A stretch of DNA of 64,000 bases, taken from the NCBI RefSeq assembly GCF_019203185.1, contig NZ_CP078093.1:1116001-1180000 (forward strand), in the 5' to 3' direction. A program made the position numbers and the translations under genes. Positions 1-64,000 of this stretch are shown piece by piece; the stretch's first letter is position 1, and the number at the start of each line of letters is the position of its first letter. The notes under the pieces are model-generated. The model saw only the letters and a program-made list of their open reading frames with translations, had not been told where the DNA came from and ran no database searches. Origin of the DNA: Crassaminicella indica (lineage in GTDB: Bacteria; Bacillota; Clostridia; Peptostreptococcales; Thermotaleaceae).

Positions 1-470
1 TTGACCTTAATTTAGAAAAGTTAGATGTAGTCGCTTTATTTAGGCAAACATTAGGAGAGATGGAAGAAAAAATTAATCAAAGTACACTTCAAATGAAAAT
101 GAAGCTACCAGAAAATAAAGTTATTTGTGAACTGGATGGCAGAAGAACCTATAGAGTTTTTGAAAATATTATGAGTAATATCTTAAAATATGCGATGCCT
201 CATTCAAGAGTATATATAGATGCTTTAGAAGATGAAAAAGAAATAAGCTTTATATTCAAAAATATTTCAGCTTATGAAATGAATTTTGATGCAGATGAGA
301 TAACAGAGCGTTTTACAAGGGGAGATAAATCTAGAAATACGGAAGGATCAGGACTAGGACTTGCAATTGCAAAAAGTCTTATGGAGCTTCAAAATGGAAA
401 TTTATCAATCACTATAGATGGAGATTTGTTTAAATTGATTGTTACATTTCAAAAATCGGAAAATATATAA
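1..470 (+). CDS. Sensor histidine kinase, C-terminal part (5' end outside window)
   Basis: The reading frame is open from position 3, without a stop, to TAA at 468-470, so the gene starts upstream of the window; the ATG at 60 is internal. What remains is the GHKL ATPase domain: an N-box-like stretch (NIMSNILKYA) and the G2 box GSGLGLAIAKSLMELQNG near the C-terminus. It would be the ATP-binding half of a membrane-bound two-component kinase that phosphorylates a histidine for transfer to a response regulator. Sensor input and the phosphorylated histidine lie outside the window, so the signal is unknown. A hairpin follows the stop. The family is clear; the specific role is not. Confidence 0.85.
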   Translation, partial: DLNLEKLDVVALFRQTLGEMEEKINQSTLQMKMKLPENKVICELDGRRTYRVFENIMSNILKYAMPHSRVYIDALEDEKEISFIFKNISAYEMNFDADEITERFTRGDKSRNTEGSGLGLAIAKSLMELQNGNLSITIDGDLFKLIVTFQKSENI

Positions 471-487
471 ATAAATCAGAAGATAAT

Positions 488-514
488 AAAGGTAACACAG
501 AGTGTGTTATCTTT
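488..514 (+). terminator. Probable terminator after the kinase gene
   Basis: The arms GGTAACAC (491-498) and GTGTTATC (504-511) pair with one G-U, extended by AAA/TTT. The T tract is short (CTTTATATG), so termination may be weak. The rest of the gap to 763 is AT-rich with no convincing gene. Confidence 0.6.
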
Positions 515-763
515 ATATGTTTATTCGTAAGCGTCAAACTATAGACACATAGGAATACCAAAATTTATAAGAGCTAATACTTCTATAAAAATTATGGAGG
601 TGTTATCTATTTTAAAATTGATAACTAAATCATATGAATGGAAGTAGTCAGTTTGTTTAGAATTATAATATCTATTCAAAAAGATTCCATAAGTAGTTCT
701 ATATTGGGTTTTGTTATATAATATAAAAAGTGGAAATTTAAAACAAAGAAAATGGAGGTATAC

Positions 764-2320
764 ATGAAAAATAAATCTTTTTTAAATGGTGCATTTATTT
801 TAGCTGCAGCTGGTATTATTTCAAAATTTATTGGCTTTTTTTTTAAAGTACCTATAACTAGATTAATTGGTGCTGAAGGGTTAGGTTTATACAATTATCC
901 TTACAATCTTTATAGTGCTATGCTTGCAATATCAATTACAGGTTTACCAGTAGCAATATCCAAGCTTGTTTCAGAAAGAATTGCGCTAAAGCAATATAGA
1001 GCTGTCCATAAAGTTTTTAAAGTAGCATTGATTTTGATGAGTTTTGTAGGGATATCTACTTCAGCTGTTCTATTTGTAGGAAGTAAAATTATAGTAAATA
1101 AATTTTGGCCTCCAGGAGCATATTATCCACTAATGGGATTAGTATTTGCACCTATATTTGTAGCCTCCATGTCAGTATTTAGGGGGTATTTTCAAGGAAT
1201 GCAGTTGATGATGCCAACAGCTATTTCACAGATTTTTGAATCTTTTGGAAGATTAATAGTTGGATTAGGGTTAGCTTATTTTTTGGTTAATAAAGGAATA
1301 CCTTATGCAGCTGGTGGTGCATCATTTGGAGCAACAGCTGGAGCTATATTAGGTTTAATAGTTCTTATCATTTCATATCTCAAAATACATTCTAAATTAA
1401 ATAAAAATATTCAGAAATATAAAGTGATAGAAAAAGAAGAATCTTCCATATTTATTATAACTAAGATTTTATCAATATCTGTACCTATATCAATTGGTGC
1501 TGTAGCTAGTTCAATGATGTCTTTAATCGATTCATTAATGATTAATTCTAGACTTTTAATTGCGGGATTTTCTGTAAAAGAGGCTTCTGTATTATATGGT
1601 CAGTTAGGAGCTGCAAATACACTTATAAATTTTCCTCTTACTGTAAGTATTGCTATTGCAGCTAGCATTGTACCTGTAATTTCTGAGGCTAAGGTTCATG
1701 AAAATTATTATGAAATACGACAAAAATTAGAAGAAGGAATAAAAATGGGTTTTTACATTGGATTACCAGCAACAATGGGACTTTTTATTTTAGCTGATCC
1801 TATTTTAGCCTTTATATTTCCAACAATCAATGGAGGGGGAAAACTACTTCAGTTGCTTGCAGTAGCTTTAGTTTTTATAACATTAAATCAAATATTAACA
1901 GGAGCTTTACAAGGATTTGGAAAGGTTATGATTCCAGTAAAAAATCTTTTTTTAGGTTCAGTAGTCAAGGTTATAGTAAGTTATTTTTTAACCATTCAAC
2001 CTGCATATAATATAAAAGGTGCAGCTATAGGAACAATAACAGGGTACATTATCGCTTTATTATTGAACTATAAAGATATTAAAAAATATACTAAGATTAA
2101 ACTTAAAGTCAATGATATTTTTATAAAACCTATAGTGTCTGTAATAGGTATGTCACTTGCCGTATTCTATACATTTAACTATTGGAGTGGAGTACTTAAT
2201 AGTAATAATATAGCTACTTTAATATCTATATTAGCAGGGGCTATTGTATATGGTACGATACTTCTTTGTGTTGGAGGTATAAAGATAAAGGATGTTTTAA
2301 TGATTTTTAATAGGAAATAG
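764..2320 (+). CDS. SpoVB/MurJ-like polysaccharide flippase (MOP superfamily)
   Basis: Integral membrane protein of about 518 residues with some 12-14 hydrophobic segments. The N-terminus (GAFILAAAGIISKFIGF, then an amphipathic KVPITRLIGAEGLGLY loop) is typical of the polysaccharide-transport/SpoVB branch of the MOP superfamily, which flips lipid-linked glycans. In spore-formers the SpoVB paralogues act in cortex peptidoglycan synthesis; some relatives export other polysaccharides. I place the start at ATG 764 rather than the in-frame ATG at 752, because GGAGG at 754-758 is five bases upstream of 764 and overlaps the earlier ATG. The gene ends directly against a degenerate recombinase remnant, so whatever followed it has probably been disrupted. 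Family certain; the exact paralogue (spoVB, ykvU-like or murJ) is not. Confidence 0.85.
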   Translation: MKNKSFLNGAFILAAAGIISKFIGFFFKVPITRLIGAEGLGLYNYPYNLYSAMLAISITGLPVAISKLVSERIALKQYRAVHKVFKVALILMSFVGISTSAVLFVGSKIIVNKFWPPGAYYPLMGLVFAPIFVASMSVFRGYFQGMQLMMPTAISQIFESFGRLIVGLGLAYFLVNKGIPYAAGGASFGATAGAILGLIVLIISYLKIHSKLNKNIQKYKVIEKEESSIFIITKILSISVPISIGAVASSMMSLIDSLMINSRLLIAGFSVKEASVLYGQLGAANTLINFPLTVSIAIAASIVPVISEAKVHENYYEIRQKLEEGIKMGFYIGLPATMGLFILADPILAFIFPTINGGGKLLQLLAVALVFITLNQILTGALQGFGKVMIPVKNLFLGSVVKVIVSYFLTIQPAYNIKGAAIGTITGYIIALLLNYKDIKKYTKIKLKVNDIFIKPIVSVIGMSLAVFYTFNYWSGVLNSNNIATLISILAGAIVYGTILLCVGGIKIKDVLMIFNRK

Positions 2321-2323
2321 AAA

Positions 2324-2652
2324 TGATTTTTTAATTATTAAGGAGCTTGACCGTTTTGGAAGAAATGCTGTTGAAATATAGAAAGAATTATCAAAGTTGA
2401 AAGATACAGGAGTTAAGGTAATAATCTTAGATATGCCCTACTTAAATAGCTTCTCAAATGACGATGGATTTAATGGTACAAGATATAATGCTTACGGTGT
2501 ACTCTTATATGGCTCAGATGGAACGAGAAAAAATCTCTCAAAGGGTTGGAATGGCTGTCGCAAAATCGAAAGGGAAACAAATTGGGCGAAAAAAGTTTAC
2601 AGAGAAAGATTTGCCAAAATGCTTTGAAAAGAACTATTTTTTTATATTCTGA
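2324..2652 (+). pseudogene. Serine recombinase (Tn3-type resolvase) remnant
   Basis: Homology starts four bases after the flippase stop with KELDRFGRNAVEI, the conserved resolvase stretch around the LDR(F/L)GR motif, then an in-frame TAG. It continues with ELSKLKDTGVKVIILDMP, then shifts frame near 2455 into a segment ending SYMAQMEREKISQRVGMAVA, the E-helix region that links catalytic and DNA-binding domains. The N-terminal catalytic serine region is missing. One stop, one frameshift and 5' truncation make it non-functional. It is probably the left scar of the same Tn3-like invasion seen at 3375-3626 and at 31.5-32.3 kb. Confidence 0.8.
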
Positions 2653-3245
2653 GACAACTTCTTGTTGATTTCAGTTTCAATTTGATCATTTGCTTCTTTA
2701 CATATCTTATTTAGATCTCTAAAAAAAGTTTCTGTGACTTTTGGAAATACAATATTTCTAGGTAACAAATTATTGTCATCATAATAATCTAAAAAATAAA
2801 TAACGTCATTTTCTTTAGCTAAATTAGTTATTTTTCTTATAGTTTTTGACTGTTCACTAAATAAAGATATATTTTTTTCTTTGAGTAAATATTCTAGATT
2901 TTTTAAATATCTACCAACTTCATATATTGTAATATTTGACGTTCCAAATTTAGGATTTAAAAGATCATATTTAGAAAGTGCAATATTTGTTCTAAATATT
3001 TTGTCTTTCAAATACTCAATCTTTTTTTCTATTTTGTTGAGCTTGTTTATTTCTAACTCATTTTTTGAAAGTAATATATTATCTAAATCTTCAAGTGTAT
3101 CAATTATAATATATAAAATACCAGTAAAATTATATTTTATAAATCTGTTAGTGTCTTTTGTTTTTTGTATTAAATTATTTGTAAAAAAAATATTTAAGAA
3201 AATAGAACAAAGTAAAATACAAATTAATAACCTATTATTTTTCAT
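2634..3245 (-). CDS. Orphan membrane-anchored protein, unknown function
   Basis: About 203 residues. An N-terminal hydrophobic segment (LLICILLCSIFLNIFF) after a short positive start suggests a signal anchor; the rest is a polar, lysine-rich, mostly helical region predicted to lie outside the membrane. The start at 3245 is set by AAAGGAG five bases upstream; the frame extends further 5' but without a ribosome site. I recognise no family. It lies alone between two transposon remnants, and its promoter region carries the palindrome shared with five other orphan genes in this window. The 3' end overlaps the recombinase remnant by 19 bases. Confidence 0.7.
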   Translation of the reverse strand: MKNNRLLICILLCSIFLNIFFTNNLIQKTKDTNRFIKYNFTGILYIIIDTLEDLDNILLSKNELEINKLNKIEKKIEYLKDKIFRTNIALSKYDLLNPKFGTSNITIYEVGRYLKNLEYLLKEKNISLFSEQSKTIRKITNLAKENDVIYFLDYYDDNNLLPRNIVFPKVTETFFRDLNKICKEANDQIETEINKKLSQNIKK

Positions 3246-3317
3246 AGAGACTCCTTTCGTGTAATATAGAATAATCCAAAGTTTTATTGTTTGGCATACT
3301 ATTAATAGTATACTAAG

Positions 3318-3356
3318 CATTAGTTTAACATGTAATTATTATCTAATTATAACATA
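3318..3356 (-). promoter_or_regulatory. Shared promoter/palindrome element, copy 1
   Basis: Read on the minus strand, an extended -10 (TGTTATAAT) is followed 16 bases later by GTTAAACTAATGC, the left and central part of the palindrome TTAA(A/C)C-TAAT-G(G/C)TTA. It precedes the orphan gene starting at 3245. The same arrangement occurs at five other loci in the window. Confidence 0.65.
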
Positions 3357-3374
3357 AATGTATTCCATTTATTA

Positions 3375-3626
3375 ACAAATATTCTCTTTCAGATGGCAGA
3401 TGTAGCTTTAAATAATCCTGATGGAATAATAAAAGAAGTCCTATTTCCCATTGTTAGTGAAAAAACTTTAAGTGCTTTGATTAAAGAATTTAAAAATACT
3501 GGTTCTGCATATCGTAAAAAAGTATATACAGTTATGAGATCTTTATATGGTAGACATTATCGGCGTATGGTTCCTGAGATATTAAATACATTGGATTTTT
3601 TTCGGTGTGATTTTCGCCGCAATTAA
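3375..3626 (+). pseudogene. Tn3-family transposase fragment (middle region)
   Basis: The frame reads TNILFQMADVALNNPDG, then a block with FPIVSEKTLSALIKEFKNTG and VYTVMRSLYGRHYRRMVPE, which matches the mid-protein region of Tn3-family transposases just before the conserved LEFRSNN segment. Here it runs out at LDFFRC. About 83 residues remain of a protein normally near 1,000 residues; the N-terminal region and the DDE catalytic core are missing. The first roughly 40 bases are nearly identical to a second fragment on the minus strand near 31,975, so both derive from related transposons. Confidence 0.8.
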
Positions 3627-3688
3627 TTTGAAATATAGTATATGTAAGTATCAATTGGTGAATAATAAAGGTGAAATCATATCAAACT

Positions 3689-3706
3689 TTGTTTTAAAAT
3701 TAACAA
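3689..3706. promoter_or_regulatory. Candidate Rex operator, distal (adhE)
   Basis: TTGTTTTAAAATTAACAA differs from the Rex consensus TTGTTAA-N4-TTAACAA at two positions. It lies about 360 bases upstream of adhE. Rex is the NADH/NAD+-sensing repressor that commonly controls adhE in Clostridia. The right half-site is perfect; in such AT-rich DNA a chance match is possible. Confidence 0.4.
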
Positions 3707-3987
3707 ATAAAAAATGTTAAAATATAAACAAACAAAAACCTTGTAAAATAAATTTTTTAAGCTAAAAAACGAGTGAAATGCATTAAATAAAGCACAAAAC
3801 GCAAAAACAAATGGTCAGAATGGAAATAAAATGAAAAAATAATACTTGAACGATATAAAACTTTGTGATAATATTAACATATAATTTAAATCAAATAATT
3901 TTTCAGATAAAAAATATTAGAAAAATAGACTAGAAACAAAAGTTTTTGATTCTAAAAAGCAAAAAATATATTTTTTTTAAAAAATAA

Positions 3988-4003
3988 TGTTAAAAAATTA
4001 ACA
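3988..4003. promoter_or_regulatory. Candidate Rex operator, proximal (adhE)
   Basis: TGTTAAAAAATTAACA is a perfect 16-base palindrome matching the core of the Rex site (TTGTTAA-N4-TTAACAA) about 60 bases upstream of the adhE start. Known biology: Rex represses fermentation genes at low NADH/NAD+. The 439-base gap 3627-4065 is otherwise extremely AT-rich with no gene. Confidence 0.65.
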
Positions 4004-4065
4004 AATCGATCCGATAAGATTGGATTGGTAAATAAAAAATATTTTAATAGAAAGAGGGTTTTTAT

Positions 4066-6669
4066 ATGTTAGTGACAACTACAAAGGAACTAATGAAAAA
4101 ATTAAAAGAGATTAAGGAAGCTCAGAGGAAATTTGCTAATTACTCTCAAGAGCAGGTTGATGAAATATTCAGACAAGCGGCTATGGCAGCAAATAATGCA
4201 AGAATAAAGCTTGCAAAAATGGCAGTAGAAGAAACTGGAATGGGTATTGTAGAAGATAAGGTTATTAAGAACCATTTTGCTTCAGAATATATTTACAATA
4301 AATATAAAGAAGAAAAAACTTGTGGTGTTATTGAGCGCGACCACGCTTTTGGGATTACAAAGGTTGCAGAGCCAATTGGTGTTGTGGCAGCTATTGTACC
4401 TACTACCAATCCAACCTCTACAGCTATATTTAAAGCGCTTATTGCTTTAAAAACTAGAAATGGAATTATATTTTCACCACATCCAAGAGCTAAAAAATCA
4501 ACTATTGCCGCTGCAAAAATTGTTCTAGAAGCAGCAGTAAATGCTGGAGCACCAAAGGGAATTATAGGATGGATTGATGAGCCTTCTGTAGAGCTTTCAC
4601 AATGTGTAATGAAAGAAGCAGATATGATTTTAGCTACTGGTGGACCAGGAATGGTTAAAGCTGCATATTCATCAGGAAAACCAGCTATAGGGGTAGGTGC
4701 AGGAAATACACCTGCGATTATAGATGAAACTGCTCATATAAAAATGGCAGTAAACTCAATTCTTCTTTCAAAAAGCTTTGATAATGGTGTGATCTGTGCT
4801 TCAGAACAATCTGTTTTAGTAATGGAAGAAGTATATGAGAAGGTGAAGAAGGAGTTTATAGAAAGAGGTGCTTATTTATTAAAAGAAGATGAAATTGATA
4901 AAGTAAGAAAGGTTATATTGATAAATGGTTCGCTTAATGCAAAGATTGTTGGCCAACCAGCTTATCAGATAGCTAAGATGGCAGGAATCAAAGTGCCAGA
5001 AGCTACAAAGGTTTTAATAGGAGAGGTTGAATCTGTAGAGCTTGAAGAACCATTTTCTCATGAAAAACTATCTCCTGTTCTTGCAATGTATAAGGTGAAA
5101 AGCTTTGATGAAGCTCTTGAAAAAGCAGCAAGACTTGTAGAATTAGGTGGTTTTGGTCATACTTCTGTATTATATACAGATCAAGTTCAATCGCAGGACA
5201 GAATAGAAAGATTTGGTGCAGCTATGAAAACAGGAAGAACGATTATAAATATGCCTTCTTCTCAAGGTGCTATAGGAGATATTTATAATTTTAAGTTAGC
5301 TCCTTCACTAACTCTTGGCTGTGGTTCATGGGGAGGAAATTCTGTATCAGAAAATGTTGGGGTAAAGCATCTTCTAAACATTAAAAACGTGGCTGAGAGG
5401 AGAGAAAATATGCTTTGGTTTAGAGTTCCTGAGAAAATTTATTTTAAATATGGATGTCTTGGGGTTGCGTTAAAAGAATTGAAGGATATGGGCAAAAAGA
5501 AGGCATTTATTGTAACTGATAAGGTGCTTTACGATTTAGGATTTGTTGATGAAATTACAAGGGCATTAGATGAAATAAAAATTGATTATAAAGTATTTTC
5601 TGATGTGCAGCCAGATCCAACATTAGCTACTGCTAAAAAAGGTGCAGAGGAAATGAAAAGCTTTAAGCCAGATACAATCATTGCGTTAGGTGGAGGCTCT
5701 CCTATGGATGCTGCTAAGATTATGTGGGTAATGTATGAACATCCAAAAGTGAGATTTGAAGATTTAGCGATGAGATTTATGGATATAAGAAAAAGAGTAT
5801 ATAGATTCCCTAAAATGGGTGAAAAAGCTATGATGGTAGCTATACCTACTTCAGCAGGTACAGGATCAGAGGTTACTCCTTTTGCAGTTATAACAGATGA
5901 AAAAACAGGTGTGAAGTATCCACTAGCTGATTATGAGTTAACGCCAGATATGGCTATAGTAGATGCAGAATTGATGATGAACATGCCAAAAGGACTTACA
6001 GCAGCTTCAGGAATTGATGCTTTGACACATGCTTTAGAAGCTTATGTTTCAGTACTTGCTTCAGAATATACGAATGGATTAGCTTTAGAAGCTATCAGAT
6101 TAATATTTAAATATCTGCCACAAGCTTATGAAGAAGGTTCAAAAAATATAAAAGCTAGAGAAAAGATGGCTCACGCTTCAGCTATGGCAGGGATGGCTTT
6201 TGCGAATGCTTTCTTAGGAGTATGTCATTCAATGGCTCATAAATTAGGAGCTATGCATCATATTGCACATGGTGTAGCTAATGGATTATTGATAAGTGAA
6301 GTGATTAGATTTAATGCAGTAGATAATCCAAGAAAGCAAGCTGCATTTCCACAATATAAATATCCAAATGCAAAATGGAGATATGCTAGAATAGCTGATT
6401 ATCTAAATTTAGGTGGAAATACAGATGAAGAAAAGGTAGCATTATTGATCAAGGCTATTGATGAATTAAAATCTAAGGTGAATTTACCAAAGACAATTAG
6501 TGAAGCAGGAGTTTCTAAACACAAATTCTATGCTACTTTAGATGAAATGAGTGAGCAAGCTTTTGATGATCAATGTACAGGAGCTAATCCAAGATATCCA
6601 TTGATTAGTGAGATAAAGCAAATGTATATAAATGTTTTTGAAGGATCAAAAAAAGAAGACAAAAAATAA
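4066..6669 (+). CDS. adhE: Bifunctional acetaldehyde-CoA/alcohol dehydrogenase AdhE
   Basis: 867 residues, the usual AdhE length. It reduces acetyl-CoA to acetaldehyde and then to ethanol with two NADH, and assembles into cytosolic spirosome filaments in known members. Residues 1-440 are an aldehyde dehydrogenase domain with the catalytic cysteine in DNGVICASEQ and a GVGAGNTP loop. After a linker, residues 455-860 are an iron-dependent alcohol dehydrogenase with the NAD-binding GGGSPMDAAK and the metal-ligand regions GIDALTHALEAY and CHSMAHKLGAMHHIAHG. The gene is monocistronic: AGAGGG ribosome site 5', strong terminator 3'. Two Rex-like palindromes upstream fit redox control. It is the electron sink partner of the hydrogenase and pyruvate:ferredoxin oxidoreductase encoded further on. 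No odd residues seen. Confidence 0.97.
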   Translation: MLVTTTKELMKKLKEIKEAQRKFANYSQEQVDEIFRQAAMAANNARIKLAKMAVEETGMGIVEDKVIKNHFASEYIYNKYKEEKTCGVIERDHAFGITKVAEPIGVVAAIVPTTNPTSTAIFKALIALKTRNGIIFSPHPRAKKSTIAAAKIVLEAAVNAGAPKGIIGWIDEPSVELSQCVMKEADMILATGGPGMVKAAYSSGKPAIGVGAGNTPAIIDETAHIKMAVNSILLSKSFDNGVICASEQSVLVMEEVYEKVKKEFIERGAYLLKEDEIDKVRKVILINGSLNAKIVGQPAYQIAKMAGIKVPEATKVLIGEVESVELEEPFSHEKLSPVLAMYKVKSFDEALEKAARLVELGGFGHTSVLYTDQVQSQDRIERFGAAMKTGRTIINMPSSQGAIGDIYNFKLAPSLTLGCGSWGGNSVSENVGVKHLLNIKNVAERRENMLWFRVPEKIYFKYGCLGVALKELKDMGKKKAFIVTDKVLYDLGFVDEITRALDEIKIDYKVFSDVQPDPTLATAKKGAEEMKSFKPDTIIALGGGSPMDAAKIMWVMYEHPKVRFEDLAMRFMDIRKRVYRFPKMGEKAMMVAIPTSAGTGSEVTPFAVITDEKTGVKYPLADYELTPDMAIVDAELMMNMPKGLTAASGIDALTHALEAYVSVLASEYTNGLALEAIRLIFKYLPQAYEEGSKNIKAREKMAHASAMAGMAFANAFLGVCHSMAHKLGAMHHIAHGVANGLLISEVIRFNAVDNPRKQAAFPQYKYPNAKWRYARIADYLNLGGNTDEEKVALLIKAIDELKSKVNLPKTISEAGVSKHKFYATLDEMSEQAFDDQCTGANPRYPLISEIKQMYINVFEGSKKEDKK

Positions 6670-6697
6670 TCTCCAGTTGTCTGGAGATTATTTTTTA
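6665..6697. terminator. Terminator of adhE, shared with convergent kinase gene
   Basis: Stem AATAATCTCCAG / CTGGAGATTATT with loop TTGT followed by TTTTTT. It overlaps the 3' end of the convergent kinase gene and probably works in both directions. Confidence 0.9.
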
Positions 6698-8659
6698 TGA
6701 ATAAATATCAGAAAACTCAATTTTTATTTTTTCTACATTGGTTCTTTTTGAAAAATCATCTTTTTGAGTAGTATTTTTTTCTTCAGGGACAAATTTTACT
6801 GGCAATGTAACTATAAATTCTGTTCCTTTACCGTATATGCTTTTTGCAGAAATATTTCCATCATGCATTTCTACTAAGGATTTTACAAGAGACAGTCCTA
6901 TGCCGCTTCCTTCATGACTTCTGCTTAGTAGAGGGTCTACCTGCTTAAACCTTTCAAATATTTTTCCTATTTTATCCTTTGGAATACCAATCCCCGTATC
7001 CTTTACACAAATTTGAATTTTATCTTTCTTATCATAAATATTTACTTGTATAGTATCTCCTTTATGTGTAAATTTTACTGCATTAGAAATAAGGTTGAGC
7101 ATAATTCTTTCGATTTTTTCTTCATCAAAAGCCATAAATTTTTCTTCTATATCTGTATCAAATATAAGGCTTCTTCCTTTGCTTTCTACATATTCAACAG
7201 TAGATAATGTGATATTTTCAACAACCTCTATAAGATTTTTATTTTTTAAATTTAGCTTCATGTAACCAGAATCTATTTTTGTAATGTCAATCAAGTTATT
7301 GACTAATCTTAAAAGCCGATAGCAATTTTGATGAATGATATTTATATGATGGGTCAACTTTTTACCTGTAATAACTGCATTTTCATTTTTTGCATAAAAA
7401 GAAAATAATTGTGTTGTTGATAAAATCATGTTTATAGGGGTTTTTAGTTCATGAGAGATATTTGAGAAAAATTCTGTTTTTATATGATCATGACTAATGA
7501 TTTTTTGTAGCAATCTTTTGTTTTCGTTGAGCATATGATTGAAGCTGTCTGACAATATACCAATTTCATCTTTGCTTTTTATATCAGAATAAACAGTTAA
7601 ATCACCTTTGCTGACGGTTTCCATATAATCTTTCAATTTATTGATAGGCTTTACTAATGTATTTGCAACAAATAAAGATACTATAACGCATATTAAGGAT
7701 ACTAATATGCCTATGAATAATGTCGTCTTAAGAATAGCTATGGAAGAAGATTTCAAATCATCATAGTTAGCTGTTGCAATTATGTATAAGTCCCAAGGTT
7801 TAAAATATTTATAAGCAGCCATTTTATAAACTCCTTGAAATTCATATTCTATAATGCCATTTTTTGTTTTGAATATTTTTTGAGAAAAATCAAAGGAGGA
7901 TAAATTTTCTCCTTTGATTTTTGGATGAACAAGAACATCTCCTTTTGAATTCATTATATAGACATAGCCTGTTTTTCCAATTTTTATATTATTCAAGGTT
8001 TTTTCTAAATAAGAATTAATTCCTTTATAGCCTAAAGCTATAGCTCCTATAACCTTTTTATTTTTATCAAGAAGAGGCTTGTAGCCTGTTATTAACCAAT
8101 CATCTCCAACTAAATGACTGCCGTAATAGGTTTCGTTATTTATTATTTTTTTATATATATTATATTGAATAGAATTACATTGATCATGATAATTACTAGC
8201 TATGCTTGTTCCTATAGCTCTTTTACCATTAATCTTTAAATTTGTAGAAACACGTATTAATTCATTATTATGCAGTAAAAATACAGAATAGATAGCTCCA
8301 ATTGATTCTTTTATGCTGTTGCTTAGAGTAGTGTCTAATGTTAGATTGGTATTGCCAGCGTATAAGGCTGGCAATTTATAGTTTCCGAGTTGAATTTGTT
8401 CTTTATTCTCGATTCTTATTTCCCCTAAATTGTTTAGTAGTTCTTCTATATAATGCAAATCGGTCCACACTTTTTCTGAGAGGAGATCGTTTCGAACGCT
8501 GACCATGTTGTGAATTAATTCTACAGTCCCTTTGCTTTTTTCAGTTACTTCACGAAAAACTGCACTGTGAGATTTATTACCTATTAAAAAACCTAATATA
8601 CCTACTGAAAATACAATTAACAATACATAGCTAATTATTAGTTTGGATTTGATACTCAT
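6695..8659 (-). CDS. Sensor histidine kinase with extracellular Cache domain
   Basis: 654 residues. Order: TM1 at residues 7-27; extracytoplasmic double-Cache-like sensor (about 30-305) with the typical VYIMNSKGDVLVHPKIKGE segment; TM2 around 310-332; HAMP (to about 385); HisKA with FFSNISHELKTPIN, whose His is the phosphorylation site; then the HATPase with DTGIGIPKDKIGKIFERF and GSGIGLSLVKS. It should sense a small external ligand and phosphorylate an unlinked response regulator, as no regulator gene is adjacent. Its C-terminal tail IKIEFSDIYS nearly repeats the tail of the PAS kinase near 41.5 kb, and the two kinases are close paralogues over the catalytic half. It is convergent with adhE. 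Confidence 0.92.
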   Translation of the reverse strand: MSIKSKLIISYVLLIVFSVGILGFLIGNKSHSAVFREVTEKSKGTVELIHNMVSVRNDLLSEKVWTDLHYIEELLNNLGEIRIENKEQIQLGNYKLPALYAGNTNLTLDTTLSNSIKESIGAIYSVFLLHNNELIRVSTNLKINGKRAIGTSIASNYHDQCNSIQYNIYKKIINNETYYGSHLVGDDWLITGYKPLLDKNKKVIGAIALGYKGINSYLEKTLNNIKIGKTGYVYIMNSKGDVLVHPKIKGENLSSFDFSQKIFKTKNGIIEYEFQGVYKMAAYKYFKPWDLYIIATANYDDLKSSSIAILKTTLFIGILVSLICVIVSLFVANTLVKPINKLKDYMETVSKGDLTVYSDIKSKDEIGILSDSFNHMLNENKRLLQKIISHDHIKTEFFSNISHELKTPINMILSTTQLFSFYAKNENAVITGKKLTHHINIIHQNCYRLLRLVNNLIDITKIDSGYMKLNLKNKNLIEVVENITLSTVEYVESKGRSLIFDTDIEEKFMAFDEEKIERIMLNLISNAVKFTHKGDTIQVNIYDKKDKIQICVKDTGIGIPKDKIGKIFERFKQVDPLLSRSHEGSGIGLSLVKSLVEMHDGNISAKSIYGKGTEFIVTLPVKFVPEEKNTTQKDDFSKRTNVEKIKIEFSDIYS

Positions 8660-8855
8660 AGACTTAACCTCGGCTTTCTATTATTTAATAGTAGAGCTGG
8701 GATGCTCGCTTTTTCTAAAATTCTACATATTACTACAAAATCCTTTTCTATTTAAACTGCTTTTGCTATCTTTTATATAAATTTAGTTAGGAATAATCGA
8801 GAATTACATGAAATACAATTATAAGAGTGTACCTTATATGTATAGAAATCTGCAA

Positions 8856-8879
8856 TTATGATATAATATTCTATCATAA
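8856..8879. promoter_or_regulatory. Inverted repeat over the murI promoter region
   Basis: TTATGATA (8856-8863) and TATCATAA (8872-8879) form a perfect 8-bp inverted repeat whose spacer holds a TATAAT-like -10, about 20 bases before the murI start. It could be an operator or a chance AT palindrome. Confidence 0.35.
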
Positions 8880-8899
8880 GTTTTTAGGAGGGTAAAAAA

Positions 8900-9670
8900 G
8901 TGAAATCTTTACCTATTGGTGTGTTTGATTCAGGGCTTGGAGGTATTAGTGTATTAAAAGAAATGAAAAAACTAATGCCTCATGAGGATTTTATATATTA
9001 TGGAGATTCAAAAAATATTCCTTATGGAAAAAAAACGAAAGAAAGATTAAAAGAGCTTTGCTTTCAAATAGGTGATTATTTTATAGAGCGGGGAGTCAAA
9101 GCAATTGTTATTGCATGTAATACAGCTACGAGTGCCGCGGTAAATGAATTTAGGGAGAGATATAGTATTCCTATAATAGGAATAGAACCAGCATTAAAGC
9201 CTGCTGTTGAAAGATGCAATGGTGGAAAGATTGTTGTTCTTGCTACAGAGGTTACATTAAGAGAAGAAAAATTTTACAGACTCATGAATAAATATACAGA
9301 TCAAGCAGAAATCATTAAAATGCCTGCTCCTAAGCTTGTAACACTTGTAGAGCAGGGAAGCATAGGCGGCAAAGAAGCAGAAGATGCTGTAGGAGAGCTT
9401 TTTAAAAATATAAATATAAATGAAGTAGATTCTATTGTATTAGGATGTACTCATTATCCTTTTTTAAACAATACATTTAAAAAAGTATTAGGAGAGAATA
9501 TTACATTGATTGATGGAGGACTTGGGACAGCACAGCACCTTCAAGATATTCTTGCTGAAAGAGGATGGTTAAAAAATAGTAATGAAAATGGGAGTATTGA
9601 GATTATCAATTCATCTAATGATCAAAGGTTGATTGAACTTTCTTATAAGCTTCTCAATATTAATGAATAA
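8900..9670 (+). CDS. murI: Glutamate racemase
   Basis: 256 residues, family-typical. It interconverts L- and D-glutamate in the cytosol, supplying D-Glu for peptidoglycan. The N-terminal IGVFDSGLGG motif holds the first catalytic-site residues; the two catalytic cysteines are in ACNTATSAA and GCTHYPFL. The start is GTG at 8900, eight bases after GGAGG. It stands as its own unit with a promoter region directly upstream; a DUF1893 gene follows after about 110 bases. Confidence 0.95.
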   Translation: MKSLPIGVFDSGLGGISVLKEMKKLMPHEDFIYYGDSKNIPYGKKTKERLKELCFQIGDYFIERGVKAIVIACNTATSAAVNEFRERYSIPIIGIEPALKPAVERCNGGKIVVLATEVTLREEKFYRLMNKYTDQAEIIKMPAPKLVTLVEQGSIGGKEAEDAVGELFKNININEVDSIVLGCTHYPFLNNTFKKVLGENITLIDGGLGTAQHLQDILAERGWLKNSNENGSIEIINSSNDQRLIELSYKLLNINE

Positions 9671-9782
9671 ATATAATTTTTATTTGGGATAACGAATGAA
9701 TTGTCTGAAAGTTGTTTCGTATTGTCATGATACGCAAAATTTGATATCCTATAAACGAAGGTAATGTTTAGGAGTTGACTCA

Positions 9783-10217
9783 ATGAAAGAGCTAGATTTT
9801 GCTAAGGATGTGTTAGAGAAGGAAGCATATACTTTAGTTATTGTAAAAGAGGGAAAAGTAATTTTTTCAAGTAAAGATAAAGGGATTAAGCCTATGTATA
9901 CAGCTGTATACAGTATAAAGGAAAAACTTGAAGGAGCAAGTGTTGCTGACCGAATAATCGGAAGAGCTGCTGCTATACTATGTAAGTATGCAAAGATTAA
10001 AGCACTGTATACAAAGGTTATTTCAGATAGTGCTGTGAGTGTATTGAAAAACAGTGATATTTTATTTCGTTATGAAGAAAAGTCTTTATACATAAAAAAT
10101 CGAGATCAGACAGGTATTTGTCCAGTAGAACAGCTGTCACAGGACATAGATAATCCGATAATTTTGATAGATAGAATAAAAAGCTTTTTAGAAGATAGAA
10201 AAAAAGAAAATATATGA
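9783..10217 (+). CDS. DUF1893 domain protein
   Basis: 144 residues, soluble. The N-terminal 130 residues match the DUF1893 pattern (TLVIVKEGKVIFSS near the start, then GASVADRIIGRAAAIL). Distant similarity to cytidine-deaminase-fold proteins has been proposed for this family, but no reaction is established and the zinc-ligand HAE/PCxxC signature is not visible here. GGAG precedes the ATG by a few bases. Weak -35/-10 candidates (TTGTCA and TATCCT, 17 bases apart) lie upstream, so it may have its own promoter rather than read-through from murI. Confidence 0.8.
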   Translation: MKELDFAKDVLEKEAYTLVIVKEGKVIFSSKDKGIKPMYTAVYSIKEKLEGASVADRIIGRAAAILCKYAKIKALYTKVISDSAVSVLKNSDILFRYEEKSLYIKNRDQTGICPVEQLSQDIDNPIILIDRIKSFLEDRKKENI

Positions 10218-10226
10218 TCATATATA

Positions 10227-10361
10227 AGCAGTGATATGAAATCATTGCTATGAGAAAGAATTCTCAATAGGTTGTAAATCAATAAATGAATTTTAAAAGA
10301 AAATAAAATATTATGAAAATAAAACCATGAAGGGATTTCCATAAAGGATGCTTTCATGGTT
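10227..10361 (+). promoter_or_regulatory. Leader hairpins before the ECF transporter gene
   Basis: Two hairpins occupy the 166-base gap. The first is AGCAGTGAT / ATCATTGCT (10227-10249, 5-base loop, no T tract). The second is AACCATGAA / TTCATGGTT (10323-10331 / 10353-10361) with a 21-base loop, followed by ATTTTTG and then the ribosome site. The second may be an attenuator or part of a metabolite-responsive leader; I match it to no known riboswitch class. Confidence 0.4.
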
Positions 10362-10383
10362 ATTTTTGTTAGGAGGAGTAAAA

Positions 10384-10929
10384 ATGAATAAAAATTTAAA
10401 AACAAAAGAGTTGATGTTAAGTGGGTTATTACTTGCTATAGGGATTTTACTGCCAATGATTTTTCACAGTGTAGGAATTATGGGGAAAGTATTTTTACCT
10501 ATGCATATTCCTGTTTTAATAGGAGGATTTTTACTATCACCTTATTTAGCTTTTATTTTAGGGGTTATTACACCAGTAATAAGTGGAGCACTTACAGGTA
10601 TGCCGATCATGTTTCCTATGGCAATTATTATGGCTTTTGAATTAGGAACATATGGGTTGATAGCTTCTTTAGCTGTTAGAAGGATAGAATTGTCTGTTAT
10701 TCCTTCTCTTATAACAGCTATGATTTTTGGAAGAATCGTAGCAGGTGTTGTTGTATTCTTTTTAGCTCAGTTTTTTGGGCTGAAAATGAATCCACTTATT
10801 TTTATCAAAGGTGGAATTATTACAGGTCTTCCTGGAATAGTTCTTCAGTTAATAATCATACCTACCATTTTATTTGGATTAAAAGGAATTATAAAAAAGG
10901 AATGGTCAGCTGGATCGCTTTATAAGTAA
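10384..10929 (+). CDS. ECF transporter substrate-binding (S) component
   Basis: About 181 residues with five or six hydrophobic helices. It starts MNKNLKTKELMLSGLLLAIGILLPM, the amphipathic-then-TM1 pattern of group II ECF S components that recruit the shared EcfA/A'/T module. Vitamin or precursor uptake is therefore likely, but the substrate is not readable from sequence; it is not clearly BioY, ThiT, RibU or QueT. The start at 10384 follows AGGAGGAG by six bases; the frame is open further upstream but without a ribosome site. The ECF energising module is not in this window. A structured leader precedes it and a perfect terminator follows. Confidence 0.8.
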   Translation: MNKNLKTKELMLSGLLLAIGILLPMIFHSVGIMGKVFLPMHIPVLIGGFLLSPYLAFILGVITPVISGALTGMPIMFPMAIIMAFELGTYGLIASLAVRRIELSVIPSLITAMIFGRIVAGVVVFFLAQFFGLKMNPLIFIKGGIITGLPGIVLQLIIIPTILFGLKGIIKKEWSAGSLYK

Positions 10930-10941
10930 AGATTATTTGTG

Positions 10942-10980
10942 AACACTTCTGATAATGTTTATCAGAAGTGTTTGTATTTT
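10942..10980 (+). terminator. Terminator after ECF S component
   Basis: Perfect 14-bp stem AACACTTCTGATAA / TTATCAGAAGTGTT, 3-base loop, followed by TGTATTTT. Confidence 0.9.
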
Positions 10981-11060
10981 CTAAAAATTGATATTAGAGG
11001 ATTATATGGTATAATGCAGTAAGATAATACAATTTATTATAAATAGGAGATGTTTTTGTT

Positions 11061-11855
11061 ATGAGATATAAAGCGGTTATTTCAGACTTAGATGGAACAT
11101 TATTAAACAGCAATCATAGAATAAGCAATTATACAAAAGGCGTTATACAAAAGGTTGTTGAAAAGGGAATAAAATTTTTTATTGCAACAGGAAGGCACCA
11201 TATGGATGCAGCACATATTAAAAAGCAATTAGAATTAGATACAACGTTGATTTCATCTAATGGATCAAGAGTTCATCATGGAGAAGAAGAAATTTTTGCA
11301 TATGATTTAGAGGAAGAAATAGTAAAAGAGCTTTTAAGAATGGATATAGATGAAGACATTTATAAAAATATATATCAGGGAGACCAATGGTTTGCAGAAA
11401 GGGAAATGAATTGGATAAAGCAATTTAACAATGAATCAGGCTTTTTTTATAAGCTGGTAGATTTTAAAAGCTTAAAGAATTATAATGCAGCAAAAATATT
11501 TTTCATATGTGAGCAACATGAAAAATTGATAAAGGTGAAAGAAAAAATAGAAAAAAATTATGAGGGACAATTAAATATTGCCTTTTCTCTTCCTCAATGC
11601 TTGGAAATTATGCCGCAAGGTGTTTCAAAGGGGCATGCACTCAAAAATGTTTTAAAGAAATATGATATTCAGCTAGAAGAAGTAGTTGCATTTGGAGATG
11701 GTTTGAATGATTTAGAAATGCTTACAGCAGCAGGAAAAGGTCTTGTGATGGGAAATGCACATGATAAGTTGAAAGAAGTATTACCAGATCATGAAATTAT
11801 TGGGACAAATGATGAAGATGCTGTGGCGAATTATTTAGAAAAATTATTCTTGTAA
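11061..11855 (+). CDS. Cof-type HAD-IIB family phosphatase
   Basis: 264 residues. The HAD motifs are clear: motif I DLDGTLL with the nucleophile and acid/base Asp near the N-terminus, motif II as T in FIATGR, a motif III lysine in the SKGHALK region, and motif IV FGDGLNDLEML. The Cof/IIB cap sits between motifs II and III. Such proteins dephosphorylate sugar phosphates, flavin or cofactor intermediates; the substrate cannot be told from sequence. AGGAG precedes the ATG. Transcription is isolated by the upstream terminator and by a separate promoter for leuA downstream. Confidence 0.92.
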   Translation: MRYKAVISDLDGTLLNSNHRISNYTKGVIQKVVEKGIKFFIATGRHHMDAAHIKKQLELDTTLISSNGSRVHHGEEEIFAYDLEEEIVKELLRMDIDEDIYKNIYQGDQWFAEREMNWIKQFNNESGFFYKLVDFKSLKNYNAAKIFFICEQHEKLIKVKEKIEKNYEGQLNIAFSLPQCLEIMPQGVSKGHALKNVLKKYDIQLEEVVAFGDGLNDLEMLTAAGKGLVMGNAHDKLKEVLPDHEIIGTNDEDAVANYLEKLFL

Positions 11856-11873
11856 GAAAATAATGAAAAATTA

Positions 11874-11902
11874 TTGACAACGATATAAATGTTTGGTAAA
11901 AT
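11874..11902 (+). promoter_or_regulatory. Promoter of leuA
   Basis: TTGACA (11874-11879), 17-base spacer, TAAAAT (11897-11902): near-consensus sigma-A. It lies 18 bases after the HAD gene stop and reads into the leader terminator. Confidence 0.8.
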
Positions 11903-11933
11903 ACGACTCAATACATCAAAAACAATCTTATAC

Positions 11934-11975
11934 CTCGTCCTTGAATAATGCTATCATGGGCGAGTTTTTGTTTTT
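11934..11975 (+). terminator. Terminator inside the leuA leader (attenuator candidate)
   Basis: CTCGTCC (11934-11940) pairs with GGGCGAG (11958-11964), one G-U, followed by TTTTTGTTTTT. It lies between the strong promoter at 11874 and leuA, so most transcripts should stop here unless antitermination occurs. I see no T-box sequence and no leucine-rich leader peptide in the short leader. Confidence 0.8.
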
Positions 11976-12020
11976 ATGAATACCATTTAAACAATTGGAA
12001 TAGAGCGAGGAGGGATTTGT

Positions 12021-13532
12021 ATGGCAAGGCAAATAAAGATTTTTGATACAACCTTAAGAGATGGAGAACAATCACCAGGATGTAGTATGAACCTTCAAGA
12101 AAAAATTCAAATGGCAAGGCAGTTGGAACTTTTAAAAGTAGATGTGATTGAAGCGGGATTTGCTATTGCTTCATCTGGAGATTTTACTTCTGTAAGAGAG
12201 ATAGCAAAGAGTATAAAGAATTGTACTGTTGCAAGCTTAGCAAGAGCATTGCCAAAGGATATAGATACTGCATGGGAAGCTGTCAAATATGCAAAAAAGC
12301 CTAGAATACACACATTTATTGCTACTTCAGATATTCATATGAAATATAAGCTAAAAATGAGACCTGAAGAAGTTCTTGAAAATGCTGTACATATGGTGAG
12401 ATATGCTAAAAAATATTGTGAAGATATTGAATTTTCAGCCGAAGATGCAACAAGAAGTAATCCAGAGTTTTTGGCAAGATTATTTGACTGTGTTATAAAG
12501 GCAGGGGTTACAGTCATTAATATTCCTGATACAGTAGGCTATACAACACCAGATGAATTTTATAATTTTATAACAACTATAAGAGAAAAATCAGATTACT
12601 TAGACAAAGTAGATATATCTGTACATTGTCATAATGATTTAGGAATGGCTGTAGCTAACACATTAGCTGCTGTAAAGGCAGGTGCTACTCAGGTTGAATG
12701 TACTATCAATGGAATAGGAGAAAGGGCTGGAAATGCAGCATTGGAAGAAATCGTAATGGCTATGCATACAAGAAAGGATCTTTTGGATATATACTGCAAT
12801 GTAGATACAAAACAGATTATGCGTTCAAGTAAATTGTTAAGTACAATAACAGGGGTACAGGTTCAGCCAAATAAAGCTATTGTAGGAAATAATGCATTTG
12901 CTCATGAATCAGGGATTCATCAGCATGGGGTACTAGAAGAAAGAACTACTTATGAAATTATGACACCTGAGTCTATTGGTCTTTCTCAAAATAAAATGGT
13001 TCTTGGGAAGCATTCAGGACGTCATGCTTTTGAGGATAGATTAAAGGCTTTAGGGTATGCTTTATCAAAAGAAGAAATAATGAAAGCTTTTCAGCAGTTT
13101 AAAGAATTAGCAGATAAAAAGAAGATGATTTATGATGAAGATATTGAAGCCATTATTACAAGGAATACTATTATTTATCCAGAGGTGTATAAGCTAAAGA
13201 GATTTGTGATCAATAGCGGAAATACGATCACAGCTACTGCATCTGTAATACTTATAAATAGTGACCGAGAAATAGAAGAAGTATCTATCGGAGATGGACC
13301 TGTAGATGCAGCTTTTAAAGCGATTGAAAAGATTGTAGGTATCGATATGACATTAGAAGATTACAAACTCCATTCTGTAACAGAAGGAAAGGATGCACAA
13401 GGAGAAGCTGTTGTAAAATTAAAGCATGATGAGAAAATTTATACAGGAAGAGGTCTTAGTACAGATATTGTTGAAGCAAGTATTAAGGCATACCTTAGTT
13501 CGGTAAATAAAATACTATATTCCAAAGAATAA
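12021..13532 (+). CDS. leuA: 2-isopropylmalate synthase
   Basis: 503 residues. It condenses acetyl-CoA with 2-oxoisovalerate, the first committed step of leucine synthesis. The TIM-barrel part begins IKIFDTTLRDGEQSPGCSM, with the metal-binding HCHNDLGMAVAN and the GERAGNAALEE signature; the linker holds HESGIHQHG. The C-terminal domain, residues about 390-503 (AFKAIEKIVG), is the regulatory LeuA domain that gives leucine feedback. leuBCD are not adjacent, so this is an orphan copy; homocitrate or citramalate synthase is less likely given the leucine-type motifs. Expression is probably attenuated by the leader terminator. AGGAGG precedes the ATG. Confidence 0.93.
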   Translation: MARQIKIFDTTLRDGEQSPGCSMNLQEKIQMARQLELLKVDVIEAGFAIASSGDFTSVREIAKSIKNCTVASLARALPKDIDTAWEAVKYAKKPRIHTFIATSDIHMKYKLKMRPEEVLENAVHMVRYAKKYCEDIEFSAEDATRSNPEFLARLFDCVIKAGVTVINIPDTVGYTTPDEFYNFITTIREKSDYLDKVDISVHCHNDLGMAVANTLAAVKAGATQVECTINGIGERAGNAALEEIVMAMHTRKDLLDIYCNVDTKQIMRSSKLLSTITGVQVQPNKAIVGNNAFAHESGIHQHGVLEERTTYEIMTPESIGLSQNKMVLGKHSGRHAFEDRLKALGYALSKEEIMKAFQQFKELADKKKMIYDEDIEAIITRNTIIYPEVYKLKRFVINSGNTITATASVILINSDREIEEVSIGDGPVDAAFKAIEKIVGIDMTLEDYKLHSVTEGKDAQGEAVVKLKHDEKIYTGRGLSTDIVEASIKAYLSSVNKILYSKE

Positions 13533-13700
13533 ATGCTATTAGTAAAAGGATTAAAGAATCATTTATTTGAAATGCATCAAAAAATGCAATTTCTTAGTCT
13601 ATATCATTATTTAAAAAATGATTTAGAGTATATAAAACGATTGAAAAGTCTTATTGCGTGTGGAGTGTCAAATGGTCTTTGGAAAGGGAATCTAAAATAA
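13533..13700 (+). CDS. Small ORF directly after leuA, unknown
   Basis: 55 codons beginning at the base after the leuA stop (TAA immediately followed by ATG) and ending before a strong terminator. The product is basic and hydrophobic-mixed, begins MLLVKGLKNHLFEMHQ and ends GLWKGNLK. No ribosome site of its own is visible; translation would rely on coupling to leuA termination. Its position inside the leuA transcript and good codon content make it plausible, but it may be non-coding 3' sequence. Confidence 0.4.
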   Translation: MLLVKGLKNHLFEMHQKMQFLSLYHYLKNDLEYIKRLKSLIACGVSNGLWKGNLK

Positions 13701-13707
13701 AAATTAG

Positions 13708-13735
13708 AGCTAAGAAAATTTTCTTAGCTTTTTCT
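13708..13735 (+). terminator. Terminator of leuA
   Basis: Stem AGCTAAGAAAA / TTTTCTTAGCT with almost no loop, followed by TTTTTC. Confidence 0.85.
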
Positions 13736-13747
13736 TATATATTCTTT

Positions 13748-14092
13748 TTATTTTTTAAAAAATTCAGTAATACCCATAGCTAAAATAAAAACTCCAAAAA
13801 TTTTTTTTAGAATAAAACCATCTATATTTACTGCAATCATAGAACCAATACATGCACCTAATATTCCAGTTATAATTAAATAAAGCAAAACATCCTTTTG
13901 AATATTATGATTTGCTATGTGAATAATCACAGCAGTAATTGCAGTAGGAATAAAATAAATTAAATTAATCCCTTGTGCTATTTGTTGTTTGATATCAAAT
14001 AAAATTGTTAAAGCTGGAATCAGTAATATCCCTCCACCGACACCTATTCCACCAATAACTCCTGATAAAAAACCGATAATAATTAGTTTCAT
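13748..14092 (-). CDS. TSUP (TauE/SafE) family permease, half-size, second gene
   Basis: About 114 residues, four hydrophobic segments. The start MKLIIIGFLSGVIGGIGVGGG carries the TSUP repeat signature GxxSGxxGGxGVGGG. TSUP proteins export sulfite, sulfoacetate or similar anions and normally have two such repeats in one chain of about 250 residues. Here each repeat is a separate gene: this one starts inside the stop of the neighbour at 14089-14442 (ATGA overlap), indicating translational coupling and a heterodimer. The start at 14092 is favoured over upstream frame extension by this overlap. Substrate unknown. Confidence 0.85.
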   Translation of the reverse strand: MKLIIIGFLSGVIGGIGVGGGILLIPALTILFDIKQQIAQGINLIYFIPTAITAVIIHIANHNIQKDVLLYLIITGILGACIGSMIAVNIDGFILKKIFGVFILAMGITEFFKK

Positions 14093-14442
14093 CCAAAAAT
14101 CATCCTTATACCTGTTATAATCATAACCGTTCCAAATATTCGATGAAGCCATTTAGAAGGAAATTTATTTAATAATTTTGCTCCTATAAATCCACCTACT
14201 ATTCCACCTACTGTAATATAAGCTGTAGTATTCCATTCTATATTTTGATTTTTAATATAAATCATAGCACTGATTAGTGATATTGGAAATATAGCTGCTA
14301 TTGCAGTGGCATGTGCTTTATGTGTTTCTACCTTCAAAATTCTCTCTAATGTAGGAACAATGATTGTTCCTCCACCTGAACCCAATAAGCCATTTATAAA
14401 ACCTGTAGCTATTCCAATGAACATTATTTTTGTTTTTTTCAA
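14089..14442 (-). CDS. TSUP (TauE/SafE) family permease, half-size, first gene
   Basis: 117 residues with four hydrophobic segments and the repeat signature FINGLLGSGGG near the N-terminus. It is the upstream half of the TSUP pair and is expected to form the membrane transporter with the product of 13748-14092. AGGAGG lies just before the ATG on the minus strand. The split-gene arrangement occurs in other Firmicutes, so it is an established organisation rather than a frameshift: both parts have their own starts and no sequence looks lost. Confidence 0.87.
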   Translation of the reverse strand: MKKTKIMFIGIATGFINGLLGSGGGTIIVPTLERILKVETHKAHATAIAAIFPISLISAMIYIKNQNIEWNTTAYITVGGIVGGFIGAKLLNKFPSKWLHRIFGTVMIITGIRMIFG

Positions 14443-14584
14443 AGTCTTCCTCCTATATTATAAACCTTGTAAATAAACCATCTATCCCTGTTTCTATAAT
14501 CCCCACTATTCTTCTTATATATGTAATTTCAAATATATTTAAACAAAAATATATATAAATAGCATCAACATTAAAAAAATAAAT

Positions 14585-14625
14585 AAAGGTAAGTGAATGA
14601 CTTTGATAACTTTTATAAAAAAATC
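14585..14625 (+). repeat. Dispersed intergenic repeat, partial copy
   Basis: About 41 bases (AAAGGTAAGTGAATGACTTT followed by GATAACTTTTATAAA) match, in opposite orientation and with about four differences, the outer arm of the palindromic element at 17.35-17.5 kb. It lies in the 255-base gap before the YhaM-type gene. Confidence 0.6.
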
Positions 14626-14697
14626 TTCACAAACATTGGAAAAGTGTATAAAAAATTATAAAATGATATAGAAAGTGTATTGTAGGAGGGAGAAAAA

Positions 14698-15657
14698 ATG
14701 ATTGAAGAAAAAAGCATCCAGGAATTTAAAAATGGAGATGAAATACAAGGCTTCTTTATTGTGAGAAAAGTAGAAATGAAATTATCTGCTAATAATAAAA
14801 ATTTTTTAGATTTTACATTATCAGATAAGACAGGAGAGGTAAATGGTAAATTGTGGGATTGTCAAGAAGGGCAGAATAAAGAATTTCCTATAGGAAGCTT
14901 GATAAAAGTACGAGGAAATGTAACGGAATGGAAGGGAAAGCTACAATTAAAAATCAATCGGATTAGATTAGCAAATGATGATGATAAGCAAAATATTGAA
15001 GATTATGTGCAAGCTGCACCTATAAAGGCAGAAGAAATGTTTCATGAGATTTATGAATATGTGCAAAAGATAAAAAATAAGGATATAAAGGGAATTGTAG
15101 AAAAAGTTATATTAGAATCAAAAGAAAAGCTAATGTATTATCCAGCAGCTAAATCATTGCATCATGCTATCCGTTCAGGACTTATGTACCACATACTTAG
15201 AATGTTGAGAACTGGAGAAAAACTCATTGAAGTTTATAAAAATGTGAATAAAGACCTCCTTTTTGCAGGAATTCTTCTTCATGATATAGAAAAGCTAGAA
15301 GAACTAGATTCAGATGAATTAGGAATTGCAGAATATAGCAAAGAAGGACAACTTCTTGGGCATATTAGTATGGGAATGAATAAAATAAGCAGAGTTGGAC
15401 AAGAATTAGGAGCTGATGAAGAAATTATTATGCTCCTTAAGCATATGGTACTTAGCCATCATTATGAGCCGGAATTTGGAAGTCCTAAAAAGCCTATGAT
15501 TCCAGAAGGAGAACTCCTACATTATATTGATATGATTGATGCAAGGATGTATGATATGGAAGACCATTTAAAAAATATTCAACCGGGAGAATTTACAGAT
15601 CCAATATGGTCTTTAGATAATCGAAGATTATATAAAACGTTGCTTTGTGATGAATAA
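14698..15657 (+). CDS. YhaM-type 3'-5' exoribonuclease (OB-fold + HD)
   Basis: 319 residues. An N-terminal OB-fold nucleic-acid-binding domain (about 15-95, FLDFTLSDKTGEVNGKLWD) is followed by an HD hydrolase domain with HHAIRSGLMYHI and the metal-binding AGILLHDIEKL. This matches B. subtilis YhaM, which degrades single-stranded RNA 3' to 5' with Mn2+/Co2+ and affects mRNA turnover. GTAGGAGGG precedes the ATG. The gene is monocistronic with its own terminator. DNA degradation has also been shown for relatives, so the in vivo substrate is inferred. Confidence 0.9.
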   Translation: MIEEKSIQEFKNGDEIQGFFIVRKVEMKLSANNKNFLDFTLSDKTGEVNGKLWDCQEGQNKEFPIGSLIKVRGNVTEWKGKLQLKINRIRLANDDDKQNIEDYVQAAPIKAEEMFHEIYEYVQKIKNKDIKGIVEKVILESKEKLMYYPAAKSLHHAIRSGLMYHILRMLRTGEKLIEVYKNVNKDLLFAGILLHDIEKLEELDSDELGIAEYSKEGQLLGHISMGMNKISRVGQELGADEEIIMLLKHMVLSHHYEPEFGSPKKPMIPEGELLHYIDMIDARMYDMEDHLKNIQPGEFTDPIWSLDNRRLYKTLLCDE

Positions 15658-15687
15658 ATCAAACTTTATTGTTTGGTTTATTTTTTT
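15656..15687 (+). terminator. Terminator after YhaM-type gene
   Basis: AAATCAAAC / GTTTGGTTT stem with one G-U, then ATTTTTTT. Confidence 0.85.
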
Positions 15688-15875
15688 GTGTAACGGAGTC
15701 ATAAGCCATAGTAAAAAAACATATAGATTAAACAGGAAAACATTTTCAAAATAAATTTTCAAAAAAGAAGGAAAAATTCAAAAAATATAGAAAAACAAAT
15801 AATAGTACAAAAGTCCTAGCTTTATAAAAATAAATAGGACAAAATAACGATATAATTGAATGATTTATGTTGTAA

Positions 15876-15962
15876 ATAGCAAACTTATCGAAAGGTAAGG
15901 ACGCAAAGCCATGGGTCTAAGGATTTTTCTATGATTGCCAGGTTGCCGAAGCATAGATTGAT
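15876..15962 (+). ncRNA. GEMM (cyclic di-GMP-I) riboswitch
   Basis: The hallmarks are in order: GCAAAC, a P2 helix CTTATC-GAAA-GGTAAG with the GNRA tetraloop, the strictly conserved GGACGCAAAGCC, GTCTAAGG, a P3 arm and TGCCAGGTTGCCGAAG, the tetraloop receptor side. It sits about 60 bases before a diguanylate cyclase gene, with a hairpin and T tract between, so ligand binding should control transcription or translation of that gene. The bases preceding CAAAC read AATAG; ligand specificity should be checked (see findings). The 361-base gap 15658-16018 otherwise holds only the terminator and a promoter region. Confidence 0.93.
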
Positions 15963-15991
15963 GTGTAATTTTATCATGATAAAGTACAAGG

Positions 15992-16017
15992 CGCCTATGG
16001 TTTATAGGGGCTATTTT
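15992..16017 (+). terminator. Riboswitch expression-platform hairpin
   Basis: GCGCCTAT (15992-15998 region) pairs with ATAGGGGC (16004-16011) with one mismatch, followed by TATTTTTA. The AGGGG in the 3' arm could also serve as the ribosome site of ATG 16019, so the switch could act on termination or on translation. Confidence 0.6.
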
Positions 16018-16018
16018 T

Positions 16019-17323
16019 ATGGGTTTATTGAAATCAAAAGGGGTGCTTATATTGATATCAAAATTAGTAAAGACAAAAATAGAAAGAGCTTGCTTTAATA
16101 CTTTATTTTTCGCAGTTTTTTATTTAATAAGCATTTGTTTTTTTATAGGAAATGCGATGAAAAATTTCCCAGAAACTACATCATTGTTTTATATTGTTGT
16201 TATAGGAGTAGGGACTACATTTCTTTATAAAATTTTGCTTTTAAAAGTATATGTAGTTGTAACCTTACTGATTAATTGTATAGGTATTTTTGTTACATCT
16301 AGTACATGCATTGATAAATTGACATATTTATCATATTTAATATGCATACTAATATTTACATATTTAATATCATATTACAGAATTAATAAGGATATGAAGA
16401 AACGTATATTTGAGAAGACTGCATTCAATGAGATGATGGATGCAATTTTAATTTTAGAGGAGGATACATTAAAGGTAATAGAATGCAATCTTAAGGCAAT
16501 ACAGTTGTTTCATAAAGAAGATAGATTAATTGGAAGAGGGATTGATGAATTGATCCTTAGTAATATTCAAAAGAAAATACCGTACAATCATTTCAAACAA
16601 TATTTTAAAAATAGAAATAAAGAGTTGGCAATAATGAATGAGAAGCTTAACAATATTTGGATTGATTTACATATAAAACGATTTCACGTATTAGAAAATG
16701 CATATATATTAGTTCGTATAATTGATGTAAGTGCTCATAAGAAATATGAAGAAAAAATGAAGTATTTAGCTTACCATGATCTTCTTACAGAGCTTCCAAA
16801 TAGAAGATATGGAGAAGAGAGACTGAAATTGGCTATTCATAAAGCTCTAAAGAAAAAAAGTATGCTTGGTGTCTTGTTTATAGATTTAGATAAATTTAAA
16901 GTTGCAAATGATACGTTAGGTCATGCTGCTGGAGATGAACTTTTAAAGAAGGTTGCGATTAGACTGCAAAGAAGTGTTAGAAAAAATGATATAGTAGTTA
17001 GGCTTGGTGGAGATGAATTCATGATTATATTAGAAGATATTGAATTAACTGATGAGATTATTGCAATAGCCAATAGAATGGTTAATGTATTTACACAAGC
17101 TTTTACTATAAAAGGAGAAGAAATGTATGTTACATGCAGTATGGGTATTGCAATATTTCCTCAGCATGGTGTAGATATGGAAACCTTAATGGAGAATGCA
17201 GATATTGCTATGTATCAAGCAAAGATTTGTGGACGTAATAACTTTAAAGTTTTCAATAATTTACTAGATTATAAAGCTTTATCCTGTCAGAACAATAGTT
17301 ATAGGGATCCAACTTCAAAATGA
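16019..17323 (+). CDS. Membrane diguanylate cyclase (GGDEF) under GEMM riboswitch
   Basis: Up to 434 residues. Four or five N-terminal transmembrane segments (to about residue 120), a PAS-like region (about 130-240, FNEMMDAILILEEDTLKVIECN), then a GGDEF domain (about 260-420) with LTELPNRRYGEERL, LFIDLDKFKVANDTLGHAAGD and RLGGDEFMIILED. An inhibitory I-site RxxD (RKND) lies five residues before the GGDEF motif. It should make c-di-GMP from two GTP at the membrane with product feedback, and its own mRNA carries the riboswitch, giving an autoregulatory loop. Start uncertain: ATG 16019 overlaps the platform hairpin; TTG 16052 has AAAGGGGTG seven bases upstream and may be the true start. Confidence 0.9.
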   Translation: MGLLKSKGVLILISKLVKTKIERACFNTLFFAVFYLISICFFIGNAMKNFPETTSLFYIVVIGVGTTFLYKILLLKVYVVVTLLINCIGIFVTSSTCIDKLTYLSYLICILIFTYLISYYRINKDMKKRIFEKTAFNEMMDAILILEEDTLKVIECNLKAIQLFHKEDRLIGRGIDELILSNIQKKIPYNHFKQYFKNRNKELAIMNEKLNNIWIDLHIKRFHVLENAYILVRIIDVSAHKKYEEKMKYLAYHDLLTELPNRRYGEERLKLAIHKALKKKSMLGVLFIDLDKFKVANDTLGHAAGDELLKKVAIRLQRSVRKNDIVVRLGGDEFMIILEDIELTDEIIAIANRMVNVFTQAFTIKGEEMYVTCSMGIAIFPQHGVDMETLMENADIAMYQAKICGRNNFKVFNNLLDYKALSCQNNSYRDPTSK

Positions 17324-17347
17324 AATATAAAAGATAGTTCATTCCAG

Positions 17348-17478
17348 ATAACTTTTGAAAAAACAAAACTTCATTCCATGAAAAAATACTAAACCTTCAA
17401 AACTCACTTCGTTCAAACAATGAAGGTTCTTAACGTATTTTTTATGAAATTTCAGTAAGTTTTTTTACAAAAGTTATC
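17348..17478. repeat. Large palindromic intergenic element
   Basis: Outer arms GATAACTTTTG (17348-17358) / CAAAAGTTATC (17468-17478), middle arms GAAAAAATAC / GTATTTTTT, inner arms ACCTTCA / TGAAGGT around AACTCACTTCGTTCAAAC. Nearly the whole 130 bases can fold into one interrupted hairpin. The outer arm recurs at 14,585; the centre recurs at 28,531. It follows the diguanylate cyclase and may also terminate it. It resembles a MITE- or REP-like element. Confidence 0.65.
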
Positions 17479-17639
17479 GAAGTCATTCACTTATCTTTAT
17501 ATATTTCTTTTTTTTATGTTGATGTTGTTTACCTATAAAAAGCAATTTGTATTTATAAATATAGTATGTTAAAATGAATTTGGTTGATATCAAAAGAGTC
17601 AAACCTTAATGTTTTAGAAAAAATACTATGCATCAAAAA

Positions 17640-17715
17640 ATTTTGCACTGATCCTTTGGACAGGGACTGATAGTAAGCCTCAGTCTTAGGAATGGTATTT
17701 TGAACAGACGAGGAG
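17640..17715 (+). promoter_or_regulatory. Structured leader of panD
   Basis: The 180-base leader contains GGGACTGA (about 17666) paired with TCAGTCTT around a 9-base loop, flanked by GATCCTTTGGACA and AGGAATGG, directly before the panD ribosome site. Firmicute pantothenate genes are known to carry the 'pan motif' RNA, a stem with bulged adenines; this leader is a candidate by position and shape only. Confidence 0.4.
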
Positions 17716-17724
17716 GAATAACAA

Positions 17725-18108
17725 ATGATGCTCAATATGTTTAAAGGAAAAATACACAGAGCTACAGTAACAGAAGCAAATTTGAATTATGTAGGAAGTA
17801 TTACTATTGATAAGACTTTAATGGATGCAGCAGGGATTTTGCCGGGAGAGAGAGTTCAGATTGTTAACAATTGTAATGGTGCAAGGCTAGAAACCTATGT
17901 AATAGAAGGAGAACCTAACAGTGGAGTGATTTGCTTAAATGGTGCGGCGGCGAGACTTGTACAGCCAGGGGATACAGTTATTATTATTGCTTATTGCTGG
18001 ATAGATGAGCAGGAGGCAAGAAGCTTTAAGCCGAGGGTAGTTTTTGTTGATGAGGATAATAAAATCATTGAGAAAACAGATACTGAAATTCATGGAGATA
18101 TAAAATAA
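17725..18108 (+). CDS. panD: Aspartate 1-decarboxylase (pyruvoyl enzyme)
   Basis: 127 residues, family length. It makes beta-alanine from aspartate for pantothenate and CoA. The proenzyme cleaves itself at the Gly-Ser of NYVGSITID, creating the pyruvoyl group on the serine near residue 27; the start [19 protein letters not shown] and the loop [13 protein letters not shown] are diagnostic. AGGAGG is eight bases before ATG 17725 (a second ATG follows directly). panB and panC are not adjacent. A structured leader precedes and a terminator follows, so it is a single-gene unit. Confidence 0.95.
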
Positions 18109-18112
18109 TCTT

Positions 18113-18150
18113 AAAACCTGGTTTTCTTTTAAAAGGAAACTAGGTTTTTT
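18113..18150 (+). terminator. Terminator of panD
   Basis: AAAACCTGGTTT / AAACTAGGTTTT (one G-U) followed by TT. Confidence 0.85.
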
Positions 18151-18188
18151 ATAATATTCATGCATTTTGACTAGCGGGAGGCATGTTA

Positions 18189-19040
18189 ATGATAGCAATA
18201 AATAAAGCATTTAATATTCTAGTGCTTGTTGCTGTAGTATTTATCATGATGAGTGGTTTAACTATTGCACAAGAACTAGAAGAACAAGAAGCTTTTGCTA
18301 AATATTCCTTAGAGGGAACGACTTATTTAAAAAATAATATAAAAATGATCAAAAATGTTGATGATCTACTTGTTTTGGTAAATAAAAATAGAAATTTACC
18401 ATCAAATTATGTACCAAAGGATTTGGTATTTTCAAAGGTGCCTTTTCCATTTAAAGGGAAGCACCCTAAAAAGAAAATGAGAAGGGAAGCAGCTTTAGCT
18501 TTAGAGGAATTATTTAAAGCTGCGAAAAAGGAAGGAATAGAGCTTTATGGATTATCTGGATATAGGTCTTACAGAAGGCAAAAGGCTATTTTTAACTATA
18601 AGGTTAGGACCATAGGAAAAAAAGCAGCTGCTAAAATTAGTGCTTATCCAGGGCAAAGCGAACACCAAACAGGTTTAGCTATGGATATTACAAGTAAAAG
18701 CGTAAGATTTCAATTAGTTGAAGCCTTTGAAAATACAAAAGAAGGTCAGTGGATTAAAGAAAACAGTTATAAATACGGTTTTATTGTAAGATATCCTAAA
18801 GGGAAAGAAGCTATTACAGGGTATAGTTATGAACCCTGGCATATAAGGTATGTAGGCAGAGAAGTAGCAGAATATATTTTTAAAAGGAATATTACTTTAG
18901 AAGAGTTTTTTAAAGAATTAAAAAAAGATAAAAGCTTGTTATTTGTTGAAAATAACCAAAAACAATTGATGAAGAAGCAAGAAGAATTGATGAGGAATAT
19001 ACAAAAGGTACAGTTGTTATTTTTAACCATACCTTTTTAA
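18189..19040 (+). CDS. VanY-like D-alanyl-D-alanine carboxypeptidase, exported
   Basis: About 283 residues with an N-terminal signal or anchor (IAINKAFNILVLVAVVFIMMSG). The LAS/VanY peptidase motifs are present: SGYRSYRRQ, the zinc-binding SEHQTGLAMDIT (S-x-H-x4-A-x-D type) and EPWHIRYVG with the catalytic Glu and last zinc His. It trims the terminal D-Ala from peptidoglycan stem peptides outside the cell. The start at 18189 is seven bases after GGGAGG; ATG 18183 is only one base after it. The lysine-rich C-terminal tail of about 50 residues extends beyond the catalytic domain. No van resistance genes are nearby, so a cell-wall maintenance role is likeliest. Confidence 0.9.
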   Translation: MIAINKAFNILVLVAVVFIMMSGLTIAQELEEQEAFAKYSLEGTTYLKNNIKMIKNVDDLLVLVNKNRNLPSNYVPKDLVFSKVPFPFKGKHPKKKMRREAALALEELFKAAKKEGIELYGLSGYRSYRRQKAIFNYKVRTIGKKAAAKISAYPGQSEHQTGLAMDITSKSVRFQLVEAFENTKEGQWIKENSYKYGFIVRYPKGKEAITGYSYEPWHIRYVGREVAEYIFKRNITLEEFFKELKKDKSLLFVENNQKQLMKKQEELMRNIQKVQLLFLTIPF

Positions 19041-19082
19041 GGGTTTTTTAGTTATAAAATCAATATCTATAATTTGTTAATA

Positions 19083-19114
19083 TGTGGTATAATTGACCTA
19101 AACTAATGGTTAAC
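19083..19114 (+). promoter_or_regulatory. Shared promoter/palindrome element, copy 2
   Basis: Extended -10 TGTGGTATAAT (19083-19093), then five bases, then TAAACTAATGGTTAAC (19099-19114), leading into the ribosome site of the orphan gene at 19127. This is the only plus-strand copy and has a shorter spacing than the others. Confidence 0.7.
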
Positions 19115-19126
19115 AGGAGATTTACC

Positions 19127-19456
19127 ATGAATGAAAAGTATAAAATTTTATTAATTAGAATTATTTTTGTTTTATTGTTTTTCGTTACAATGTTATTTGG
19201 ACACTTAAGTATGAATTTTGAATTTCATTCAATCCAAGAGCGAGCTTGTACAATATTAAGATGGTCAAGTATCGGAATGGGTGGATTTTTATTTTTTGTT
19301 AATCCTGACATTGTAATGAAATCTTTTAAACATAAAAGAAACGATAAAAAAGAAGAAAATATACATATAATATATTGTGAAATTTTTGGATTAATAATTT
19401 CAATAGTAGGGTTTGAATATGCTGCAGAAATACTTTTTTGTATGATTTTTAAATAA
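19127..19456 (+). CDS. Orphan small membrane protein, unknown
   Basis: 109 residues with three hydrophobic segments: about 8-27 (ILLIRIIFVLLFFVTMLFG), 45-60 and 85-107. A short basic loop, KSFKHKRNDKKEEN, lies between the last two. I recognise no family. The start at ATG 19127 follows CAGGAGA; the open frame extends 21 bases upstream but into the promoter element. It is a single gene between the VanY-like gene and the convergent hydrogenase operon, controlled by the palindrome element shared with five minus-strand orphan genes. Confidence 0.7.
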   Translation: MNEKYKILLIRIIFVLLFFVTMLFGHLSMNFEFHSIQERACTILRWSSIGMGGFLFFVNPDIVMKSFKHKRNDKKEENIHIIYCEIFGLIISIVGFEYAAEILFCMIFK

Positions 19457-19588
19457 TGCAAAAGATAGACACTTAGATATGTATTATCAATTAGTTCTCT
19501 TAGGCTTTTAGTTCCACTTAGTTGAAGATAAACCATCAATTACCTGTGCAATTTTATTAAAAATTGTCTTATTATTAAGTAAAGACAT

Positions 19589-19654
19589 AAAAAGAACCTT
19601 CTTTGTTTTGGGTGTATTGGTGTACTTCCATTAAAACAAAGGTGGTTCTTTTTA
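19589..19654. terminator. Bidirectional terminator at end of hydrogenase operon
   Basis: Long stem AAAAGAACC...CTTTGTTTT paired with AAAACAAAG..GGTTCTTTT around a 24-base loop, A-rich on one side and T-rich on the other. It separates the orphan gene from the convergent hydrogenase operon. Confidence 0.8.
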
Positions 19655-19690
19655 GTAATCATCATAATCTGAGAATATTAAAGCTTTTTG

Positions 19691-21439
19691 TTATATGCGT
19701 TCTCTTGCTTCATAATGGGTATGCAGAAGATCATGAGCTTTTTCTCCATAAGGTTCTCCGAGATATTCCTTGTATAGCTTTAATATTTCTGGATTTTCAT
19801 GAGATTTTCTTAAAGCTTTATTTCTGTCTTCATTATAGATAGCCTGTTGGCGTTTTCTTACAATTTCTTCGTTGCCGTGATGATAAGGTTGTCCGCCGCC
19901 ACCTATACATCCTCCGGGACATGCCATGATTTCTATGGCATGGTAATGACTCTTTCCATCTCTTATATCTTCAAGGAGTTTTCTAGCATTACCGAGACCG
20001 TGGGCAATACCAATTTTTATATCCATTTCTTTGATTTTAACTGTTCCTTCACGAATGCCTTCCATTCCTCTTAGCTGATGAAGCTCAACATCTTTTAGCT
20101 CTTCTCCTGTCATCCATTCATAGGCTGTGCGAACAGCGGCTTCAATTACACCACCTGTTGTACCAAAAATTACTGAAGCACCTGTACTTTCCCCTAAAGG
20201 ATTATCAAAATCACTATCTGGAAGGTTTTTAAAATCAATGCCTGCTTCCTTGAGCATTGCAGCAAATTCACGAGTTGTTACAACGATATCTACATTGTTG
20301 TGATAGTCCTTTGTAAGCTCTGGTCTAGCGGCTTCTGCTTTTTTTGCAATACATGGCATGACTGAAACTACTACAATTTTATCTGGATCTATACCTATTT
20401 TTTCAGCATAGTATGTTTTTGCAATAACACCAAGCATGATATGAGGAGATTTGCAGGTGGAAGGAACATCTAAAAGCTCTGGGAATTGATGTTCAATGAA
20501 TTTTACCCATGCAGGACAACAGCTAGTAAGAATAGGAAGCTTTCCGCCGTGTTCAATACGATGAATAAGCTCGGATGCTTCCTCCATGATTGTTAAATCA
20601 GCTGCAAAATCTGTATCAAAAACAGCGTCAAAGCCCATATTCTTTAGAGCTGTTGCGAGCTTTCCTGTAACTATGGTTCCTGGCTCCATGCCAAAGAGCT
20701 CTCCTATGGCAACGCGAATAGCAGGAGCTACTTGTACTACAACATGCTTGTCAGGATCACTCAAAGCTTCCCATACTTTATCTGTATGGTTAACTTCTGT
20801 TAGTGCTGCTGTAGGGCATACAGCTACACATTGACCGCAGTAAGTACAAGAGGAATCCTTCATAGGAATATTAAAAGCAGGACCTACAATAGCTTTAAAT
20901 CCACGACCCATTGCGGAAAGGATTCCACAGGTTTGAATTTCATTGCACATAGTTTCACAGCGACGACACATGATACATTTATTGGGATCTTTTACAATAG
21001 CATCGCTAGATAAATCTTTATCATAATGCATTTTTTCTCCATGCCATTTAATTTCTCTTACTCCAAGCTCCTTTGCCAATGCTTGAAGTTCACATTCTAA
21101 GTTTTTTGGACAGGTAAAGCATTCATTTGGATGATTTGATAAAAGTAATTCTACAGCAATTCTACGTGCGTTAATGGCTCTATGAGAATCAGTTCTGATT
21201 ATCATTCCCTCATCTACTTGTGTAACACATGCAGGTACTAAAGAATTACGGCCCTTTAATTCTACTGTACATACGCGGCAGGAGGCTGTTTTATTTACAA
21301 GCTTCAAATCATGCAGATCAAGATGACATAGAGTTGGAATTCTTATGTTAGCACGATTTGCAGCTTCTAATATAGTAATTGTTTCAGGTACTTGCATTTC
21401 TTGACCATTGATTGTTATTTTTACTAGCTTCTCGGACAT
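19691..21439 (-). CDS. hydA: [FeFe] hydrogenase catalytic subunit (HydA-type, NAD-linked complex)
   Basis: 582 residues. An N-terminal plant-type [2Fe-2S] domain with TLCHLDL, CRVC and C in VPACVTQ; a His-Cys cluster region (HPNECFTCPKNLECELQ); two [4Fe-4S] clusters (CIMCRRCETMC and CTYCGQCVAVCP); then the H-cluster domain with TSCCPAWVKF, MPCIAKKAEA and EIMACPGGCIGGGGQP. This is the catalytic subunit of trimeric or tetrameric NAD-dependent hydrogenases, many of which bifurcate electrons between NAD+ and ferredoxin. It is the last gene of a four-gene operon with HydB, a 2Fe-2S protein and HydC. Maturases HydEFG are not in the window. Confidence 0.95.
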   Translation of the reverse strand: MSEKLVKITINGQEMQVPETITILEAANRANIRIPTLCHLDLHDLKLVNKTASCRVCTVELKGRNSLVPACVTQVDEGMIIRTDSHRAINARRIAVELLLSNHPNECFTCPKNLECELQALAKELGVREIKWHGEKMHYDKDLSSDAIVKDPNKCIMCRRCETMCNEIQTCGILSAMGRGFKAIVGPAFNIPMKDSSCTYCGQCVAVCPTAALTEVNHTDKVWEALSDPDKHVVVQVAPAIRVAIGELFGMEPGTIVTGKLATALKNMGFDAVFDTDFAADLTIMEEASELIHRIEHGGKLPILTSCCPAWVKFIEHQFPELLDVPSTCKSPHIMLGVIAKTYYAEKIGIDPDKIVVVSVMPCIAKKAEAARPELTKDYHNNVDIVVTTREFAAMLKEAGIDFKNLPDSDFDNPLGESTGASVIFGTTGGVIEAAVRTAYEWMTGEELKDVELHQLRGMEGIREGTVKIKEMDIKIGIAHGLGNARKLLEDIRDGKSHYHAIEIMACPGGCIGGGGQPYHHGNEEIVRKRQQAIYNEDRNKALRKSHENPEILKLYKEYLGEPYGEKAHDLLHTHYEARERI

Positions 21440-21451
21440 ATTCTCACCTCA

Positions 21452-23245
21452 CTATGGTTTGATTACGGCATTGAAATTACATGCATCGAAGCATGCGCCG
21501 CATTTTATACATCTGCTTTGATCGATAACATGTGTTTCTTTTACTTTTCCACTAATGCAGTCTACTGGACATACTTTTGCACAAGCAGTACATCCTACAC
21601 ATTTTTCTTTGCTGATGCTGTATTTTGCAAGAACTTTGCACTCTCCAGTAGGGCAGTGTTTATCCTTAACATGAGCTAAATATTCATCCCAAAAATATTC
21701 AAGTGTACTTAAAACAGGATTTGGTGCAGTTTGACCGAGTCCGCAAAGAGAACCGTCTTTGATCATATATGACAATTGCTTTAATGCATCTAAATCCTCC
21801 ATAGTAGCTTTTCCTTTTGTAATCTTTGAAAGGAATTCATGAAGACGTTTAGTTCCAATACGACATGGAGTACATCTTCCACATGATTCTTCCATTATAA
21901 ATTCTAGATAAAACTTTGCTATGTTTACCATGCAGTTGGTTTCATCCATGACGATCATACCACCAGACCCCATCATAGATCCAATCTCCATAAGGTGTTC
22001 ATAATCAATAGGTGTATCAAGATCCTTTTCTGTAATTACACCACCAGATGGACCACCTGTTTGAACTGCTTTAAATTTATGATTACCTACTATACCGCCA
22101 CCTACATCGTATATAATTTCACGTAAAGTTGTACCCATAGGAACTTCTACAAGACCAACATTATTTACTTTACCAGCAAGAGCAAAAACTTTTGTTCCTT
22201 TGCTATTTTCGGTTCCGATAGATGAAAACCAATCAGAACCCTTTAAAATAATAGGTGGTATATTTGCAAATGTTTCTACATTGTTTACACAGGTTGGTCT
22301 GTCCCAATAACCTTTTTCTGCAGGATATGGGGGCTTGTTCCTCGGTTCTCCACGTTTTCCTTCAACCGAGTTAATAAGGGCAGTTTCTTCACCGCATACA
22401 AAAGCACCTGCACCATACTTTAAGCGAATATTAAAGTGAAAATCTGATCCAAAGATGTTTTTACCCAAAAGACCAAGCTCACGTGCTTGACGAATAGCAA
22501 TGCTAAGACGTTCAATAGCAAGGGGGTATTCTGCACGAATATAAACAATTCCTTCTTCGGCACCAATAGCATACCCACCAATTGCCATAGCTTCAATCAC
22601 GCTGTGAGGATCACCTTCTAAAATACTCCTATCCATAAAGGCACCTGGGTCTCCTTCATCTGCATTGCAGATAATGTATTTGGTATTACTATCAAATTTT
22701 CTTGTATATTCCCATTTGAGTCCTGTAGGAAAGCCTCCTCCTCCCCGACCACGAAGTCCTGATTTTTTCACTGTTTCGATAACCTCCATAGGAGTCATAG
22801 AAGTAATGACTTTCCCAAGAGCTTCGTAGCCTCCAAAGGCAATGTATTCATAAATGTCTTCTGGATTGATTAATCCACAGTTTCTTAAAGCAATACGAAG
22901 CTGTTTTTTGTAAAATGGCATTTTCTTATGTTGTTCAATTTTTTCGTGCTTTATAGGTTCTTGGTATAAAAGTCTATCTACTTTTCTACCTTTGATAATA
23001 TGTTCTTTTACAATTTCCTCTACATCTTCTGGATGAACTCGTACATAAAAAACATTATCTGGTTCTATTTTTACAATAGGACCTTGCTCGCAAAATCCAA
23101 AACAACCAGTTTTGACGATTTGAACTTCTTTATCGTATTCATATTCTTTGATAAGCTTTTCAAAATTTTGGATTACTTTATCGCTGTCGCTGGCCATACA
23201 GCCTGTACCGCCACAGACCATTACATTCATCCTAAACTGATTCAT
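21452..23245 (-). CDS. hydB: Hydrogenase NADH/FMN subunit (HydB, NuoF-like)
   Basis: 597 residues. A thioredoxin-like [2Fe-2S] N-terminal domain (VCGGTGCMASDS and TGCFGFCEQGP), then a NuoF core with the NADH/FMN loop SGLRGRGGGGFPTGLKWE and NADEGDPGAFMDR. A [4Fe-4S] site follows (ESCGRCTPCRIGT), and the C-terminal ferredoxin domain has two clusters (CVGCTACAKVCPVDC and CIKCGACFDACN). This architecture is that of HydB of bifurcating hydrogenases: it oxidises or reduces NAD(H) and passes electrons to HydA. AAGGAGGG precedes the ATG. Twelve bases separate it from hydA. Confidence 0.95.
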   Translation of the reverse strand: MNQFRMNVMVCGGTGCMASDSDKVIQNFEKLIKEYEYDKEVQIVKTGCFGFCEQGPIVKIEPDNVFYVRVHPEDVEEIVKEHIIKGRKVDRLLYQEPIKHEKIEQHKKMPFYKKQLRIALRNCGLINPEDIYEYIAFGGYEALGKVITSMTPMEVIETVKKSGLRGRGGGGFPTGLKWEYTRKFDSNTKYIICNADEGDPGAFMDRSILEGDPHSVIEAMAIGGYAIGAEEGIVYIRAEYPLAIERLSIAIRQARELGLLGKNIFGSDFHFNIRLKYGAGAFVCGEETALINSVEGKRGEPRNKPPYPAEKGYWDRPTCVNNVETFANIPPIILKGSDWFSSIGTENSKGTKVFALAGKVNNVGLVEVPMGTTLREIIYDVGGGIVGNHKFKAVQTGGPSGGVITEKDLDTPIDYEHLMEIGSMMGSGGMIVMDETNCMVNIAKFYLEFIMEESCGRCTPCRIGTKRLHEFLSKITKGKATMEDLDALKQLSYMIKDGSLCGLGQTAPNPVLSTLEYFWDEYLAHVKDKHCPTGECKVLAKYSISKEKCVGCTACAKVCPVDCISGKVKETHVIDQSRCIKCGACFDACNFNAVIKP

Positions 23246-23266
23246 GTTTTCCCTCCTTATGCATTT

Positions 23267-23659
23267 TTATGCTCTGTCAAAGGTAGCATCGATTATAAAT
23301 TCCTTTAAAGGGTTTCCACCCTTAATATGCTTTTGAACTATTTCGCGACCCTTTTGACTATTTACTTTTCCATATAGAATAGGTTTTTGACCGGGCATAT
23401 TTACTTGAACAATAGGTTCGCTGTGACAATGACCAATACAACCCACTTGAATAACCTTTACATTTTCAAGACCTTCCTTTGATACTTCATCTACAATTGC
23501 ATTAAGTGTTTCTCTAGCACCAGATGCAATGCCGCAGGTTGCCATACCTACCAATACTTCTATTTGATCTGCATCTTCTTGTCCATGTTCTCTTAGCATT
23601 ACTTTTTTCATAGATTTTTCTCTGATTTTTTTTAATTCTTCTATAGATTTAATTTGCAC
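23267..23659 (-). CDS. [2Fe-2S] thioredoxin-like ferredoxin of hydrogenase operon
   Basis: 130 residues. Cysteines in MATCGIASGA and QVGCIGHCHSEP form the thioredoxin-like [2Fe-2S] pattern. Such a small gene sits between the NuoE- and NuoF-like genes in many clostridial hydrogenase operons and probably carries electrons or stabilises the complex (sometimes called HydD). The start is GTG at 23659, six bases after AGGAGGG, and overlaps the end of hydC by 11 bases, which suggests coupled translation. Confidence 0.88.
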   Translation of the reverse strand: MQIKSIEELKKIREKSMKKVMLREHGQEDADQIEVLVGMATCGIASGARETLNAIVDEVSKEGLENVKVIQVGCIGHCHSEPIVQVNMPGQKPILYGKVNSQKGREIVQKHIKGGNPLKEFIIDATFDRA

Positions 23660-24155
23660 TGTTTACCCTCCTATCACGGTAAGCATGAATGATTTTTTCT
23701 ACATCTTCTTCTTTTACTCGACCGTATACCTTCTCATCAACCATTACAACAGGAGCAAGGCCACAGGCACCAATACATCGAACTTCCCTTAAGGTAAAAA
23801 GCCCATCATCAGTAGTTTCACCTGAATTGATATTAAGATCGTTTTGCAATTTTTTAATGATTTTATCTGAACCTTTTACAAAACAGGCAGTGCCCATGCA
23901 TACACTGATGGTATGTTTTCCTTGAGGTTCTGTTGTGAAATATGAATAAAAGCTTACTACGCCAAAAACTTCAGCTCCAGGAATGCCAAGCTTTCTTGCG
24001 ACAAAAAGCTGTACATCTCTTGGAAGATATCCAAATATATCTTGTGCTTTGTGGAGAATTTCAATCAAAGCACCTTTTGTTGATTGAAGACTATCAATAT
24101 ATTTTTCTAGTTCATCAAATTTTTCTTTTGGCAAATTATTTGACAACTTAGTCAC
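23649..24155 (-). CDS. hydC: Hydrogenase [2Fe-2S] subunit (HydC, NuoE-like)
   Basis: 168 residues. NuoE family: helical N-terminus (ALIEILHKAQDIFGYLPRDVQ), then the [2Fe-2S] cysteines in CMGTACFVKGS and VRCIGACGLAPVV. It hands electrons between the FMN subunit and HydA. First gene of the operon hydC-(2Fe-2S)-hydB-hydA. The annotated start GTG 24155 sits almost on AAGGAAG; TTG 24146, six bases downstream of the GG(A)AGGTG run, is a good alternative. The 190-base divergent region to the AarF gene has TATAAT boxes but no clear Rex site. Confidence 0.92.
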   Translation of the reverse strand: MTKLSNNLPKEKFDELEKYIDSLQSTKGALIEILHKAQDIFGYLPRDVQLFVARKLGIPGAEVFGVVSFYSYFTTEPQGKHTISVCMGTACFVKGSDKIIKKLQNDLNINSGETTDDGLFTLREVRCIGACGLAPVVMVDEKVYGRVKEEDVEKIIHAYRDRRVNSAN

Positions 24156-24344
24156 CTTCCTTTCACAGAGTTTTTAAATAATTCATTTCTTAATTTTCCC
24201 TAATTCCTGTGTCTTAATGCATTTTTAGAGAGAACTTTCTATAATATATGGTAAGTTGTGGAATTGCTACTTGTTTTTAAGTTGGTTATAATATTGGTTA
24301 TAATATATGTAAGATAATTCTGAAGAATAAGAGGTAAATATGCT

Positions 24345-25925
24345 ATGAGTAATATTAATGAGAAAAAAAGGATTAAAGAGATAGTTTCTGTTTTTGTGAA
24401 GCATGGCATTAAAAAAGGGATAATGAATCCTCAAAATGCAAGAGCTGCTCTTGAAGAATTAGGGCCTACATTTGTGAAAATAGGACAAATCCTGTCTACA
24501 CGACCAGATATTTTACCAGATGAATACATTGTTGAGTTTGAAAAACTACAAGATAATGTAAAACCAGAAAAATATGATGACATAAAAAAAATACTTGAAA
24601 AAGCGTTAGGAGAATCTATAGAAAATTTGTTTTCTTATTTTAAAGAAAAGCCGATTGCATCTGCTTCTATGGCACAGGTCCATTTAGCTTGTACAAAAAA
24701 TGGGGAAGAGGTTGTAGTAAAAATTCAGCGTCCTAATGTAAAAGAAATTATGATGAGTGATATTGCATTGTTAAAAAGGCTTACTAAAATAGGGAAGCTT
24801 GTTCCTCAAAAGAGTGTAATAGATTTTAAAGAAGTAGTAGAAGAAATAGGAACAACGATGGAAAAAGAGCTGGATTTTTTAAATGAAGCAGAAAATATTG
24901 AAAAATTTTATAAATATAATAAGGGCGTAAAATATATAGCATGTCCTAAGGTATATAAGGAATATACTACTTCTAGCATATTAACAATGGAATATATAAA
25001 AGGAATAAAGGTAAATAATATTGATGATTTAAAAAAAGAAGGTTATTCTCTTAAAGCTATAGCAAAAAAGCTTATGAGTAATTATGTAAAGCAGATATTT
25101 CAAGATGGCTTTTTTCATGCAGATCCACATCCAGGCAACCTACTTATTCATAATAAGAAGATTGCTTACATTGATTTTGGTATGATGGGCGTTTTAGACA
25201 AATCAATGAGAAATAAGCTCAATGATCTTTTATATGCAGCAGCAAAAAGAGATATGGAAGGTTTAACTCATGCTGTTTTAAGAATAGGAATAAAGAAAGG
25301 GAAAGTGAACATAAGAAATCTCTATTCTGATATTGAAGAAGTTTATAATAGATATGTTCAGGAAAGCCTTCAAAATATAGACCTTCCTCAGTTTGTAGAT
25401 GAAATGTTTCAGGTTAGTAAGAAAAATAACCTTGCTATGCCAAATAATATGGCTTTGTTTTTAAAGGGAATTATGACTATAGAAGGGGTAGTAGCAAAGC
25501 TTGATCCTGATATGAATATGATGGAAGTGGCGGTACCATATATTAAAGAACATATTATATTAAAGAAAAATTATAAACAGGATATTATTGAGCAGATAGA
25601 AAATATTTATCAATTATCAAAATACGGTTTAAAAATTCCTATTAAAACTTTAGAACTCATGAATAGTGTTCTAGCAGGGAAGCTAAAAGTTCAGATAGAA
25701 CATAAAAATTTAGAAGAAAGCATCTATCAGCTAAATAAAATGACTAATAGAATTGTTTTTTCTTTAATTATTTCCTCTATTGTTGTTGGATCCTCATTGG
25801 TGATTAATGCAAATGTAGGACCTAAAATTTATGATATATCATTTTTTGGCCTTATTGGATATTTAAGTGCTGCGGTTATGGGACTTTGGCTTTTGATATT
25901 GATTCTTAAAAATGAAAAAATGTAA
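24345..25925 (+). CDS. AarF/UbiB (ABC1) family atypical kinase
   Basis: 526 residues. ABC1/ADCK family: the N-terminal LEELGPTFVKIGQILSTRPD (the KxGQ motif), the ASMAQVHLA loop, the catalytic HADPHPGNLL and metal-binding IDFGMMG; the C-terminus has two transmembrane helices (about 465-490 and 500-522). Proteobacterial UbiB supports ubiquinone synthesis, but this anaerobe is unlikely to make ubiquinone and no quinone genes are nearby; in Firmicutes the family role is open, perhaps lipid handling at the membrane. Direct repeats TTGGTTATAATA x2 upstream give two overlapping -10 boxes. Ends at a strong terminator. Confidence 0.9.
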   Translation: MSNINEKKRIKEIVSVFVKHGIKKGIMNPQNARAALEELGPTFVKIGQILSTRPDILPDEYIVEFEKLQDNVKPEKYDDIKKILEKALGESIENLFSYFKEKPIASASMAQVHLACTKNGEEVVVKIQRPNVKEIMMSDIALLKRLTKIGKLVPQKSVIDFKEVVEEIGTTMEKELDFLNEAENIEKFYKYNKGVKYIACPKVYKEYTTSSILTMEYIKGIKVNNIDDLKKEGYSLKAIAKKLMSNYVKQIFQDGFFHADPHPGNLLIHNKKIAYIDFGMMGVLDKSMRNKLNDLLYAAAKRDMEGLTHAVLRIGIKKGKVNIRNLYSDIEEVYNRYVQESLQNIDLPQFVDEMFQVSKKNNLAMPNNMALFLKGIMTIEGVVAKLDPDMNMMEVAVPYIKEHIILKKNYKQDIIEQIENIYQLSKYGLKIPIKTLELMNSVLAGKLKVQIEHKNLEESIYQLNKMTNRIVFSLIISSIVVGSSLVINANVGPKIYDISFFGLIGYLSAAVMGLWLLILILKNEKM

Positions 25926-25964
25926 TGATAAAAAAGAAATCTACTAAATAGATTTCAGGTTGCT

Positions 25965-26002
25965 GACAAACCATTGAAATTTTTCAGTGGTTTGTCTTTT
26001 TT
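25965..26002 (+). terminator. Terminator of AarF gene
   Basis: GACAAACCATTGAAA / TTTCAGTGGTTTGTC, then TTTTTT. A smaller hairpin GAAATCTA / TAGATTTC (25936-25956) precedes it. Confidence 0.92.
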
Positions 26003-26147
26003 AAATATAAAATAAGTGTAGCTTAATATTTTTTTTTATTTTTGGATAAGCAGTAACAAATTAAGGACAAACAACATAACATGTACTAGAAAAACAGATG
26101 AGGAATTAAAATCAAAGAATGAATAAAAAATATGGGAGAGTGAATAA

Positions 26148-26897
26148 ATGATGGGAAATAATGCAGTTGTTAATAGTGTTTACTGCACAAGCGTAACAGG
26201 AGGAAATGTGTTGGAATGCACGAATAAGCCATTTCCAATTGATCCGATTGTAGGGGGAGCTGTAGCTAAGATTCCTGTAGTATTAGCAGAATTAACTGTA
26301 CAAATCAATTTAGATTCTTTTGTTGAGTTGCCAGAACCTGCTTATGAAATAAAAAAAATTAAAAAGAATGTAAAAGTTACTCAGTGTTTATTGCTACAAG
26401 ATACCAATACTCTATTTATTAAGGGCTTTATCCGAAAAAATATTGAATATGCTACAAGAGATTGTTCAAATCGTAATGGATTCTGTGGAGATATCAAACA
26501 TTGTACAGTAGATGTACCTTTTAGCTGTACAACACAAGTTAGTTTTAATGGTAATTCTCCTATTCCAATAGTAAATAATACAAGGGATGAATTTGAATTC
26601 TTTAAAACTAGCCAAATAACAGCATCAGGATTTGCAGAAAAGGATCAATTATTATCTGGCGATTTTTCTGAATTTAACCAAGTAAGTACAGAGTATTATA
26701 ACGAATTACCTTATTGTGAACTTATTAGCAGTAAAATCGTAGAATATGATGAGTTTTTAGATAGATATAAACCTATAGATGTAGAAATTCCTTTTGAAGA
26801 AAAAGAATTTACAAAAATTGAAGAAAAAATGGTTATATACCTTACGTTGAAGCTATTACAAAACCAACAAGTTAAAATATCTGCTACAACTATATAA
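26148..26897 (+). CDS. CsxC-like spore coat/exosporium protein, copy 1
   Basis: 249 residues, soluble, ten or more cysteines. A recognisable core AKIPVVLAELTVQINLDS-(F)-VELPEPAYEIKKIKKNVK followed by TLFIKGFIRKNIEYA is typical of the clostridial CsxC family and related SipL/DUF3794-like coat modules, in which cysteine-rich proteins form the outer spore layer. The C-terminal EKEFTKIEEKMVIYLTLKLLQNQQVKI is also shared with copy 2. It should be expressed late in the mother cell; I see no convincing sigma-K or sigma-E promoter by eye. GGGAGAG precedes the ATG. The paralogue follows after its own terminator. Confidence 0.75.
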   Translation: MMGNNAVVNSVYCTSVTGGNVLECTNKPFPIDPIVGGAVAKIPVVLAELTVQINLDSFVELPEPAYEIKKIKKNVKVTQCLLLQDTNTLFIKGFIRKNIEYATRDCSNRNGFCGDIKHCTVDVPFSCTTQVSFNGNSPIPIVNNTRDEFEFFKTSQITASGFAEKDQLLSGDFSEFNQVSTEYYNELPYCELISSKIVEYDEFLDRYKPIDVEIPFEEKEFTKIEEKMVIYLTLKLLQNQQVKISATTI

Positions 26898-26901
26898 TAT
26901 A

Positions 26902-26942
26902 AAAAGGATTACGTTCAAAAATTTTTGGGCGTAATCCTTTTA
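26902..26942 (+). terminator. Terminator between the CsxC-like genes
   Basis: AAAAGGATTACG / CGTAATCCTTTT with a 16-base loop. Confidence 0.88.
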
Positions 26943-27084
26943 ATATTTGCTACTTTATGTTGTTTATTGCTCGAGAAAGCTGTTACAAAGTAACAAAAAC
27001 GGGTGAAAATGAATAAGCTAGTAGAAATATGGTTACAAGCTGACCTTAATACATAAATAGGTCATAGATGAGGGGGAAGTAAAT

Positions 27085-27825
27085 GTGTATAAAAAGCAAC
27101 AAATACCTCAATCGAAAAAGAAGCAAGAAATAGAGAAAGTTAAAGTGGAGCTTAGTAAAGTAGGTATCAAGCAATGCGACTGCTTAAAAGTAACAGGAGG
27201 GACAACTCCCCTGTGTATGAATACCTCTGTACCAATTGATGCTATTACTACAGGTGTTATTGCGCAGATTCCTGTTGTATTAGCTGAGCTGATTGTTCAA
27301 ATAAATATAAGTGCATTCATAGAGCTACCAGAACCTGCTTATAAAATAAAAGAAATTGAAAATAAGATAAAAGCTACGGAATGCTTATTAACAAAAGATG
27401 CAAATATGTTGTTTATAAAGGGAATCCTTCGAAAAAGTATTCATTATCTTGTAAAAGATGCTTCAGGAGATGATTGGATTAGTGGAGATTTAAGACAGTG
27501 TACTGTAAATGTACCCTTTAGTTGTACAACAGAGGTAGATTTTAACGGAAGTAGACCTTTTGCAGTTGAAATAAATAAAAGCAGTGAATTTTGTACGGAA
27601 TTTTATAATGCGTTTCCCTATTGTCAGTTGGCAAATAGTAGAATTATAACATACAATGAAGAAATAAACGATCAAATTTCAAAAAATATGGATCAGAATT
27701 CTAAAGAAATAGAGTTTACAAAGCTAGAAGAAAAGATGGCTTTATTCCTTACAATAAAAATTCTACAAAATCGACAGGTGAAAATTCCATATTCTTCAAC
27801 TATTGATATAGGAGGATGGATTTGA
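27085..27825 (+). CDS. CsxC-like spore coat/exosporium protein, copy 2
   Basis: 246 residues. Paralogue of the preceding gene: same core AQIPVVLAELIVQINISAF-IELPEPAYKI, same CTVNVPFSCTTEVDFNG block, same C-terminal EFTKLEEKMALFLTIKILQN. It differs by a lysine-rich N-terminal extension of about 30 residues and lacks the middle FKTSQITASG segment of copy 1, so the pair has diverged after a tandem duplication. The start is GTG 27085 after GAGGGGGAAG. Each copy has its own promoter region and terminator, suggesting separate regulation in sporulation. Confidence 0.75.
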   Translation: MYKKQQIPQSKKKQEIEKVKVELSKVGIKQCDCLKVTGGTTPLCMNTSVPIDAITTGVIAQIPVVLAELIVQINISAFIELPEPAYKIKEIENKIKATECLLTKDANMLFIKGILRKSIHYLVKDASGDDWISGDLRQCTVNVPFSCTTEVDFNGSRPFAVEINKSSEFCTEFYNAFPYCQLANSRIITYNEEINDQISKNMDQNSKEIEFTKLEEKMALFLTIKILQNRQVKIPYSSTIDIGGWI

Positions 27826-27851
27826 TGAATATATAGAAAAGATTTATTCAT

Positions 27852-27886
27852 AAGCTTTCTCAAAAAGTTTTTTGAGAGAGCTTTTT
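27852..27886 (+). terminator. Terminator of second CsxC-like gene
   Basis: AGCTTTCTCAAAAA / TTTTTTGAGAGAGCT followed by TTTT. Confidence 0.8.
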
Positions 27887-28004
27887 AACGTAACCACATT
27901 GATAAGAGATAGTTTATAATTGTAAACATATACAAAATTTACACACTTGTAATTTTAGAATAGATATGATATATTATTATATGTAGCGTAAAAAAATAAG
28001 AAAT

Positions 28005-28093
28005 GGAGAGATGTCCGAGTTGGCTAAGGGGCACGCCTGGAAAGCGTGTAAGGCCGAAAGGCCCCGCGGGTTCGAGTCCCGCTCTCTCCGCCA
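28005..28093 (+). tRNA. tRNA-Ser (anticodon GGA)
   Basis: 89 bases with encoded CCA. Acceptor GGAGAGA / TCTCTCC, anticodon loop CTGGAAA (GGA, reading UCC/UCU), a long variable arm (AAGGCCGAAAGGCC) as required for class II serine tRNA, and T-loop GGTTCGAGTCC. Confidence 0.97.
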
Positions 28094-28114
28094 TTAAAAA
28101 AGTTTATAAAGTTT

Positions 28115-28381
28115 GCTGTGCTAGATGGGGAGGTAGCGGTGCCCTGTAACCTGCAATCCGCTGTAGCAGGATCGAATGCCTATCGACGGTTTGTTGTTGT
28201 AAAGTCTGCCCTGTATAAGTGGCGATGATGATCGGGTCCTGCGCAATAGGAATCTGTGAACCCCGCCAGGTCCGGAAGGAAGCAACGGTAAGCAGACACT
28301 CCTGTGTGCCGTGGGGGTGCCTGATCTGAGTTAACTGTACAGGTTACGTTTGTAACAGCCTATCAACGATAGGTGCACAGC
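28115..28381 (+). ncRNA. ffs: Signal recognition particle RNA (large bacterial type)
   Basis: About 267 bases closed by GCTGTGC (28115) and GCACAGC (28375-28381). It has the 5' Alu-domain feature GGGGAGGTAGCGGTGCCC and the S-domain helix 8 with GTCCGGAAGGAAGCAAC, whose GGAA tetraloop binds Ffh and FtsY. Large SRP RNA with an Alu domain is typical of Bacilli and Clostridia. The position before dnaX is conserved in the group. Confidence 0.96.
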
Positions 28382-28399
28382 TTTACATATAAAAGTTTG

Positions 28400-28427
28400 C
28401 ATGTAGTTTTTTCTACATGTTTTTTTA
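28400..28427 (+). terminator. Terminator of SRP RNA
   Basis: CATGTAG / CTACATG hairpin with TTTTTT loop and a seven-T tail. Confidence 0.93.
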
Positions 28428-28530
28428 TTGATTTTTAAATACAAAGATGGATAGTATTTATATAAAAAAGGAATATATAAATATCAATGTTGTGTTAAAA
28501 ATCTTAAAAGAATATAATATATATAAACAA

Positions 28531-28607
28531 TTTCAAAACTCATTTCGTTCAAACTTTCCTAAAAGTAAAACACTTTATTTTGGCTATCAAAAGTATTTTT
28601 TATAAAT
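28531..28607 (+). repeat. Dispersed repeat, partial copy of the 17.35-kb element
   Basis: TTCAAAACTCATTTCGTTC followed by AAAC matches the centre of the palindromic element at 17,397 with one change, and AAGTATTTTTTATA downstream matches its right arm. It lies in the gap between SRP RNA and dnaX. Confidence 0.55.
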
Positions 28608-28656
28608 AAAAAATATATAATGAAAAAGGTATACGAAAGAAAAGTAGGTGGATAAA

Positions 28657-30276
28657 ATGGCATATGTTGCATTATATAGAAAATGGAGACCAAAAGTATT
28701 TGAGGATGTTGTAGGTCAAGAACATATTACAAAGACTCTTAAAAACCAAATAAAAAATAATAATATAGCTCATGCTTATCTTTTTTGTGGGACAAGAGGA
28801 ACAGGAAAGACATCTACAGCTAAAATATTTGCTCGTGCTGTCAATTGTTTAAATCCAAAAGATTTTAATCCTTGTAATGAATGTGAGATCTGCATAGGGA
28901 TACAACATGAGAGTATAATGGATGTTATAGAGATTGATGCAGCTTCTAACAATGGTGTAGATAATATTAGAGAGCTTCGGGAGAATGTAAACTATCCACC
29001 TACAAAAGGAAAATATAAAGTCTACATTGTTGATGAGGTGCATATGCTGTCAACAGGAGCTTTCAATGCATTGCTTAAAACCTTAGAGGAACCCCCTTCT
29101 TATGTCATATTTATATTGGCTACTACAGAGCCTCATAAAATTCCTGCAACTATTCTTTCAAGATGCCAACGATTTGATTTTAAGAGAGTAACAGAAGCTG
29201 ACGTTGTAAAGAGAATGGCTTATATTTGTAGTCAAATGAATATAGAGGTAGAAGAGGAAGCCCTTAGATTAATTGCTAGGAATGCTGATGGGGCAATGCG
29301 CGATGCTTTAAGCATATTAGATCAATGTGTATCCTTTGGAGTAGGAAAAATTACTTATGATGATGTAATAAATATTCTCGGAACAGTTCGTGAAGACTTT
29401 TTATTTAGGCTTGTAGATTGTATGAAAGATAAAGATGCAAAAGCTGCTATGGAATTGATACAGGAACTGGTTTCTTCTGGAAAGGATATTCAACAATTTT
29501 TAAAGGATCTTATTGAACATTATAGAAATTTAATGATGACAAAGGTGTCAAAGAATTTAGAAGGGATTATAAATCTTTCTAAAGAAAATATTCAAAGACT
29601 TGTAGAACAAGGAAAAAATTTGAATACGGAGAGTATAATTCGTGCCATAAGAGAATTATCTCAAACAGCAGTAGATGCAAAATATGCTACTCAGCCTAGA
29701 ATTCTTTTAGAAGTTGCTGTTGTAAAATTGACCCAGCCTATGCTAGATGATTCTATTGAAGCTTTACTAGAAAGAATTGAAGCTTTAGAGGAAATTATTC
29801 AATCGGGAACAATAAAGGTAGAAAAGGTTCTTAAAGAAGAGAAGAATGAAAAAGAGGATATAGATAATAAGCATGTGGTAGATGAGCCTGTGAAGGCAGA
29901 AAAATTAAGGCCTATAAATTTTGACAACTTAAAAAAAGGCTGGGAGAAGATATTAAAAGCTATTAAAAAAAGAAAAATTTCAGTATATGCTGTTTTGATG
30001 GAAGGAAAACTTGTAAAGGTAGAAAACAATACACTTATAGTAGCATTTGGGGATGGTTATGGTTTTCATAAGGAGGCTTCAGGAAAGAGTCCTTATAAAG
30101 AATTTATTGAAGGAGTGATTGAAGAGCTACTCGGGCAAAAGGTTCAGTTAAAATGTGTAATGGAGGATGAATTAGATGATCTTCCTAAAAGTGATAAAGA
30201 TTCTTCAGAACAAGATCAAGAAATAAAAAAGATTATAGAAATGTTCGGAGAAGACTTGGTTGAGATTGTAGAATAA
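28657..30276 (+). CDS. dnaX: DNA polymerase III subunit gamma/tau
   Basis: 539 residues. AAA+ clamp-loader ATPase: Walker A GTRGTGKTS, a four-cysteine zinc module (CLNPKDFNPCNECEIC), Walker B DEVHML, and the arginine-finger region LSRCQRFDF. Domain III follows; beyond about residue 370 is a short, charged tau-like tail (RIEALEEIIQSG onwards) that would bind helicase or polymerase. It loads the sliding clamp in replication. The start at ATG 28657 follows AGGTGG by five bases; GTG 28648 is in frame but overlaps the ribosome site. It heads the conserved dnaX-ebfC-recR block. Confidence 0.96.
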   Translation: MAYVALYRKWRPKVFEDVVGQEHITKTLKNQIKNNNIAHAYLFCGTRGTGKTSTAKIFARAVNCLNPKDFNPCNECEICIGIQHESIMDVIEIDAASNNGVDNIRELRENVNYPPTKGKYKVYIVDEVHMLSTGAFNALLKTLEEPPSYVIFILATTEPHKIPATILSRCQRFDFKRVTEADVVKRMAYICSQMNIEVEEEALRLIARNADGAMRDALSILDQCVSFGVGKITYDDVINILGTVREDFLFRLVDCMKDKDAKAAMELIQELVSSGKDIQQFLKDLIEHYRNLMMTKVSKNLEGIINLSKENIQRLVEQGKNLNTESIIRAIRELSQTAVDAKYATQPRILLEVAVVKLTQPMLDDSIEALLERIEALEEIIQSGTIKVEKVLKEEKNEKEDIDNKHVVDEPVKAEKLRPINFDNLKKGWEKILKAIKKRKISVYAVLMEGKLVKVENNTLIVAFGDGYGFHKEASGKSPYKEFIEGVIEELLGQKVQLKCVMEDELDDLPKSDKDSSEQDQEIKKIIEMFGEDLVEIVE

Positions 30277-30449
30277 ATACTATAAAGTATTTTGTAATGA
30301 AATAGATGAGATGTGGGAAATATAGAGGTATGCAATATAGTGGATTTTGTTGGTAAAAGATTTTATAAGGTGCTTTGTATATGGTATAATATGTTGTAAA
30401 AGTGATTAAAAAGTAAATATAATTATGAAATTAATGAGGAGGAGATAAA

Positions 30450-30794
30450 ATGGCAAAGGGTAGGGGTAGAATGCCAATGATGCCTGGAAATATGAATAAT
30501 ATGTTAAAGCAAGTACAAAAGATGCAAAAGCAAATGGAAAAAACTCAAGCGGAATTAGAAGAAAAAGAAGTTGAAGCAAGTGCTGGTGGCGGGGCAGTAT
30601 CTGTAAAGGTAAATGGAAAAAGAGAAATATTAGATGTAATCATTAAGCCAGAGGTGGTTGACCCAGATGATATAGAAATGCTACAAGATTTAATACTTGC
30701 TGCTACAAACGAAGCATTAAGAAAAGCAGAAGAAATGGTGACTCAAGAAATGGGGAAAATTACAGGAGGCATCAATGTTCCTGGATTATTTTAA
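30450..30794 (+). CDS. YbaB/EbfC nucleoid-associated protein
   Basis: 114 residues. An N-terminal helix rich in Met/Gln/Lys ([22 protein letters not shown]) and the conserved [19 protein letters not shown] beta region define the YbaB/EbfC DNA-binding family, which forms dimers on DNA and is usually encoded between dnaX and recR, as here. GAGGAGG precedes the ATG. A terminator-like hairpin separates it from recR. Confidence 0.95.
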
Positions 30795-30802
30795 ATAAAA
30801 TG

Positions 30803-30829
30803 CCGAGCTTTGACGCTCGGTTCTTTTTG
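30803..30829 (+). terminator. Terminator between ebfC and recR
   Basis: CCGAGC / GCTCGG hairpin followed by TTCTTTTT. recR may rely on partial read-through, as it starts only 35 bases further on. Confidence 0.8.
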
Positions 30830-30863
30830 TTGATGATATTTTTGAGAAATGAGGTGGTATTGT

Positions 30864-31463
30864 ATGAGCTATTATGCAGCACCGATTGCAAGGCTGATAG
30901 AAGAGTTTTCAAAGCTTCCGGGAATAGGAAGGAAATCAGCTCAAAGACTAGCCTTTCATGTTTTAAACATGAGTGAAGCAGATGCAGTGCATTTATCAGA
31001 AGCTATTTTAAATGCTAAGAAAAATACAAAATACTGTTCAGAATGTGGGAACATAACAGATATAGATCCATGTAGTATATGCAGAAATGAGCAAAGAGAT
31101 CAAAGTATGATTTGCGTAGTAGAATCTCCAAAAGATGTTATTGCTATGGAAAAGACAAAAGAGTTTACAGGGGTTTATCATGTTTTACATGGAGCTATAT
31201 CGCCTATGGAAGGAATTGGACCAGAAGAGATTCGGATTAAAGAGCTACTCATAAGGCTTCAAAAGGATAAAGTAGAAGAAGTAATTTTGGCTACAAATCC
31301 TACAATAGAAGGAGAAGCAACCGCTATGTATATTTCAAAGCTAGTAAAGCCTTCTGGGATCAAAGTAACAAGAATAGCTCATGGAATTCCTGTGGGAGGC
31401 GACTTAGAATACGCAGATGAAGTGACTTTGTCTAAAGCGTTGGAAGGAAGAAGAGAGCTTTAA
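30864..31463 (+). CDS. recR: Recombination mediator protein RecR
   Basis: 199 residues. Helix-hairpin-helix [18 protein letters not shown]4 zinc finger [16 protein letters not shown], and Toprim domain with [13 protein letters not shown] and [15 protein letters not shown]. RecR forms a ring clamp that with RecO loads RecA at gaps. The start at ATG 30864 follows GAGGTGG by six bases; the ATG at 30849 would overlap it. In the usual Firmicute order yaaL and bofA come next, but here they are displaced by about 2.4 kb of foreign sequence. Confidence 0.96.
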
Positions 31464-31477
31464 ATGTTCTTTAAAGA

Positions 31478-31660
31478 TTACCAAGCTAACGCTTGTACTT
31501 TTAAAGAACTTAGGAGATCTTTTGTGATTCTTACTAATCTATTAAAACTTTCTAAATGAATGATATTTACTTCTCTTGCATATTCCATAAGTGCTTTTAA
31601 TTTGGATCTATTGGTATTTTTACTACTACACTTATCGATAAAAAGCTTTTTGATATGCAT
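31478..31660 (-). pseudogene. Serine recombinase N-terminal fragment
   Basis: About 60 residues reading KKLFIDKCSSKNTNRSKLKALMEYAREVNIIHLESFNRLVRITKDLL, the resolvase stretch between the catalytic serine region and the regulatory helix (compare IDK.SGKNTNRPxL and V.SI.RLARNTKDL). The catalytic LDR motif region is altered (ESFNRLVR) and the first and last parts of the protein are absent. A decayed copy from a Tn3-type unit; it lies just after recR. Confidence 0.7.
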
Positions 31661-31697
31661 AGTGGTGGTTGGGCATAAAATTAATATATTTATTCTT

Positions 31698-31735
31698 AGA
31701 TGAGGAGTTATTACTACTCCTCATCTATTTTTAAA
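31698..31735. terminator. Bidirectional terminator-like hairpin
   Basis: AGATGAGGAGT / ACTCCTCATCT with a 7-base loop and ATTTTTAAATTT after it. It lies among the transposon remnants. Confidence 0.65.
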
Positions 31736-31861
31736 TTTTAAAATTATTGCTATCAACCCAAAAAACCATAAACCACTTAAAAATATAAATTTTACATCTA
31801 AGTATTCTATAAGAGGTATTTTTTCTTCTAATGAAATAACCCCTATTGTGATAAGCAGTAA
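31721..31861 (-). pseudogene. C-terminal fragment of a small membrane protein
   Basis: The minus strand reads LLLITIGVISLEEKIPLIEY and then KFIFLSGLWFFGLIAIIL followed by a short basic tail and stop: two hydrophobic segments with no start. It adjoins the Tn3 fragment. Origin unknown; probably the 3' end of a gene cut by transposition. Confidence 0.4.
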
Positions 31862-31864
31862 GGG

Positions 31865-32176
31865 TTACTTTTTTAAAGCTTTATAATTGGCTTCTATGTG
31901 TTCTTCAAAATCCGTTGGTAGATCTTCATCAGGATTATTTAAAGTTGCATCTGCCATCTGAAAGAGAATATTTGTTTTTCCATTAACTCGCCTAAAATCA
32001 TTGATAAGTTCTTTTTCTACTCTTCGTTCAACTCTTAACTCTTTAAATGATAGGTTATCTCCTTCTTCATCAAAACCTATTTGAGCACGATGATATTTAA
32101 TAGATCGACCACGCCAATCGTATTCATCAAAGAGAGTATTTTTAAGATCAAGCTGCTTTGCAATATAAGATATCCT
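31865..32176 (-). pseudogene. Tn3-family transposase fragment with internal deletion
   Basis: About 100 residues: AKQLDLKNTLFDEYDWRGR, then RRVNGKTNILFQMADATLNNPD joined straight to EDLPTDFEEHIEANYKALKK and stop. In full Tn3 transposases the ADxALNNPD segment and the (K)YRNPDEDLPxDFEE segment lie far apart; the two are fused here at their common NPD codons (AATCCTGATG). This suggests a deletion between short direct repeats. N-terminus and catalytic core are gone. Its sequence around ACAAATATTCTCTTTCAG is nearly identical to the fragment at 3375. Confidence 0.8.
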
Positions 32177-32293
32177 ACAGGAAAGCTTATGCTTACCATG
32201 GTAGGAGCTATAGCTGAATTTGAACGTGAGTGCCTTTTAGAAAGGCAAAGAGAAGGGATTGCTTTGGCAAAAGCCGCAGGAAAATATAAATGA
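32168..32293 (+). pseudogene. Serine recombinase C-terminal fragment
   Basis: TGKLMLTMVGAIAEFERECLLERQREGIALAKAAGKYK matches the E-helix and following region of resolvases (TGKLMLxxxGAxAEFER); the helix-turn-helix is truncated by a stop. It is divergent from the adjoining transposase fragment, as in Tn3 units with divergent tnpA and tnpR, but the two are fused so the intervening res site is lost. Confidence 0.75.
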
Positions 32294-32304
32294 TATAGAT
32301 TTTT

Positions 32305-32643
32305 TTATTGTTCAGTATTTTCCTTAGCTTTATCAAGTAAACTATTACTTAATTTAATATTTATCCACGAACATATTACTGGAATAATAGTTATCCATAG
32401 AGGTGGTAATCTATCAAAAATTATAGTAAGTAAATTATACAGATATAAGTATGGAATATATAAAACAATATTAAATAGTAAAAATCTATAATTAATTTGT
32501 TGTATTTTTGTTGCTTTTTTAATAGTAAGCATTCTATTATCATCATAAAATAACCAAAATAACATAAATATTGGTAGATTGTAAAATAACATACCACTAA
32601 ATATCAATAATATATATGGTAAATCTTGAGGGTCAAATTCCAT
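32305..32643 (-). CDS. Orphan small membrane protein, unknown
   Basis: 112 residues with four hydrophobic segments (about 9-34, 50-70, 74-88, 84-98). It begins MEFDPQDLPYILLIFSGMLF. AGGAGG is five bases before the ATG, so translation is likely. I recognise no family. It follows the degraded lipase gene on the same strand and may have been its partner. Unlike other orphan membrane genes here, no copy of the palindrome promoter element lies upstream. Confidence 0.65.
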   Translation of the reverse strand: MEFDPQDLPYILLIFSGMLFYNLPIFMLFWLFYDDNRMLTIKKATKIQQINYRFLLFNIVLYIPYLYLYNLLTIIFDRLPPLWITIIPVICSWINIKLSNSLLDKAKENTEQ

Positions 32644-32676
32644 CTAATCCTCCTTTGTTATCTTGACTTAATGAAA

Positions 32677-32884
32677 CTATAACTGGATAATCAAACCTTC
32701 TAAATCGTTTATTGATATTTTTCCACTTATCCACTGAGCTAAATATCCACCTAAAGAGTGTCCTGTATAAATTTTTACAATTTTCTTACTAAGGCTCATT
32801 TCATATGGATCTAATACAAACTTAAAATAGCATTAATACAAGTACTGTACTAATTAATCTTTTTGCTTTTTTTACCTTCAACAT
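32677..32884 (-). pseudogene. Secreted lipase/esterase remnant (GHSLGG)
   Basis: The minus strand shows an N-terminal signal-like peptide MLKVKKAKRLISTVLVLMLF followed by a stop. A second frame then reads LDPYEMSLSKKIVKIYTGHS and LGGYLAQWISGKI before a stop. GHSLGG is the nucleophile elbow of alpha/beta-hydrolase lipases. The bulk of the enzyme, including the His and Asp of the triad, has been deleted between the two pieces. Probably a secreted lipase lost during the rearrangements of this insert. Confidence 0.7.
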
Positions 32885-33010
32885 CCTTTCTTTTTTTGTT
32901 ATATTTATTACATAATGAAACACTTGTATATTATAGCTGAATATTCATGTAAAAAAATGTAAAATCGTGTATGTGATTATAACTTTTATTTGATTTTTTT
33001 CTCATACTAC

Positions 33011-33038
33011 AGTATCAAAAAGTACACTTTTTGATACT
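33011..33038. promoter_or_regulatory. Perfect 13-bp inverted repeat, operator candidate
   Basis: AGTATCAAAAAGT and ACTTTTTGATACT separated by AC. It lies in the 350-base gap 32885-33234 between the lipase remnant and the orphan gene at 33235, which holds nothing else obvious. Too symmetric for chance; it could be an operator or a transposon-end relic. Confidence 0.45.
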
Positions 33039-33234
33039 ATAGAAATCATGCTTGTTTTGTTGTCCCAAAATATATATAATCGTTTTATGAAATGTTCCAA
33101 AATGAATTGTTATATTTTGAAACCAAAATTATAGAAGAAGATACACTATTTATTAAATCACTAGATCAATTTGTCTTGATATGGAAAATGATATTATTTA
33201 TTTGTAAAGTGAATTTAAGGAGAATAAATAATAG

Positions 33235-33774
33235 ATGAAAAAATTTGAGGATATTTTACGTATAATTATTTTGATTTTGTTTTTCATTGTATTTATATTT
33301 TATAGACATAATGTGATAGCTACTTGTATATTAGCAGTTTTATTGTGGATAAATGTAATTATTGCAATAATAAGGATAAGAAAAAATAATTTACCAAAAC
33401 CTAATTATTATATATATAAACCTGTTATAGTTAAGTATCTAAGACTAATTATGGTTATTATTTCTATAATCTTATTTGTTAAATATGTATTTCTAATTGC
33501 AACTAAAGGATTTTATAAAGAGTTTAATGGATTTATTATTATATTCACTCCCTTGCTATTATCAAATTTTTTGAATGATGATAGAAGAATATATTTTTAT
33601 GATGAAGGATTAGTATGGTGTGGTATAATATTAGAATTTAATAATATAAAAATCTTCCAATGGAAAGAAGATGAAGTTAATATTCATTATAAAAATGAAG
33701 AGTATAATATAAAAGTACCTAAGACAAAATTTGAGCATGTAGATAAAATATTAAAAGAGAATATTAACTTATAA
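33235..33774 (+). CDS. Orphan membrane protein with cytosolic tail, unknown
   Basis: 179 residues. Four hydrophobic segments (about 8-22, 28-45, 65-85, 98-112), then a C-terminal soluble part reading RRIYFYDEGLVWCGIILEFNNIK and FQWKEDEVNIHYKNEEYNIKVP, a small beta-rich domain like the PH-like tails found in several membrane DUF families (DUF5673-type). It may therefore be a homologue of those uncharacterised proteins, but I am not sure. AAGGAG lies 12 bases before the ATG. It is the last gene of the insert between recR and yaaL. Confidence 0.7.
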   Translation: MKKFEDILRIIILILFFIVFIFYRHNVIATCILAVLLWINVIIAIIRIRKNNLPKPNYYIYKPVIVKYLRLIMVIISIILFVKYVFLIATKGFYKEFNGFIIIFTPLLLSNFLNDDRRIYFYDEGLVWCGIILEFNNIKIFQWKEDEVNIHYKNEEYNIKVPKTKFEHVDKILKENINL

Positions 33775-33914
33775 TATGACAAGGGAGGATTTACTTATTT
33801 GTAAGACATGTTAAAATCAGTCCCCTAATATTGCTTATTAAGGAGTGTAGGTATGTATAATTAATCCAAAAAATGGATAAGATACATACAAAGTGGTTAT
33901 AGGGGGGTAATATT

Positions 33915-34217
33915 ATGCGTAGAGGTATGAATCGTTCAGCAAGAAATACTAAAAGTGAAAATAGTTTTTTCAGTGCAGTTGGGAATTTATATGCACAGAT
34001 AATCAATGGAGAAGCTGTGCAGACGGAAGAGGATAAGATGATTCACACTATAAAAGAAGCTCATGAAGAATGGAGAAATGCTGAGAAGTATTTTCAAGAT
34101 GTAACAGATCCAGACTTGATCGATTATGCTATATATAGAGTAGAAGCTGCAAAAACAAGATATACTTATCTTTTAAAGGTAGCTAGGGAAATGGGAATAA
34201 AATCTAATATTCAGTAA
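33915..34217 (+). CDS. yaaL: YaaL family protein (DUF2508)
   Basis: 100 residues, soluble, helical. Matches DUF2508/YaaL by length, by the pattern IKEAHEEWRNAEKYFQDVTDPDLIDYAIYR-VEAAKTRY-YLLKVAREMGI, and by position next to bofA. Function unknown. GGGGGG lies six bases before the ATG. In B. subtilis the order is recR-yaaL-bofA, so this gene is the far side of the interruption that begins after recR. Confidence 0.88.
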   Translation: MRRGMNRSARNTKSENSFFSAVGNLYAQIINGEAVQTEEDKMIHTIKEAHEEWRNAEKYFQDVTDPDLIDYAIYRVEAAKTRYTYLLKVAREMGIKSNIQ

Positions 34218-34332
34218 AGGGATCAGTAGGCAGGAATTCTTTTGATGAGGATGCCTGTCTTTTTAGCTGTTGTCATATTTTAAGCAAAAATTTTATATAA
34301 TGAATTATAATATGAAAAACAGGAGGGGTTTT

Positions 34333-34605
34333 ATGGGAATGGGGATAGAGCTTAATATTATTTTAGCTTATGCATTTGGTTTGATTTTATTATATATACT
34401 AGGATATATATTACTGATTCCTATAAAATGGATTATAAAACTAGTTTATAATGGAATAATTGGTGGAATAATGTTATTGTTAATTAATTTGGCAGGAGGT
34501 TTTTTTGATATACATATTGCTATAAATCCTATTACAGCTTTAGTCGCAGGATTGTTAGGAGTGCCAGGGGTGGTTTTGATGATTATCCTTCAGTATATAT
34601 TATAA
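34333..34605 (+). CDS. bofA: Pro-sigma-K processing inhibitor BofA family
   Basis: About 90 residues with two or three membrane segments and the BofA C-terminal pattern FDIHIAINPITALVAGLLGVPGVVLMIILQ. In B. subtilis BofA holds the SpoIVFB protease inactive in the outer forespore membrane until sigma-K activation; many Clostridia keep bofA without the full checkpoint. The start at ATG 34333 follows GGAGGGG by four bases; the open frame extends upstream without a ribosome site. It sits just after yaaL as in other Firmicutes. Confidence 0.92.
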   Translation: MGMGIELNIILAYAFGLILLYILGYILLIPIKWIIKLVYNGIIGGIMLLLINLAGGFFDIHIAINPITALVAGLLGVPGVVLMIILQYIL

Positions 34606-34706
34606 AATAATCGGATAAGAATATTTCGGTATTTGATTTAGAAATAGGTATAAATTTATTCAAAATAATGGGTTTATATCTATTTTTTTATTGTATTCAA
34701 AGCATA

Positions 34707-34735
34707 TTGACACTAATTATTACTTCTGTTATACT
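34707..34735 (+). promoter_or_regulatory. Promoter of pyruvate:ferredoxin oxidoreductase gene
   Basis: TTGACA (34707-34712), 17 bases, TATACT (34730-34735). The start point would be near 34742, giving an unusually long leader of about 265 bases. That leader (in the 401-base gap 34606-35006) is AT-rich, with a hairpin TTCTTTC / GAAGAAA, and matches no riboswitch I know. Confidence 0.7.
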
Positions 34736-34982
34736 AAAATTTGAGAACTGTAGTAATATACAAGGGGTAATATATATCAAATGTTTGCAAGCTGTTATAA
34801 TTTTAAACCATCTATACTAGTACAGATATACAATTATACCATTGTAATACAACAGTCTTTGTGTTTTAATAGTTGTAATATTAATCAATTATTCTTTCTA
34901 TTTGAAGAAAGTAGAAAATTGAAAACAGGTAGAATTATCTAAAAAAATATAATAAAATGTAACCAGGATGATCAATCATTAA

Positions 34983-38546
<3,564 letters not shown>

Positions 38547-38549
38547 TAA

Positions 38550-38584
38550 AATAGGTGTGTAGCTTTGCTACACACCTATTTTAT
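38550..38584 (+). terminator. Terminator of nifJ
   Basis: Perfect AATAGGTGTGTAGC / GCTACACACCTATT stem with a 3-base loop, then TTATT. Confidence 0.93.
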
Positions 38585-38690
38585 TATTAGTTCGATTTAT
38601 CTATTAATAAAAAATATTTGAAAAATTTACTAAAATCTGATTTAATAAAGATGTAGACATGAATTTTAATAAACAAAAGGGGGAAGATTT

Positions 38691-39302
38691 ATGGGGATGC
38701 CATTACTTAAGGTGAAGGAAAGGAAAGAAACAAACAAAAAATATTTAAAGAAGATAAGAAAAGAAGGATTTGTTCCAGCTGTTATTTATGGACACAATAA
38801 AAAAACAAAGGAAGTACAGTTCAATAAGCAGGAACTGGATAAGACTTTAAATCATTATGGTGTTGGTTCAAGTGTACAGCTTTCTATGGGAGATGAGATT
38901 AGATTAGCAATCATAAAAGATGTTCAAAGGCATATTACAAAATTACACGTTTTACATATAGATTTACAAGAATTAGATGAAAAGGAAAAGGTAAGGGTTA
39001 AATTACCTATTTACTTAATAAATAAATCAGCTGTAGAATCTAGTACTTCTGTTATACAGCAGCAGATGACAGAACTAGAAATACAGACTCTTCCAAAATA
39101 TCTTCCACAATCAATAGAAGTTGATGTATCAACTATGAAATACGGAGAACCGTTAACAGTCAAAGATCTATGGGTTTTTAATAATGAGAATATTGAAGTA
39201 TTAAGTGACAAAGATGAAATTGTAGCACTCCTTGCTGCTAGTACGAAATTAGAGATAAAAGAAGAGGAAGATCCAGATGATTTACTAAGAAAATTATATT
39301 AG
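38691..39302 (+). CDS. 50S ribosomal protein L25, CTC form
   Basis: 203 residues. N-terminal L25 domain that binds 5S rRNA (KERKETNKKYLKKIRKEGFVPAVIYGH) and the C-terminal TL5/CTC beta domain (VRVKLPIYLINKSAVES onward), so it is the general-stress type rather than the short L25. Slightly divergent from typical CTC proteins (VPAVIYG kept; the usual GVLR is replaced by GSSVQLS), so it may be a second copy in this genome. GGGGGAAG precedes ATG 38691. Own terminator downstream; the leader has no clear promoter consensus. Confidence 0.85.
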   Translation: MGMPLLKVKERKETNKKYLKKIRKEGFVPAVIYGHNKKTKEVQFNKQELDKTLNHYGVGSSVQLSMGDEIRLAIIKDVQRHITKLHVLHIDLQELDEKEKVRVKLPIYLINKSAVESSTSVIQQQMTELEIQTLPKYLPQSIEVDVSTMKYGEPLTVKDLWVFNNENIEVLSDKDEIVALLAASTKLEIKEEEDPDDLLRKLY

Positions 39303-39345
39303 ATTATATGTGAATATATAGATAAAAATATAGGATTTATCTGTT

Positions 39346-39379
39346 AAGCTTAGGTCATGTGACTTAGGCTTTTTTTTTA
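39346..39379 (+). terminator. Terminator of L25/CTC gene
   Basis: AAGCTTAGGTCA / TGACTTAGGCTT (G-U pairs) followed by eight Ts. Confidence 0.85.
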
Positions 39380-39518
39380 TGAAATATTTATAAGCAAATT
39401 GTCACAATTTGCTGTATATTTTTAGGAGGAAGTTATAGAAGCCTATAGAATACTATAAAATAAACATTAATATAATTATTATAGAATCAAAAATTCTTAA
39501 TAAGGGATGGGATTTATA

Positions 39519-41510
39519 TTGAAGACAATAGGGGGACAAGAGGTTTATAGAGATAATCTTTTAAAGGTCCAGTATAAAAAAAACAAATATAACAGAAGAA
39601 TTTTTGTTAAAGATGTGAGTGGACCTATTTTAGCAGTAATTATTTTAGTGTTTTTTATTACACTTACAAGGTTGGAAATAAGGACACCTAATATTATGGG
39701 TATATTTGCTATATTGGTTGTGTATTCAATGCTTTCAGGGGGATTAAAGGCTGGATATATGAGCTTTGCTGTAAGTATTATTTATTTATTATATTTTTTT
39801 ATGATTACTTATAAGCGTTTTCAATTATCAAAGCATATTGAAATCCATAAAATCTATTTTACAGCACAAATCTTAAATAATATTGTATTAGTGGGGGCTA
39901 CTCTTTTAGCAGGATATTTTATTCATAAGCTTAGAACATCTTATATTGAGCTTGAAAAAAGACAGCTTCAATTACGAAATGCAGAAAATTTCTCTCATAT
40001 TATGATTCTTTATGGAAGCTTAGATGGAAAAATACTGAAGGTACCGTCTAGTTTTTGTAATTTAATGGGTTATTCTGAGGCAGAACTGCTTTCCATGAGC
40101 TTTAAAGATATTACACATCCTGATGATTTAAAAGATGTATCTATACAAAATAAACTTAAATCAATATATCATGGTGAGCATCAGACTGTTGAAATAGAAA
40201 AAAGGTACATAAGAAAGGATGGACAAATAGTTTGGGTTTATGTGAATATATCTATGGTAACGGAAGATGATGGAACCCCTCTTTATTTATTAGCGTATAT
40301 AAAGGATATTACAGAGCGAAAATGTGCAGAAGAAGCATTAAAAGAAAGTGAAGAGCGTTATAGGCTGCTTGTTGAGTATTCAACAGATGGTATTGCTATT
40401 TATCAAAAAGGAAAGATTGTTTTTGCTAATAAAGCAGCTGCAAAAATTGTAGGACTTGATGACCCAAAGGAAATGGTAGGGAAAAGTATACTAGATTATT
40501 TACCTGCTGAATTTCATGAGCAAACCTTAAAGAGAATACGAAGGGTAGAGGAAGAAAGACAAACGGCACACTTTATAGAAGAAAAGATTGTAAGAAAAGA
40601 TAACACTGTTATTGATGTAGAAAAAGTGGCAATTCCATTCTATTATAAGGGCAAAGCTGCAGTACAAGCTATTGGACGAGATGTTACTGCTCGTAAACGG
40701 GCAGAAGAAAATGAAAGGCTATTAAGAGAAGCTAGGGAATATGATAAGCTTCGAAATGAATTCTTTGCAAATATATCTCATGAGTTAAGAACCCCTCTGA
40801 ATGTAATATTAGGGACACTACAGCTCTTGGAGATATATATTGATAATAAAAGCTTAGAAAAATATGTACATATAATGAGGCAAAACTGCAATAGATTATT
40901 AAGACTTGTAAACAATCTTATTGATATTACAAAAATAGATACAGGTTTTTTTGAAATAAAACCTAAAAATATAAATATTATAAGTCTTATTGAAGAAATC
41001 ACTTTATCAGTAGCTGATTATATTGAAAATAAAGGAATTATATTTTTATTTGATACAGAGGTAGAAGAAAAAATTATAGCTTGTGATCCAGATAAAATAG
41101 AAAGAATTATTTTGAATCTTCTTTCTAATGCTATAAAGTTTACGGATGCAGGTGGGACTATTAAAGTGAGCATTTATGATGGAGAAGAAAGTATAAGGAT
41201 TAGTATAAAGGATACAGGTATAGGAATTCCAAAAGAAGAGTGTGAAAGAGTATTTGATAGATTTAGACAGGTAGATAAAACGCTTAGGAGAAATCATGAA
41301 GGAAGTGGCATAGGCTTATCTTTAGTAAAATCTTTGGTAAATTTACATAAAGGAAAAATATATGTAAAAAGCGAATATGGTATAGGTAGTGAATTTATTA
41401 TAGAGTTTCCTGTTCAAACATCACCTGAGGAAAAAAGTATGCCTGATGAACATAAGGAGTGGGGATGTATAGAAAGAATTCACATAGAGTTTTCAGATAT
41501 ATATTCATAA
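39519..41510 (+). CDS. PAS-domain sensor histidine kinase
   Basis: About 663 residues. Four N-terminal membrane segments (about 25-130, MASE-like), two PAS domains (about 150-270 and 285-400, the first ending YIKDITERK), HisKA with FFANISHELRTPLN, then HATPase with DTGIGIPKEECERVFDRF and GSGIGLSLVKS. The catalytic half closely resembles that of the Cache kinase at 6.7-8.7 kb, and both end in IEFSDIYS. The response regulator is not adjacent. I favour TTG 39519, eight bases after GGGATGGG, because ATG 39507 lies directly on that purine run with no site of its own; the ATG start would add four residues. Confidence 0.9.
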   Translation: MKTIGGQEVYRDNLLKVQYKKNKYNRRIFVKDVSGPILAVIILVFFITLTRLEIRTPNIMGIFAILVVYSMLSGGLKAGYMSFAVSIIYLLYFFMITYKRFQLSKHIEIHKIYFTAQILNNIVLVGATLLAGYFIHKLRTSYIELEKRQLQLRNAENFSHIMILYGSLDGKILKVPSSFCNLMGYSEAELLSMSFKDITHPDDLKDVSIQNKLKSIYHGEHQTVEIEKRYIRKDGQIVWVYVNISMVTEDDGTPLYLLAYIKDITERKCAEEALKESEERYRLLVEYSTDGIAIYQKGKIVFANKAAAKIVGLDDPKEMVGKSILDYLPAEFHEQTLKRIRRVEEERQTAHFIEEKIVRKDNTVIDVEKVAIPFYYKGKAAVQAIGRDVTARKRAEENERLLREAREYDKLRNEFFANISHELRTPLNVILGTLQLLEIYIDNKSLEKYVHIMRQNCNRLLRLVNNLIDITKIDTGFFEIKPKNINIISLIEEITLSVADYIENKGIIFLFDTEVEEKIIACDPDKIERIILNLLSNAIKFTDAGGTIKVSIYDGEESIRISIKDTGIGIPKEECERVFDRFRQVDKTLRRNHEGSGIGLSLVKSLVNLHKGKIYVKSEYGIGSEFIIEFPVQTSPEEKSMPDEHKEWGCIERIHIEFSDIYS

Positions 41511-41582
41511 AAGCAATAATAATAAATTTTATGATAAACTATAGTAAAAAGCTTTAGTAAAATATGAATAGGAGGTACGGCT

Positions 41583-42596
41583 GTGAATTATAAAAAGGTT
41601 TTAGAAAATGCTAAAAAAATTCCTGATTTTAGATGTAGAGTTTGTTCAGAATGCAATGGAAAGGCATGTAGAGGTGAAATTCCTGGTGTTGGAGGAAAAG
41701 GCTCGGGTTTAGGATTTATAAGAAATGTTGAAAAGCTAAAAGAAATAAAGCTAAATATGGATACTATTTATCATTCATCTAAAGTAGACTCTTCTATAGA
41801 AATGTTTGGAAAAACATTCAAGTATCCAATTTTTGCAGCTCCTATTGGTGGTTTGATTCCATGCTATGGTGAAAAATTAACAGATTATGAGTATGCAAAG
41901 GCAATTGTTAAGGGATGTAAAGAAGCCGGTACTATAGGATTTACTGGTGATGGTGTAAAGGATGAGTATTTTATGGAGCCTCTTTATGCCATTGAAGAAA
42001 ATAATAGTATAGGAATCCCTACAATAAAGCCTTGGAGTAAAAATGAAATCCTTGAAAGACTCAGAGCAGCAGAAAGCAAAAATGTACCTGCAGTAGCTAT
42101 GGATATAGATGTAGCAGGACTTTCTATATTAGCTCAAGCTGGCAAGCCTGTTAGTCCAAAGTCAGTAGAGGAATTAAAAGAGATTATTAATGCTACAAGT
42201 CTTCCATTTATTATAAAAGGTATTATGACAGTAAAAGGTGCATTAAAAGCTATGGAGGCAGGAGCGTATGGAATTGTTGTTTCAAATCATGGAGGTAGAG
42301 TATTAGATCATACACCTGCTACTGTAGAAGTACTTCCAAAGATTGTACAAGCTGTAGGAGGAAAGATGAAAATATTTATTGATGGAGGAATAAGAAGTGG
42401 ATTAGATGTTTTAAAGGTATTAGCACTAGGTGCAGATGCTGTTTTAATAGGAAGACCTTATGCTATTGCAGCTTATGGTGGTGGAGCAGAAGGTGTGAAG
42501 CTTTATACAGAAAAGGTAGGAAAAGAGTTGGTAGAAGGAATGATTATGACAGGATGTAGGAATTTGAAGGAAATTAATCAGGAGATTATTTTTTAA
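41583..42596 (+). CDS. FMN-dependent alpha-hydroxy-acid dehydrogenase-like protein
   Basis: 337 residues. A TIM-barrel of the lactate/glycolate oxidase superfamily: KTFKYPIFAAPIGG, FIIKGIMTVKGALKAMEAGA (active-site lysine), VSNHGGRVLDHTPATVEV (catalytic His and substrate Arg) and FIDGGIRSGLDVLKVLALGA-DAVLIGRP (FMN phosphate). Unlike lactate oxidases it begins with a cysteine cluster, CRVCSECNGKACRGE, seen in clostridial members and possibly binding a metal or Fe-S. In an anaerobe it should be a dehydrogenase or an isomerase-like enzyme rather than an O2-consuming oxidase. The start is GTG after AGGAGG; the c-di-GMP gene follows after 50 bases on the same strand. Confidence 0.85.
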   Translation: MNYKKVLENAKKIPDFRCRVCSECNGKACRGEIPGVGGKGSGLGFIRNVEKLKEIKLNMDTIYHSSKVDSSIEMFGKTFKYPIFAAPIGGLIPCYGEKLTDYEYAKAIVKGCKEAGTIGFTGDGVKDEYFMEPLYAIEENNSIGIPTIKPWSKNEILERLRAAESKNVPAVAMDIDVAGLSILAQAGKPVSPKSVEELKEIINATSLPFIIKGIMTVKGALKAMEAGAYGIVVSNHGGRVLDHTPATVEVLPKIVQAVGGKMKIFIDGGIRSGLDVLKVLALGADAVLIGRPYAIAAYGGGAEGVKLYTEKVGKELVEGMIMTGCRNLKEINQEIIF

Positions 42597-42646
42597 ACTG
42601 ATCATGATAAAATAAATCATTAATAGATTTATTTTGAGGAGATATT

Positions 42647-45103
42647 ATGAAGAAAAATTTTATAATTTATTTAATTTTAGCCATGGTATTTTCCAATATT
42701 CTGTTAGCTATTATGATTGATAATTATGTTGAAAATAAAATAGATCATATATTAGAAGATCAAAAACAAGACATTATTAATCAATCAAAGGAGATACTAT
42801 TTGCTTTTGATACAATGCTTTTGACTATAGATCAAGAATTGAAAGAAAAGACTGAGAGGGATATTTTAGCAATTAGTAAAGCGTTAGAGAAAAAAATAAA
42901 GAATCAGAGCAATATAACTAATGATGAAATGAAAAAGCTAGCACAAAAATTTTCCGTATCAGAAATTTATATTATTGACAAGGAAGGTACTGTTATTTAC
43001 ACATCTTTTCCTTATGATGAAAATTTTAATCTTTTTAAAATAGGAAAAGCCTTTGAAAGATTTTTAAAATCCATATATGGGCAGGGAAAGGTAAAGCATC
43101 AGAGCATTACTGTTTCTAGTAATACAGGAATATTAAACAGGTATACTTATTATAGTCCAAAGGAAAGTGATTATATTATTTCGATTTCTGTAGACATTAA
43201 AGATTATGTAAAAAAATATTATCCAAAGAAATATTATGAATTTGTGTTTTCAAGATTATTTCACTCATTTATAGAGGATAACAAATATTTAGTAGGGATT
43301 GATATATATTCTCATAATAAAGTAAATAGTTGGTCACTATTACATACAGGAAAAAAATTTGATAAAGCTCCATCGCTGATAAATAAACTGAAAAATGGAG
43401 AAAAAATTTATATTTATAAGGATGGATTGTATCACAGTTATCATGCTTTTAAATTCCACGATGCGGGTCATGATTTTACGAAAAAAGTATATATTGAGTT
43501 GGTATATGATTTTTCAGCATTAGAAAGAAACAAGAGTGATGTTTTTGCTTTTGCAATAGGGATATCTTTTCTAATTATATTGATTACATTTTTTATTACA
43601 TCCAAATTTTTTGATAAGTGTGTAATAAAAAAAGTAAATATGATAAATTATGGATTAAAGATGATTGCTGAGGGGCAGTATGATCATCGTATTGAAATAG
43701 ATTCAAAGGATGAATTCTCTGATATTGCAAAAACAATAAATGAAATGAAGGAAAATATAAGATGTAGGGAAGAGGAGCTTTTAAAAAGACGAGAGCAAAT
43801 TCATTATTTGGCTTATTATGATAGCTTGACGGGACTGCCAAATAGAGTATTATTTGAAGAGAAATTGTCTATAGCATTAGAAGATGCAAAGCTTACCCAA
43901 GGGAAGCTAGCATTGTTGTATATGGACTTAGATAATTTTAAGAAGGTCAATGATACAATTGGTCATACGTTTGGAGACCTACTCCTTAAAAATGTAGGAA
44001 GACTACTCAAAAAATATTTAGGAGAAAAATCTACTGTTACTCGTTTAGGAGGAGATGAATTTGTTGCAGTATTACCGAGGGTAGATGATTTACAGGAGCT
44101 AGTAGCAATTATAGAAAATATTATAAAATCTTTTCAAAATCCGTGGATTTTAGATGATCGTGAATTTTATATTACGGTTAGTATTGGAATTACCTTATAC
44201 CCAAGAGATGGAAAAACTCCTCATATACTTTTGAAAAATGCAGACACAGCAATGTATTCTGCTAAGAATAATGGAAAAAACAGTTATCGCTTTTATACAT
44301 CTGATCTAAATGAAAAAATGTTAGAGAAATTAGAAATGGAAAACAACTTAAGACATGCTGTTGAGCGAAATGAATTTATGGTTTACTACCAACCTAAGGT
44401 ACATATGCATACAGGACGGATTACAGGTGTAGAAGCATTGATTAGATGGAAACATCCTACAAAAGGTATGATTCCTCCGAGCCGTTTTATTCCAATAGCA
44501 GAAGAAACAAAAATGATTATACCTATTGGAGAATGGGTTTTAAGAAATGCGTGCAGGCAGATTAAATCGTGGGAAGAGCTGGGATATCCAGCTATGACCG
44601 TATCGGTTAATCTTTCTGTTATTCAGATACAGCAACCAGATTTTTTAGAAAAAATCAAGAGCATTTTAAAGGAGACAGGAATTAAGCCTTCTTGTTTAGA
44701 GCTTGAAATTACAGAAAATACTATTATGAAGGATTTTGAATTTACAAACAATATATTAAACGCTTTGAAAAAATTAGGTATTCGTATATCATTAGATGAT
44801 TTTGGGAAAGGATATTCTTCTCTAAATTATTTAAAACAATTAGAAATAGATGTTTTAAAGATTGACAAAGCCTTTGTAGATGATATTACTGAAAATGATC
44901 ATCAGCAGGCTATTGTAAAAGCTGTTATTGATATGGCACATAGCATGAATATAACGGTTGTTGCAGAAGGTGTTGAAACATGGGAGCAATTTAAATTTTT
45001 AAAAAGCTTAAATTGTGATAAGGTACAGGGATATCTTTTTAGTAAGCCTCTTCCTGTTATGGAAATGGAAGAGATGATGCGAGAAAAGAAAAAAATATGC
45101 TAA
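42647..45103 (+). CDS. Membrane GGDEF-EAL protein (c-di-GMP synthesis/turnover)
   Basis: 818 residues. TM1 at 5-25, extracytoplasmic sensor (about 30-300), TM2 near 302-322, HAMP (to about 375), GGDEF (about 385-545) with LTGLPNRVLFEEKL and RLGGDEFVAVLPR, and EAL (about 560-810) with EALIRWKHP, ELEITEN and LDDFGKGYSSLNYLKQLEID, plus the late AEGVET. Both active sites look intact, so it may make and hydrolyse c-di-GMP, with the external sensor selecting. No RxxD I-site precedes the GGDEF motif (GEKS instead). It may share a transcript with the FMN enzyme. AGGAG lies before the ATG. Confidence 0.93.
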   Translation: MKKNFIIYLILAMVFSNILLAIMIDNYVENKIDHILEDQKQDIINQSKEILFAFDTMLLTIDQELKEKTERDILAISKALEKKIKNQSNITNDEMKKLAQKFSVSEIYIIDKEGTVIYTSFPYDENFNLFKIGKAFERFLKSIYGQGKVKHQSITVSSNTGILNRYTYYSPKESDYIISISVDIKDYVKKYYPKKYYEFVFSRLFHSFIEDNKYLVGIDIYSHNKVNSWSLLHTGKKFDKAPSLINKLKNGEKIYIYKDGLYHSYHAFKFHDAGHDFTKKVYIELVYDFSALERNKSDVFAFAIGISFLIILITFFITSKFFDKCVIKKVNMINYGLKMIAEGQYDHRIEIDSKDEFSDIAKTINEMKENIRCREEELLKRREQIHYLAYYDSLTGLPNRVLFEEKLSIALEDAKLTQGKLALLYMDLDNFKKVNDTIGHTFGDLLLKNVGRLLKKYLGEKSTVTRLGGDEFVAVLPRVDDLQELVAIIENIIKSFQNPWILDDREFYITVSIGITLYPRDGKTPHILLKNADTAMYSAKNNGKNSYRFYTSDLNEKMLEKLEMENNLRHAVERNEFMVYYQPKVHMHTGRITGVEALIRWKHPTKGMIPPSRFIPIAEETKMIIPIGEWVLRNACRQIKSWEELGYPAMTVSVNLSVIQIQQPDFLEKIKSILKETGIKPSCLELEITENTIMKDFEFTNNILNALKKLGIRISLDDFGKGYSSLNYLKQLEIDVLKIDKAFVDDITENDHQQAIVKAVIDMAHSMNITVVAEGVETWEQFKFLKSLNCDKVQGYLFSKPLPVMEMEEMMREKKKIC

Positions 45104-45137
45104 AAAATACAGATAGTGAGACCTATCTGTATTTTTT
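45103..45137. terminator. Bidirectional terminator (GGDEF-EAL / ClC)
   Basis: AAAAATACAGATAG / CTATCTGTATTTTT with a 6-base loop; it ends both convergent genes. Confidence 0.92.
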
Positions 45138-46494
45138 ATGCACCTTTATTAATATCGTGAAGCTTTTCGAGGAACTTGTTTTTACTTTTAATTTTTATAC
45201 GTGGATCTTTTTGTAGTTGTCCTATTTCACAGTTGATTTCTGTATCCATTGAAGGAGATTTATTACTAACAATAATTTGACTTGGATATATACTTTTATG
45301 CCCTACCATCAAATACCCAATTACTACAGCAATAGATGCGTATGATGCTACCTCAATGCCAAATAGCTCCATTGCTATTAGAATTCCTGCAATAGGGGTA
45401 TTAGCACATGCGGCTAAGAAGGCAACCATACCTACAGCAGAGAATAGAGCAATATTTTCATTCATCAGTTGTCCCCAAGCATTACCAGCTGTTGCACCGA
45501 TATAAAATATAGGTGTTAAAATTCCTCCACTACCTCCAGAACCTAATGTAACAGAGGTTGTAAACATTTTAAGAAGAAAATCTAATCCGCCGACAGGGTG
45601 TCCTAAAACACTTTTATTGATTACATCTGTACCAAGTCCTATATAATCCTTAGTTCCTGTTAAATAAACTATGCAAACTAGTATAAGTCCACCTAGTATT
45701 CCTTTGTAAGGCTTATATATATTTATTTTGTATATGGCTTCTTCAATTATATTTAGAACACGTATAAAAAGCATTGCCAAAGATCCCATAAATGCACCAA
45801 ATAAAAGCATATTGAAAAACATTTTTATATCATTTGAAGCATTAAAAGAGATTACATAAGAAGGATGACATACCCCTAAAGCTTTATTTACGAGGCAGCT
45901 TACATAAGAAGCAATCAAAGAAGGTAAAAGAACAATATATGAAAATTTACCTACATATAAAACCTCTGCTGCAAAAACTGCTCCAGCAATAGGTGTTCCA
46001 AATACTCCTGCAAAGCCAGCACTGATACCACATATAACAAATCTTTTTCTGTCTAATGGCTCTTTTATTTTGAATAAATCTGAAAAAAAGGATGCAACTC
46101 CTGCACCGATTTGTGCACAAGGACCTTCTTTTCCTGCTGAACCACCAGATAGTAGAGTAATAAGTGTTGCAAGCAATTTGACAGGAATGACCTTGATATC
46201 AATTTTAGCACATTTTTGATGAACTGCTTCGATAACCTTTTCTGTGCCGTGTCCTTCTGCATCAGGAGCTAATTTTGTAATAAGTAAACTGCTTAAAAAG
46301 AATGCAACAGGCATCAATATGTAATAATTATTCCATTTGGTTGCATGATATTCTCCTAAATGAAGGAGCTTTAGAAAAAGACCTGTAACACTTCCTACAA
46401 CTAGACCTGCAAATATAGCTAGTGTAATCCATTTGATGGCACTGATTAATAGAACCGTTTGCTCAACAAGATCCATTTTAAGTTTCTTTTTCAT
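45136..46494 (-). CDS. ClC-family chloride channel/transporter
   Basis: About 452 residues with some ten to twelve membrane segments. Selectivity motifs: GHGTEKVIEA in place of GSGIP, GKEGPCAQIGAG with the gating glutamate, and GSGGSGGILTPIFYIG-TAGNAWG. A proton-coupled Cl- exchanger or channel is likely; the first motif is of the GHG type found in many bacterial members, so anion selectivity could differ. The start at 46494 follows GGAGGTGATAG; the frame extends to 46620 but without a site and with a non-membrane sequence. Only the short C-terminal cytosolic tail is present, no CBS domains. Confidence 0.92.
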   Translation of the reverse strand: MKKKLKMDLVEQTVLLISAIKWITLAIFAGLVVGSVTGLFLKLLHLGEYHATKWNNYYILMPVAFFLSSLLITKLAPDAEGHGTEKVIEAVHQKCAKIDIKVIPVKLLATLITLLSGGSAGKEGPCAQIGAGVASFFSDLFKIKEPLDRKRFVICGISAGFAGVFGTPIAGAVFAAEVLYVGKFSYIVLLPSLIASYVSCLVNKALGVCHPSYVISFNASNDIKMFFNMLLFGAFMGSLAMLFIRVLNIIEEAIYKINIYKPYKGILGGLILVCIVYLTGTKDYIGLGTDVINKSVLGHPVGGLDFLLKMFTTSVTLGSGGSGGILTPIFYIGATAGNAWGQLMNENIALFSAVGMVAFLAACANTPIAGILIAMELFGIEVASYASIAVVIGYLMVGHKSIYPSQIIVSNKSPSMDTEINCEIGQLQKDPRIKIKSKNKFLEKLHDINKGA

Positions 46495-46853
46495 AAAAGC
46501 TATCACCTCCGAACTTATGAAAAAAGATTTATTTAATAATATATGTTTGGATATGAAAGTAGGTGGTGGACTATTCTGTAAATATTCTGTAAATTTTTCA
46601 TAAATTATCCAATCACCCATTATATATTAATACCTCTTATGAATATTGTAAAGTGTAAAAATAGAATATATTCTTCAAAAAAATATTAAATAACTTGATT
46701 TGCTATTTTCCTCTATATTTTAGTATACTTGTATTGATTATAAAATTTTATTGAAAAGTTTTTAGCTGGACAAAATATATAATATGTATTTGAATATAAA
46801 ATGAACTTATTTTTTATGATCTTTATTCAAAATGAAAGGAATGGTTTTTAAAT

Positions 46854-48023
46854 ATGGATAAAATACATGAATTGATAGAAAAGATTTTAAAGGAAAAAGC
46901 TTTGATCTATTGTGTTTTAAGCAACATAAGAAAAAAAGACACGGAAAAGTATCATAAAGTAACTATCCGTCCTGTTATTTTGAAAGAAAAAATGGTTTAT
47001 CAGTTTACATACTATTATCAAAAGAAAGTGCTTCATGAAAATTTAAAGGAAGAAGAAATGGTTAAAAAGGTGATGCTTTTATTTGAGCAATTTAAGCAAG
47101 GACAGTTTTTTACTGACAAAGCAGATTATCAAATACTTATTAGTAAAAAGTTTAAAGTAAAAATATTAAAAAAGCCTCCTACTAAAAAACCTACCAATTT
47201 AGAGCATAATCGAAGGAAAAGGTATATATTATCTGATGATTTATCAAAGCCTTTTTTGCTTCGCTTAGGTGTTGTGAATGAAGAAGGAAAGGTACTCGCA
47301 AAGAAATACGATAAGTTTCGTCAGATTAATCGCTTTTTAGAAATGGTAGAGGATATAATGCCGCAGCTTAAAAAGAAAGATGGAAGACTCAATATTATTG
47401 ATTTTGGCTGTGGGAAATCATATTTAACCTTTGCTTTATATCATTATCTAGTGGAGTTATTCAAGCTTGATGTAAAGATTATTGGATTAGATTTAAAAGA
47501 GGATGTTATAAAGCATTGTAATGAAATTGCAAAGGATTTGGGCTATGCGGACTTAAAATTTATGATTGGAGATATTCAACATTTTACAGGGGTTGATAAA
47601 GTAGATATGGTTGTAACTCTACATGCTTGTGATACAGCAACAGATGCAGCTCTTACAAAGGCTATAGAATGGGATGCGAAAGTTATTTTATCTGTTCCTT
47701 GCTGTCAGCATGAATTGCTTGGTCAAATTCATAATGACATTATGAAGCCTATCCTAAAACATGGTATTTTAAAAGAAAGAATGTCAGCTATTGTTACAGA
47801 TAGTATAAGAGCAAATATATTAGAGATTATGGGTTACCAAACACAGATATTAGAATTTATCGATATGGAACATACTCCTAAGAATTTACTCATTAGGGCT
47901 GTAAAAGCTAATAAAGCTTCTCGTGAAGTAGTAGAGGAATATAAAAGAATGAAAGAATTTTGGGGTATTGATCCGTATTTTGAAAGAGCTTTAGGGGAAA
48001 GGTTATCTAAAAAGTTAAAGTGA
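46854..48023 (+). CDS. Class I SAM-dependent methyltransferase (PF13679-like)
   Basis: 389 residues. An N-terminal part of about 165 residues with no clear family is followed by a Rossmann methyltransferase: motif I IIDFGCGKSYLTFALYHYL, acidic motif II IIGLDLKED, motif III/IV MVVTLHACDTATDAALTKAI and a VPCCQHEL segment with two cysteines. The set HACDTATD and PCCQ is typical of the RRNAD1/METTL25-like group. Target unknown, perhaps RNA or a small molecule. AAGGAATGG lies before the ATG. It has its own promoter region and a convergent neighbour, tyrS. Confidence 0.85.
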   Translation: MDKIHELIEKILKEKALIYCVLSNIRKKDTEKYHKVTIRPVILKEKMVYQFTYYYQKKVLHENLKEEEMVKKVMLLFEQFKQGQFFTDKADYQILISKKFKVKILKKPPTKKPTNLEHNRRKRYILSDDLSKPFLLRLGVVNEEGKVLAKKYDKFRQINRFLEMVEDIMPQLKKKDGRLNIIDFGCGKSYLTFALYHYLVELFKLDVKIIGLDLKEDVIKHCNEIAKDLGYADLKFMIGDIQHFTGVDKVDMVVTLHACDTATDAALTKAIEWDAKVILSVPCCQHELLGQIHNDIMKPILKHGILKERMSAIVTDSIRANILEIMGYQTQILEFIDMEHTPKNLLIRAVKANKASREVVEEYKRMKEFWGIDPYFERALGERLSKKLK

Positions 48024-48097
48024 GTTTGTGGATATATAGGACAAATATATGATTTCATCCACAAGAATGTAATAGCAAATGGTTTTTATCCACAAGC

Positions 48098-48145
48098 AAA
48101 AAAAAGCAAGTACATCAATGGATATTGATATACTTGCTTTTTTTG
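48098..48145. terminator. Bidirectional terminator (methyltransferase / tyrS)
   Basis: AAAAAAGCAAGTA / TACTTGCTTTTTT with a loop of about 18 bases. Confidence 0.88.
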
Positions 48146-48156
48146 ATGCTGTTACT

Positions 48157-49383
48157 TTAAACTAATTTTACTTGATGATATACTTTTTTGCCTTTTTTAA
48201 TCATGATGGTATCATCTTTAAAATCTTCTTCTTTAACTATATGCTTTATATCTGTAATTTTTTTGCCGTCTAAAGCTATTCCACCTTGCTGAATCAATCT
48301 TCTTGCTTCGCTATTTGATGAAGTAAGCTTAAGCTTTGTAAGAAGTGCCATAAGCCCTATACCTTCTGCAAATTCAGAACGTGGTATTTCAGTAGCTGGA
48401 ATATTTTCACTTGCAGGACCTTTACCAAATAATGCTTTTGCTCCTTCTTGTGCTTTTTTCGCTTCTTTTTCACCATGAACAAGCTTTGTTACTTCATATG
48501 CAAGAATTTCTTTTGCTTTATTGATAGCTGCTCCTTCTAGAGAACCCAATTTTTTGACTTCATCCATTGGAAGGAATGTAAGAAGGCTTAAGCATTTTTC
48601 TACATCTGCATCGTCTACATTTCTCCAGTATTGATAAAAATCATATGGAGATGTTTTTTCAGGATCAAGCCAAATAGCACCAGATTCTGTTTTACCCATC
48701 TTCTTTCCTTCACTTGTTGTAAGCAACGTAAAGGTCATACCGTAAGCAGGACTACTATCTATTCTTCTTATTAACTCAACTCCACCAAGAATATTAGACC
48801 ATTGATCATTGCCGCCAAGTTGCATTTTACAATTGTATTTTCTATGAAGCTCTAAGAAATCATAAGATTGCATAATCATGTAGTTAAATTCAAGAAAGGA
48901 CAATCCTTTTTCCATACGGCTTTTAAAGCATTCTGCTGTAAGCATTCGATTTACAGAGAAATGCTTTCCAACTTCTCTTAAGAAAGGAATATACTCAAGA
49001 TTCATTAGCCAATCTGCATTATTAACCATTATCGCTTTTCCTTCAGAGAAGTCTAGAAATTTTGAAAGCTGCTTTTTAAAGCATTCTGCATTATGTTTTA
49101 TTGTCTCTGGTGTCATCATTTTTCTCATATCTGTTTTTCCAGTAGGATCTCCTACCATTGCTGTTCCCCCACCGATTAGTACAATGGGTCTATGACCAGC
49201 CTTCTGCATATGCATCATTGTAATGGCTTGTAGAAAGTGACCAACGTGTAGACTGTCAGCAGTAGGGTCAAAGCCAATATAAAATGTAACGGATTCTTTT
49301 CCAAGAAGCTCTCTAATCTCATCTTCATGAGTAGTTTGTTCAATAAATCCACGTTCTTTTAGTACATCAAAAACATTTGTCAT
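48157..49383 (-). CDS. tyrS: Tyrosyl-tRNA synthetase
   Basis: 408 residues. It charges tRNA-Tyr. HIGH-type signature HVGHFLQ (as HxGH), [11 protein letters not shown] tyrosine pocket, GGNDQWSN, and the KMSKS-type loop KMGKT; C-terminal S4 RNA-binding domain ([18 protein letters not shown]). KMGKT rather than KFGKT/KMSKS is found in the TyrRS subgroup with a longer connective region. The start at 49383 follows AGGAGG. Expression is controlled by the upstream tyrosine T-box. Confidence 0.97.
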
Positions 49384-49394
49384 GCTAAAACCTC

Positions 49395-49640
49395 CTTGTT
49401 TTTATAAAAAAAATAAAGGGTTTTATCATCCTAAGGACGAGAAAACCCGTGGTACCACCTTAATTCGCATAAAGCCTCTAACCACGATAACGAGTGGGAA
49501 CCGTCGAAGTTTTTAGCTTCGAAACTCCAGCCTGTAATTCATCTTACTATGTACTATAGACTTTTCAGCAACCAGTCTATTCTCTGAAATTGTAACCATA
49601 GCAGACTACTAAAAGCCTTCATTGTTTTTTACTATACAAC
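49395..49640 (-). ncRNA. T-box riboswitch (tyrosine) of tyrS
   Basis: On the minus strand the leader holds the invariant T-box sequence AAGGTGGTACCACGG (complement at 49447-49461) and then a terminator GGGTTTT / AAAACCC with TTTATTTTTTTT. The specifier loop reads GAATTACAG; TAC (49534-49536) is a tyrosine codon, matching the gene. Uncharged tRNA-Tyr should stabilise the antiterminator. A likely promoter TTGTCA ... TAATAT lies at about 49,655-49,681. Confidence 0.95.
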
Positions 49641-49734
49641 TATTCTATCCCATATTAACATAAGTATGTGTGTTATGACAAGATAGTGAAATAAATTGTT
49701 AAGAGAAAATTATTGAGGAAAATATTTCATTCTA

Positions 49735-49763
49735 TTGACAAGCTAATACAAAACTGTTAATAT
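49735..49763 (+). promoter_or_regulatory. Promoter of queT
   Basis: TTGACA (49735-49740), 17 bases, TAATAT (49758-49763). Start point near 49770, about 20 bases before the riboswitch. Confidence 0.75.
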
Positions 49764-49787
49764 GAAGGTTGTCATTTAATAAGACAT

Positions 49788-49826
49788 ATGTCAGTTCGCA
49801 ATATCCTGACATTAAACAAAACTACG
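49788..49826 (+). ncRNA. preQ1-I riboswitch
   Basis: Stem GTCAG (49790-49794) / CTGAC (49806-49810) with loop TTCGCAATATC, then the A-rich tail ATTAAACAAAACTA that folds back as an H-type pseudoknot. This is the compact preQ1 class I aptamer; the C before ATATC and the AAACTA end fit. The ribosome site GGAGGG follows directly, so preQ1 binding probably occludes it and blocks translation. Confidence 0.85.
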
Positions 49827-49838
49827 GAGGGTGAAAAA

Positions 49839-50306
49839 ATGAAAAAAACAAATTATTTAGTGCAGGCAGCATTGATTGGGGCTATTTATGCTGTACTTAC
49901 TATTGCGTTTGCACCTATTAGCTATGGGCAAATTCAAGTAAGAATATCAGAAGCCTTAACAATATTGCCGATGTTTACACCTGCTGCTATTCCAGGATTG
50001 TATGTTGGATGTATTGTAGCGAACATCTATGGCGGTGGGGGAATGATTGATATTGTATTTGGAAGCTTAGCTACACTTATTGCGGCATTTTTATCTTATA
50101 AGATGCCAAAGAAATGGTTAGTACCCATGCCACCTGTTATTGTAAATGGAATCATAATAGGCTTTATTCTAAATTACCTTTATGATTTGCCATTATTTAT
50201 TACAATGGGTTGGGTAACATTAGGACAATTGATTGCTTGTTATGGATTAGGATATCCATTAATGTTAACCTTAGAACGATATAAGGATAAAATTTTTAAA
50301 GCATAA
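49839..50306 (+). CDS. queT: QueT queuosine-precursor ECF S component
   Basis: 155 residues with five or six helices. Matches QueT (PF06177) by IGAIYAVLTIAFAPISYGQIQVRISEALTILP and YGGGGMIDIVFGSLATLIAA. It binds preQ1 or a related queuosine precursor for uptake through the shared ECF module, which fits the preQ1 riboswitch immediately upstream. The start at ATG 49839 follows GGAGGG by six bases; an upstream in-frame ATG at 49788 lies inside the aptamer and is not used. A GGGCC hairpin follows. Confidence 0.93.
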   Translation: MKKTNYLVQAALIGAIYAVLTIAFAPISYGQIQVRISEALTILPMFTPAAIPGLYVGCIVANIYGGGGMIDIVFGSLATLIAAFLSYKMPKKWLVPMPPVIVNGIIIGFILNYLYDLPLFITMGWVTLGQLIACYGLGYPLMLTLERYKDKIFKA

Positions 50307-50345
50307 AGGGCCGTCAGAAAATAAAAATTGGCCCTTCCTATTTCT
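50306..50345 (+). terminator. Hairpin after queT
   Basis: AAGGGCC / GGCCCTT with a 17-base loop; a short T-poor tail makes termination uncertain. The 98 bases after it may contain degraded transposase-like codons on the minus strand, but not convincingly. Confidence 0.5.
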
Positions 50346-50443
50346 CTCATTCCAGCATAATTCTACATCCTGCTCGTACCATTTTCCTACTATTATCTTT
50401 TTTACAGAAACAAGAGATAAATCGCATAGTTCTTTATGTTTTT

Positions 50444-50707
50444 TTAAAAAAATATCTTTCGTATACCAGTTATCACATAAAAAAATTGTTTGGTAATTGA
50501 TCGGTGGAATAAAAAAATAATTAACAAAATACAATATGTCAATTTTATTAAAACAATCACTTTAGCGTTTTTTGTTTGATTTTTCTTATCGTGGTTATTG
50601 TTTGATTTGAAAAAAAGAAAATCTATTTTATATATCCATAATATAAATAAACCAGAAGCAAGCAAAAAAGAAGAAAATATAACAATAAGTATTTGAACAA
50701 CTGCCAT
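50444..50707 (-). CDS. Orphan small membrane protein, unknown
   Basis: 87 residues with two hydrophobic segments (about 4-25, IVIFSSFLLASGLFILW; and 49-66) separated by a polar KSNNNHDKKNQTKN loop. AAGGAG lies nine bases before the ATG. No family recognised. It follows 50742-50993 on the same strand after 35 bases, so the two are probably one transcript, perhaps started at the palindrome promoter at 51.5 kb. Confidence 0.6.
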   Translation of the reverse strand: MAVVQILIVIFSSFLLASGLFILWIYKIDFLFFKSNNNHDKKNQTKNAKVIVLIKLTYCILLIIFLFHRSITKQFFYVITGIRKIFF

Positions 50708-50741
50708 TTATAACAACTCCTTGTTTTAAATCAATATCATT

Positions 50742-50993
50742 TTACTTCAAGAAAATAAAATGAATAATAAAACCTAAAGTTAATACAAGTATGCTTAAAA
50801 ACATAAACAAGACACCTTTTTGGGCCGCTTTTCTATTGTAACTGTTATCTTTTTTTGATGTAAAAAAGGATAAGTGAAACGTCCAATCAAATATAGACTT
50901 ATACGATACCCCAATAACAGCCAAAACTATAGAAATATCTATAAGAATATGAAATATTACATTTGCAAACTGTGGTTTCATATTTATAATCAT
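50742..50993 (-). CDS. Orphan small membrane protein, unknown
   Basis: 83 residues with two hydrophobic segments (about 10-30 and 60-80, LFMFLSILVLTLGFIIHF) and a basic middle (KKDNSYNRKAAQKG). AAAGGA lies directly at the first ATG; a second in-frame ATG 12 bases later (50981) may be the true start. No family recognised. It lies 110 bases after the secreted orphan 51104-51403 on the same strand. Confidence 0.6.
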   Translation of the reverse strand: MIINMKPQFANVIFHILIDISIVLAVIGVSYKSIFDWTFHLSFFTSKKDNSYNRKAAQKGVLFMFLSILVLTLGFIIHFIFLK

Positions 50994-51103
50994 TCCTTTC
51001 CCTGGGTGAAAGGTAAAAACTGTTTATGCAAGTGGTAATGGTAGGAATCTTTGGAATTATTTAATTCTTTTAAGTTCTAAAAACACTCCATTTCGTACCA
51101 CAA

Positions 51104-51403
51104 TTATATCAAGTCATCATCTTTCACTATCATTTTTTTATAAAAAGGATTTTCACATATTTGATCGGCATAACTAGCTATTTCTTTGGAATAGACTATC
51201 TTTTTGCCTAACATTTCAACAATATCTTCTTTGCCATAAATACTAGGTATTCCTTTAGGAGTAATATTTTTCTGAACTATCCATTCTCCATAAAAGTCTT
51301 CAGTAGTTGTCTTTATATTATCTATGCCTACATTATGTATATCCTTATTATATATAGCTGTCATTAAGATAACTATTATTATAGTTATTTTAAGAGTCTT
51401 CAT
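51104..51403 (-). CDS. Exported protein, possibly truncated, of an uncharacterised clostridial family
   Basis: 99 residues. N-terminal signal peptide (LKITIIIVILMTAIY), then FYGEWIVQKNITPKGIPSIYG and MLGKKIVYSKEIASYADQICENPFYKK. The pattern Y-x-GxW-x-(V/I)xK ... IGKKxxYS ... CENPxY occurs in small exported proteins of Firmicutes that are usually longer, so the C-terminus may be lost after KKMIVKDDDLI. The palindrome promoter element copy 3 lies about 70 bases upstream. It may be the first gene of a three-gene transcript with 50742 and 50444. Confidence 0.65.
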   Translation of the reverse strand: MKTLKITIIIVILMTAIYNKDIHNVGIDNIKTTTEDFYGEWIVQKNITPKGIPSIYGKEDIVEMLGKKIVYSKEIASYADQICENPFYKKMIVKDDDLI

Positions 51404-51473
51404 TCATTGCACTTTCTTTCTATTTTTTTATTTTCAAATATCTATTTATGAATATGTATACTTTTATCATTAA

Positions 51474-51514
51474 CCATTAGTTTAACGTATATTATCCTAT
51501 TCTATTATACCACA
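51474..51514 (-). promoter_or_regulatory. Shared promoter/palindrome element, copy 3
   Basis: Minus strand: extended -10 TGTGGTATAAT, 16 bases, then CGTTAAACTAATGGTTAA. About 65 bases from here upstream, including CCATTTTTTAGC, are almost identical to copy 6 at 55.69 kb. Confidence 0.7.
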
Positions 51515-51570
51515 TTCAATTCCATTTTTTAGCATTTATAGTATTCATATTGCTGTTATTTTAACTTCTT

Positions 51571-51773
51571 CATTTTGTGTTTGCACCAAAATATAGAAGA
51601 CAAATAATATATGGAAAATCAAAACGGATATAGGTAAAATAATAAGAAAGGTATGTGAACAAAAGGGAGTAGAAATAATAGAAGCTAATGCATGTAAGGA
51701 TCATATACATATGTTAGTGGAAATCCCTCCTAAATTAAGTGTATCGCAATTTATGGGATATAAAAATGGGTAG
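51571..51773 (+). pseudogene. IS200/IS605-type TnpA (Y1 transposase) remnant
   Basis: HFVFAPKYRRQIIYGK, then a one-base frameshift near 51615, then IGKIIRKVCEQKGVEIIEA and CKDHIHMLVEIPPKLSVSQF. DHIHMLV is the HUH metal-binding motif of Y1 transposases. The N-terminus and the C-terminal catalytic tyrosine region are missing. It runs in the same frame directly into a Tn3 transposase remnant, so one element probably landed beside or in the other. Confidence 0.85.
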
Positions 51774-52199
51774 CTGTTAACAGAAGAACAGAGACTTGAA
51801 TTTACTCAAAGACCACAGAATATAAGTTAGTGGGAAATAGAAAAATAGTATACTTTTACAGATCATGACTTAGAAATTATAAACCATCATAGGAGAGACT
51901 ATAATAAAATAGGTTTTGCTCTTCAACTAGGAATGCTACGGAATCTAGGTTGTAGCTTAAATGATATAAGTGATGTACCTAATTCAGTTCTAAATTATAT
52001 ATCTGAACAATTAAGTATTAACCCAATAGAATTAAAATATTATGCTCAAAGAGAAAATACTAGACGTGAACATCTTCAGGAAATACGGGAAACCTATGGT
52101 TATAGAAATTTCGCTGATGAAGCCTATGAATATCTTTTGAAATTAATATTGCCTGCTTCTAACAAAAGAGCAGAAGCTTCAAATAGAGATGATTATTAA
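51774..52199 (+). pseudogene. Tn3-family transposase N-terminal domain (DUF4158) remnant
   Basis: LTEEQRLEFTQRPQNIS-stop-WEIEK-stop-YTFTDHDLEIINHHRRDYNK then GFALQLGMLRNLGCSL and YISEQLSINPIELKYYAQRENTRREHL: the conserved N-terminal DNA-binding domain of Tn3 transposases. Two in-frame TAG codons (51828 and 51846) and loss of everything after about 140 residues make it dead. It is a third non-overlapping piece of Tn3-type transposase in this window. Confidence 0.85.
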
Positions 52200-52254
52200 T
52201 GGTTTAGGGGGGGTTATGATTTTCATAGAAACCATTTATAATTTGCAAATAAAA

Positions 52255-52698
52255 CTAATCTTCATGAAAGTTATCTAATATTTTAGAAATTTCTACCACA
52301 TTATAATTTTTAAATTTTATATTACCCCAAAAACATAAGGATTTTAAGATTATTTCTTGTTTATAGTTATTTAATTTCAATACACTATGAAATTTATTTA
52401 CTTTAATTAATTTATAGTTTATATTATTTTCAATAAAATAATTTTCTGTAGCTCTTAACATTTCTGACATATTTATCATAAAAATGCTATATCTATCTTT
52501 AAAAAATGGCAAAACTGAACATAGCACTAAGGTATATATAAATATTTTTTTGATGTTTCCATTATAAACACTAATTAAACAACAGATTATAAAATATAAA
52601 ATTATCAAATAAAAATCTTTAAGAATGATTTTTTTTTTAGTAATCAATAATGTCATACTAAAAATAATAAATAATAGTAATACAATCAGTTCAATCAT
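52255..52698 (-). CDS. Orphan membrane protein, unknown
   Basis: 147 residues. Three N-terminal hydrophobic segments (about 2-19, 28-45 and 50-64), then a soluble tail with a Met/Glu-rich helix (SEMLRATENYFIENNINYK) and ending DNFHED. No family recognised. AAGGAG lies 12 bases before the ATG. Promoter element copy 4, the most symmetric palindrome, lies directly upstream. Lower GC than the core genes. Confidence 0.65.
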   Translation of the reverse strand: MIELIVLLLFIIFSMTLLITKKKIILKDFYLIILYFIICCLISVYNGNIKKIFIYTLVLCSVLPFFKDRYSIFMINMSEMLRATENYFIENNINYKLIKVNKFHSVLKLNNYKQEIILKSLCFWGNIKFKNYNVVEISKILDNFHED

Positions 52699-52718
52699 AA
52701 TTTAAAAGATCTCCTTAA

Positions 52719-52759
52719 CCATTAGGTTAACGTATAATATACATTCCTACTATATCACA
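52719..52759 (-). promoter_or_regulatory. Shared promoter/palindrome element, copy 4
   Basis: Minus strand: TGTGATATAGT (-10), 17 bases, then TTAACCTAATGGTTAA, a perfect palindrome (arms TTAACC/GGTTAA), running into AAGGAG. This copy defines the motif best. Confidence 0.7.
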
Positions 52760-52899
52760 ATCTTCTTATACTATAAATTTTTAATGGTTGCTTTTTCTAT
52801 TTCAATTAAATCATCTCATAAATATATTATATCTTCATTATACTAAACAAAACCCAAAACGGTACGCACGGTGGTGTGAGAGGACAGTAATTAAAATAA

Positions 52900-53316
52900 T
52901 TAATTACCTTCTACTCGATTATATTTGATTTTTATATTGTTTGACAAGTATTTTTTTTTTATAACATTAAATTCTTCGCATTTATAAACTATAATTAATG
53001 TTTTGGTATTTTCCCATTTAATATCTATAAAACTTGAATGATTTCCGATGAAAACATTTCCTACATTATGATTTGTAAATTTTTCTCCTTTTTTAAGTAT
53101 TGAAACTTGAGGACTTTTACTCGTTGTAGCTCCAGCATCTCTGATAAATCCTATAGCTATGTATTTATTATTAGGACAAGTTGCTTTCTTTATAATCTCA
53201 TTCTCGGCAATACAAAAAATATCATTTATATTATTGAATATGTACTTTAGCATCAGTAATGATATTATTATTAATATTAATAGTAGTATCTTTTTGAAAC
53301 TAAATAGTTTATACAT
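52900..53316 (-). CDS. DUF5412-like exported protein
   Basis: 138 residues. N-terminal membrane anchor (KKILLLILIIISLLMLKYIF), then a beta-rich domain with CPNNKYIAIGFIRDAGATTS-KSPQVSILKKGE and GNVFIGNHSSFIDIKWENTKTLII, the pattern of DUF5412 (SPxxKY...DAGATTxxSxQVSI). Function unknown; probably an extracytoplasmic beta-sandwich. GGAGGG is six bases before the ATG. Promoter element copy 5 lies upstream. Confidence 0.72.
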   Translation of the reverse strand: MYKLFSFKKILLLILIIISLLMLKYIFNNINDIFCIAENEIIKKATCPNNKYIAIGFIRDAGATTSKSPQVSILKKGEKFTNHNVGNVFIGNHSSFIDIKWENTKTLIIVYKCEEFNVIKKKYLSNNIKIKYNRVEGN

Positions 53317-53350
53317 TGTTTACCCTCCAGTGAAAGTTTATGATAATAAG

Positions 53351-53389
53351 CATTAGTTTAACGTAAAATATCTACTGCCTATTATAGCA
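53351..53389 (-). promoter_or_regulatory. Shared promoter/palindrome element, copy 5
   Basis: Minus strand: TGCTATAAT, 17 bases, then CGTTAAACTAATGCTTA. Upstream of the DUF5412-like gene. Confidence 0.65.
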
Positions 53390-53458
53390 TAATCCAAGGC
53401 GATTATTTCCAATTTTTTACTTGTTATTGCACTTTTTACACGAATCGTGGCCGTATCC

Positions 53459-53584
53459 CATAGCCATCAAGCAAAAAAATCTACTATGTACAAAAGAATT
53501 GATTTGGCAGATATAGCAATGAAAATGGATGCAGGCGAAATATTAGAATTAAAGGAAGTTAAATTCCTTAGCTTGATGGCTATG
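53459..53584. repeat. 14-bp perfect inverted repeat around a short ORF-like segment
   Basis: CATAGCCATCAAGC (53459-53472) and GCTTGATGGCTATG (53571-53584) flank 98 bases that could encode MYKRIDLADIAMKMDAGE-type sequence without a ribosome site. This lies in the 437-base gap 53317-53753. Possibly the relic of a small mobile unit or of an invertible segment. Confidence 0.5.
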
Positions 53585-53663
53585 TGTTATTACCCCAAGT
53601 AAGGAAAAATTAGCAACGGCATTGTATCTTATAGGACATGCCGTTCATGATGAGAAAACAACT

Positions 53664-53739
53664 GCAATATATATTGTGATAGTATATATTTGTATTTTCA
53701 TGCAATATATACTATTATAGTATATATTTGTATTTTCAT
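53664..53739 (+). repeat. Tandem 38-bp repeat with palindromic core
   Basis: Two adjacent copies (53664-53701, 53702-53739), each GCAATATATA...ATAGTATATATTTG followed by TATTTTCAT, with about four differences. The second holds the perfect palindrome ATATATACTA-TTA-TAGTATATAT. It ends right at the ribosome site of the gene at 53754 and looks like a double operator overlapping its promoter. Confidence 0.65.
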
Positions 53740-53753
53740 AGGGAGGGCTAAGT

Positions 53754-53987
53754 TTGAGTGGTTATTTCTTTATTTTTAAATTTTTATTTATTATTTTAGG
53801 ACTTCTAATAATACAGATCGCTGCGGGTTACTTTGTTTTTCCAGCTAAAATAAGATTGATGCCCTATTTTAATAAACTAGTTTCAAAAAAGTACTCCATA
53901 CCAAAAGCAGTGATTTTATTGGTATCTTTCTCAATTTTAATGCGTTTATTATTTTTATTAATAATTAAATCCAATTATGCAAATTAA
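53754..53987 (+). CDS. Orphan small membrane protein, unknown
   Basis: 77 residues, start TTG seven bases after GGGAGGG. Two hydrophobic segments (about 4-27, FFIFKFLFIILGLLIIQIAAG; and 53-72) with a conserved-looking FPAKIRLMPYFNKLVSKKY between. No family recognised. The tandem palindromic repeats directly upstream suggest tight control by a dedicated regulator that is not encoded nearby. Confidence 0.55.
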   Translation: MSGYFFIFKFLFIILGLLIIQIAAGYFVFPAKIRLMPYFNKLVSKKYSIPKAVILLVSFSILMRLLFLLIIKSNYAN

Positions 53988-54315
53988 TATTTACATTTAT
54001 TTTTTATTACCATTTTCAATGATATACGGATCTGACTCACTACCTGTTCTAGCTGTGAAAATCATAGATAATATGCTTAATGATACAAACGGTTTAATTC
54101 TTGAAGCCATTAGAGAAAGAACCTTAGCTGGGCTTTCAGCGGCAAGGGCTAGGGGAAGAGTTGGCGGCAGACCACCTGTAATGGATACAAATAAAATTGC
54201 TATGGCCAAATCCATGATGGCTGACAAAAGTATCTCTGTTAAAGATATATGCAAAGCTTTTGGTGTGTCAAAATCAACTCTATACAAATACTTAAGTGAA
54301 GACAAAAAGGCTTAG
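53977..54315 (+). pseudogene. Recombinase C-terminal remnant with helix-turn-helix
   Basis: From about residue 40 the frame reads LILEAIRERTLAGLSAARAR, GRVGGRPPVMDTNKIAMAKS and ISVKDICKAFGVSKSTLYKYLS: the C-terminal E-helix and Hin-like helix-turn-helix of serine resolvases. The first 38 residues are unrelated AT-rich sequence and no catalytic domain is present, so it is a fragment that happens to have an open frame; a stand-alone DNA-binding peptide cannot be excluded. It overlaps the 3' end of 53754-53987. Confidence 0.7.
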
Positions 54316-54344
54316 AACTATCGCATGACGGATGCAATAGTTCT
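54314..54344 (+). terminator. Hairpin after recombinase remnant
   Basis: AGAACTAT / ATAGTTCT with an inner GCAT / ATGC pair; no T tract. Confidence 0.4.
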
Positions 54345-54668
54345 AATGGAATATCTAAAATCCAATTAGAAGCTCTTATACAATTATGTCAGTACTTATG
54401 TAACAAATATAGTATCAGTACTATAAAGGGTCATAGGGAATTAAGATCTACTTCTTGTTCTGGACTAAACTTTCCTTTAGGGGAAGTTAAACGGACAGTA
54501 TGCAGTATCTCATATGGCGATTGTAATTTTAATACTTATACCGTAAAAGCAGGAGATATCCTATGGTCTATATCAAAATCATTTAATATGACAGTCAATG
54601 AACTGATGAAGTTGAATGGTTTGAAGAATAGTTTGATCCATCCAAATCAAGTGTTACGAATTATGTAG
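54339..54668 (+). pseudogene. Amidase (N-acetylmuramoyl-Ala) C-terminal part with LysM, 5'-truncated
   Basis: 110 codons without a usable start. IQLEALIQLCQYLCNKYSIS then TIKGHRELRSTSCSGLNFPL is the C-terminal end of the amidase_2/PGRP fold (the late GHxELxxTxCPG motif, here CSG), followed by a LysM domain YTVKAGDILWSISKSFNMTV and NGLKNSLIHPNQVLRI. The N-terminal zinc-binding half is absent, so the lytic enzyme is dead. Such amidases are common in prophages and spore-formers; this looks like a phage or sporulation lysin remnant. Confidence 0.75.
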
Positions 54669-54701
54669 AAAATAAAAAAACAAAAAAAGGAGAGATTTAT
54701 T

Positions 54702-54890
54702 ATGGCAAAAAGTTATATGTTAATGGATATCAGAAATGCCATATGGGATCATATGCGTGATAGACGAAATAGTTTTTATAATTTACCTGAAGATCATAAA
54801 ATAAAAATTTTATTTGAGATTCTTAGAATATATGGGAAAAGATATACAAGTCTATCATGGAAAATTGCACTACCTTATGATCATAAATGA
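54702..54890 (+). CDS. Small soluble protein, unknown
   Basis: 62 residues starting MAKSYMLMDIRNAIWDHMRD; basic and helical, with a Trp-rich core and ending SWKIALPYDHK. AAGGAGAG lies seven bases before the ATG and a terminator follows, so it is a real gene by signal. No family recognised. It lies directly after the truncated amidase. Confidence 0.6.
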   Translation: MAKSYMLMDIRNAIWDHMRDRRNSFYNLPEDHKIKILFEILRIYGKRYTSLSWKIALPYDHK

Positions 54891-54944
54891 AACTGCTCTT
54901 CTTCTTAACCTGTAACTGTGGAGAAAGGGCAGTTTTATATATTA
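54890..54944. terminator. Terminator after small gene, shared with convergent orphan
   Basis: AAACTGC / GCAGTTT, strengthened by CTCTTCTT / AGAAAGG pairs; T-rich on both sides. Confidence 0.7.
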
Positions 54945-55648
54945 TTTTTGTATAAAAGTAATAAATAAGGAATGTAATAATTTAGAAACATATATATAAG
55001 CATCGATATACTCAATATATTTTTTTTAATCTTCACGTTTCTTTTAGTATATTTATTTATAATAATAAGTCCTGTTAATATACCTATAGGAATTCTCAAA
55101 TCCCATAAATATATTGAGAAGCAATAACTTATATAAAATGCAAATATTTTAATGAAAAACCAATTTTCATTTTCTACATTTTTGGACTTTATAATTAATA
55201 CCAGTAGCAATATCGACAGCATAAAAACTAATCTATAGATTAAACATATTTTTTCAAAATGAAAATAAAATCTTTTTGCAAATCCTTCTGAACTTATTAG
55301 TGTGAGTTCAGCTGTGTGATTATTCCATTCAATCTTACAATTTTCAGTAGTAAGCATACTTCCATCATTATTTATAAATGTTTTAAATATCATATGTCTT
55401 AAAATATCATATTTGCTTTTATAAAGTACGGATACAGTATTATCACCTAAAAGAACAGCGCCTTCATCTTGAACAATTAATTGATAATAACCATCTTTTG
55501 AGCTAGATATCCCTATATTCTGTACAGATAAAAATGTCCATAGTACGTTGGTTGTAGTAATTATACATAACAAAATAATACTAACATTTATGAAACTTTT
55601 TTTTATTTTTGATATAGCTCTATTAATTATATCTATACAAAATTCCAT
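54935..55648 (-). CDS. Orphan membrane protein, unknown
   Basis: About 237 residues. An N-terminal anchor (about 18-38, SIILLCIITTTNVLWTF), an extracytoplasmic region of about 100 residues (LIVQDEGAVLLGDNTVSVLYKS ...), then four C-terminal hydrophobic segments. No family recognised. The start at 55648 follows AAAGGTG by nine bases. Promoter element copy 6 lies 45 bases upstream. Confidence 0.68.
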   Translation of the reverse strand: MEFCIDIINRAISKIKKSFINVSIILLCIITTTNVLWTFLSVQNIGISSSKDGYYQLIVQDEGAVLLGDNTVSVLYKSKYDILRHMIFKTFINNDGSMLTTENCKIEWNNHTAELTLISSEGFAKRFYFHFEKICLIYRLVFMLSILLLVLIIKSKNVENENWFFIKIFAFYISYCFSIYLWDLRIPIGILTGLIIINKYTKRNVKIKKNILSISMLIYMFLNYYIPYLLLLYKNNI

Positions 55649-55690
55649 TATGATCAACACCTTTATTATTTTGTAAAAAAATTATACTGA

Positions 55691-55731
55691 CCATTAGTTT
55701 AACGGATATTATCTTATTCTATTATACCATA
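55691..55731 (-). promoter_or_regulatory. Shared promoter/palindrome element, copy 6
   Basis: Minus strand: ATGGTATAAT, 16 bases, then CGTTAAACTAATGGTCA. Almost identical to copy 3 over about 65 bases. The 379-base gap 55649-56027 holds this, a repeat-like TTCAAAACTC and a terminator. Confidence 0.7.
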
Positions 55732-55948
55732 TTCAATTCCATTTTTTAGCATTTTCAAAACTCGTACATTCTTCCTTTCAACCTATATAACCATGATATA
55801 ATATAGTAAAATAGACTATTTCAAGTAATTTTCATAAGGAAATTATCAAACTAAGAAAGTTAAATAGGATTAACCCATTAATATAATGATAGCAACAGAA
55901 CAATTATAGGAGTACAGTAAAATATAGAGACTTAGAGAAATAAAAAAG

Positions 55949-55988
55949 AAAAAAGGACAAATCTCGAAAAAGAGATGAGTCCTTTTTG
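55949..55988. terminator. Terminator of cation exchanger gene
   Basis: AAAAAGGAC..AATCTC / GAGAT..GTCCTTTTT, T-rich on both sides. Confidence 0.85.
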
Positions 55989-56027
55989 TCGTTTAATGAT
56001 TTACCGACAGCCATTTTGTTTAAATAT

Positions 56028-57098
56028 TTATACAAGTATATTTAGTGGGATTAAACCAACTGAGACACCTATTACATATAAAAGGAACAACCCATAAACA
56101 ACAGCCATAATAGATGCATTTTTTTTGCTAACTCCATCTTTTTTAAGAAGCAATGCTGCTGTTGTAAACATAGATATTAACAAGAAAGCAAAGATTATAA
56201 TATTTTCACCGAAGCTTACAGGGATTTCTTTTTTTGCAATAATCATAGGTACGCCTAAGCAAATACAAATGTCAAATATATTTGATCCTACTGCATTAGA
56301 TACTGCTCCATCTGCATCACCTAATTTAGCAGATTTTATAGATAAAAGTGTATCAGGAATAGATGTACAAGCAGCTAATATGATTACAGAAACAAGCATT
56401 TTTGGGATGTTTAATGTATCTGAAATCACTAAAGCAGATTTTACAATAGCATCACAGCTTACCCATAAAAATGCAATGGCGATAACTATCACACCAAATA
56501 TTTTTGAATAAGGCATATCGATAAAGTCTTCATCTTCACCTTCATCTTCAAGCTCACGCTGCAATTCTGCTGTGTCAGCAATCTCTTCTCCGAGAGTAAG
56601 ATCTTCTCTGTATTTTTTTGTCTGATAATATAAGGTTATGATGTACCCTATATAAATACATATCAGAACTATTCCTGAAGCAGGGGAAAATTTGCCTATA
56701 TAAGATGTAGCTATCAATGTTAATATACTAATAGTATAAAAAATCATATCGCGATATACACCAGATCGATCGGCTTTTAACTTTTCTGTTCCTTTGTATG
56801 CGAATATAGAAAGCATTGGAATTAATAGGATGTTAAATATTCCTGAACCAGCAATGGTAGGAACTCCTACATCTGCAAATTCCTTATAAACAATTACAGC
56901 TACCATAGCTGTTGAAAACTCTGGGAAAGATGAAGCAACAGCATCAAAGGTTGCACCTCTTACAGAGTTTGAAATTTTTAATTTCAATCCAAGCACGTGT
57001 AGAACATCTCCTAATTTATCTGATGCTTGATTTATTACCAATGCAGCAGCAAATAGCATAATAAAGGCAATCCATATATTATTGATCCAATCAAACAT
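56028..57098 (-). CDS. Sodium/calcium exchanger-type membrane protein (CaCA family)
   Basis: 356 residues, about ten membrane segments in two repeats. The alpha repeats are RGATFDAVASSFPEFSTAMV and KLGDADGAVSNAVGSNIFDI (GxxxD...SSxPE and GNxxGSNxxN-like), with the acidic cytosolic loop (ELEDEGEDEDFIDM) between. It should exchange Na+ or H+ for Ca2+. The start at ATG 57098 is chosen because it begins the conserved sequence; longer N-terminal frames to 57140 start at TTG inside the IS right end and lack a ribosome site. The IS607-type element lies directly upstream and may have replaced its promoter. Confidence 0.88.
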   Translation of the reverse strand: MFDWINNIWIAFIMLFAAALVINQASDKLGDVLHVLGLKLKISNSVRGATFDAVASSFPEFSTAMVAVIVYKEFADVGVPTIAGSGIFNILLIPMLSIFAYKGTEKLKADRSGVYRDMIFYTISILTLIATSYIGKFSPASGIVLICIYIGYIITLYYQTKKYREDLTLGEEIADTAELQRELEDEGEDEDFIDMPYSKIFGVIVIAIAFLWVSCDAIVKSALVISDTLNIPKMLVSVIILAACTSIPDTLLSIKSAKLGDADGAVSNAVGSNIFDICICLGVPMIIAKKEIPVSFGENIIIFAFLLISMFTTAALLLKKDGVSKKNASIMAVVYGLFLLYVIGVSVGLIPLNILV

Positions 57099-57141
57099 TG
57101 AATAATCCGTTACAAAATACCTACAAAAACTTATAAACAAA

Positions 57142-57283
57142 CTAAAGATTTATAAGTTTAACGCTTTATTCCTTGTTCATAGAGTCCAGTTTTGCCTAAG
57201 CTACTCCTGTTTGATATGACTCTCAAAAGGCGTAAATTCCCCACTAACGAATGGGTACATATCAGTAGTATCTTTTTAAGTGA
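57142..57283 (-). ncRNA. Predicted right end / omega-RNA region of tnpB element
   Basis: 142 bases between the tnpB stop and the exchanger gene. On the minus strand it contains the hairpin CCCATTCG-TTAG-TGGG and the pairing AGAGTC / GACTCT around AGGAGTAGCTTAGGC. TnpB guide RNA scaffolds come from this region of IS200/IS605 and IS607 elements. Prediction by position and structure only. Confidence 0.4.
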
Positions 57284-58483
57284 TTAAGCTACCGATTTAT
57301 CATATTTAGGATAATCTCTAAGGTTAAGGCTTGCGTTAAAGTCCCTATCAATTTCTAATCCACAATTATCACATATATACTTTCTATCTGATAATTTTAA
57401 ATCTGATTTTACATTACCACAACTTGAACACATTTTACTTGAAGGGTAATATCTATCAGCTATGATTAAATCAACTTCATACCAATTACATTTATATTCA
57501 AGTTGCCTTCTAAACTCTCTTAGTGATTGTTCCTGTATTGCTCTTGATACTTTTTTATTCTTTAACATGCCACTTACATTCAAATCTTCAATAACAATAT
57601 ACTTTGGTTTGGCTTTCACCAAAGATGTTGTTATATGATGAATGTAATTGTCCCTTAATCCTTTAATTTTCCTATAAAGCTTTTTTAGTTTATTTTCAGC
57701 TTTTATAATATTTTTAGTTTTGTGGTATTCGTAACGGTTTTCACCTCCTTCTATTTTAGTTTTATTCATCTCATATTTTCTTGAAATTTGTCTTTGAAGT
57801 CTTTTATATTTCTTAATTAACTTCTTCATTTTTAGTGATTTGTTAATATTCTTATACTTATTACCATTACTAATAATTGCTAAATCTTTTACACCTAAGT
57901 CGATTCCTATAGGCTCTGTTTCTTTATCTTCTATTTCAATTTCTTCTTCAATGCCAACACTAATCCACCAGTTAAGACCATCAAAAGTTACCCTTGGATT
58001 AATATATTTAATGTTTTCACCTGTCGGTATCCTATCTTTTTCACTCAACTTAATCCAATTTAATTTTTGTCTATTTTTCTTTCTACTTGTAGTTAACTTT
58101 TCTAGTTTAACATGAGTATCTGTAAATTTTATCTTCTCTATATCTTGATAAAAGCTAGGTTTAGTTCTTTTTTTAGACTTAAACTTTGGAAATTCACTAT
58201 ATCCATTGAAAAATCTTTTATAAGAGTTACAAGCATCTTTAATAGCTTGTTTTGTGATATTGTTAGAATACTCATTAAGCCATTTATGTTCTTCTGTTTT
58301 CTTTAGCTGTGTTAGTTCTTTCCTTAAAACGCTATCATTTAAGAATTTACCACCATTTTTATAATTTTCTTTTTGTCTACCTAAAGTCCAATTATATGCC
58401 CATCTGCTTACTCCTGCACATTCAAATAATTTAGTTTTTTGCTTGTTGTTAGGTTTTAACATTACTTTATATGTCCTAATCAT
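57284..58483 (-). CDS. tnpB: TnpB (RNA-guided nuclease, IS607/IS200 accessory protein)
   Basis: About 399 residues. N-terminal RTYKVMLKPNNKQKTKLFE, then WED/REC-like region, RuvC motifs GIDLGVKD (Asp near 196), VIEDLNV (Glu near 300) and the zinc ribbon CSSCGNV ... CDNCGLEIDRDFNASLN, with the third Asp in DRD. All catalytic residues look intact, so it is probably an active omega-RNA-guided DNA nuclease that cuts near a TAM and favours retention of the element. GTG at 58486 is directly before ATG 58483. tnpA is reduced to its DNA-binding head, so the unit cannot transpose by itself. Confidence 0.92.
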   Translation of the reverse strand: MIRTYKVMLKPNNKQKTKLFECAGVSRWAYNWTLGRQKENYKNGGKFLNDSVLRKELTQLKKTEEHKWLNEYSNNITKQAIKDACNSYKRFFNGYSEFPKFKSKKRTKPSFYQDIEKIKFTDTHVKLEKLTTSRKKNRQKLNWIKLSEKDRIPTGENIKYINPRVTFDGLNWWISVGIEEEIEIEDKETEPIGIDLGVKDLAIISNGNKYKNINKSLKMKKLIKKYKRLQRQISRKYEMNKTKIEGGENRYEYHKTKNIIKAENKLKKLYRKIKGLRDNYIHHITTSLVKAKPKYIVIEDLNVSGMLKNKKVSRAIQEQSLREFRRQLEYKCNWYEVDLIIADRYYPSSKMCSSCGNVKSDLKLSDRKYICDNCGLEIDRDFNASLNLRDYPKYDKSVA

Positions 58484-58601
58484 CACTTCTCAACTTTCTT
58501 ATCATTGCAGGTTTTAATTTAGCACTATTATCCCAGTTTCTCAGTGTTTGCTGAGTTTTTCCAATTAATTTAGCAAACTCGCCTATGCTATAATATTTCA
58601 T
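58476..58601 (-). pseudogene. TnpA (IS607 serine transposase) head only, 41 aa
   Basis: MKYYSIGEFAKLIGKTQQTL then RNWDNSAKLKPAMIRKLRSD and stop: the MerR-type helix-turn-helix of IS607 TnpA up to the KLKP segment. The normal continuation (TxGGHRYY) and the whole serine catalytic domain are deleted, and translation now runs into the tnpB start with an 11-base overlap. It could still bind the element ends as a small peptide, but cannot recombine DNA. Confidence 0.8.
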
Positions 58602-58878
58602 ATTAGCCACCTCATAATTAATTATGAGTATAAAACTATAGAAAATTACAAGATTTTTATAAAAATTTATAAATATATTTTGGCTTTTAATTTACTTCCT
58701 TTTTATTAATTTTCAAAGAAAAAATTTTTATAGCTATAACATATATTTTATCAGTTTATAGAGCTTTTCACAACTAAATGTTTAGAATGTATATTGTAAA
58801 ATAATACAAATTTTACTTATGGTAGCAGGAAATAATAGGGACTGTGTCGAAATATTTCTAATATGGAGGGGTGAAAAA

Positions 58879-60663
58879 ATGAGTATTAAAAAATTTAATC
58901 TGAAGCTATTTAAAAAAGAAAAACTAAAAAATATTAAAAAGAAGGTAAATAGAAAAAAAGGGAATAGGTTTTGGAACGATTTAAAAATAGGATATAAATA
59001 TGGATTAGTTTTAGCAGTTGTAATCATTTTTTTCAGTATTTCTGTAGGTATGACTATTCATTCCATATTTAATATCAATGAAAATATAAAAAAGATTGAA
59101 GCTATTGATCAGCGAAGCATTATGATAACTCAAATGGGTTCAATATTTAGAGAAAAGGACGTACAAATAGGAGAATTTATTTTTTATGGACAAGATAGGT
59201 ATATTAATGAATACGAAAATACAAGAAGAGATTTTACTATTTTATTAGATGAAATTAAACCTATTATGAATACAAAAGAGCTAAAGGATTTGTATGACAA
59301 TATTGTTATAAACAATAAAAAAGTGCATGCTATTGTACAGCAGGAAATTGTTCAAGCAGTAAAGCTTAAAAATAATGAAAAGCTTATTGCTGCAAAGAGA
59401 AAAACATCTACTATTAGAAAAAATACAGTAGGTTTCTTAAATAAAATGAAAGAGATAATAGAGCAGGATCGTCAAGTGGCAATTAAGCAGGCACATGAAG
59501 ATATGGAAAGAACTGTGAAAATTCTTTTGATTACGTGTATATGTATTGTTCTATTTAGTGTTATAATTATGTTTATGATAAGCAGGAGTATCAGAGACAA
59601 TTTAAAAAGTGTCATTCAAATCAGTAACAAAGCGGCTCAAGGAGATCTTACAGTAGAGAGTATTGATTATGAGGGAAAAGATGAGATTGGACAGTTAGCT
59701 TCTTCTATTAATCAAATGGTGAATAATCTTAGAGGTATGTTAAATGAAATCGTATATGTATCAGGAGAAGTAAATGCTCAAGCGAATACTTTTATGAATA
59801 TATCAAAAGAAGTAAGAAAAGGAAGTAAACAAATTGCAGCTACTATGCAGCAAATGGCAGTAGGTGCTGAAGAACAGGCAAATTCTGCAACGGATATTGC
59901 TCATGCCATAAATAATTTAAGCAAATTAATAGAAGAAACTAATTTAAAGGGAGAAGAGCTTAAAAAGAGTTCAGAAGAAGTATTAACAGCATCAGAGATA
60001 GGAAATCAGAATTTATTAATGTCTGTAGATCAAATGGATGTAATCAATCATATGGTTAAGAATTCTGTTAATAAGGTAAAAAGATTAGATCAAAAGACTC
60101 AAAATATATCTCAATTAATTAAGGTTATTAACGATATTTCAGAACAGACAAACCTTCTTGCTCTAAATGCAGCGATTGAAGCAGCACGAGCAGGAGAAGC
60201 AGGAAGGGGCTTTGCTGTGGTATCTGAAGAAATTAGAAAGCTTGCAGAGGAAGTTAAAAATTCAGCTTCTGAAATAAGAGAAATCGTGGAAGATATTCAA
60301 AATGAATCAAGCAGCATGACAAAAGCATTAGAAGATGGATATGCACAGGTAGAAGATGGAACAAAACAAATAAAGGATACAGAAAAATCTTTTAATAAGA
60401 TAAATGAAGAAGTAAGAAATATGGTAGAAAAAATTCAGCATGTATCTAAAAACCTAGAGAATGTAGCTTATCATAGTGGTGAAATTGGATCAGCTGTAGA
60501 ACAGGTTGCAGCGATAGCAGAAGAAAACTCAGCATCTATTGAGCATACATCAAGTCTTGCACAGCAGGAGAATAGTGCTATGCAGTTGATGAAGGAAGAA
60601 AATGATAAAATAATTGAAACTATGGAAAATTTAAAGAGCTTAGTAGATTATTTTAAGTTATAA
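58879..60663 (+). CDS. Methyl-accepting chemotaxis protein
   Basis: 594 residues. A basic N-terminal tail of about 40 residues before TM1 ([18 protein letters not shown]), a four-helix-bundle sensor of about 140 residues, TM2 ([20 protein letters not shown]), HAMP and a long coiled-coil signalling domain with the hairpin tip [27 protein letters not shown]. It reports an unknown ligand to CheA. The start at ATG 58879 follows GGAGGGG; the open frame to 58819 has no site. No chemotaxis operon is nearby. Confidence 0.93.
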
Positions 60664-60781
60664 AGGTATATTTTTAGTAAATTTGAAAAATACTTGACAA
60701 ATAGAAGGAATTTAGATGAATATGAAGAATTCTTACAATGATAGGTAGTCCATAAGAAGATATAAAATAGGAGGTCTTAGT

Positions 60782-61360
60782 ATGGCAATTAGCTTACAAA
60801 AAGGACAAAAGGTAGATTTAACAAAAACAAATCCAGGGCTTACAAAGGTGTTAGTGGGACTTGGATGGGATGTAAACAAATATGATGGTGGACATGATTT
60901 TGATTTAGATGCTGCTGCTTTTATGTTAGGAGAGAATGGAAAGGTTACAAGTGAGAAGGATTTTATCTTCTATAATAACCTAAAGGATGAAGCACAGTCT
61001 GTAATGCATCTTGGAGATAATCTAACAGGTGAAGGAGATGGAGATGACGAACAAATAAAAATCGATTTAAGTAAAGTACCTCAAAATATACATAAAATCG
61101 CTTTTACAGTTACTATCCATCAAGCAGAAGAGAGAAATCAAAATTTTGGACAAGTATCTAATGCGTTTATTCGTATTGCGAACGAAGCTACAGGAGAAGA
61201 ATTGATTAGATATGACCTTGGAGAAGATTTTAGTATAGAAACAGCTGTTGTGGTAGGAGAACTTTATCGCCACAGTGGAGAATGGAAGTTTAATGCAATC
61301 GGTAGTGGTTTTCAGGGAGGACTTGCAGCACTTTGTAAAAACTTTGGACTAAATGTATAA
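60782..61360 (+). CDS. TerD family protein, copy 1
   Basis: 192 residues. TerD/TerE beta-sandwich: start [31 protein letters not shown] and [18 protein letters not shown], the Ca2+-binding motifs, then [20 protein letters not shown] and the C-terminal [17 protein letters not shown]. These proteins bind calcium and support tellurite, phage and oxidative-stress tolerance, and are proposed to link a metabolic module to a membrane or vesicle surface. AGGAGG precedes the ATG; a TTGACA lies at about 60,692. A terminator follows, so it can be expressed apart from the next two. Confidence 0.93.
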
Positions 61361-61363
61361 AAT

Positions 61364-61402
61364 AAAAAAGGGAGAGCCTTTTATTTTGGCTCTGCCTTTT
61401 TT
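61364..61402 (+). terminator. Terminator after first terD
   Basis: AAAAAAGGGAGAGCC / GGCTCTGCCTTTTTT. The 165 bases to the next gene are AT-rich with no gene seen. Confidence 0.88.
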
Positions 61403-61568
61403 GTCAGATAGATGTTAATGGAGCAGTGGGGTGTAGTTCACGGGATGTATGTTAGGCAGAAATGCGAAATATTTAGCAGGAATTTTTAATAAAAGTTAGA
61501 ATTAATAATATTATATATAAAGGTTACTTTTGGTTGTAAGAGCAGCCTTATGTTAAGGAGGAGCAATC

Positions 61569-62180
61569 ATGGCGATTAATCTACAAAAGGGACAAAGAAT
61601 TGATCTAACAAAATCTAATCCTGGACTTTCTAAAATTATAGTTGGGTTAGGATGGGATCCTGCTCAACAAACAAGTGGAGGAGGCTTTTTATCCAGTCTT
61701 TTTGGAGGAGGAAATACGCCAAATATCGACTGTGATGCATCTGTGCTAATGCTAGATGCTAATGGAAAGCTTACTAGAAAACAAGATCTTATTTATTTTG
61801 GAAATTTAAGAAGTACTTGTGGAAGTGTTATTCATTCAGGGGATAACCTTACAGGGGAAGGAGAAGGGGATGACGAACAAATATTTGTAACCCTTAATAT
61901 GATTCCTCAAAACATACATAGATTAGTGTTTGTTGTAAATATTTATGATTGCATAAGAAGAAAGCAGGATTTTGGATTAATTCAAAATGCTTTTATTCGT
62001 ATAGTAAATGGAGCAGACATGAAAGAGTTAATTAGATATAACCTATCAGACGATTATGCAGGAAAAACAACTTTAATAGTAGGAGAAATTTATCGTTATA
62101 ATGGAGAATGGAAGTTTGCTGCAATCGGTGAAGGAACAAATGATACATCACTTAGCGAAATTGTAAAAAGATATATGTAA
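61569..62180 (+). CDS. TerD family protein, divergent copy 2
   Basis: 203 residues. Same fold signature ([38 protein letters not shown]). Two changes stand out: an inserted Gly-rich loop GGGFLSSLFGGGNTP between the first strands, and the usual DFDLDAxxF replaced by NIDCDASVLML. The ending KFAAIGEGTNDTSLSEIVKRYM lacks the GSGFQGGL motif. It may bind Ca2+ differently or act as a scaffold. AAGGAGGAG precedes the ATG; 21 bases separate it from the next terD. Confidence 0.9.
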   Translation: MAINLQKGQRIDLTKSNPGLSKIIVGLGWDPAQQTSGGGFLSSLFGGGNTPNIDCDASVLMLDANGKLTRKQDLIYFGNLRSTCGSVIHSGDNLTGEGEGDDEQIFVTLNMIPQNIHRLVFVVNIYDCIRRKQDFGLIQNAFIRIVNGADMKELIRYNLSDDYAGKTTLIVGEIYRYNGEWKFAAIGEGTNDTSLSEIVKRYM

Positions 62181-62201
62181 GATACAAGGAGGTTGTAACT
62201 T

Positions 62202-62783
62202 ATGGGTATTAATTTATCAAAGGGACAAAGAATTGATTTAACAAAATCAGATCCTTCACTTAAAAAGATTATTGTAGGACTTGGATGGGATACTAATAAG
62301 TATGCAGGAGGATATGATTTTGACTTAGATGCTTCAGCATTTTTAGCTGGAGAGGATGGAAAAGTTAAATATGATCAGGACTTTGTTTTTTACAACAACC
62401 TAGAGGGCGGAAAAGGTTCTGTAATTCATACAGGAGACAATAGAACAGGAGAAGGTGATGGGGATGATGAACAAATAAAAATAGATTTTTCAAAAGTCCC
62501 TGAATATATACATACTATTGGTATTACTGTTACAATTCATGAGGCAGAACAAAGAGGACAAAATTTTGGACAAGTTTCAAATGCTTATGTTCGTGTGATA
62601 AATGAAGAAACAAATGAAGAAGTACTTCGTTATGATTTAGGAGAAGAATTCTCTATCGAAACAGCTTTAGTTGTTTGTGAAATTTATCGACATAATGGAG
62701 AATGGAAGTTTAAAGCGATTGGAAGTGGATTTCAGGGAGGATTAGCTGCTCTTTGCAGAAATTATGGACTTCAAGTAGATTAA
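62202..62783 (+). CDS. TerD family protein, copy 3
   Basis: 193 residues, close to copy 1: [49 protein letters not shown] and [17 protein letters not shown]. Both acidic calcium motifs are intact. In tandem with the divergent copy 2. AAGGAGG precedes the ATG. The downstream terminator and promoter-like sequence separate it from the lyase-like gene, though all are in one orientation and functionally linked. Confidence 0.93.
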
Positions 62784-62795
62784 TAACTTTCATAT

Positions 62796-62828
62796 AAAAC
62801 CCAAAGCGTTTTACGTTTTGGGTTTTGT
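62796..62828 (+). terminator. Terminator after third terD
   Basis: AAAACCCAAA / TTTTGGGTTTT with an inner CG-rich loop. A TTGACA (62869-62874) with TTTTAT 17 bases on lies before the next gene. Confidence 0.85.
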
Positions 62829-62927
62829 ATTTAAAAAGTATTTCAAATTATTTATTTTACTATTGGTTTTGACAAATTTTCTTGATACAATTTTTATAAA
62901 CCAAATAAATTTTGAAGGGGATTCGGC

Positions 62928-64000
62928 ATGAGGTATTTTGATTATTTAACTGATGAGGAGATTAATGCTATTTTTTATTCTCCTCCAGAAGCTTTTCATA
63001 AAGATAGTTCAAAAGAAATAGTATCCTATGCTCTTGGTGCAGTTTTATATATGCCTGCTACTAAGGAAAACATTGTAAAGGATATCATACATAAAAAAAA
63101 TACAGGAATGGTATCTATGGTCATGTGCCTTGAGGATGCTATTGGAGATAAAGCTGTAAGAGAGGCTGAAGAAAAGGTATGTGAAAACCTAAATGCTTTA
63201 TCTATGGCTGTAAAAGATGGAAGGATAGATTATAAAAATATTCCTTTTATTTTTTTAAGAGTACGGGATGCTGATCAGATGCTTAGGATTGCAGATAAAA
63301 TAGGAGAAAAGCTTTCATTTCTTACAGGGTTTGTATTTCCTAAGTTTTCATGGAAAAATGGAGAGAACTTTTTTAAAAGCTTAAAAAATATCAATACTAT
63401 TTTAGGAATTAAGCTATATGGGATGCCTATTTTAGAAACATCGGATATACTTTATAAAGAGACTAGGATGGCATCATTAAAAGGGATTAGGAATATATTA
63501 GATGAATATGAAGAGTTAGTACTAAATATAAGATTAGGTGCAACAGATTTTTCAAGCTTCTTTGGTCTTCGAAGGGGTTATGATATGACGATTTATGATA
63601 TTTCTATAATCAGAGATTGTATTGTAGATATATTAAATTATTTTACAAGGGTGGACAAGGATTATGTTGTATCTGCTCCTGTATGGGAGTATTTTTCAAG
63701 TGGAGATAGAGTATTAAAGCCACAGCTTAGAACAACTCCTTTTGAGAAGACTTATGGACAAGAAGGTATTGAAGTTAGAAGAGAATTACTAAATGCTTAT
63801 TTAGATGGATTGATTCGTGAAGTTTTGTTAGACAAAGCTAATGGTTTTATTGGAAAAACTATTATTCATCCAAGTCATATTACTCCTGTACAAGCATTAT
63901 ATGTGATAAGCCATGAAGAGTATATGGATGCATTAAGCATTATAAAAAATAATGATGGATTGGTTGGAGTAATGAAAAGTCAGTATGAAAATAAAATGAA
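62928..64000 (+). CDS. HpcH/HpaI-type C-C bond lyase of ter cluster (3' end outside window)
   Basis: At least 357 residues, open to the window end. It starts MRYFDYLTDEEINAIFYSPP after AAGGGGA. The TIM-barrel aldolase features are VSMVMCLEDAIGD (metal-acidic), IPFIFLRVRD, VFPKF, PILETSDI (Glu ligand) and RLGATDFSSFFGLRRG. This matches the C-C_Bond_Lyase/citrate-lyase-beta-like enzymes that accompany terD with ATP-grasp and phosphoribosyltransferase genes in ter operons, where an unknown nucleoside-like metabolite has been proposed. Catalysis is not known. The next genes outside the window should show whether the full module is present. Confidence 0.85.
   Translation, partial: MRYFDYLTDEEINAIFYSPPEAFHKDSSKEIVSYALGAVLYMPATKENIVKDIIHKKNTGMVSMVMCLEDAIGDKAVREAEEKVCENLNALSMAVKDGRIDYKNIPFIFLRVRDADQMLRIADKIGEKLSFLTGFVFPKFSWKNGENFFKSLKNINTILGIKLYGMPILETSDILYKETRMASLKGIRNILDEYEELVLNIRLGATDFSSFFGLRRGYDMTIYDISIIRDCIVDILNYFTRVDKDYVVSAPVWEYFSSGDRVLKPQLRTTPFEKTYGQEGIEVRRELLNAYLDGLIREVLLDKANGFIGKTIIHPSHITPVQALYVISHEEYMDALSIIKNNDGLVGVMKSQYENKM

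Follow-up and report, generated by a model that had tools for sequence, protein, structure and literature searches.

A conserved element beyond six promoters

Six promoters in a 64,000-nucleotide stretch of Crassaminicella indica DNA (contig NZ_CP078093.1, positions 1,116,001 to 1,180,000; hereafter the window) are each followed by the same short sequence, and the question raised by this arrangement is what the sequence does there, and why it should accompany genes whose products are mostly unrelated. The initial annotation had described the loci as extended -10 promoters (TGN-TATAAT) with a 16-bp imperfect palindrome usually 16-17 bases downstream, in front of genes for small membrane or secreted proteins, and had proposed an envelope-protein regulon governed by a dimeric repressor or an RNA-binding regulator. 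All six promoter-plus-site copies are real: at ≤1 mismatch to the 16-mer the window holds six matches, three of them exact, with TATAAT or TATAGT ≤26 bp upstream of every one, compared with means of 0.075 matches at ≤1 mismatch, 0 exact matches and 0 matches with a -10 in 40 Markov-resampled windows. At three mismatches there is no enrichment (13 seen, 14.04 expected), and only close matches were therefore counted. The 16-mers lie at 3313-3328 (-), 19098-19113 (+), 51470-51485 (-), 52715-52730 (-, perfect, TTAACCTAATGGTTAA), 53346-53361 (-) and 55687-55702 (-). The -10 is TATAAT at five loci and TATAGT at 52719, and the spacing needs correction: 17-19 bases separate the -10 from the 16-mer at five sites, while the shorter spacing reported for the site at 19098 is indeed found (4 bases). 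The features are as follows, with sites given in the longer form described below.

2458-2652: resolvase-like fragment, convergent to the 203-aa gene (Pfam 0.00042, below cut-off)
2634..3245, -: 203-aa exported/membrane protein, 1 TM; candidate immunity gene
3314..3332, -: site CATGTTAAACTAATGCTTA; -10 TATAAT at 3346-3351; class A promoter with TTAATAAATGGAAT upstream
19094..19112, +: short-spacing site TGACCTAAACTAATGGTTA, immediately following TATAAT at 19088-19093
19127..19456, +: 109-aa 2-TM protein; candidate immunity gene
51104..51403, -: 99-aa protein, hydrophobic N-terminus by eye; candidate orphan immunity gene
51471..51489, -: site TACGTTAAACTAATGGTTA; -10 TATAAT at 51504-51509
51774..52199, +: Tn3-family transposase N-terminus remnant (DUF4158), 2 TAG stops within the match
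52255..52698, -: 147-aa protein, 2 TM; candidate orphan immunity gene
52716..52734, -: site TACGTTAACCTAATGGTTA, perfectly palindromic; -10 TATAGT at 52749-52754
52900..53316, -: 138-aa 1-TM protein, Pfam DUF5412 (1.5e-9); candidate orphan immunity gene
53347..53365, -: site TACGTTAAACTAATGCTTA; -10 TATAAT at 53381-53386
53977..54315, +: resolvase C-terminal fragment (HTH_7), transposon remnant
54330..54668, +: Amidase_2-LysM remnant, C-terminal part (61% identity, E 1.2e-38)
54702..54890, +: 62-aa ORF placed like a toxin gene behind the amidase remnant and converging on Y
54935..55648, -: Y, 237-aa 4-TM protein (candidate immunity), homologues in G001 and G006
55688..55706, -: site TCCGTTAAACTAATGGTCA; -10 TATAAT at 55721-55726

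That each site precedes a membrane or secreted gene holds for five TM-called ORFs; the sixth, the 99-aa ORF, was called by neither the TM nor the SD rule, and its N-terminus is hydrophobic by eye only. We read the 51-56 kb region as a stack of candidate immunity genes, mostly orphaned. Pfam returned nothing over cut-off for the 62-aa ORF, no similarity was found between the DUF5412 protein and the L168 gene or phages, no match was found for the 55.7 kb promoter DNA in phages and plasmids or for the LysM-toxin and the 237-aa Y in plasmids, and PADLOC, run on ten proteins, gave one weak match (0.0036).

Distribution and form of the site

The initial annotation had called for a search of related genomes, and close matches were found at promoters both in the host genome and in its family, most of them where a membrane or exported gene starts. 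Family loci searched at ≤3 mismatches show a -10 at 24 of 36 sites compared with 0 of 1 in the reversed control; among the 12 sites without a rule-called -10, one (L173:6229, -10 TAAACT 7 nt away) was kept by eye and 11 were dropped. The resulting set of 27 sites, of which the host genome supplies ten and same-family relatives 17, consists of 25 at ≤3 mismatches and two at four (L175:10088 and window 19094), and counts the copies of one gene at window 55688 and L167 twice; six 5-mismatch sites with a -10 were left out, as were six of the 43 motif matches (G000:755905, G004:C8, C14, C40 and C49, and G012:C35). The site is concentrated in one family. The exact 16-mer occurs in five of 393 genomes of the order, drawn from a larger group, and the two of these outside the family have no -10. 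A scan of genome contigs gave at least 115 stretches, one of which (L122) is the G012 contig; 14 of the other 114 listed pass a loose -10 rule, none has a class A or B promoter by eye, and beyond the host's family the site was not seen with such promoters among the matches listed.

Across the 27 sites, TACGTTAAACTAATGGTTA(R)T describes the element better than a 16-bp palindrome does. The core AAACTAATG.TT is almost invariant, and conserved bases extend beyond the 16-mer (TACG upstream, RT downstream). The palindrome is not supported as the key feature. Two of the 27 sites are perfect (window 52716 and L181); several pairs of the dyad are mostly symmetric, and in 23 sites the pair second from the centre does not match. 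Distance from the -10 is nearly fixed, at 11-17 nt in 25/27, and the TGN extension is present upstream of 26/27; the site would cover about +5 to +30 of strong extended -10 promoters, counted from the predicted start. Pairwise comparison shows the site kept where both flanks are unrelated, at background identity; between 53347 and 3314, for example, the first 15 site bases are 0.87 identical and the flanks 0.23-0.60. A location right after the predicted start fits a DNA-binding regulator, and this part of the earlier proposal is retained; a hairpin, examined in four leaders, is unsupported.

Genes behind the site

An SD-preceded ORF lies downstream of 21 sites. A TM segment or a hydrophobic N-terminus was called in 20 of the 21, compared with 26 of the 48 SD-bearing ORFs of the window; the start codon is 12-108 nt from the site in 20 of the 21 genes and 250 nt in one (L182). 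Under the SD rule, no such ORF begins within 260 nt at the remaining 6/27 sites. L174 and L176, which belong to this group, look decayed; the L181 site is cut off by a transposase gene, the L179 site heads an operon slightly farther downstream, and window 51471 and L170 have ORFs whose SD is not clear. The L178 site precedes a glyoxalase-like gene, and some site-bearing genes encode large lipoproteins or exported proteins, such as a 494 aa WG-repeat protein and a 300 aa Cu_amine_oxidN1 protein, which bear little resemblance to classical immunity proteins. In G001, one gene behind a site converges with that of an SLH protein.

Convergence with toxin-like loci

At 8 of the 27 sites the gene behind the site converges with a toxin-like or lysin gene (L166 three times, L172, L207, L175 twice, L179), and convergence is likely at three more (window 55688, L168 and L170); no toxin-like neighbour was seen at the other 16, some of which are at contig ends or beside other genes. 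Starting from the other side, close-type Amidase_2-LysM loci with sequence past the toxin position have a convergent Y with its site in 5 of 7 cases. Some convergent Y genes and sites adjoin broken or interrupted amidase or toxin genes.

The amidase gene, whose remnant stands at 54330..54668, precedes toxin genes in relatives, where complete loci comprise a toxin, the Amidase_2-LysM gene, a BhlA holin and a TcdR/UviA-type sigma factor; one locus (G003) encodes Holin_BhlA (1.1e-31), LRR_5 and RHS, and a LysM-toxin fusion was also seen (L172). The toxins are modular. In the one pair compared (L166, 528 aa; L187, 385 aa) the common N-terminus is 40% identical over 316 aligned positions and ends near MNAxGExLIET, and no significant match was found between the C-termini. 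Neither Pfam nor NCBIfam places the short toxin-like (X) proteins in a family over cut-off, eight X-type proteins gave no NCBIfam match at 0.01, and the short X proteins resemble one another weakly (best E 0.004), so that the toxin label for them rests on position and hydrophobic stretches. An SRQ motif in region 4.2 marks TcdR/UviA group-5 sigma factors (PMC4031146); it is present in three of five sigma ORFs inspected (L203, L204 and L205), with SKQ in L166 and L210. Target promoters of this group carry TTTACA as their -35, and TTTACA-N17-GTCTTT precedes both sigma factor and amidase in L203 and L204 (two of eight loci scanned, in two genomes); the same loose pattern matched twice more elsewhere in L203, with a background of 2 in 188,006 bases, and was not found in L205, L166, L187, L210, L206 or L193. 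Toxin loci also occur without the site: in the full G003 locus a 68-aa membrane gene stands in tandem and the site is missing, the full G004 locus has neither toxin nor site, and G007 contains a toxin-like pair that lacks the site.

Given these loci and the convergence, the envelope regulon can be reread as a candidate immunity-gene regulon. Its core stands, in that the sites are at promoters of mostly membrane or exported genes, and many of these genes are better explained as putative immunity genes than as general envelope proteins. Y adjoins X at several loci and would be the putative protector, and the unrelated small membrane-protein genes behind the site are most likely shields against protein toxins released by lysis. 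The same promoter type and the same tag on unrelated genes mean that one factor may control all of them.

Operator, junction or leader

The site is also a place where promoter and gene are swapped between copies. The window Y and its G001 copy share 93% nucleotide identity over 786 bp starting at the site, with identity in the G000/G001 pair of 0.21-0.43 upstream, 0.93 in the first 15 site bases and 1.0 in the next 85. The reverse holds for 51471 and 55688, which are 0.90-0.94 identical in the 50 bp upstream and 0.38-0.57 downstream; in the G006 homologue of Y the site is split by ~150 bp. Such sharp switches of identity would be expected if the site were mainly a recombination junction, the 3' end of a ~65-70 bp promoter cassette that captures genes there and spreads by gene conversion or site-specific recombination with no dedicated regulator, and Tn3-type transposase remnants beside sites at four of the seven DUF4158 places found, together with integrase fragments near two amidase loci, point the same way. 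A junction, however, needs neither the near-fixed distance to the -10 nor conservation amid unrelated flanks, and the G000/G001 homology of Y stops after the stop codon and not at a second site; we regard a pure junction as possible but unlikely. A narrower version, in which the site is a terminal repeat of a Tn3-type transposon, was rejected, as the two L166 sites around a transposase remnant differ in promoter class and the scan found no site in the Tn3-type element of L252, whose inverted ends measure 66 nt.

Function in RNA, as a 5' leader bound sequence-specifically by a small RNA or RNA-binding protein, would suit a site near the 5' end of the predicted transcript whose position is tied to the -10 and not to the start codon. 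Against it, the four leaders folded, of 27, are no more stable than shuffled sequences (z -0.07 to -0.64), pairing is not kept across the 27 sites, and the six window sites match no Rfam family at gathering score, which makes this reading improbable. A LexA (SOS) operator would link immunity to the DNA-damage induction of bacteriocins, uviA-type systems being damage-induced, and the N4 spacer and flanking C...G resemble the half-site layout of the LexA consensus, CGAAC-N4-GTTYG. That consensus is absent from the site, which has no GAAC, and present at the promoter of the host lexA, preceded by CGAACAAATGTTTG; this candidate was rejected and its chances are close to nil. It is also very improbable that the site is a LytTR box of the AgrA/PlnC type, although TACGTTAAA resembles the plantaricin repeat TACGTTAAT, the left half is like the consensus quoted in PMC2714321, and in G002 the toxin sigma gene has a LytTR regulator and an AgrD-like peptide as its immediate upstream neighbours. 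Plantaricin boxes form tandem repeats ahead of the -35, unlike the one copy after the -10 seen here; LytTR genes occur in 15/16 family genomes, with sites or not; and none of the 30 loci taken from 51 LytTR matches has the site at ≤4 mismatches. Ordinary tandem ACAGTTAGG boxes are present in G005, and ordinary repeats in one of the 30 LytTR loci (L242).

Overall, a candidate operator on promoters of presumed immunity genes against lysis-released toxins is the best explanation, to which we assign slightly better than even odds (roughly 0.52). The sites with no SD-preceded ORF or no toxin-like neighbour, the atypical genes behind some sites, the toxin loci that lack the site, the weak similarity among X proteins and the interrupted G006 copy count against it.

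Proposed mechanism and relation to known systems

As a regulatory element specific to this lineage, the site would most likely serve as the operator of a host-encoded DNA-binding protein, and many of its promoters would drive candidate immunity genes (Y) against modular, lysis-released toxins (X). The toxin arm (sigma factor, BhlA/UviB holin, Amidase_2-LysM and toxin) would use its own TcdR/UviA-type promoters, TTTACA-N17-GTCTTT, and the immunity arm housekeeping-type promoters with the common site, so that a single signal could adjust immunity in producers and non-producers alike. Where toxin and immunity genes converge, their conserved 5' parts lie outside (amidase plus toxin N-terminus at one end, promoter plus site at the opposite end) and their variable 3' parts inside; with this layout, recombination could exchange one toxin-immunity pair for another and attach new immunity genes to a resident promoter at the site. 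Taken furthest, the site as both operator and exchange point would make this an integron-like immunity-gene cassette system in clostridia, with one core-binding factor inducing all shields when a bacteriocin is encountered, a speculation to which we give about one chance in ten; the resident promoter would then end in a short core where new immunity genes join. Immunity genes are usually thought to travel in their toxin's operon. A common control element would imply that the cell runs its set of shields as one regulon, and would provide a sequence tag for finding immunity proteins and matching toxins. No such element appeared among the matches listed in a literature search by title and abstract start, with most subscription journals outside its scope.

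Clostridial bacteriocin loci of the UviA/UviB (BhlA) type, with sigma factors of the TcdR group, share the SRQ-type small sigma, the BhlA/UviB holin and TTTACA promoters; compared with their classical layout, the present loci add the Amidase_2-LysM gene and modular toxins, and their immunity-like genes have a separate promoter type and their own site. Mobile promoters are likewise short promoter units before unrelated genes, whereas the repeat here ends in an element still conserved after the promoter part has diverged; only loosely related work on them was among the literature matches listed. Polymorphic toxins with immunity islands (PMC3482391, PMC9484751) have the same conserved N-terminus, variable C-terminus and adjacent variable gene, as well as orphan immunity genes and recombination; here, in contrast, the immunity-like genes are convergent and carry one promoter type and site, and their proteins are mostly unrelated. 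In the plantaricin (pln) regulon of Lactobacillus plantarum (PMC2714321), a single element type of similar half sequence also stands before several bacteriocin-linked operons, as repeats placed differently from the site, as noted above. An independent parallel in layout is offered by plasmid pTVTCOM2. BLASTP found no similarity between its YcxB-family protein and that of L173, so the parallel rests on family names and layout: the plasmid combines genes for a sigma-like protein, for a BhlA/UviB peptide and for a hydrolase-like protein that carries a hydrophobic stretch at its C-terminus with a convergent gene for the YcxB-family membrane protein.

Conservation and context of the element

All six loci that the initial annotation had grouped into a regulon of envelope proteins, on the basis of a palindrome downstream of an extended -10, were found at their positions, and close matches to the 16-mer occur in the window far above chance: there are six at up to one mismatch, all with a -10 no more than 26 bp away, against a mean of 0.075 matches (and 0 with a -10) in 40 Markov control windows. 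At three mismatches the pattern shows no excess in the window. The host genome (Crassaminicella indica; 2,756,133 bases) holds ten matches at up to one mismatch and three for the reversed control; for the exact shifted 16-mer the counts are six and 0.

Over 27 sites from nine genomes (10 from the host and 17 from relatives in the family Thermotaleaceae) the consensus is TACGTTAAACTAATGGTTA(R)T, of which AAACTAATG.TT is nearly invariant; 25 of the 27 deviate from a perfect palindrome. An extended -10 accompanies 26 sites, and the -10 lies 11-17 nt ahead of the site in 25 (the exceptions are window 19094, at 0, and locus L173, at 7). The promoters fall into two classes, class A with TTAATAAATGGAAT...TATAAT and class B with CCAAATAATGTTAAAAT.

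The exact shifted 16-mer is present in 3 of 16 family genomes and, across the order, in 5 of 393 genomes, the two matches outside the family both being without a -10. A wider contig scan returned at least 115 stretches, one of them a contig of family genome G012; among the listed stretches, 14 of the other 114 satisfy a loose -10 rule and none has class A or B promoters by eye. A 19-mer at up to three mismatches has matches in 11 of 16 family genomes, but several of these genomes give similar counts for a control pattern, and matches were therefore sorted by promoter context. Within the family loci (453,787 bases) 24 of 36 sites at up to three mismatches have a -10 at 8-20 bp, while the reversed pattern gave 0 of 1 and 20 shuffled patterns averaged 0.05 of 0.5; because these loci were picked partly for holding sites, it is the ratio to controls that counts and not the density.

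Candidate immunity genes and toxin-like partners

The regulon claim receives partial support and becomes more specific, as one concerning candidate immunity genes. No regulator-like gene was seen immediately behind any of the 27 sites. We put at slightly better than even (about 0.52) the reading that the site is a putative operator for a host factor, at promoters driving candidate immunity genes against lysis-released modular toxins. An ORF of at least 60 aa with a Shine-Dalgarno sequence starts within 260 nt of the site in 21 of 27 cases (one, in L177, reaches the contig end). A simple hydropathy rule classes 20 of the 21 products as membrane or exported; among all window ORFs with a Shine-Dalgarno sequence it does so for 26 of 48. 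Pfam assigns DUF5412, WG repeats, Cu_amine_oxidN1 and YcxB to one member each. At 8 sites out of 27 the adjacent gene runs convergently and is either toxin-like or a lysin, and three further cases are likely; 16 of 27 have no recognisable toxin alongside, which is among the weakest points of the immunity reading. In the window lie:

54330-54668, amidase-LysM C-terminal remnant, convergent with Y
55688, site in front of Y, candidate immunity gene (237-aa 4-TM protein)

The anchor of the toxin loci is an Amidase_2-LysM gene; 9 of 16 family genomes contain matches to it, distant amidases included. Seven close-type loci have sequence that extends past the toxin position. In five of them (two in G012, two in the host, one in G006) a convergent gene carries the site, and several of these loci are broken or interrupted by insertion elements; the G003 locus has a tandem membrane gene without a site, and that of G004 has neither. 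In the complete locus of G003 the order is sigma factor, BhlA holin, amidase-LysM, LRR_5 protein, 1704-aa RHS protein. The predicted toxins of G012 and the host share 40% identity across 316 aligned positions at the N-terminal end and diverge thereafter, and one toxin is fused to LysM; a common N-terminus with a divergent remainder is the polymorphic-toxin pattern.

A parallel is found on plasmid pTVTCOM2 (Terrisporobacter). It encodes a BhlA/UviB peptide, a sigma-like protein and a protein resembling hydrolases (Rv2525c_GlyHyd-like, PG_binding_1, a hydrophobic stretch at the C-terminal end), and after these comes, in convergent orientation, a membrane gene of the YcxB family. The parts read hold no site at up to four mismatches; the layout is thus wider than the site.

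In the host, L175 (10088-11272) has a second promoter, of class B, with a weaker site (4 mismatches) and behind it a gene for a 223-aa lipoprotein, convergent with a CHAP-domain protein; the lipoprotein is possibly an immunity protein against a wall hydrolase. In L252 (G005:C14, 3314-8610) a Tn3-type transposon, whose inverted ends of 66 nt are 86% complementary, carries convergent genes for an exported 119-aa protein and a 224-aa lipoprotein, perhaps a toxin-immunity pair travelling as passenger.

Probable exchange at the site and proposed separate control arms

In an ungapped comparison of seven host copies with flanks, the initial 15 bases of the site have an identity of 0.80-1.0 in all 21 pairs, including those, such as 53347 and 3314, in which both flanks are at background; this would point to selection on the site. 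In two comparisons identity switches at the site: Y at 55688 resembles its G001 copy from the site onward and is dissimilar upstream, and the 51471 and 55688 promoters resemble each other for 50 bp and on into the site, then differ beyond it. The G006 homologue of Y has a class B promoter, as in G001, so that promoter exchange in the host lineage is the simplest reading; in G006 about 150 bp interrupts the site itself. A different explanation, which we regard as unlikely, is that the site is mainly a recombination junction, a promoter cassette capturing genes at its 3' end without a dedicated regulator.

In the proposed toxin arm of G003 and G002, TTTACA-N17-GTCTTT lies ahead of both the sigma gene and the amidase gene, and the sigma factors carry the SRQ motif, assigned to the TcdR group in PMC4031146. 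The Y genes have extended -10 promoters accompanied by the site. Immunity genes would thus be controlled separately from toxin production, an arrangement that would suit genes also serving non-producers. LexA and LytTR were each tested as regulator of the site and are unsupported. In L205 (G002:C50, 1687-3585) an AgrD-like peptide, recognised by eye and without a Pfam match, and a LytTR response regulator immediately precede the toxin sigma gene, and the toxin arm there is possibly under quorum control. In L242 of G005 (minus strand, ~202-242 of the reverse complement) ACAGTTAGG occurs as tandem repeats close to a LytTR gene; these are ordinary LytTR boxes.

Other features of the window

15868-15950, c-di-GMP-I riboswitch
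17581-17673, pan motif ahead of panD
28116-28380, large SRP RNA
49430-49631, minus strand, T-box leader

A RAGATH-18 RNA (57169-57230, minus strand) lies directly 3' of a TnpB-like gene (57284-58462, minus strand; OrfB_IS605, Cas12f1-like_TNB), a pairing described in PMC11061315.
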